Below, one piece after another: positions 1 to 25,579 of a stretch of DNA of 25,579 nucleotides. The notes under the pieces were generated by a model. That model was not told where the DNA came from. It was given only the letters and a program-made list of their open reading frames with translations, and did not search any database. Each line of letters starts with the position of its first letter. Position 1 is the first letter of the stretch. Origin of the DNA: Deltaproteobacteria bacterium UBA2385 (GTDB lineage: Bacteria; Myxococcota_A; UBA796; UBA2385); the NCBI GenBank assembly GCA_002343455.1, contig DDSR01000159.1:1-25579 (forward strand), written 5' to 3'. The position numbers and the translations under genes are program-made.

Positions 1-502
1 CCCCCAGGCCCTCCCCAGGCAGCGGCCCCGCCTCGACCTCGTCGTGGCCCTGCCCGCCGACGAGGTCGCCACCCGCCTCGCCCGCGGGCTGCTGTCCTCC
101 GAGCTGCCCTGCGCCGGTCGGGTGGCCAGCCGTCACGCCTGGATCACCATCCGCGACGGCGAGCGCCACTTCTGGTCGCCGAACCTGGACATCGAGTTCA
201 CCGAGGGCCCTGAAGGCACCGTGCTGCGGGGGCGCTTCGGACCCCAGCCGGCGGTCTGGACGATGTTCGTGTTCATCTACGCCATCCTGGGCACAGCCGG
301 GACGATCTCGCTGGTGATGGGGCTGGTGCAGCTCAGCCTGGACAGCCCGCCCTGGGCCCTGCTGGCCTCGGCCTCGCTCTTCGCCCTGATCGGCTTCGTC
401 TACGGGGCGGCCTTCATCGGGCAGGGGCTCGGCAGCGGTCAGATCGCCGAGATCCGCCTGTTCATCGACCGGGCCCTGTTTCGGGACTGTGCGCCGGGCT
501 GA
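1..502 (+). CDS. Hypothetical membrane protein, 5' end outside window
   Basis: The reading frame is open to the left edge of the window, so the gene probably begins upstream. A GTG at 44 is the first in-window start and would give 152 residues. The visible part is a soluble N-terminal region of about 70 residues rich in charged and beta-like segments, then two hydrophobic helices. The first helix follows PAVWTMF at about residues 69-95 and the second covers about 103-128 (counted from the GTG at 44). This suggests a small inner-membrane protein with a cytoplasmic head. I do not recognise the family. Its last 41 bases overlap the 3' end of the convergent MATE gene, so the two cannot both be expressed without antisense transcription over that stretch. 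Confidence 0.6.
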   Translation, partial: PQALPRQRPRLDLVVALPADEVATRLARGLLSSELPCAGRVASRHAWITIRDGERHFWSPNLDIEFTEGPEGTVLRGRFGPQPAVWTMFVFIYAILGTAGTISLVMGLVQLSLDSPPWALLASASLFALIGFVYGAAFIGQGLGSGQIAEIRLFIDRALFRDCAPG

Positions 503-1841
503 AGGCCTGAACCCAGCGCCCGCGGGACCAGACGACGACCAGGGCGAGGCAGCGGACGGCCCAGTCGATGGTGGTGCCGATCCAGATGCCCAGCAGGCCC
601 ATGTCCAGGACGAAGGCCAGCAGCACGCAGGCGATCAGCCGCACGAAGACCGGGCCGACCAGGGCGATGCGCAGCGGGCTGCGGGTGTCGCCGGCCGCGC
701 GCAGGCTGCTGGCCAGGGTGTCGGCCAGGGCCATCAGCGGCTGGGCCAGGGCGGCCACCCGCAGGCAGTCGGCGCCGGTGGCGATCACCTCGGGATCGGT
801 GGTGAAGGCGCCCACGAGGAGCTCGGGCAGGAGGAGGAAGAGCAGGCTGACGAGGCCGAGGGCGGACATGCCCAGGGCGGAGGCGACCCAGCCGACCCGC
901 GCGGCCTCCTCGGGCTGGTCGGCGCCCAGGCGGCGGGCGACCAGCGAGCCGCTGGCGACGCCGAAGCCGGCCGCGGCGATGAAGCCGAGGCTCTCGATGG
1001 CGATCAGGCTCTGGTTGGCGGCCATGGCGACGGGGCCGAGCTGACCGACCAGCCCGGCGAAGACCAGGAAGCCCGAGTGGAAGACCAACTTCTCGCCCAG
1101 GGTGGGCAGGCTGACCTTCAGGACGGGGCGCAGGGCTGGCAGCAGCGGGCGGTAGGGGGGCCCCAGGGAGACGGGGCCGCCGCGACGGCGCAGCAGGCCG
1201 AGCAGCACCAGGGCGTGCAGGGCGAAGGCGGCGACCGAGCCGATCGCCGAGCCGGCCACGCCCAATGCCGGCAGGCCCCAGGCGCCGAAGAGCAGGCCGT
1301 AGGAGAGGACCAGGTTGAGCACACCGGCGACGACGCTGACCCGCATGGGGGTGCGGGTGTCGCCGCCGGCCTGCAGGGCGGTCATCGCGGCGGCGCCCAG
1401 CACCTGCAGCGGCGTCGCGGCGAAGAGCCAGCCCATGTAGGTCAGGGCCATCGCCTGGACGGCGGGCTCGCCAGCCCCGCCCATGCCCAGGGCGATCGGC
1501 TCGCGCAGCAGGAAGCCCAGCAGGCCCACCAGCAGCCCGACCCCGCCGGCGAAGGCGAGCGAGGCCGAGACGGTGCGGCGGGCCAGCTCGACCTGCCCGG
1601 CGCCGACCGCGCGCCCGACGACGGCCACGATGCCGGCCCCCATCGCGCCGCAGACGCTGAAGACCGACCAGAGCAGCGGCCCGCTGATCTGCATGGAGGC
1701 GAGGGCGTCGGGGCTGAAGCGCCCCAGCAGCAGGCGGTCGGTGAAGAGGACCGCGGTGTGCAGCAGGCCCTGCACGATGGCCGGCGCGGCGAGGCGGGCG
1801 ATCTCGGCGGCGAGGGCTGGCAGGGGCGTGGAGGGGCGCAC
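462..1841 (-). CDS. MATE family efflux transporter
   Basis: A 459-residue polytopic protein of the usual length for MATE/NorM exporters, which expel cationic drugs and metabolites in exchange for Na+ or H+. About twelve hydrophobic segments are visible. The N-terminal half has the family pattern around LFTDRLLLGRFSPDALA, GAGIVAVVGRAVGAGQ and LQAGGDTRTPM. The second half repeats it with ANQSLIAIESLGFIAAAGFG and SLRAAGDTRSPLRIAL, as expected of an internally duplicated transporter. The start is a GTG at 1841; no strong Shine-Dalgarno sequence is visible and the exact start is uncertain by a few codons. It stands alone on the minus strand; the next minus-strand gene upstream (a TadE pseudopilin) ends 43 bases before it. 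The substrate cannot be told from sequence. Confidence 0.93.
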   Translation of the reverse strand: MRPSTPLPALAAEIARLAAPAIVQGLLHTAVLFTDRLLLGRFSPDALASMQISGPLLWSVFSVCGAMGAGIVAVVGRAVGAGQVELARRTVSASLAFAGGVGLLVGLLGFLLREPIALGMGGAGEPAVQAMALTYMGWLFAATPLQVLGAAAMTALQAGGDTRTPMRVSVVAGVLNLVLSYGLLFGAWGLPALGVAGSAIGSVAAFALHALVLLGLLRRRGGPVSLGPPYRPLLPALRPVLKVSLPTLGEKLVFHSGFLVFAGLVGQLGPVAMAANQSLIAIESLGFIAAAGFGVASGSLVARRLGADQPEEAARVGWVASALGMSALGLVSLLFLLLPELLVGAFTTDPEVIATGADCLRVAALAQPLMALADTLASSLRAAGDTRSPLRIALVGPVFVRLIACVLLAFVLDMGLLGIWIGTTIDWAVRCLALVVVWSRGRWVQAFSPAHSPETGPGR

Positions 1842-1884
1842 GCGGCCGGCTATCGCTGCGGACGCCCGGCGGGATGCGTCGGGC

Positions 1885-2301
1885 TCAGTACTGGGTCTGG
1901 AGCAGGGCGACCTGGACGGAGTGAACGTCGCGGGGCCCCAGGGCCAGCCCCACCAGCGGCGGGACGCTGCGGCTCATCTCGCAGCGCAGGGCCGTGGGGC
2001 CCAGGTCGACCATCACGGCCTGGTGCTGGCAGTCGGCGCAGGGCAGGCCGGTGAGGCGCTGCAGGGCCGCCAGGGACTCGGCCTCGGCGACCGCGCGGAG
2101 GGTGGCGATGTTCTGGCCGGACGAGCCGGGGTCCAGGAAGGAGGCCACCCGGCAGCCCTCGTTGGCCGCGGCCTCCAGGCTGGTCTTGTGGAAGGCCAGC
2201 CAGCCGAGCTCGAAGACCAGGGCGAGCGCCGTCAGCCAGATGGGCAGGCAGAGGGCGAATTCCAGGGCGTGGCTGCCCTGGCGGCGTGAGCGACGGAGCA
2301 T
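1885..2301 (-). CDS. TadE-like pseudopilin with four conserved cysteines (cluster A)
   Basis: From the ATG at 2301 the product has 138 residues: a short basic leader MLRRSRRQG, then SHALEFALCLPIW leading into one membrane helix. That is the class IVb prepilin pattern, with cleavage after Gly and Glu at +5. TadE-family minor pseudopilins act with Flp pili or related secretion systems in the envelope. The mature part has cysteines in GCR, CADC and LRCE contexts, shared with the paralogue at 9401-9835. A second in-frame ATG at 2328 with an identical ribosome-binding site would add nine residues (MLRPPEEDP). I prefer 2301 because it gives the standard short basic leader. It is divergent from the TadE/TadG pair at 2494-3968. 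Confidence 0.85.
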   Translation of the reverse strand: MLRRSRRQGSHALEFALCLPIWLTALALVFELGWLAFHKTSLEAAANEGCRVASFLDPGSSGQNIATLRAVAEAESLAALQRLTGLPCADCQHQAVMVDLGPTALRCEMSRSVPPLVGLALGPRDVHSVQVALLQTQY

Positions 2302-2347
2302 GGGGTCCTCCTCAGGAGGACGAAGCATGGGGTCCTCCTCAGGAGGA
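2297..2347 (-). repeat. Tandem duplication of a ribosome-binding site plus start codon
   Basis: Two copies of a 24-base sequence, 2297-2320 and 2324-2347, are identical and offset by 27 bases, so the reading frame is kept. On the minus strand each copy reads TCCTCCTGAGGAGGACCCC followed by ATG, that is, a strong GGAGG with a 5-base spacer and a start codon. Each copy also holds an inverted repeat (TCCTCCT, one base, AGGAGGA), so the Shine-Dalgarno sequence can pair with the anti-Shine-Dalgarno-like TCCTCC in its own copy or in the other copy. The duplication gives the TadE gene two alternative starts, at 2328 and 2301. Confidence 0.9.
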
Positions 2348-2493
2348 GGTGAATCGGCCCGGGAGCCCTCCCCCTCGGTCACGGTCCGTCACGCCCTCCT
2401 TCCCCGAAGGGGGACGAGCTCCGCAAGTGGGACGAGACAGCTCGTGACGTCGGGTCCGGCAAGCCCTCCTCCTCCGGGCCGATCTCCCTGTGC
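2348..2493. promoter_or_regulatory. Divergent control region between the two arms of Tad cluster A
   Basis: About 146 bases separate the minus-strand TadE leader repeats from the plus-strand TadE start, so both promoters should lie here. I see no confident -35/-10 pair. The region holds an inverted repeat ACGAGCT (2414-2420) and AGCTCGT (2439-2445), a direct repeat GGGACGAG (2412-2419 and 2429-2436), and a short hairpin CCTTC-CCC-GAAGG (2398-2410). These could be binding sites for a regulator shared by the two arms, but this is inference from symmetry only. Confidence 0.35.
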
Positions 2494-2886
2494 ATGAAAA
2501 CCTCACACCGCCAAGCCAACGTGGCCATCGAGTTCCTGGTCACCCTCCTCCTCCTCATCTCGATCGGGATGTCGGTCGGTCGGGTCGGCGCCTTCCTGGC
2601 CGAGAAGCAGCGCTTCGTCCAGGCGACCTTCGAGGCGGCCCGCTACGCCGCGATGGGCCCCGATCTCCCCAGCCAGGGGGAGGTCCGAGCCTACGCCGAC
2701 GAGGTGATGAGCGCGCAGGGCCTGGACGCTTCGCAGCTCTCGCTCTCCATCTCCCATGGGCTCGACGGGGAGGACGAGATCGTCACCGTCGTGGCCGAGC
2801 TCCCGGTCCAGGTCGGGCTCGGCGGGGCCCTGCTGCCCACGACCCATCTGCAGGGATTCACCCTCGTGATCACTGGAGGCACCTGA
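2494..2886 (+). CDS. TadE-like pseudopilin (cluster A)
   Basis: A 130-residue protein with the TadE layout: short leader MKTSHRQA, then NVAIEFLVTLLLLISIGM forming the single membrane helix, then about 95 periplasmic residues. The Glu at +5 after the predicted cleavage point is present, but the residue before cleavage is Ala rather than the usual Gly. The prepilin peptidase may therefore cut it less well, or the protein may stay uncleaved. The start is ATG 2494; no clear Shine-Dalgarno is seen (the upstream bases are CTCCCTGTGC), and a GTG at 2490 lies in another frame. Its TGA overlaps the ATG of the following TadG-like gene (TGATG), so the two are translationally coupled. No cysteines are present in the mature region. 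Confidence 0.82.
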   Translation: MKTSHRQANVAIEFLVTLLLLISIGMSVGRVGAFLAEKQRFVQATFEAARYAAMGPDLPSQGEVRAYADEVMSAQGLDASQLSLSISHGLDGEDEIVTVVAELPVQVGLGGALLPTTHLQGFTLVITGGT

Positions 2887-3968
2887 TGTTCGCCCCATTC
2901 GCCCGCCGCGGCAACTACACCGGCCTGCTGATCCTCTCCCTGCCGGTCGTGCTGGGAGGCGGCGCCATCGTGGTCGACCTCTCCACCCAGAAGGTCATCC
3001 GGACCCAGCTCCAGGCGGTCGCCGACATCGCCGCGATGGCCGGCACCGAGGAGCTCGACGGGACCCAGGAGGGGCTGGAGCGCGCGCGCGCGAAGGCCGC
3101 GCGGGCCGCGGCGCGAAACACGGTCAACGGCCGGCTGGCGGCGATCCACGAGGACGACCTGCTGACCGGCGCCTGGCGACCGGCCCAGGGCGAGCTGGAT
3201 GTCGACGCCCCGGTCGAAGAGATCGACTCGTTGCAGGTGGCGGTGGGCGACGGGGCGATCCCGACCACGCTGGCCCGGATCGCCTTCAACGACGACACGA
3301 TGTCCGCCAGCGGCGCCTCCACCGGCTTCCGGCCGCCCGACGAAGCTGCCAGCGCGATCGGCTGCTACCTGCCGCTCGCCATCGCCTCCTGCCTCTTCGA
3401 CCTCTACACCGTCGAGCAGCTCAACGAGATCACGCTGGTCGTCAACCCGGCGGGCATCGACAACGCGGGCTGGGGTCGGGTCGGCGCCAGCCCCAGCGCC
3501 AGCTTCGCCCGCGACCAGCTCCGGGACTGCGAGCAAGATGGAATCATCGAGGTCGGCGACCAGGTCGGCCTGATGAACGGCGTCGCCTCGACCGCGGTGA
3601 ACGAGGTCCACGACCAGCTCAAGGTCACGTCGACGAGGTGGGATCCCGACTGGGGAACCCAGCCCCCGCGCATGAGCGGCAGCGCCCTGAGCGCGAGCCA
3701 GTACGGCCGCACGCTGGAGGGTGCCATCATCGTCTTCGATGGCGGCAGCGGCTACTGCCAGGGCGGCGGGGGCTCCTTCAACGGCTCCGAGCCCTTGGTG
3801 GGCTTCGCCTGGGCGGCGATCTACGATGTCCGCACCAGCGGCTCGTCGACCGAGAAGAACATCAAGCTGAAGCTGGACACCTACGTCGACCGCAGCATCG
3901 GCCTGCGCGGCGGCGGCGGCACCTTCGCGGGGGTGACCTGGCAGCCACCGCCGCTGCTGGTGCGCTGA
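2886..3968 (+). CDS. TadG-like pseudopilin without VWA domain (cluster A)
   Basis: A 360-residue protein starting with MFAPFARRGNYTGLLILSLP, a basic leader and one membrane helix, then a segment VIRTQLQAVADIAAMAGTEEL typical of TadG (Flp pilus-assembly, TadE/G-like) N-termini. The same RRGNY leader occurs in the VWA-containing protein at 9845-11095. The rest (residues about 80-360) is a presumably periplasmic region ending in glycine-rich beta-like sequence. I see no MIDAS motif, so this one appears to lack the von Willebrand A domain that its paralogue carries. The start is supported by GGAGG eight bases before ATG 2886 and the TGATG overlap with the upstream gene. It stops two bases before the convergent TPR gene. 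Confidence 0.78.
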   Translation: MFAPFARRGNYTGLLILSLPVVLGGGAIVVDLSTQKVIRTQLQAVADIAAMAGTEELDGTQEGLERARAKAARAAARNTVNGRLAAIHEDDLLTGAWRPAQGELDVDAPVEEIDSLQVAVGDGAIPTTLARIAFNDDTMSASGASTGFRPPDEAASAIGCYLPLAIASCLFDLYTVEQLNEITLVVNPAGIDNAGWGRVGASPSASFARDQLRDCEQDGIIEVGDQVGLMNGVASTAVNEVHDQLKVTSTRWDPDWGTQPPRMSGSALSASQYGRTLEGAIIVFDGGSGYCQGGGGSFNGSEPLVGFAWAAIYDVRTSGSSTEKNIKLKLDTYVDRSIGLRGGGGTFAGVTWQPPPLLVR

Positions 3969-3970
3969 GC

Positions 3971-6016
3971 TCAGAGGCTGCCGACCTGGTTCAACCGAAA
4001 GCGGTTGCCGCTCTCGGGGCTCCAGGTCCACTGGAGCTCGCCCAGCACGGTGCTGGCGCTCAGCCCGATCTCCTGGTTGCCACCCTGCTCGTCGAAGTCC
4101 TCGACCCCGTCGAAGCGGAGCTGGATGTGCTCGTCGACGATGATGTTCTCGGTCGCGGTGAAGACCTGGTCCCCGTACTTCAGGCGGAAGAGGGGGCGCA
4201 GCACGGCCAGCTCGCGGGGCAGGGTGATGACGACCCCGTCCTTGAGCAGGCGGTTCTGGTCGATGGAGAGCAGCGAGCCCTGCTCGGCCTCGGCGGCGAT
4301 GCGCTCCAGCACGCCGCGGGGTGAGGCATTCGGCGCGCTGCGCTCGACGGCGGCGGCGCGGGCCAGCGCGTCTTCCGGCTGGGCGCGGCCCTTTCGCAGC
4401 TCCTCGTCCAGCGCGATCTTGTACTCGTCGGTGTCGACCCAGAGCACGGCCTGGTCGGTGACCAGGATGGCCCGGTGGGTGACGATGTCGGCCACGGTCT
4501 TGGGCTTGCCGTGCAGCTCGAAGCGGATCTCGACGGTGCCGAAGTCGGTGAGCTTGCCCTTGGGCACGGCGGGCTGGGTCGGGCCGCCGACGAAGGTCTG
4601 GTAGTCGTCGGCGTGCATATCGGTGAACTGCAGGGCCAGGACCAGGGTGGCGTTGTGCAGGTCCTGGCCGCTGCGGTTGTTGACCCCGACGTCGAGCTTG
4701 CTGCCCAGCAGGGTGGGCTTGACCTGCAGGTCCAGCCAGGCGTCCTCGGGGAAGATGCGGCGGAAGTCGGCGCCCAGCAGGGTCTGCGAGAACTCGATGT
4801 CGGAGAGCAGGAAGTCCCACTGCTCCTGGGTGCGGCGGCGGCTGAAGTGGTCGAGCACCTTGCGGCGGCCGCCCTCGAAGTCGCCGCGGTCGAAGGCGAG
4901 GCGGGCGAGCTGCAGATCGGGGCTCATGTAGCCGGCACCCAGCATGGTCGCCTTGTAGAGCTCGATGACGTAGCTGCCTTCGCGGGTCTTGCGGAGGAAG
5001 CTGCGCATCGTGTACGGATCGAGCATGTCGGTGAGGGCGTCGGCCTGGCGGGGGTAGTAGGCGGCGGCCTGCTGCAGGTTGAGCAGGGCGGCGTCGGGCT
5101 GGCCGGTGCGCGCCTGGAGCACGCCCAGCAACAGGAAGGCCGGGGCGGTGCGGTCGGGGTGGCGCTCGATGAAGTCGGTCAGCAGGGCCTCGACCTGGGC
5201 GGCGCCTTCGGGCTGGTCGGCCTTGCCACTCTCGATCAGGGCGATGGCCAGCAGCATATGGGCCTCGCGCTCGTGGGGGGCGAGGCGGATGGCCTCGCTG
5301 GCGGCGGCCTCGGCTGTGGCCCAGTCGCCGTTGTACACGGCGAGGTAGGCGCGGTCGCGCACGGTGCAGAGACGGTCCCACTCGGCGAGGTGGCGGTAGT
5401 AGATCTCGCTGTAGCTGACGAGGCTGTCGATCAGCTCGGCTTCGAGCTCGCGCTGCTCTCGGCCCAGGTCCATCCGGGCCTCTTGCCGGCTGCGCAGGTC
5501 CTCCAGCAGCTGCCGGGCCTGCTCCCGGTCCACCGTCAGCGAGCCGCTGGGTCCCAGCGGCCCCATCTCCCCCTCCCCGCCGATGACCGAGAGCGTGCCG
5601 AGCATCAGCTCGCTGGTCAGGCTCCACATGGCCTCCTGATCCTCGGCCTCGGCCTGGGTGCTGTAGATGCGGAAGAGCACGTCCATCAGCTCGCGCCGAG
5701 CGCCCAGGACCTCGGGCGCGACCCCGCGGTAGTCGCGGCGGGCCATGGTCTGGAGGTAGGCGCCGAGGTCGGCGGACTGCTCGATGGCGAGGTCGATCTC
5801 GTGGATGAGCTGGACGGTCTTGTCGAGATCGTAGCTGGCTTCGGCGGCGGGCGCCTCCAGCGCCTCCAGCACCGGGGCGAACTGCTCGGCGGCGCGCTGC
5901 TCGTGGGCGAGGCGGGCCTGGTGCTTGACCAGGGCGCGGCCGCCAATCAGCAGGGTCAGCGCGAGGCCGGCGCCGATCAGCAGCCGGGGCGCGCGTGAGG
6001 GAGCCTTCGTCTCCAT
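3971..6016 (-). CDS. Membrane-anchored TPR-containing hypothetical protein
   Basis: A 681-residue protein. Residues about 10-27 form a single N-terminal membrane helix after a basic start (METKAPSRAPR), so most of the chain should be periplasmic or anchored at the inner-membrane surface. Residues 30-215 are largely helical and charged. About 225-330 contains tetratricopeptide-like helical pairs (AYLAVYNGDWATAEAAASEAIRL; FLLLGVLQARTGQPDAALLNL). From about 430 there are beta-rich segments resembling Ig-like folds, including LDVGVNNRSGQDLHNATL and near the C-terminus. AGGAGGT four bases before ATG 6016 fixes the start. I do not recognise the family. TPR proteins usually scaffold envelope complexes, and this gene ends two bases from the Tad cluster A TadG-like gene, but a functional link is only a guess. 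Confidence 0.8.
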   Translation of the reverse strand: METKAPSRAPRLLIGAGLALTLLIGGRALVKHQARLAHEQRAAEQFAPVLEALEAPAAEASYDLDKTVQLIHEIDLAIEQSADLGAYLQTMARRDYRGVAPEVLGARRELMDVLFRIYSTQAEAEDQEAMWSLTSELMLGTLSVIGGEGEMGPLGPSGSLTVDREQARQLLEDLRSRQEARMDLGREQRELEAELIDSLVSYSEIYYRHLAEWDRLCTVRDRAYLAVYNGDWATAEAAASEAIRLAPHEREAHMLLAIALIESGKADQPEGAAQVEALLTDFIERHPDRTAPAFLLLGVLQARTGQPDAALLNLQQAAAYYPRQADALTDMLDPYTMRSFLRKTREGSYVIELYKATMLGAGYMSPDLQLARLAFDRGDFEGGRRKVLDHFSRRRTQEQWDFLLSDIEFSQTLLGADFRRIFPEDAWLDLQVKPTLLGSKLDVGVNNRSGQDLHNATLVLALQFTDMHADDYQTFVGGPTQPAVPKGKLTDFGTVEIRFELHGKPKTVADIVTHRAILVTDQAVLWVDTDEYKIALDEELRKGRAQPEDALARAAAVERSAPNASPRGVLERIAAEAEQGSLLSIDQNRLLKDGVVITLPRELAVLRPLFRLKYGDQVFTATENIIVDEHIQLRFDGVEDFDEQGGNQEIGLSASTVLGELQWTWSPESGNRFRLNQVGSL

Positions 6017-6086
6017 GGGACCTCCTGCGGAGCCTTAAGCGGCTCGGCGGTCGGCCGGGGTATCAGGAGGGCCACAGGGAGGCCCG

Positions 6087-6812
6087 ATGCTCGTGCTCAT
6101 CACCGCCGATCGGCGAGAGGCCGCGCCCCTCGTCTCCGCTGCCGGGAGGGTGCGGCCCCCTCGGCCCGAGGTCGTGCTCAAGGAGAGCCTCGTGCAGGCC
6201 GTGCGCGCGGCGGGCGGCCTCCCCCTGCTGCTGCCGCCGGGCGCCCTCTCGGCGGAGGAGCTGCGCGCCCTGCTCGACCTCGCCCGGGCAGTGGTGGTCA
6301 GCGGAGGGGCCTTCGACATCCACCCCTCGCACTACGGCCGCGCGACCCGGGCCCGGCTGGACCGCGTCGACGAGGCTCGCACCGGGCTGGAGCTGCCCCT
6401 CTGTCGCCTCGCCCTGGCCCGCGGGGTGCCGATCCTGGGCGTCTGCGGGGGGATGCAGGCCCTGGCAGTGGCGGCGGGCGGTAGCCTCGTCCAGGACATC
6501 GGCAGCGAGCTGCAGGGAGCCTTGGAGCACGAGCAGCCCACCGATCCGGCCACCCCCTGGCACGATGTGCTGCTGGAGGGCCGCCTGGCCGCGGCGATGG
6601 GCCCGCGCGTCGCGGTCAACAGCACCCACCACCAGGCGGTCGAGGACCCAGGCGCGCTGCGGATCGTCGGCCGGTCCCCCGACGGCGTGGTCGAGGCGGT
6701 TGAGCTCCCCGGCCACCCCTTCGCCCTGGGGGTCCAGTGGCACCCCGAGCTGCTCGACCCGCCCGCGCAGGCCCCCTTCCGGATGCTGGTCGAGGCGGCT
6801 CAGAAGTTGTAG
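6087..6812 (+). CDS. Gamma-glutamyl-gamma-aminobutyrate hydrolase family protein (peptidase C26, class I amidotransferase fold)
   Basis: A 241-residue cytoplasmic enzyme of the PuuD/peptidase C26 group, which hydrolyse gamma-glutamyl amides such as gamma-glutamyl-GABA. The nucleophile elbow is GVCGGMQ with Cys120, the substrate-side motif is NSTHHQ (178-183), and the other triad members are His219 and Glu221 in QWHPE. The GCG-less elbow with Gly after Cys, where most relatives have Arg (GICRGMQ), is a small deviation that may alter specificity. The start ATG 6087 is preceded by AGGGAGG at good spacing. Its last 13 bases overlap the convergent DUF1571 gene. No polyamine genes are nearby, so the in vivo substrate is open. 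Confidence 0.9.
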   Translation: MLVLITADRREAAPLVSAAGRVRPPRPEVVLKESLVQAVRAAGGLPLLLPPGALSAEELRALLDLARAVVVSGGAFDIHPSHYGRATRARLDRVDEARTGLELPLCRLALARGVPILGVCGGMQALAVAAGGSLVQDIGSELQGALEHEQPTDPATPWHDVLLEGRLAAAMGPRVAVNSTHHQAVEDPGALRIVGRSPDGVVEAVELPGHPFALGVQWHPELLDPPAQAPFRMLVEAAQKL

Positions 6813-7513
6813 GCGGGGTTGTCGTTGTCGAAGTCGCTGTCGGTGAGGCCGGGCGAGAGGTTGACCTGCCGGAACTCGTAGTCGGCGACCTGCCGGAGTT
6901 GCCCATCGTCCATGTCCCAGGAGCGCAGCCGGGTCAGCAGGCCGCTGGCCTCGGAGAGGCACATGTCCACCCGATAGGCGTAGAGGGCCGGGTCCTTGTC
7001 CTTGGGCAGGCCGATGCTGGTACACCAGGAGGGCTCGCCGTTGATGACCTGGGCGCCCCCGTCCGAGAAGGTCGCGCTGAGGGTGGCGCTGGCCTCCAGG
7101 CGGTCGGTCTGGCTGAGGATCAGCTTCGCCACGTTGGACAGGTCGATCATCTCGATGCCGTGCCGGCTGCCGCGCTTGGCGATGCGGCCGTTGGGGTCCA
7201 GGCTGAGGGTGGGCAGCATCGGGCCGGGCTTGACCATCATGTTGCCGTCGTTCCAGCCGCGCTTGTACAGCAGCTCGCGGCCCTTGTAGGTGTCGCCGAT
7301 CCAGTGGATGTAGATCTCCATCGGCTTGCGGAACTTGATCGACATCAGGTGCTGGGGCTGCTGCTTGCCGTCCACCCACTCCTGCCGTTGGAAGGTGTAG
7401 GTGTACTCTTGGAGCGCGTCGGCGGCGCTGCGCATCCGCTCCAGGCGGGCGCGTACGTCGGCCGGACCGGGCATGGCGAGGGCAGGGGCGAGGAGCAGGA
7501 GCAGTGCAGTCAT
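6800..7513 (-). CDS. DUF1571 family exported protein
   Basis: A 237-residue protein with a short hydrophobic leader MTALLLLLAPALA and a likely signal peptidase I site after ALA-M, so it should be periplasmic. The body matches what I know of DUF1571: an opening YTYTFQRQEWVDGK segment, then FRKPMEIYIHWIG, KGRELLYKRGWNDG and a late DMCLSEASGLLTRL region. Proteins of this family have a LolA/LppX-like outline and are of unknown function, so a lipid or lipoprotein carrier role is only suggested. Two cysteines (in SWCTS and DMCLS) could form a disulfide. The start ATG 7513 has no obvious Shine-Dalgarno. It ends inside the 3' end of the convergent C26 gene. Confidence 0.8.
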   Translation of the reverse strand: MTALLLLLAPALAMPGPADVRARLERMRSAADALQEYTYTFQRQEWVDGKQQPQHLMSIKFRKPMEIYIHWIGDTYKGRELLYKRGWNDGNMMVKPGPMLPTLSLDPNGRIAKRGSRHGIEMIDLSNVAKLILSQTDRLEASATLSATFSDGGAQVINGEPSWCTSIGLPKDKDPALYAYRVDMCLSEASGLLTRLRSWDMDDGQLRQVADYEFRQVNLSPGLTDSDFDNDNPAYNF

Positions 7514-7564
7514 GGGTGCGGTGTATCCGGATCTGGGAACCCCAGGAGAGGTCCGGGCCGTCCC

Positions 7565-8200
7565 TCAGCCCGCTTCGGGCCTGCCCTCGAGGTCCCGCGC
7601 GGTGGGCGAGCGAGGCACGGAGTCCGCTGACGGCAGGGTGCCCAGCAGCCGATCGGCGAGGTGGAGGCTGACTCCGTACCAGTACTCCTCGTTCTTGTAG
7701 TGGTGCAGGCGGTGATGCCGGATCCGGCTGCGCATGAAGGCGGTCCGCGGCGTGCAGGGGATGTGGCAGACGTAGTGGACCCACTCGTAGGCCAGGGCGA
7801 TGCTGGTGGTCGAGAGCACGGTCGTCAGCGCCAGGGCCGGGGTCGGCGCCAGCAGCCAGGCCGCGCCGCCCACCAGGGGTATGCTGGCCAGCAGGGTCGG
7901 CAGGGGGATGAAGACCAGGGGCAGGTCGCTGGGGTCGCGGTGGTGCTTGCGGTGCTCTCGCGAGGCGATCGGGTCGATCGTCAGGCCCAGGAAGCGCCGC
8001 GGCCGCAGGTGCAGCAGGTGCACGTGGATCAGCCACTCGGTGAAGGGGTGGACCGCCAGCAACAGCAGGGGGATGAGCGGGTCCCAGGGGGTCCAGCCGC
8101 CGACCCACAGGCGCGCGCCGAGCAGCGACGCCCACAGCAGCAACAGGATCCGGGGCGAGGGGAAGCGGAGGAAGGTGCGGAGGGCCTGGGCGGTGGTCAT
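7565..8200 (-). CDS. Fatty acid hydroxylase / sterol desaturase superfamily membrane enzyme
   Basis: A 211-residue integral membrane di-iron oxygenase-type protein. The histidine clusters expected of PF04116 are present: H51, H59, H61 and H64 in the first helix pair, H83-RK-H86-H87, H142/H146, and H162-H163/H166-H167 in RHHRLHHYKNEEYWYG. The tail GVSLHLADRLLGT also matches the family. Known members hydroxylate or desaturate acyl chains, sterols or carotenoids. The length is near that of short fatty acid 2-hydroxylase-like proteins. The start ATG 8200 shares ATGA with the stop of the upstream FadR-like regulator, so the two are translationally coupled. The acyl substrate is inferred from the neighbouring regulator type, not shown. 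Confidence 0.87.
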   Translation of the reverse strand: MTTAQALRTFLRFPSPRILLLLWASLLGARLWVGGWTPWDPLIPLLLLAVHPFTEWLIHVHLLHLRPRRFLGLTIDPIASREHRKHHRDPSDLPLVFIPLPTLLASIPLVGGAAWLLAPTPALALTTVLSTTSIALAYEWVHYVCHIPCTPRTAFMRSRIRHHRLHHYKNEEYWYGVSLHLADRLLGTLPSADSVPRSPTARDLEGRPEAG

Positions 8201-8913
8201 GGCTGCTCCAACCCTTCGGCCATGGCCTGCAGCGCGGCGCTGCCCTGGGCCAGCAAGGCGCGGGCGTGCTGTTCGGCGAGCTGGGGCTGACCCGCCACGA
8301 TGGCCTCGACCATGGAGACGTGGCCGGCCTGGTCCTCGATCTCCTGGGTCAGCAGCCCGCCGAGCAGGTCCAGGATGGGCTCGTAGCAGCGGCGGAGGCT
8401 GTTGAAGGCGAGCCGGTAGGCGAGGTTGTCGGAGGCCTCGACGACCTCCTCCCAAAGGCGCAGGGCTGGCCGCTGCCGTTGGCCCTGGCCCGCGGCGAGG
8501 TAAGCGTCGAGGGCCGCGCGCAGGCTCTGGGCCTGGGGCTCGGCCCGCCGCAGGGCGGCCAGGCGGGCGGCGTCGACGCCGATGCACGCCCGCAGCTCGG
8601 CGATGGCCCGCACGGTGGGTCCGTGGACCGAGCCCTGCTGCAGCAGCAGGGAGGGCAGGAGGTCCAGCCCGGACTCGCGGCGGTAGTCGAGCACGATGGT
8701 GCCCTGTCCCTGGCGGCTCTGCACCAGCCCGGCCGCGGCGAGGCGCTGGATGGCCTCGCGCACCGCCCCTCGGTTGACGCCCAGCGTCTCGGCCAGCTGG
8801 CGCTCGGCAGGCAGCGCCCGCCCCTGCGCGAAGGTCCCCGCCACGATGGCGGCGGAGAGCTGCCGCTCGACGGCGTCCGCGACGGAGATGTGGGAAACCG
8901 GGTGCAGATCCAT
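8197..8913 (-). CDS. FadR/FCD-type GntR family transcriptional regulator
   Basis: A 238-residue DNA-binding repressor or activator. Residues about 11-75 form the GntR winged helix (GRALPAERQLAETLGVNRGAVREAIQ, then the wing LVQSRQGQGTIV). The remainder is an all-helical FCD-like effector domain. By eye, the usual Asp and His of the FCD metal motif (D-x-x-F-H) are replaced by Ala and Trp in ALRLWEEVVEASDN, so the metal-carboxylate mode of ligand binding is doubtful; a FadR-like acyl ligand is an alternative. I chose ATG 8913 over the GTG at 8925 because GGAGGTCGAG directly precedes it. It is coupled to the hydroxylase downstream and has a matching operator upstream at 8953-8963, suggesting autoregulation of the pair. 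Confidence 0.9.
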   Translation of the reverse strand: MDLHPVSHISVADAVERQLSAAIVAGTFAQGRALPAERQLAETLGVNRGAVREAIQRLAAAGLVQSRQGQGTIVLDYRRESGLDLLPSLLLQQGSVHGPTVRAIAELRACIGVDAARLAALRRAEPQAQSLRAALDAYLAAGQGQRQRPALRLWEEVVEASDNLAYRLAFNSLRRCYEPILDLLGGLLTQEIEDQAGHVSMVEAIVAGQPQLAEQHARALLAQGSAALQAMAEGLEQP

Positions 8914-8952
8914 CTCGACCTCCACCGGCAGCCTATCCGGTCAAAGGTCGAA

Positions 8953-8963
8953 TGGTAAGACCA
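8953..8963. promoter_or_regulatory. Candidate FadR-subfamily operator TGGT-N3-ACCA
   Basis: TGGTAAGACCA is a perfect inverted repeat with the TNGTNNNACNA pattern known for FadR-subfamily GntR regulators. It lies 40 bases before the regulator's start, in the 62-base gap between Tad cluster B and the regulator, which is where an autoregulatory site would be expected. No confident -35/-10 elements could be assigned around it. Confidence 0.6.
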
Positions 8964-8975
8964 ATTGTCGAGCTC

Positions 8976-9404
8976 TCAGATTCGCTGCTGCTGGGTCAGC
9001 ATGACGAACTGCCCCCGGGTCACATCGGGGATCATCGGCATCAGGCCCGTGAAGGGGGTGTAGGGCACGCCGACCTCGACCCGCAGCATCATCCAGCCGT
9101 CTTCTTCGTACCAGACGGAGTTGACGTCGCAGCCCGCCGAGCCGCAGGAGACCCCGCCGTTGGTCAGCACCTCGCGGGCGTGGAGGTTCGCCGCCGCGGT
9201 GATCTCGGTGCCATCGGCGTCCACCCCCTCGATCACGCCGGAGCCGATGCGGCAGGCGTCTCGGGCCGCGCGGGTGATCAGGTACATGCGGGTCTGGAGG
9301 ATCGACAGCTCGACGATGCCGAGGGTCACCAGCAACAGGAACGGCAGGGTGAGGGCGAACTCGATGGCGGCCACGCCGCGCCGGTTCCGAGAGAGGCGCT
9401 TCAT
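8976..9404 (-). CDS. TadE-like pseudopilin (cluster B)
   Basis: A 142-residue protein with leader MKRLSRNRRG, then VAAIEFALTLPFLLLVTLGI as the cleavage site and membrane helix. Gly before the cleavage and Glu at +5 fit the class IVb prepilin rule. The mature region continues RMYLITRAARDACRIGSG, then a region with the cysteines SCGSAGC, and ends PDVTRGQFVMLTQQQRI. The start ATG 9404 overlaps the TGA of the upstream TadE gene (ATGA), so it is the third gene of a coupled TadG-TadE-TadE series. It probably forms or caps a pseudopilus with the two upstream products. No pilus ATPase or secretin is in the window. Confidence 0.87.
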   Translation of the reverse strand: MKRLSRNRRGVAAIEFALTLPFLLLVTLGIVELSILQTRMYLITRAARDACRIGSGVIEGVDADGTEITAAANLHAREVLTNGGVSCGSAGCDVNSVWYEEDGWMMLRVEVGVPYTPFTGLMPMIPDVTRGQFVMLTQQQRI

Positions 9405-9835
9405 GGGGCCGCCGCGCGTTGCCACTCGAGGCGCGCGATCTGGGAGGAGGAGAGGGACTTGCCGTCGCTGACGTAGAGGCCGACCAGGGGGTCGAAGGGC
9501 CGCGAGACCTCGCAGCGCAGGCTGCGCCCGGGGGGATCGCCCCAGGTGTTGGCGGTAAGCACGCAGTCGGTGCACTCCGAGCCGTCCTTGTTGAGCAGGG
9601 CCTGGCCCATGCGCTCCAGCACCCGGGTCTGCACGGCCGCGATGTTCTCGTCGTTGTTGCCCGGGTCCACCAGCGAGCCCGCGCGGCAGCCGAGGTTGGC
9701 CGCGGCGTCCAGGGCCGTCTGGTTGAAGAAGAGCCAGCCGAACTCCATGATCGCGAACACGATCGAGAGCCAGATCGGCAGGCAGAGCACGAACTCGATG
9801 GCGTTGCTTCCACGGCGGCGGCGGACGGTCTTCAT
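9401..9835 (-). CDS. TadE-like pseudopilin with four conserved cysteines (cluster B)
   Basis: A 144-residue protein. The leader MKTVRRRRG and SNAIEFVLCLPIW give a class IVb prepilin cleavage site with Glu at +5, followed by one membrane helix. It is clearly a paralogue of the protein at 1885-2301. Shared features are LCLPIW in the helix, ALDAAANLGCR versus SLEAAANEGCR, a DPG motif, a CxDC pair (CTDC here, CADC there), LRCE followed by SR, and PLVGL. The conserved cysteines GCR, CxxC and LRCE suggest two disulfides in the mature domain. AGGAG within the stop region of the upstream gene, nine bases before the ATG, supports the start. It overlaps the next TadE by four bases. Confidence 0.88.
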   Translation of the reverse strand: MKTVRRRRGSNAIEFVLCLPIWLSIVFAIMEFGWLFFNQTALDAAANLGCRAGSLVDPGNNDENIAAVQTRVLERMGQALLNKDGSECTDCVLTANTWGDPPGRSLRCEVSRPFDPLVGLYVSDGKSLSSSQIARLEWQRAAAP

Positions 9836-9844
9836 GAACGACTC

Positions 9845-11095
9845 CTACTCGACAATGGCCAGCGGCATCTCGCTGATGATCCCGGTCAGGACCTCGACGA
9901 GCTGGCTGCTGTTGGAGACCAGGACCTTGTAGCCGTCGCCCTGGACCATCCCGTCCAGGATCGGGTCGTCCACCACCAGGCTGACGGCCCAGGTGTGGAC
10001 CTCGAGGTTGTTCCAGAGGTCCTCGGTTGCGGCGATGCTGGCGGTGCGGATCTCGGCGATGGTGCGCGGCACGGGGCCCTTGTGCTCGACCCAGCGGTCT
10101 TCAACGAAGCCCTGCGTCTCGCGGATGGCGCCCGAGGTGGCGCCCAGGTTGTTGGGCTTGCCGTCGGTGATGACCAGCATGGCGCGGTAGACGGCGCCCG
10201 AGGTGGAGGCCTGGAACATGTCCTTGGCCAGCAGCACGCCGGTGCTGTGGTCGGTGCCGGGCTCGTCGGTGTACTCGCGGGGCATGTCCGGGTAGCAGCC
10301 GCCGGCGACCGGGCTGGCGAAGTCGTTGCCGTAGGAGGAGTCGCAGTTGGTGCCGTCGGTCGGGTTGGCGTTGAAGGTCCCGATCGGGGCCTTGCTGGCG
10401 ATGTTCAGCTTCTCCCAGTCGCTGCGGATCGCCGCGGCGTTGGCCGGGATCGCGATCTGCGTGAAGGGGGTGTACTCCCAGGCGTAGCGGTTGGTGAAGA
10501 TGGTCATCCCGACCTCGTCGACGCCGCTGGCGGACTCGGTCAGCATGTCGAGCGAGGCCAGCACCGCCGCGCGCCCGTCCGCGAACTTGCTCTCGCCCCA
10601 GGAGCCGGTGATGTCGAGCACGAAGGCGATCTGGAAGCTGCGGGTGGCCGAGGTGGCGGAGGCCCGGACCTCGAAGTCCTCCTTGTCCCAGATCCGCGCC
10701 AGCAGGAGCGGGACCGCGCCGCTGCCCTCGCGGGCGACCTCGACCCGGACGGCGTGGGGCACGGTGGCGGCGGGCCCGAAGCCGACGCCGTCTTCCCACT
10801 GGCCGAACTCGATCACCGGCATGGTGGCAGCCTGCCCGGCGACCTGGTTGACGTCGACCACCCGCTGGGCGGCGGCGGTGGCCGAGACGGTCGAGCCGGT
10901 GTTGCGCAGGACGATCAGCGCGGCCTGGCTGGCCGCGTCGGCGACGTCCTGGGCCTGCGCGGCCGACAGCCGCATGTAGGCGATGTCGATGGACAGGGCC
11001 CCGAAGCCGAGGAGGGTGATGACGGCCGCGGCCAGCATGAGGCTGTAGTTGCCGCGACGGGCACGACAGAAGCGGCCCTTGGGGGTGCGTAGCAT
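9845..11095 (-). CDS. TadG-like protein with von Willebrand factor A domain (cluster B)
   Basis: A 416-residue envelope protein. Residues 11-15 (RARRG) and NYSLMLAAAVITLLGFGAL form the basic leader and membrane helix, followed by AAQAQDVADAASQAAL as in TadG proteins. From about 154 a VWA domain begins: FVLDITGSWGESK carries the MIDAS D-x-T/S-x-S (Asp161, Thr163, Ser165), and TDG at 310-312 gives the later metal-site Asp. TadG-type VWA proteins are thought to act in Flp pilus assembly or adhesion. It is the first gene of a three-gene minus-strand series with the two TadE genes. The start ATG 11095 follows GAGGGATCC. Four cysteines or more lie in the VWA insert (residues 251-267). Confidence 0.9.
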   Translation of the reverse strand: MLRTPKGRFCRARRGNYSLMLAAAVITLLGFGALSIDIAYMRLSAAQAQDVADAASQAALIVLRNTGSTVSATAAAQRVVDVNQVAGQAATMPVIEFGQWEDGVGFGPAATVPHAVRVEVAREGSGAVPLLLARIWDKEDFEVRASATSATRSFQIAFVLDITGSWGESKFADGRAAVLASLDMLTESASGVDEVGMTIFTNRYAWEYTPFTQIAIPANAAAIRSDWEKLNIASKAPIGTFNANPTDGTNCDSSYGNDFASPVAGGCYPDMPREYTDEPGTDHSTGVLLAKDMFQASTSGAVYRAMLVITDGKPNNLGATSGAIRETQGFVEDRWVEHKGPVPRTIAEIRTASIAATEDLWNNLEVHTWAVSLVVDDPILDGMVQGDGYKVLVSNSSQLVEVLTGIISEMPLAIVE

Positions 11096-11233
11096 GGATC
11101 CCTCACGTGCACGGAGCGGGCTGACTGCATTCTAACGCAAGGAATCGCGCTTCGCAGGACGCATCATGTCTCAGTTGCGTGTCGAGCTCGGGTCCCGGTG
11201 CTTATGGATCCAGCACCCTCCCAGGAGTCCACG
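11096..11233. promoter_or_regulatory. Divergent promoter region between Tad cluster B and a lipoprotein gene
   Basis: This 138-base gap lies between divergent starts and should contain both promoters. On the minus strand TAGAAT (11129-11134, complement) differs from the consensus -10 by one base and lies 34 bases before the TadG start; no good -35 is seen at 16-18 bases. On the plus strand CCAGGAG (11221-11227) is the Shine-Dalgarno of the lipoprotein. The region is noticeably more AT-rich than its surroundings around 11126-11150. Confidence 0.4.
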
Positions 11234-11941
11234 ATGCGTCCCATCCTCGGTGCCGCCGCCCTTCTCCTCCTCGTCGGCTGCGAGTCGGTCTCGTCCGAAG
11301 ACGTCGCCACCGACGCCATGTACGCCTCCTTCGAGGCCACCGGCGAGGGCGAGGGCGTTCACGCGACAGCCATCCTGAAGGTCGGGGGCGCCAGCGCCAC
11401 CACCTACGTCAACCTGGAGGGGGGCGATCGCCTCGTCGTCGAGGCCGGCGGGGTCGAGGTCGAGATGACCGAGTCCTTCGTCAGCGACCTCTATATCTAC
11501 GACGCCGACCTCTCCTCCGTCGAGGTGGACACCGAGCTGGTCTTCCGCCTGGAGCGGGACAGCGGCGACGACGCGCTCGACAGCCGCTGCTCGTTGCCCA
11601 TGGGCCTGTCGGTCAGCGCCCCCGAGCCGGTCGAGACGCTCAGCCGCGCCATCGACGACCTGGAGATCGCCTGGTCGCCCTCGGGCCAGCAGGACCCCGT
11701 CCGCGCGGTCGTCAGCGGGGACTGCATCTGGGACGAGCTGGTCGAGCCGCAGGGCGACCCCGGCGCGGCCACCGTGCCCGCTGGCACGCTGGTCTCGCTG
11801 GACGAGGAGAACCCGGCCGCCTGCGTGGCCCGCGTCGAGGTCCAGCGTCGCCGCGCGGGCACCGTCGACCCCGCCTTCGGAGAGGGCGGCTCGATCGTCT
11901 GCCAGCAGGTGGCGGGCAGCACCTTCCAGAGCGAGCCCTAG
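11234..11941 (+). CDS. Putative lipoprotein of unknown function
   Basis: A 235-residue protein with a short leader MRPILGAAALLLLVGC and a lipobox LVGC, giving lipidation at Cys16, so it is probably anchored to the inner or outer membrane. The mature chain is acidic and beta-rich (VEVEMTESFVSDLYIYDADL, ELVFRLERDSGD). It has pairs of cysteines (SRCSL, GDCIW, AACVA, IVCQQ) compatible with disulfides in the periplasm. ATG 11234 is chosen over the upstream ATG at 11198 because it is preceded by AGGAG and gives a proper signal peptide. I do not recognise a family. It is divergent from the VWA gene and shares its final CTAG with the convergent SRPBCC gene. Confidence 0.82.
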   Translation: MRPILGAAALLLLVGCESVSSEDVATDAMYASFEATGEGEGVHATAILKVGGASATTYVNLEGGDRLVVEAGGVEVEMTESFVSDLYIYDADLSSVEVDTELVFRLERDSGDDALDSRCSLPMGLSVSAPEPVETLSRAIDDLEIAWSPSGQQDPVRAVVSGDCIWDELVEPQGDPGAATVPAGTLVSLDEENPAACVARVEVQRRRAGTVDPAFGEGGSIVCQQVAGSTFQSEP

Positions 11942-12468
11942 TCCTGCTCGTCCTCGAGCAGGGCCACCATCGCGTCGTTGGTGCCGCGCAGGTTCGGCTT
12001 GATCTGGCCGACGATGAAGCGCTCCAGGGGCGGCGCGAGCTTGCGGGCGAGGACCTGGGGCACGAAGGTCAGGCCTTCGGGCCGGATGGTGAACTCTCCC
12101 TCGATGGTGATGCGGGTCGCGTCGCCTTCGTCGGCGTAGCGGGTGGTCCCCCGGGCGCTGATGGCCCCGGGCAGGGCCTTGAACTCGTGCCGCCACTCGC
12201 AGGTGAAGCTGCGCTCGTCCCAGGTCGCGTGATCGATCCACTCCAGCAGGTCCGGGCGGACCAGCGGCCGGAGGGCGCCGGGGATCTCGTCCGAGGAGCC
12301 TCGCCAGCGCTTGATCGAGCGCTTGACGGGGCCTTCGGTGGTCTCTTCGAGCAGCTCGAGCTCGGCGACGCTGGGCAGGTAGGGCAGCAGGTCGGGCGTC
12401 CGGTCCCGGAAGGTGCGGAAGACCAGCTCTCGCGGCCAGGCGATCTCGTCGGAGTGGGTGAAGCGCAT
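11938..12468 (-). CDS. SRPBCC (START/Bet v1-like) family protein, DUF2505-like
   Basis: A 176-residue cytoplasmic protein. MRFTHSDEIAWPRELVFRTFRDRT at the N-terminus and the following beta strands (AELELLEETTEG, SFTCEWRHEF, TRITIEGEFTIRP) fit the helix-grip SRPBCC fold, and the C-terminal long helix KPNLRGTNDAMVALLEDEQ closes it. Such proteins bind hydrophobic ligands; the closest profile I can think of is DUF2505, but this is by pattern only. ATG 12468 is preferred to a GTG at 12501 because it coincides with the domain start, although no Shine-Dalgarno is seen. The upstream bases contain a perfect DnaA-box sequence. Its stop uses the same CTAG as the convergent lipoprotein gene. Confidence 0.75.
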   Translation of the reverse strand: MRFTHSDEIAWPRELVFRTFRDRTPDLLPYLPSVAELELLEETTEGPVKRSIKRWRGSSDEIPGALRPLVRPDLLEWIDHATWDERSFTCEWRHEFKALPGAISARGTTRYADEGDATRITIEGEFTIRPEGLTFVPQVLARKLAPPLERFIVGQIKPNLRGTNDAMVALLEDEQD

Positions 12469-12472
12469 CGGC

Positions 12473-12481
12473 TGTGGATAA
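12473..12481 (-). promoter_or_regulatory. Sequence identical to the DnaA-box consensus TTATCCACA
   Basis: The minus strand reads TTATCCACA here, the full nine-base DnaA-box consensus, four bases before the SRPBCC start codon. Such an AT-rich nonamer is uncommon by chance in DNA of this composition. It is single, with no second box or AT-rich unwinding region nearby, so this is not an origin. It could be a DnaA-responsive promoter site or coincidence. Confidence 0.3.
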
Positions 12482-12521
12482 CAAGCTGCGCAGTTGACCA
12501 CGGGCCCTTTTTGACGTAGGT

Positions 12522-12544
12522 GGCGACCCTGTTCCGGGGTCGCC
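12522..12544. promoter_or_regulatory. Inverted repeat in the leader of the sulfotransferase operon
   Basis: GGCGACCC (12522-12529) and GGGTCGCC (12537-12544) are perfect 8-base arms around a 7-base loop, in the gap between the divergent SRPBCC and sulfotransferase genes. TTGACG at 12511-12516 lies just upstream and could be a -35 element, but no good -10 follows at 17 bases. There is no T run after the hairpin, so it is not a terminator. An operator or 5' leader stem is more likely. Confidence 0.4.
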
Positions 12545-12575
12545 TGTCGGTGCTCCTGGCGGCGGGGGAGGCCGG

Positions 12576-13760
12576 ATGAAGCGCATCTCGACGATCAAGA
12601 AACGCTTTTCGATGGACCAGCTCATCACGGGGATCGAGCTCCCCCAGTGGCTGGATGTCCTGAAAGCCAACGACTTCCAGGTGGACGGCACCTACGCCCA
12701 CCGGGCGGCCTGGATCTCGGCCCTCTCGGTGCCGACCACGGCGCTCAGCGCGGTCGAGGACGCCCGCTTCGGGCGGCAGCTGGCCTCGATGGAGATCGAC
12801 CCGACCCCGGTCTTCGTGCTGGGGCACTGGCGCAGCGGCACCACCCACCTGCACAACCTGCTCGGCCGGGTCCCGCAGCACACCTACTCGACGGTCTACC
12901 AGGTCGTCATGCCGGGCAACTTCCTGACCACCGGCAAGGTCGTGCCCGACCTCTCCGGGCGCTTCATGGACCAGACCCGGACCTACGACAACGTCAAGCA
13001 CGGCTGGCACGAGGCGGCCGAGGACGAGATCGCCCTGGCCAAGCTGACCGGGCTGTCCCCCTACATCTCGTTCATGTTCCCGGACAAGGCCCCCAAGTAT
13101 GAGAAGTACATCGACTTCCAGGAGGCCACCGGGGCCGAGCGTGAGCGCTGGAAGGAGGCGCTGCGCTACTTCATCAAGAAGATCATGCTGGCCACCGGCG
13201 GCAAGCGGGTCATCATCAAGAGCTGCCCGCACACCGCGCGCATCCGCTTGATCCTGGAAGCCTTCCCCGACGCCCGCTTCGTCTTCATCCACCGCAACCC
13301 CTACGAGGTCTACCTCTCGACCTTGCACATGCGCAGCCACACGGACTGGGAGAACTTCTTCCACAAGCCCGACGAGAGCTGGGAGACCCAGCGCGAGCGG
13401 CAGACGCTGCTGCTAGGCCAGCGCATCTACGAGCGCTACCTGGAAGATCGGCACCTCATCCCCGAAGGCAACCTGGTCGAGCTGGCCTACACCGAGCTGG
13501 CCGGCAACGAGATGGCCGTGATGGAGCGGCTCTGGGCCACCCTGCGGCTGGAGGGCTGGGAGCGCGCCGAGCCCGTCCTCCAGCAGTACGTCGACGGCCT
13601 CAAGGGCTACCAGACCAACAAGCTCAAGCCCATCTCCAAGAAGGACAAGGACGCGGTCTACCAGCACTGGGCCGCCGTCTTCGAGGCCTTCGACTACCCC
13701 CGCGAATACCCTCCGCCTTCCCCTCCTTCTGCGACCCCCGTCCAGGAGACCACGCCATGA
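12576..13760 (+). CDS. PAPS-dependent sulfotransferase family protein
   Basis: A 394-residue protein of the Sulfotransfer_3 type, which moves a sulfate group from PAPS to a hydroxyl or amine. The 5'-phosphosulfate loop is GHWRSGTTHLHNLL (residues 83-96, with Arg86, Ser87, Thr89 and Thr90). The 3'-phosphate motif is RFVFIHRNPYEVYLST (234-249, with Arg240 and Ser248). Between them, residues 140-155 include the family's acidic HEAAEDE segment. The C-terminus ends in a proline-rich stretch after YPREYPPPSPPS. GGGGGAGG sits at good spacing before ATG 12576. The stop shares ATGA with the next gene, an aminotransferase, so the two are coupled and likely act on the same product. The substrate is unknown. 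Confidence 0.9.
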   Translation: MKRISTIKKRFSMDQLITGIELPQWLDVLKANDFQVDGTYAHRAAWISALSVPTTALSAVEDARFGRQLASMEIDPTPVFVLGHWRSGTTHLHNLLGRVPQHTYSTVYQVVMPGNFLTTGKVVPDLSGRFMDQTRTYDNVKHGWHEAAEDEIALAKLTGLSPYISFMFPDKAPKYEKYIDFQEATGAERERWKEALRYFIKKIMLATGGKRVIIKSCPHTARIRLILEAFPDARFVFIHRNPYEVYLSTLHMRSHTDWENFFHKPDESWETQRERQTLLLGQRIYERYLEDRHLIPEGNLVELAYTELAGNEMAVMERLWATLRLEGWERAEPVLQQYVDGLKGYQTNKLKPISKKDKDAVYQHWAAVFEAFDYPREYPPPSPPSATPVQETTP

Positions 13761-15193
13761 TCGACCTGCGCACCGAGATCGACGCCCAGCTCACCGAAGC
13801 CAGCGACCAGACCAGGAAGCACGTCCACCCGAAGCTGATGAAGATGTTCCAGCTCGCCGGGATGAACGCCAGCTTCGTGCGGGCCGAGGGCCAGTACCTC
13901 TGGGACGCCCAGGGCAACCGCTTCCTGGACTTCCTCACCGGCGGCGGGGTCTACCTGATCGGCCGCAACCACCCCGGCGTGCGGCAGGCGATCAAGGACA
14001 CGGTCGACATGGACCTGCCGAACTGGTCCATCGTCAACCCGGCCCTGCTGTCGGGGCTGCTTGCCGGCAAGCTGCTGGAGAAGGCCGGCGACCACTACGG
14101 CAAGGTCATCTTCGCCAACACCGGGACCGAGTGCACCGAGGTCGCCGTGCGCTTCGCCCGCTACGTCACCCGGCGGCGGCGCTTCCTGTACCTGGAGGGG
14201 GCCTTCCACGGCCGCACCTACGCCGCGATCAGCATGTGCGGCTCATCGGCGCTGCGCGAGGGCCAGGAGCCCTTGATGCCGACCTGCACGCCGATCAAGG
14301 CCAACGACATCAAGCAGCTCCGCCGCGAGCTGGCAATGGGCGACGTCGCCGGCTTCATCTACGAGCCCGTGCAGGGCATGACCTGCGAGGTGCTGGACAA
14401 GGCCTACCTGCGCGAGGCCGAGATCCTGTGCGAGCAGTACGGCACCCTGCTGATCGCCGACGAGGTCCAGACCGGCCTCTGCCGCACCGGGCCCTGGTTC
14501 CGCAGCACCGAGGACGGCATCCGTCCCCATATGCTCACCTGCAGCAAGATCCTCTCCGGCGGCGCCATCCCCGTGGGCGCCGTCCTGGTCAGCGAGGAGG
14601 TCTACCAGAAGGTCTTCGAGAAGTTCCAGAGCGGGCCCTTCTACTTCTCCACCTTCGCCGAGGGCAACCTCGGCATGGCCGCCGGCCTCGCCACCATCGA
14701 CGCCCTCGAGGAGATGGACGCCCCCAACCGGGTGGTCGAGCTGGGCAACCGGCTCGAAGACGGCATCAAGGAGCTGGCGAAGCGCTACGACTGCATCGCC
14801 GGCCAGAAAGGCCTGGGCCTGATGCGCTGCGTCTACTTCAAGGACAGCGCCGACCCCAAGCTGCTGGCCCAGCAGCGCCTGCTCGCCGCCGGGGACAAGG
14901 CCGCCTTCGGCGCCGCCGTCCACGTCGACATGTACCGCGAGCACCGCATCCTGCTGCAGATCCCCGGCCCGGGCGCCAACGCCATCAAGTTCCTGCCGCC
15001 GGCCTGCGCCACGCACGAGGACATCGACTACTTCCTGTCCTCGCTCGACGATGTGCTGGCTCGCTACTACGCCGAGGCCGGCCCGGCGATCAACCTGGGC
15101 CGCACGGCCTTGATGGCCACCATGGACCAGGTCGCCGACGCCATCCCCGAGCAGTACATCCCGCCCTTCCTGCGCAAGGCGCTCAAGCGCTGA
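13757..15193 (+). CDS. Class III PLP-dependent aminotransferase
   Basis: A 478-residue cytoplasmic enzyme of the acetylornithine/ornithine/4-aminobutyrate aminotransferase class. It shows NTGTECTEVAVRFAR for the PLP phosphate site, FHGRTYAAIS, IADEVQTGLCRTG with Asp235 that holds the PLP ring nitrogen, and the Schiff-base lysine Lys264 in CSKILSGGAIPVGA. Class III enzymes move an amino group from the omega carbon or from alpha amino acids. The sequence near Lys has SKILSGG where most have GKALGGG, a mild deviation. It is coupled to the sulfotransferase by ATGA and followed after 16 bases by the FtsH-like ATPase gene. The combination suggests amino and sulfate modification of one metabolite or lipid, which is inference. 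Confidence 0.92.
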   Translation: MIDLRTEIDAQLTEASDQTRKHVHPKLMKMFQLAGMNASFVRAEGQYLWDAQGNRFLDFLTGGGVYLIGRNHPGVRQAIKDTVDMDLPNWSIVNPALLSGLLAGKLLEKAGDHYGKVIFANTGTECTEVAVRFARYVTRRRRFLYLEGAFHGRTYAAISMCGSSALREGQEPLMPTCTPIKANDIKQLRRELAMGDVAGFIYEPVQGMTCEVLDKAYLREAEILCEQYGTLLIADEVQTGLCRTGPWFRSTEDGIRPHMLTCSKILSGGAIPVGAVLVSEEVYQKVFEKFQSGPFYFSTFAEGNLGMAAGLATIDALEEMDAPNRVVELGNRLEDGIKELAKRYDCIAGQKGLGLMRCVYFKDSADPKLLAQQRLLAAGDKAAFGAAVHVDMYREHRILLQIPGPGANAIKFLPPACATHEDIDYFLSSLDDVLARYYAEAGPAINLGRTALMATMDQVADAIPEQYIPPFLRKALKR

Positions 15194-15209
15194 GGGGCCC
15201 CGCCCGCCT

Positions 15210-16664
15210 GTGAACGCCTCGACCCGTCGCACCCTGCTCGTCTGGGCGGCGCTCGTCGTCGCCTTCCTCGCCATCTTCTGGCTCACCCGGGCCGAGGAGC
15301 TGCCCAGCCGGCCCTGGGCGGATGTCGAAGCGGCGATCGAGGCGGACGAGCTGGAGGGCATCCGCTGGGTCGACGGCGTCGAGTACGAGCTCAGCACCCG
15401 CGGGGGAGAGCTCTTCGCCAGCGAGGGCGTGCTGACCTCCGAGCAGATGGAGGTGCTGGCCGAGCGCGGGATCTACCTGGACTACGACATGGGCCTGCTC
15501 GGCATCTTCGGCTCCCTGCTGGGCCTGGTGCCCCTGCTGGTGGTGGTGGCGGCGGTGGTCCTGGGCCTGCTCTGGTACGCCCGCCGCAAGCAGGTCCAGC
15601 AGGGCGGCGGGGCGGCGCTGGAGATGCGCAAGAGCCGGGCGAGGCTGGTGGAGACGCCGCCGGCGACCCGCTTCGCCGATGTCGGCGGCTGCGAGGAGGC
15701 CAAGGCCCGGCTGCTCGATGTGGTCGACTACCTCAAGCACCCCGAGGCCTGGGCCGCCGCCGGCGCCCGCGCACCCCGCGGCATCCTGCTGGAGGGTCCG
15801 CCCGGCAGCGGCAAGACCCTGTTGGCCCGCGCCGTCGCCGGTGAGGCCGGGGTCCGCTTCTTCGTCGTCTCGGGCTCGGAGTTCGTCGAGATGTTCGTCG
15901 GCATCGGCGCCGCCCGGGTCCGCGATCTCTTCGAGCAGGCCGGCAAGGTCGCGCCCGCCGTCATCTTCATCGACGAGCTGGACGCCATCGGGCGCCGCCG
16001 CGGCTCGGGGGTGGGGCAGTGGAACGAGGAGCGAGAGCAGACGCTCAACCAGATCCTCGTCAGCATGGACGGCTTCGAGCCCCAGCAGCGGGTCGTCGTC
16101 ATCGGCGCGACCAACCGCTCCGACATCCTGGACCCCGCCCTGATCCGTCCGGGCCGCTTCGATGTGCGCCTGCGCATTCCCCCCCTGGACCCCAGCTCGG
16201 CTGGCCAGGTGCTGCGCATCCACGCCCGCGGCAAGCCGCTGCACCCCGAGGTCGACCTGGACGCCTGGGCCGCCAACGCCATCGGCGCCACCGGGGCCGG
16301 CCTGGAGCAGCTCCTCAACGAGGCCGCCCTGCTGGCCGTGCGGCGGCGAGAGGCCCGCGGCGGCGCGGTCGAGCTGCGCGACGAGGACCTCGCCGACGCC
16401 CTGGCCGCCCTGCGCACCCAGGGCGAGGCCTTCGAGCCGCTGGACCGGGCGCTGGTCGACAGCGCCTGGCAGCTCTCCCGCGGCGACGGCAGCCAGCGGG
16501 CCCGGATCCAGCTCGCCGACGGCGAGGTCGTCGAGGGTGTCCTGGTCTGGGCCGACGGCAACTTCCTCAAGCTGCGGCGTGAGGACGGCAGCGAGGTGGC
16601 CCTGGCCCGTCGGCAGGTGCTGCGGGTCGAGGTGCCCGCCCCTGCGGCCCCGCCAGGGACCTGA
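15210..16664 (+). CDS. FtsH-like membrane AAA ATPase lacking the M41 peptidase domain
   Basis: A 484-residue protein that begins like FtsH: membrane helix at 8-26, an extracytoplasmic FtsH_ext-like region 30-90, a second helix at 96-123, then the AAA module. Walker A is GPPGSGKT (196-203), the pore loop is EFVEMFVGIGAARVRDLF (224-241), Walker B is VIFIDELDAI (251-260), and the second region of homology is TNRSDILDPALIRPGRFD with Arg313 and Arg316. After the lid (GATGAGLEQLLNEAALLAVR, 359-378), FtsH would have a zinc peptidase of about 200 residues with HEAGH. Here only about 90 residues follow. EPLDRALVDSAWQLSRG occupies the HEAGH position without any ligand, then a beta-rich end (ARIQLADGEVVEGVLVWADG). 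The start is GTG 15210, with a weak, distant GAGGGG. The M50 gene follows after one base. Confidence 0.88.
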   Translation: MNASTRRTLLVWAALVVAFLAIFWLTRAEELPSRPWADVEAAIEADELEGIRWVDGVEYELSTRGGELFASEGVLTSEQMEVLAERGIYLDYDMGLLGIFGSLLGLVPLLVVVAAVVLGLLWYARRKQVQQGGGAALEMRKSRARLVETPPATRFADVGGCEEAKARLLDVVDYLKHPEAWAAAGARAPRGILLEGPPGSGKTLLARAVAGEAGVRFFVVSGSEFVEMFVGIGAARVRDLFEQAGKVAPAVIFIDELDAIGRRRGSGVGQWNEEREQTLNQILVSMDGFEPQQRVVVIGATNRSDILDPALIRPGRFDVRLRIPPLDPSSAGQVLRIHARGKPLHPEVDLDAWAANAIGATGAGLEQLLNEAALLAVRRREARGGAVELRDEDLADALAALRTQGEAFEPLDRALVDSAWQLSRGDGSQRARIQLADGEVVEGVLVWADGNFLKLRREDGSEVALARRQVLRVEVPAPAAPPGT

Positions 16665-16665
16665 C

Positions 16666-17289
16666 GTGGACGGACTGCTCCAGCGCCTGCTCCTGCTGGT
16701 GCCGCTCTGGCTCTCGCTCTCGGTCCACGAGTGGGCCCACGCCTGGACCGCCAACCGCCTGGGAGACGACACCGCCCGCCTGATGGGCCGGATGCGCCTG
16801 GACCCGCTGGTCCACCTGGACTGGCTGGGCACCGTCCTGTTGCCCCTGCTCGGCGTGCCCTTCGGCTGGGCCCGGCCGGTGCCGGTCAACCCGCTGCGCT
16901 TCAAGGGCCTCTCCCAGGACACCGGGCTGCTGCTGGCGGCGGCCGCCGGTCCTGCCAGCAACCTCGTCCTGGCGCTGCTCGCCGCCCTGCTCTACCGCCT
17001 GCTCGCCCTGCTCCCGGCGGCGCCGCTCGCCGAGGCCGCCCTGGCGCTGCTGGAGATCGCCGTCCCGCTCAACCTCGCCCTGGCCGCCTTCAACCTCCTC
17101 CCGGTGCCCCCCTTGGACGGCGGGCGGGTCGTGGACGGCCTGATCCCCTACCGCTGGCGAGAGGGCTGGGCCCAGGTCCAGCGCGTCGGGCCGGTGCTGC
17201 TGGTCCTGATCCTGGTCGGCGCCGAGCTCGGAGGTGCGGGCATCCTGGCGGGGCTGTCCGGTTGCTCGAATCGGCTGATCGGTCGCTGA
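16666..17289 (+). CDS. M50 family (site-2 type) intramembrane metalloprotease
   Basis: A 207-residue polytopic protein. The first helix carries HEWAHA (His21, Glu22, His25), the zinc-binding HExxH, and the later PPLDGGRVVDGL (Asp151) gives the third ligand region. AAAAGPASNL (91-100) and the NLLP motif match short M50 proteins of the SpoIVFB/YwhC group (site-2 protease). These cut transmembrane or membrane-near segments. I start at GTG 16666, one base after the ATPase stop (TGACGTG), because VDGLLQRLLLLVP gives a normal N-terminus and no other start fits before HExxH. The tight junction with the protease-less FtsH-like ATPase suggests the two act together. It is convergent with the Rieske-flavodoxin gene, 32 bases away. 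Confidence 0.88.
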   Translation: MDGLLQRLLLLVPLWLSLSVHEWAHAWTANRLGDDTARLMGRMRLDPLVHLDWLGTVLLPLLGVPFGWARPVPVNPLRFKGLSQDTGLLLAAAAGPASNLVLALLAALLYRLLALLPAAPLAEAALALLEIAVPLNLALAAFNLLPVPPLDGGRVVDGLIPYRWREGWAQVQRVGPVLLVLILVGAELGGAGILAGLSGCSNRLIGR

Positions 17290-17321
17290 AGGCCGCGCCT
17301 CCCCGCGCCTCCTCGCTCCTC

Positions 17322-18413
17322 TCAGTCCAGCCGATGGGCCTTGCGGCCCCCCCGGGCTCGGTGGGGCTCGGCCAGGGCGCCGCCGAGCATCATCGCGGCC
17401 ATGTCCACGCTGCGGTCGACCAGCGCCCGGGTCCCCTCGCGCAGCGACTCGCTGTTCTGCACGGATCGGATGTTGTTCTCCATGTCCTCGGCCGTCCAGC
17501 CGCGGGAGTGGGCGACATAGGGGAACTGCGGGAACTGCACCCCCAGCTCGGCGAAGAAGCCCAGCATCTGGCCGACGGTGCCCTGTACATTGTCCTGTCC
17601 GCCGGTGACGATGAAGGCGGCGGTCTTGTTGCGGAGCAGGTGCCGGTTGTTGATGGTCTCCTGGTTCTGGATGCAGTTCATGCGCTCCACCATCTTGAAG
17701 TACAGGCTGCTGGCCGCCCCCCAGCGGATGGGCGTCGCCAGCACGTAGACATCGGCCCAGTGGACCAGGGCCTCGTAGACCTGGTCCAGCTGGTCGGTGG
17801 GGTCCATCTGGGTGATGGAGCAGGGCCAGGTGCAAGCGCGCGCCGAGCGGGAGTAGAAGCCCTCGCAGGCGCGGAAGTCCAGGTCCCGCAAGCGGATCAT
17901 CCGGGTCTCGCAGCCGCGAGCGGCGCCGTGGCGCAGCGCCTCCTCCAGCAGCAGCTCGGAGGTGCTGGGGCGGGGGTGGTCCTTGGTCATCGCCGTGGTG
18001 GAGAGGCCGACGATGCGGATGGGCCCGGCCTCGCGCTGCACGGGCCGGGCCAGCGGGTGAGGCGGGTGAGGCTTGCGCTGGCGAGGCGTGGCGCTGTTCA
18101 GGTCGAGCAGCAGGCGACCGTCCTCTACCTTCAGGGTGTAGGCGGGAACGGCGTCCTCCTCGAAGCCGGGCTCGCCCTTGCCCGTGGCGTGGTGGAACTT
18201 CCAGAAGTGCCAGGGGCACTCCAGGTAGTCGCCGTCGAGCCTGCCCTCGCCCAGGGGGCCGCCGGCGTGGTTGCAGACCGCGGAGATGGCCGTGAAGGCG
18301 CCGTCTCGGCAGACCAGCGCGATCTTCGTGCGGCGGGCGAGGAGCTGCTGCACCGGCTTGCCGGTCAGCTCGCTGGCGAGGCCAAGATCGACCCAGTCGT
18401 GCGTGTCGGACAT
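17322..18413 (-). CDS. Rieske [2Fe-2S] domain fused to flavodoxin-like NAD(P)H oxidoreductase
   Basis: A 363-residue protein. Residues 5-106 form a Rieske ferredoxin-type domain with cluster ligands Cys47, His49, Cys66 and His69 (CNHAGG and CPWHFWKFH). After a proline- and basic-rich linker (107-130), residues 131-345 form a flavodoxin-fold domain of the NAD(P)H-dependent FMN reductase kind: PIRIVGLSTTAM at the phosphate loop, ADVYVLATPIRWGAASS and AAFIVTGGQDNVQGTVGQ. Cysteines 173, 184 and 188 lie where iron-sulfur flavoproteins carry a cluster motif, though not in the standard spacing. It could pass electrons between a flavin and the Rieske cluster in one chain. GGAGGTTCG directly before ATG 18413 fixes the start. 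It is divergent from the SGNH gene. Confidence 0.88.
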   Translation of the reverse strand: MSDTHDWVDLGLASELTGKPVQQLLARRTKIALVCRDGAFTAISAVCNHAGGPLGEGRLDGDYLECPWHFWKFHHATGKGEPGFEEDAVPAYTLKVEDGRLLLDLNSATPRQRKPHPPHPLARPVQREAGPIRIVGLSTTAMTKDHPRPSTSELLLEEALRHGAARGCETRMIRLRDLDFRACEGFYSRSARACTWPCSITQMDPTDQLDQVYEALVHWADVYVLATPIRWGAASSLYFKMVERMNCIQNQETINNRHLLRNKTAAFIVTGGQDNVQGTVGQMLGFFAELGVQFPQFPYVAHSRGWTAEDMENNIRSVQNSESLREGTRALVDRSVDMAAMMLGGALAEPHRARGGRKAHRLD

Positions 18414-18468
18414 CGAACCTCCGGGGTGGGTGGTATCGTGCCCGGAGCGGCGACGCGGAGGAGAGCGG

Positions 18469-19641
18469 ATGAGAGGAGGGCAGCTTGCCAAGGCCGCGAT
18501 GGGGCTTGCCGTGGCCTCCACGCTGCTGCTCCTGGCCGAGGGGGCGGTCCGCGCGGTCGCCGGGCCTCCCCCGGCGCCGGTCCAGGTCCACCGGGTCGCG
18601 GGCGAGGTCGAGCGCTTCTTCTCCATCGACGGTGAGCGCGTCTCGACGACCTACCAGCAGCACCCTCCCGTCGACTCCTTCTCGCGGCGGGCGGAGGGCC
18701 GGCGGGTCGTGGTGTTGGGGGGCAGCAGCGTACACGAGGCCCGCAACCTCAAGGCGACGGCGGCGGAGTGGCCCGGTCGCCTCGCCCAGATCCTCGACGC
18801 CGAGGTCCTCAACCTGGGCGAGCCGGGGCTGGACAGCTTCGACCACCTCCGCATCGTCGAGGAGCTGGAGGCGCTGGAGGTCGACGCGGTCGTGCTCTAC
18901 GCGGGGCACAACGACATCGGCAACACCCTGATGCGCGACCGCTACGGGGGCCTCTGGGGAGGGCTGAGCGCCCACCTCCTCGCCGGGCTGGAGCGCTCGC
19001 AGCTCTTCTGGCAGCTTCGGCGGGGGCTGCTGGCGGCAGAGGAGGCCGCCGCGACGGGGCGCGTCGCGTCCGGCGAGAAGCACCTGGACCCCGAGCGCCG
19101 GGCGACGGCCCTCCGGCACTTCGAGGCCAACATCGCCCGCGTCGTGGAGCTCCTGGCCGCGCGGGCCACGCCGCTGGTGCTGGTCGTTCCGACGGGTGAT
19201 CTGCTGGCGAAGCCGACCCGGGGCCCCTGCGATCCCCTGCTGGGCTGTGCCGACGAGCACTTCGCGGCCGCCTCCGCCCAGCTCGGGCTGGACCGGCAGG
19301 CGGCAGCCGGCCACCTCCGCGCCGCGCGGGACGCGAACCTGGTCGGCCCGCGCGCGCCGACGGTGCTGCAGGACTACCTCCGCGCCCTGGGCGATCGGCC
19401 GGGGGTTCGGGTCGTCGACGCGGAGCGTGATCTGCCGCAGAGCGAGGCCGCCCTGGTGCCGGACTCCTCCCTGTTCGTCGATCCGATCCACCTCTCCACG
19501 ATGGGCCACGCCGCTCTCGCCGCGATCGTCGCGCCCGTCGTGGCGGAGCTCGCGCATATCCCCTATCGCCCGACCTCGGCCTCGAATGGCGAGACCAAGA
19601 GGCGAAAGCCGGGGCGCAGCTCGCGTTCCGGTCGAAAGTAG
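18469..19641 (+). CDS. SGNH/GDSL-type hydrolase, membrane-anchored or secreted
   Basis: A 390-residue protein. Residues 7-30 are hydrophobic (LAKAAMGLAVASTLLLLAEG), either an anchor or an uncleaved signal. The hydrolase core shows block I VVVLGGSSVHEA with nucleophile Ser86, block II NLGEPGLDSFDH, block III GHND (146-149), and block V DPIHLSTMGH with Asp338 and His341. SGNH enzymes of this layout are acyl-esterases, often working on cell-wall or exported glycans; the exact substrate cannot be told. The tail (from about 365) is basic and serine-rich (ETKRRKPGRSSRSGRK) and looks disordered. GGAGGAGAG seven bases before ATG 18469 sets the start. The 55-base gap to the divergent Rieske gene must hold both promoters. 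Confidence 0.85.
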   Translation: MRGGQLAKAAMGLAVASTLLLLAEGAVRAVAGPPPAPVQVHRVAGEVERFFSIDGERVSTTYQQHPPVDSFSRRAEGRRVVVLGGSSVHEARNLKATAAEWPGRLAQILDAEVLNLGEPGLDSFDHLRIVEELEALEVDAVVLYAGHNDIGNTLMRDRYGGLWGGLSAHLLAGLERSQLFWQLRRGLLAAEEAAATGRVASGEKHLDPERRATALRHFEANIARVVELLAARATPLVLVVPTGDLLAKPTRGPCDPLLGCADEHFAAASAQLGLDRQAAAGHLRAARDANLVGPRAPTVLQDYLRALGDRPGVRVVDAERDLPQSEAALVPDSSLFVDPIHLSTMGHAALAAIVAPVVAELAHIPYRPTSASNGETKRRKPGRSSRSGRK

Positions 19642-19748
19642 CGGGGTCTCCACCGCGAGGCCGGATCTCGACCTCCCGGATTGCGGGCGGGCAGGCTAGA
19701 CCAGGACCCGGTCTCGTCGCTGTCCACGCTTGAACCGGGGTCCTCGCC

Positions 19749-20930
19749 ATGTCTGATCTGCTCATCCTCGGCACCCGCAAGGGAGTCGTCTTCATCGATC
19801 GCCAGTCCGACGGGTGGAAGGCTCGCCCGATCGCCCACGCGGGGCTGTCGATCAGCTACGCCGCGCGCGACCCGCGGGACGGGACGATCTGGGCCGCCAT
19901 GGACCACGCCCACTGGGGCCCCAAGCTCTCGCGCTCCAAGGACGGCGGCCAGACCTGGGAGAACCTCAGCCAGCTGGCCTATCCGCCGGGCGCTCGCTTC
20001 ATCGAGCAGCACCTGCCCAGCCCCGAGAACGAGTGGGGCGCCAACACGCCGCTCGCCTACAAGGACGCCGCCCTGCTGAAGGTCTGGGTGCTGGCCTTCG
20101 GCGGCCCCGATCAGCCGGGAACCATCCACGCCGGCACCCTGCCCGGCGGCCTCTTCACCAGCACGGACGGCGGAGACAGCTGGGAGCTCAACTTGCCGCT
20201 GTGGAACCACGAGAGCCGCGGCGGTGACCTCTTCGCCGGCCCCGCCACCCACCGCAACCACTGGGGCGGCACCCCGGCGGCCATGGCCTACGGCGAGTTC
20301 GTGCCCGGCATCCACTCCGTCGTCGTCGACCCCCGCGACTCCGCCCATATGTACGTCGCCATCTCCTGCGCCGGCATCCTGGAGACCGTCGACGGGGGCC
20401 AGACCTGGCGCAGCTGCAACAAGGGCATGACCAACGACTACCTGCCGGATCCCGACGCCGAGTGGGGCCATGACCCGCACTTCATCACCCTCTGCCCCGG
20501 TCAGCCCGACCGGCTCTGGCAGCAGAACCACACTGGCGTCTTCACCACCGAGGACGGCGCCCGCCAGTGGAAGCGGGTGGACCAGGCCGAGACGGCGGTG
20601 CACTTCGGCTTCCCGATCGCCGCCGACGACAAGGACGGACACACCGCCTGGGTCGTCCCCGCCAAGGGCGATGGCGAGCGCATGACCATCGAGGGCGGGC
20701 TCTACGTCGCCCGCACCACCGACGGCGGCGCCTCCTGGCAGCGGCTCAGCGCCGGTCTACCCGCCGAGCACGCCTACGACATCGTCTACCGCCACGCGCT
20801 CGACGCCAGCGGCGACCGGGTCTGCTTCGGCAGCACCACCGGCAACGTCTACCTCTCCGAGGATCGCGGCGAGACCTGGATCTGCCTGGGCCAGAACTTC
20901 CCGCCCGTCCACTCCGTCCGCTTCGGCTGA
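19749..20930 (+). CDS. BNR/Asp-box beta-propeller protein (sortilin- or sialidase-like repeats)
   Basis: A 393-residue protein with no visible signal peptide, so probably cytoplasmic. It has at least five Asp-boxes (S/T-x-D-x-G-x-T/S-W): SKDGGQTW (Asp65), STDGGDSW (Asp140), TVDGGQTW (Asp215), TTDGGASW (Asp325) and SEDRGETW (Asp372), with a degenerate TEDGARQW between. These mark propeller blades. Automatic annotation often calls such proteins exo-sialidases, but I see no signal peptide or clear sialidase active site, so enzymatic activity is unproven. The gene is followed after seven bases by a MoaD/ThiS-like gene, a pairing I believe recurs in other bacteria. The two products probably work together in an unknown sulfur-transfer or conjugation role. 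Confidence 0.87.
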   Translation: MSDLLILGTRKGVVFIDRQSDGWKARPIAHAGLSISYAARDPRDGTIWAAMDHAHWGPKLSRSKDGGQTWENLSQLAYPPGARFIEQHLPSPENEWGANTPLAYKDAALLKVWVLAFGGPDQPGTIHAGTLPGGLFTSTDGGDSWELNLPLWNHESRGGDLFAGPATHRNHWGGTPAAMAYGEFVPGIHSVVVDPRDSAHMYVAISCAGILETVDGGQTWRSCNKGMTNDYLPDPDAEWGHDPHFITLCPGQPDRLWQQNHTGVFTTEDGARQWKRVDQAETAVHFGFPIAADDKDGHTAWVVPAKGDGERMTIEGGLYVARTTDGGASWQRLSAGLPAEHAYDIVYRHALDASGDRVCFGSTTGNVYLSEDRGETWICLGQNFPPVHSVRFG

Positions 20931-20937
20931 GCGGACC

Positions 20938-21210
20938 ATGGCCCACGTCGCCTTCACCCGGCACCTGCAGCGCTTCTTCCCCGAGCTGGCCGAGGGCGAG
21001 GTCCCCGGATCCACCGTGCGCGAGCTGGTGGCTCAGCTCGATCTGCGGCACCCCGGCCTGGCCTCCTACCTGGTGGACGAGACCGGCCGCCTGCGCCGCC
21101 ACGTCAACGTCTTCATCGGGGACGAGCCCATCGGCGACCGGGTCGGCCTCAGCGACGCGGTCGGTCCCCAGGCGAAGGTGTTCATCCTGCAGGCGCTGTC
21201 GGGAGGCTGA
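20938..21210 (+). CDS. MoaD/ThiS-like ubiquitin-fold protein
   Basis: A 90-residue protein of the usual size for MoaD/ThiS sulfur carriers. It has an initial strand (HVAFTRHLQRFF), TVRELVAQLDLRHPGLASYL as the central helix region, HVNVFIGDEPI, and a C-terminal QALSGG. The terminal Gly-Gly is the residue pair that E1-like enzymes adenylate and convert to a thiocarboxylate in this family. No MoeB/ThiF-type E1, moaE or thiG is nearby. It is translationally close to the propeller gene (seven-base gap, weak Shine-Dalgarno GAGCGG), so its partner is probably that protein. A dedicated sulfur carrier or a protein modifier are both possible; the sequence does not decide. Confidence 0.85.
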   Translation: MAHVAFTRHLQRFFPELAEGEVPGSTVRELVAQLDLRHPGLASYLVDETGRLRRHVNVFIGDEPIGDRVGLSDAVGPQAKVFILQALSGG

Positions 21211-21286
21211 GCCGGGGGGCTGGGTCGGGCGGAGGCGTCCCAGGCGCGCCCGGGTCCGATAGGGGATCCCTCACCCCGGGTGCCCC

Positions 21287-24052
21287 ATGTCCCATCCTGA
21301 GCCTTCCGTCGTCCATCCCCACGCACCTCTACGAGCCGATGTCCGCCTGCTGGGCGAGCTGCTCGGCCAGACCCTGGTCGAGCAGGGCGGCGCCGGCCTG
21401 CTGGAGCGGGTCGAGGCCATCCGTCGGGCCAGCAAGGCGGCGCGGGCCGGAGACCTGCAGGCCCGCGACGAGCTCGATGCCTTGCTCGCCGGGCTCGGCC
21501 TCGCCGAGATGACCGAGGTCGGGCGGGCCTTCGCCAGCTTCCTGACCCTGGCCAACATCGCCGAGCAGCACCACCGCACCCGCCGCCGCCGCGCCTACGA
21601 GGCCCGCGGGGCGGCCCCGCAGCCCGGCAGCCTGGACGACGCCCTGGGTCGGCTGCGGGCCCAGGGGATCGCCCCTCAGGACCTGCACGCGGCGGTCGAG
21701 GGCATGCGGATCGAGCTGGTCCTGACCGCGCACCCCACCCAGGTCGTGCGCCGCTCCCTGCTGCTCAAGCAGCGGCACATCGCCACCCTGCTGGCTCGTC
21801 GCGACCTGGGCAGCACCCCCGTCGAGGCCCGGGCCCTCTCCCAGGAGCTGCGCCGCGAGATCGTCGCCTCCTGGCTCACCGACGAGGTCCAGCGCCAGCG
21901 CCCCACCCCCGAGGACGAGGCCCGCGGCGGCCTGGTCGCCATCGAGCAGTCGCTGTGGGAGGCCGTCCCGACCTTCCTGCGCTCGCTGGACGGCGCCCTG
22001 CAGCGGCACTGCGGCCAGGGCCTGGGCCTGCACGCCGCGCCGATCCGCTTCGCCTCCTGGATGGGCGGCGATCGGGACGGCAACGCCAGCGTCACCCCCG
22101 AGACCACCGCTCGGGTGCTGCTCCTGGGGCGCTGGATGGCCGCCACCCTGATCCTGCGGGAGGTCGAGGCCCTGCGCGCCGAGCTCTCGCTGGTGCCGGC
22201 GACCGAGGCCCTCCGCTCGGCGGCCGCCGCCGTGCGGCCCGGCCAGCAGGTCCAGGAGCCCTACCGCGAGCTGCTGCGAGGGCTGCGCGACCGCCTGAGG
22301 GCGACCGTCGCCTGGCTCGAAGGTCGCCTCGACGGCAGCATCGGCGCCGCCGACCCGCCCGAGCGCGGGGGCGTCCGGGCCATCTGCTCCCTGGACGAGC
22401 TGCGGGGCCCGCTGCTGCTCTGCACCGACTCCCTGGTCGAGCGTGGCGCCCGCGTCGTCGCCGAGGGGCGGCTCCGCGACCTGCTCTGGCGGCTGTCCTG
22501 CTTCGGCCTCTACCTGTTGCCCCTCGACCTGCGCCAGGAGAGCACCCGCCACAGCGACGCGCTCGACGCCCTCACCCGGCACCTGGGCCTGGGCGAGTAC
22601 GGCACCTGGGACGAGGCCCGGCGGCAGGCCTTCCTGGTCGCCGAGCTGGAGAGCCCTCGCCCCCTGGTGCCGCCGGTCTTCTGGAGGGCCGAGGCGCCCG
22701 TGAGCGCCGAGGTCCGCGACGTGCTGGGCGCCTTCGCCGTCGCCGCCCGCCAGGGGGTCGGCGCGCTGGGCGCCTACGTCATCTCCATGGCCCGCGCCCC
22801 CAGCGATGTGCTCGCCGTCGAGCTCCTCCAGCGCGAGGCCCGACGGGCCTTCCAGCCCGAGCCCGGCGACGGCCCGCCTGCCCCTCCCCAGCGGGTCGTG
22901 CCCCTCTTCGAGACCCTGGCCGATCTGGAGGCCGGGGGCGAGACCCTGCGCCAGCTCCTGGCGCTGCCCTGGTACCGCCGCCACCTCGCCCAGGTCCACG
23001 GCGACCGGCAGGAGATCATGATCGGCTACTCCGACTCGGCCAAGGACGCCGGCCGCCTGGCCAGCGCCTGGTCTCTGTACGAGTGCCAGGAGGCGGTGCT
23101 GGCCGCCGGGGCCGCGGCCGGGGTGCAGGTCAGCCTCTTCCACGGCCGGGGCGGGACCGTCGGCCGAGGCGGTGGACCGACCCACCAGGCCATCCGCGCC
23201 CAGCCTCCGGGCAGCGTCAAGGGCTGCCTGCGGGTCACCGAGCAGGGCGAGATGATCCAGGCCAAGTTCGGCCTGCCCGACCTCGCGGAGCGCAACCTGG
23301 AGCTGTACACGACCGCAGTGCTGGAGGCCTCTGTTCAGGAGGCCAGTACAGTGCCCCCCGCCTGGCGCACGCTCATGGCCGAGCTCGCCGCCCGCTCCTG
23401 CGACAGCTACCGGGCCCTGGTCCGGGACCGCCCCGAGTTCGTCCGCCTCTTCCGCACCGCCACCCCCGAGCGCGAGCTGTCCACCTTGCACATCGGCAGC
23501 CGCCCCGCGCGGCGCCCAATGAGCGCGGACGCCGGGGTCGAGAGCCTGCGGGCCATCCCCTGGGTCTTCGCCTGGACGCAGGTTCGCCTGATGCTGCCGG
23601 CCTGGCTGGGCGTCGGAGAGGCCCTGGCCTGGGCCCGCCAGGAGCAGCCCGAGGTGTTGGCCGAGGCGGTCGCCGGCTGGCCGATGCTGCGCAGCGTCCT
23701 GTCGCTGGTCGAGATGGTCCTGGCCAAGGCCGAGCCCGAGATCGCCGCCCGCTACGAGGCGGTGCTGGTGCCCGCCGAGCTCCAGCCGCTGGGGGCCGAG
23801 CTGCGGGCTCGCCTGGAGTCCACCCGCGACGAGGTCCGCCGGGCCCTGGGGCACGCCGAGCTGCTGGCCGACAACCCCGTCCTGCAGCGATCGATCCGGG
23901 TCCGCAACCCCTACGTCGATCCGCTGAACCTGCTGCAGGTCGAGCTGCTGCGCCGGATGCGCGCGGAGGAGGTCGAGCCCGGGCCCGAGCTGGTCGACGC
24001 CCTGGTCGTCACCGTCAACGGCATCGCCGCCGGGATGCGCAACACGGGCTGA
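21287..24052 (+). CDS. ppc: Phosphoenolpyruvate carboxylase
   Basis: A 921-residue cytoplasmic enzyme, full length for the bacterial type, converting PEP and bicarbonate to oxaloacetate (anaplerosis). The active-site His is His149 in VLTAHPTQ. Other signatures are WMGGDRDGNASVT, GYSDSAKDAG (Lys586), the glycine-rich loop FHGRGGTVGRGGGP (Arg621), and the invariant C-terminal RNTG. No insertion or frameshift is seen. The start ATG 21287 has no clear Shine-Dalgarno; it lies 76 bases after the MoaD-like gene, so it may have its own promoter. The stop is 21 bases before the convergent arylsulfotransferase-like gene. The family is allosterically regulated by acetyl-CoA and aspartate, but I did not check those residues one by one. 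Confidence 0.97.
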   Translation: MSHPEPSVVHPHAPLRADVRLLGELLGQTLVEQGGAGLLERVEAIRRASKAARAGDLQARDELDALLAGLGLAEMTEVGRAFASFLTLANIAEQHHRTRRRRAYEARGAAPQPGSLDDALGRLRAQGIAPQDLHAAVEGMRIELVLTAHPTQVVRRSLLLKQRHIATLLARRDLGSTPVEARALSQELRREIVASWLTDEVQRQRPTPEDEARGGLVAIEQSLWEAVPTFLRSLDGALQRHCGQGLGLHAAPIRFASWMGGDRDGNASVTPETTARVLLLGRWMAATLILREVEALRAELSLVPATEALRSAAAAVRPGQQVQEPYRELLRGLRDRLRATVAWLEGRLDGSIGAADPPERGGVRAICSLDELRGPLLLCTDSLVERGARVVAEGRLRDLLWRLSCFGLYLLPLDLRQESTRHSDALDALTRHLGLGEYGTWDEARRQAFLVAELESPRPLVPPVFWRAEAPVSAEVRDVLGAFAVAARQGVGALGAYVISMARAPSDVLAVELLQREARRAFQPEPGDGPPAPPQRVVPLFETLADLEAGGETLRQLLALPWYRRHLAQVHGDRQEIMIGYSDSAKDAGRLASAWSLYECQEAVLAAGAAAGVQVSLFHGRGGTVGRGGGPTHQAIRAQPPGSVKGCLRVTEQGEMIQAKFGLPDLAERNLELYTTAVLEASVQEASTVPPAWRTLMAELAARSCDSYRALVRDRPEFVRLFRTATPERELSTLHIGSRPARRPMSADAGVESLRAIPWVFAWTQVRLMLPAWLGVGEALAWARQEQPEVLAEAVAGWPMLRSVLSLVEMVLAKAEPEIAARYEAVLVPAELQPLGAELRARLESTRDEVRRALGHAELLADNPVLQRSIRVRNPYVDPLNLLQVELLRRMRAEEVEPGPELVDALVVTVNGIAAGMRNTG

Positions 24053-24073
24053 GCGAGGCAGAGGCGCCCCCGA

Positions 24074-25456
24074 TCAGCCCCCGGCCAGCTCCCACAGGCT
24101 GCTCATGGGCACGCTGCGGCCGACGAACTGGCGCGCGCCGCCCAGGTCCAGGTCCCAGACGACCGTCCCGGAGGGGGTCACCTCGCGGATCCGGGCATAG
24201 CTGCCCAGGTTCTGGATGGTGTTGCCGCCAGCCAGCCGGTGGCCCTCGCCCAGGGTCGGCGCGTAGAGGTCCTCGCCCGCGCCGAAGCTCCAGATCTCCT
24301 CCAGCTGGAGGGTGCTCTCGTTCAGGGTGTACTCACGCAGGACCGTCTCTTCGGCGGTCTCGGAGCGACGGGTCGAGAGCAGCAGCGTCCCCTCGGCGGT
24401 GAGGATCGCGCCGTGCTGCCACCAGAAGGTGGTGTCGGGATCGGCGAAGGTCCAGTCGCTGCTGACATGACCGAACCAGCGCGAGGGCTCGCCTCGGGCG
24501 AGGTCGAACTGGAGGACCGTCTCGCTGGAGAAGAAGCTGAGGATGACCGAGTCCGAGGCTTCGTCGTAGGTGATGCTGTTGGCACCACATGCCTCCAGCG
24601 CTCCCAGGTCCCCCATGAACTTGCCGCAGTCCCAGAGCTCTTCGGTCTGTCCCTTGGCGTCGATGGTGAACAGTCGCTCGTCCCCCTCGACGTTGCCCGG
24701 CCAGGCGATGCGGCCGTCGGGGAGCTCGACGAAGGCGTGACCCATCCCGGGGGTGTCGAACTGTTCGAGCTCGCTGCCGTCGAAGCCGATGCGCATGATC
24801 CGAGAGGTCGCCGCGCGGTCGAAGAGGGTCCAGAAGGAGTTGTGGTCGATCAGCAAGCTGCGACCGTCGCGCGCGGGCTGGGCCCAGAGGGTGCTGTAGG
24901 AGTCGGGGGTCTCCAGGGCCCAGACCACCCGCCCCTGGCGGTCGACGATCAGGGTCCACCAGGGGCCGTTGTAGTGCGTGCCCGTCTGGTTGAGGGAGAG
25001 CAGGAGGTAGGCGACCGAGGGGTCGTAGGAGGTGGGGTCGGTGGTGAGCAGCGACAGCTCGGGGATGCTGGGGGGCAGCTCCGCCGTCCGCAGGGCCAGC
25101 TCTTCGCTGAGCACGCCGTCGGCGGTGACGCGGATGGCGGTGTCGTGGTCGAAGGGGATGCCAGGGATGAGCAGCTCTTGCGGGCCGGCCTCCCGGGTCT
25201 GGACGGGCGCGGCCACCCACGCGCCGTCGAGCTGGTACTCCAGCGCCACCGGGCCCGAGCCGGCCTGGGTCCAGCTCACCCGGACCAGCGAGCCGATGGT
25301 CGGGTCCAGCTCGGCGCTCAACGCGCTCAGCCCCACCAGCCCGTCGGTGGTGCCGCCGTCCGCGGTGCCGCCGTCGGGGGAGGTCGTCTCGCCGGTGTCG
25401 GTGGTGTCCTTGCCGTTGGACGTGCAGGCCAGGGTCAGCAGGAGGAAGGGGATCAC
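24074..25456 (-). CDS. Arylsulfotransferase (ASST)-like lipoprotein
   Basis: A 460-residue product from GTG 25456. A very short leader MIPFLLLTLAC gives a lipobox LTLAC (Cys11), followed by a low-complexity T/D/G linker (12-40), as in lipoproteins of this kind of organism. After an Ig-like segment (40-130), the ASST-like beta-propeller starts: GPWWTLIVDRQGRVVW (154-169), GHAFVELPDG (219-228, His220), and WWQHGAILTAEG (325-336, His328). Arylsulfotransferases move sulfate between phenols without PAPS; here activity is only suggested. GGAG before GTG 25456 supports this start, but the leader lacks the usual basic residue. A longer form opened at 25573 would put a proline-rich stretch before the hydrophobic core and is less likely. 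Confidence 0.83.
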   Translation of the reverse strand: MIPFLLLTLACTSNGKDTTDTGETTSPDGGTADGGTTDGLVGLSALSAELDPTIGSLVRVSWTQAGSGPVALEYQLDGAWVAAPVQTREAGPQELLIPGIPFDHDTAIRVTADGVLSEELALRTAELPPSIPELSLLTTDPTSYDPSVAYLLLSLNQTGTHYNGPWWTLIVDRQGRVVWALETPDSYSTLWAQPARDGRSLLIDHNSFWTLFDRAATSRIMRIGFDGSELEQFDTPGMGHAFVELPDGRIAWPGNVEGDERLFTIDAKGQTEELWDCGKFMGDLGALEACGANSITYDEASDSVILSFFSSETVLQFDLARGEPSRWFGHVSSDWTFADPDTTFWWQHGAILTAEGTLLLSTRRSETAEETVLREYTLNESTLQLEEIWSFGAGEDLYAPTLGEGHRLAGGNTIQNLGSYARIREVTPSGTVVWDLDLGGARQFVGRSVPMSSLWELAGG

Positions 25457-25579
25457 GGGCGGCTCCGGGTGAGGGCTTCGGGTAACCGAACCCGGCAGGC
25501 TGGCGAGGGTTCCGGGCCTGCGAGGGGGCGGCGGGGTACACCCTCCCGCCCCCGACGGACCTGACCCGCCCATGAAGCC

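Follow-up and report, generated by a model that had tools for sequence, protein, structure and literature searches.

The motor and the knife of FtsH are located on one chain. The locus described here raises the question of what an FtsH-type membrane ATPase does when the peptidase domain is missing from its chain and a separate M50 metalloprotease is encoded by the next gene. The two genes are found in a window of 25,579 nucleotides, the whole stretch of DNA that was analyzed, from Deltaproteobacteria bacterium UBA2385. The coordinates of the two genes and of their principal features are presented in Table 1.

Table 1. Features of the ATPase and M50 protease genes in the window
Feature	Position	Strand	Basis
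FtsH-type membrane AAA+ ATPase without M41, 484 aa, GTG 15210 to TGA 16664	15210..16664	+	ORF, Pfam, NCBIfam, conserved motifs
First transmembrane helix of the ATPase, aa 5-29	15222..15296	+	hydropathy
Second transmembrane helix of the ATPase, aa 92-126	15483..15587	+	hydropathy
AAA module, aa 192-324, with Walker A, pore loop, Walker B, Asn 302, Arg 313 and Arg 316	15783..16181	+	Pfam PF00004, invariant columns
Walker A motif GPPGSGKT of the ATPase	from 15795	+	sequence
C-terminal region of the ATPase, aa 385-484, where M41 would be; Hfq/Sm-like part at about aa 432-470	16362..16661	+	Pfam Hfq_1, PDB 3hfn
Small M50 (site-2 type) metalloprotease, 207 aa, GTG 16666 to TGA 17289	16666..17289	+	ORF, Pfam, alignment A2
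HEWAH motif of the M50 protease	16726..16740	+	sequence; H21, E22 and H25 invariant in 18/18
PPLDGG motif of the M50 protease	17107..17124	+	sequence; P148-G152 invariant in 18/18

The ATPase and M50 Protease Genes

The product of the upstream gene was analyzed using Pfam, NCBIfam, hydropathy, and an alignment of the window ATPase with 17 relatives (alignment A1, 18 sequences). An N-terminal transmembrane hairpin precedes an FtsH-type AAA+ module, for which the Pfam AAA family gives an E value of 6e-42. The score against the NCBIfam FtsH model TIGR01241 is 391 bits, under the cut-off of 600 bits, and the match covers residues 111-382 only. The Walker A (GPPGSGKT), pore-loop (FVEMFVG), and Walker B (FIDE) motifs are intact, as are N302 and R313/R316. 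Residues G199, K202, T203, D255, E256, N302, R313, and R316 are invariant in alignment A1. The C-terminal M41 peptidase with its HExxH motif is missing, and no M41 match was obtained for the protein with Pfam. When the ATPase profile was searched against the PDB, FtsH chains were matched over residues 7-393. The protein thus resembles FtsH and the other M41 AAA proteases in its N-terminal membrane hairpin and in an AAA+ module with the same motifs, and differs from them in the absence of M41 or HExxH, in its Hfq/Sm-like C-terminus, and in being co-encoded with an M50 protease.

The downstream gene starts one base beyond the ATPase stop codon. Its product is matched by Pfam Peptidase_M50 (PF02163) at 54.7 bits, the cut-off being 27.2, and the HExxH zinc motif and the LDG motif of the M50/site-2 proteases are both present and invariant in 18 of 18 sequences (alignment A2). 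We take HEWAH to have the zinc-binding and catalytic role and PPLDGG to contribute the third zinc ligand. The M50 profile matches RseP, aq_1964, MJ0392, and SpoIVFB in the PDB with E values of 1.7e-7, 4.4e-7, 7.6e-6, and 0.014, respectively. The HExxH and LDG motifs are shared with these proteases; unlike them, the window protein is small and is matched by PF02163 alone, with no PDZ or CBS domain. It is further distinguished from the known M50/site-2 proteases by its genetic tie to a membrane AAA+ ATPase. None of the key catalytic residues of the ATPase or the M50 protease varies among the 18 aligned pairs.

The original prediction, which was made from the DNA alone, had described an FtsH membrane layout with intact ATPase motifs and no M41 domain, followed after one base by an M50 gene with HExxH and PPLDGG motifs. 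The reading frames, the spacing of the two genes, the Pfam and NCBIfam matches, hydropathy, and alignment A1 all agree with this description, in which the Hfq/Sm-like part of the ATPase C-terminus was overlooked. A check for a normal FtsH elsewhere in the genome had been suggested, and two further loci with true M41 domains were found; one starts at a contig edge and the other has a masked stretch, and both are incomplete as read. M50 matches are present on four other contigs of this genome, the assembly of which consists of 496 contigs and is 87.6% complete.

Additional genes were identified in the window. A sulfotransferase gene and a class III aminotransferase gene (12576-15193, + strand) share an overlap of 4 bases, and 16 bases separate their end from the ATPase gene downstream. 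The top NCBIfam match of the aminotransferase is PigE, with 297 bits against a cut-off of 850. These two genes were considered as parts of the system and were ruled out, being absent beside the pair in other loci. At 17322-18626 (- strand), a Rieske iron-sulphur domain and an FMN-reductase/flavodoxin-like domain are predicted to be fused in one protein, and TadE/Tad-like pilus assembly genes occur at two places in the window, 1885-2382 and 8976-11095 (both - strand).

The C-Terminal Region of the ATPase

The region that occupies the place of M41 is conserved across the first 18 aligned sequences, those of the window and 17 relatives. Pfam Hfq_1 (PF21979) is matched in all 18 members, with E values of up to 1 and a best value of 4.4e-7, and is the only Pfam family found in more than one of the 18 aligned C-terminal regions. 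For the window protein, the isolated region scores 27.6 bits against the Hfq_1 cut-off of 27, and the whole protein scores 24.7 bits, which is below the cut-off. A profile of the region (A6) was constructed from 27 diverse members and searched against the PDB. The cyanobacterial Hfq 3hfn is matched with an E value of 1.5e-4, a second Hfq structure (6gwk) with 0.016, and an LSM-domain chain with 0.18; beyond these three entries, no PDB match was obtained at E values of up to 1. Together, the Hfq_1 matches and the profile matches to Hfq/Sm families in the PDB indicate an Hfq/Sm-like sequence in part of the C-terminal region, each individual match being modest.

The sequence match to cyanobacterial Hfq (PF21979; PDB 3hfn, Asl2047) includes a common W-x-D. 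Cyanobacterial Hfq is a stand-alone protein of 72 residues, whereas the matching part in the window belongs to an AAA+ ATPase. It is unusual for a membrane AAA+ protein to carry an Hfq-like part. Among the titles and abstract openings of the open-access papers listed, there was no description of an Hfq-like domain on FtsH or another membrane AAA+ protein and none of an M41-less FtsH beside an M50 gene, the latter in keeping with the original statement that no described system of this shape was known to its author.

The chloroplast FtsHi pseudo-proteases are likewise FtsH-type ATPases that lack protease activity. Excerpts of one report describe the identification of FtsHi1, 2, 4, and 5 together with FtsH12, which was proposed to be in a motor complex (PMC8042743). 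Excerpts of another state that the C-terminal protease domain of FtsHi3 has been lost (PMC9020784). The FtsHi differ from the window ATPase in being plant proteins, and the excerpted text of PMC9020784 mentions neither an M50 partner nor an Hfq-like domain. An inactivated or displaced peptidase domain of the FtsHi type is not found in the window ATPase: Pfam detects no M41 remnant, and the region is Hfq/Sm-like.

Conservation of the Gene Pair

The ATPase was searched for in 93 relatives in a first survey, and 30 loci were retained. An M50 gene adjoins an ATPase without M41 in 18 of these loci (L003-L019 and L027), and no M50 match is found inside the stretch fetched for the other 12. A scan of the genome contigs with the whole ATPase provided 594 matches, of which the best 80 were kept; within these 80, the top segments stop between residues 378 and 416, as for ordinary FtsH. 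A profile of the C-terminal region (A3) was then applied to 377 genomes from the phylum and gave 27 matches, 24 strong and 3 weak. The weak matches (G116, G117, and G240), which cover the C-terminal region but not the AAA part, were left out. The strong matches comprise 20 of the 71 genomes of the window's class together with G176, G219, G298, and G300. The pair is present in 4 of the 90 genomes of a second class of the phylum.

The M50 gene directly follows the ATPase gene, in the same order and on the same strand, in all 24 loci with a strong match to the C-terminal region. Two of the 24 ATPases are incomplete: that of G062, which is below the profile threshold and was entered in the pair table by hand, runs off its contig, and that of G052 is without the middle of the AAA module. 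The ATPase frame of G052 (L155, 820-1575) is without profile positions 263-402 and adjoins a full M50 gene, which may reflect misassembly or a damaged motor. The candidate M50 start codon is located -3 to +4 bases from the last base of the ATPase stop codon in the 18 loci examined; the genes of the relatives were called by a home-made finder that uses base composition by codon position, and their start codons are unsure. An upstream neighbor gene is common to 11 of 210 locus pairs and a downstream neighbor gene to 4 of 231. Chance adjacency was ruled out, since M50 adjoins the ATPase in 24 of 24 loci while the neighbors change. No conserved substrate gene was seen beside the pair among the compared loci.

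Many genomes of the window's class have neither the ATPase nor the M50 protease. G110 and G141, which are 97-98% complete and belong to the genera of G219 and G176, respectively, are without the pair while close kin have it, and the distribution is therefore patchy. The pair is patchy in occurrence, yet it stays whole. Broken-frame fragments of both genes are present in G038 (L166, 4715-5537) where its relative G030 has an intact pair. Upstream of the ATPase, G038 retains an intact gene with 95% identity to that of G030 over 385 residues; on the M50 side, the two genes that adjoin M50 in G030 are missing, and the next gene beyond is still there. This joint decay may alternatively be a misassembly.

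A close M50 protein, defined by a profile match with an E value of 6e-77 or better, is encoded in 24 of the 71 class genomes, of which 20 have the ATPase region and four (G016, G028, G035, and G064) do not. The protease can therefore exist without the ATPase. Six further class genomes have weaker M50 matches, one of which is the G038 remnant. The ATPase region without a close M50 was not found in any of the 71 class genomes. An AAA protein of another kind, with 187 bits to profile A1, is encoded in G028 (L159, 2259-3677, - strand) about 2 kb from the unpaired M50 gene and on the opposite strand.

A tree was constructed from 24 paired and 6 unpaired M50 proteins; the unpaired proteins of G028 and G066, which the home-made finder did not call, and that of G070 are not part of it. 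The paired proteins do not form a clean clade, and the unpaired proteins of G016, G035, and G064 are in the same unresolved fork. The pairwise distances of the ATPases and of the M50 proteins agree, with a Mantel r of 0.78 for the 22 complete pairs (the partial ATPases of G052 and G062 being excluded) and 0 of 2000 permutations as high. This agreement fits joint inheritance, and shared ancestry or species history alone can also produce it.

Relatives beyond the phylum were obtained by a profile search of 5.8 billion proteins, in which the 7993 candidates with the most common words were scored and the best 120 were listed. The C-terminal region is present in 108 of these 120 matches, counting the window protein, and HExxH is found in none of the 108. 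In the other 12, HExxH occurs ten times; the remaining two are P0097, a partial sequence, and P0113, in which there are two AAA modules. The motif patterns are found in the 108 listed proteins as follows: Walker A in 108, Walker B in 104, the pore loop in 105, the sensor in 108, and the arginine finger in 106. The M50 Pfam domain is detected in 0 of the 120 matches listed, and no ATPase-M50 fusion was seen among them. In the FtsH relatives P0007 (887 residues) and P0008 (864 residues), one chain contains two AAA modules and, after them, an M41 motif.

Most of the listed proteins that carry the region have no taxon label; the labels that do appear are Myxococcota, Pseudomonadota, Deltaproteobacteria, Planctomycetaceae, and Pirellulales, and 2 of the 108 are labeled Planctomycetes. 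For 12 of 108 listed ATPase relatives, the longest contig has exactly the size of the longest contig of some member of the 119 listed M50 relatives, and 120 shifted controls gave 0.63 such matches on average and never more than 2. The ATPase set in this comparison consisted of P0003-P0112 minus P0007 and P0008, with P0097 included and the window excluded. One of the 12 size-matched cases corresponds to G046, which is already among the directly checked loci. Six of the 12 size-matched ATPases are nearest, among seven reference tips, to the two Planctomycetes-labeled ATPases, at long distances of about 1.5 to 1.8. A second M50 list, containing 73 new proteins, provided no further contig-size matches. 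The 12 size matches and their placement are indirect evidence for the pair in Planctomycetes or their vicinity as well.

The original prediction would have been contradicted by a hidden in-frame M41 domain, by absence of the pair from related genomes, or by the lack of a physical or genetic link between the two proteins. A frameshifted M41 domain was looked for and ruled out: the same C-terminal region without HExxH is present in 107 other listed proteins, and the ATPase C-terminus aligns over its full length with relatives that have neither M41 nor HExxH, so there is no frameshift. The pair was recovered from every one of the 24 genomes with a strong match to the ATPase C-terminal region. A genetic link is well supported by the adjacency of the genes amid changing neighbors, by the closeness or overlap of the ATPase stop codon and the M50 start codon, and by the one joint decay.

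Possible Functions of the Pair

A functional link between the ATPase and M50 genes is well supported, and the two proteins probably work as one system, since related bacteria keep both genes together. As judged from the sequences, the two genes seem on balance to form one functional unit, a split system for ATP-driven membrane proteolysis. This split-protease reading, which rests on genes and sequences, is the best available. Physical contact between the ATPase and the M50 protease, and the direction in which one acts on the other, are what we infer.

FtsH threads substrates by its pore loop, and M50 enzymes cut transmembrane segments. In the split protease, the ATPase would assemble as a hexamer at the cytoplasmic face of the membrane, where the Hfq-like parts may build a ring or a docking platform. 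The motor would pull membrane-protein substrates, and the M50 protease would then cut them inside the membrane; alternatively, the ATPase would clear the product that M50 has cut. We propose only tentatively that a hexameric FtsH-type motor, with an Hfq-like ring replacing the cutting chamber, might hand substrates through or beside the ring to the membrane M50 protease, and that the pair might represent an undescribed class of ATP-dependent intramembrane protease. In ClpXP and HslUV, the motor and the peptidase are also on separate chains; unlike the window pair, these are soluble chambers with serine or threonine peptidases and not membrane enzymes.

The main rival to the split-protease reading is a controlling or chaperone role, in which the ATPase would not feed the M50 protease but would serve as its dedicated lock or chaperone, assembling, gating, or releasing the protease in response to ATP or to stress on the membrane. 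This role, which we consider rather doubtful, is consistent with the close M50 proteins that also occur without the ATPase in four class genomes. The Hfq-like part could dock: its best PDB match is a cyanobacterial Hfq, and excerpts of a review describe binding of Synechocystis Hfq to the pilus ATPase PilB1 at its C-terminus (PMC4390875), so a protein of the Hfq group is able to make such contacts. The pore-loop pattern, kept in 105 of the 108 listed proteins, argues against control by the ATPase, as it points to polypeptide threading and not to gating alone. It is unlikely that the two proteins act sequentially and not as a single machine, with M50 clipping first and the ATPase then extracting and unfolding the pieces, which would pass to a further protease, for example FtsH or ClpP. 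In regulated intramembrane proteolysis, the product of the site-2 protease goes to a separate AAA+ protease. Excerpts of PMC12203970 are consistent with such a transfer, and the two M41 loci and the M50 matches on four other contigs of the same genome favor the sequential scheme; however, the strict adjacency in 24 of 24 loci exceeds the needs of a loose pathway.

The profile similarity to Hfq and LSm chains would also fit an RNA-binding membrane ATPase, made so by its Hfq/Sm-like part and regulated by the M50 protease. We regard this as very improbable: the similarity shows a fold relation only, and binding to a protein partner is reported for an Hfq of this group, although excerpts of the same review also term Synechocystis Hfq an RNA chaperone (PMC4390875). 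Even harder to credit is that the two genes are adjacent by an accident of shared ancestry, the ATPase and the M50 protease being functionally unrelated. All 24 directly checked loci are from one phylum, as an accident of ancestry would have it, but the neighborhoods are reshuffled around an unbroken pair, and both genes have decayed jointly in G038. The pair is also patchy in its occurrence, being absent from G110 and G141, and yet M50 is found beside the ATPase wherever the ATPase occurs.

The prevailing view is that no motor takes part in cleavage by site-2 proteases. If the pair does represent the class of intramembrane protease proposed above, site-2 proteolysis would gain an engine. With a conserved pair in which the motor is apart from the knife and the knife is an intramembrane enzyme, it would be possible to ask in a clean genetic setting if transmembrane segments can be drawn by a motor into an active site that lies within the membrane.
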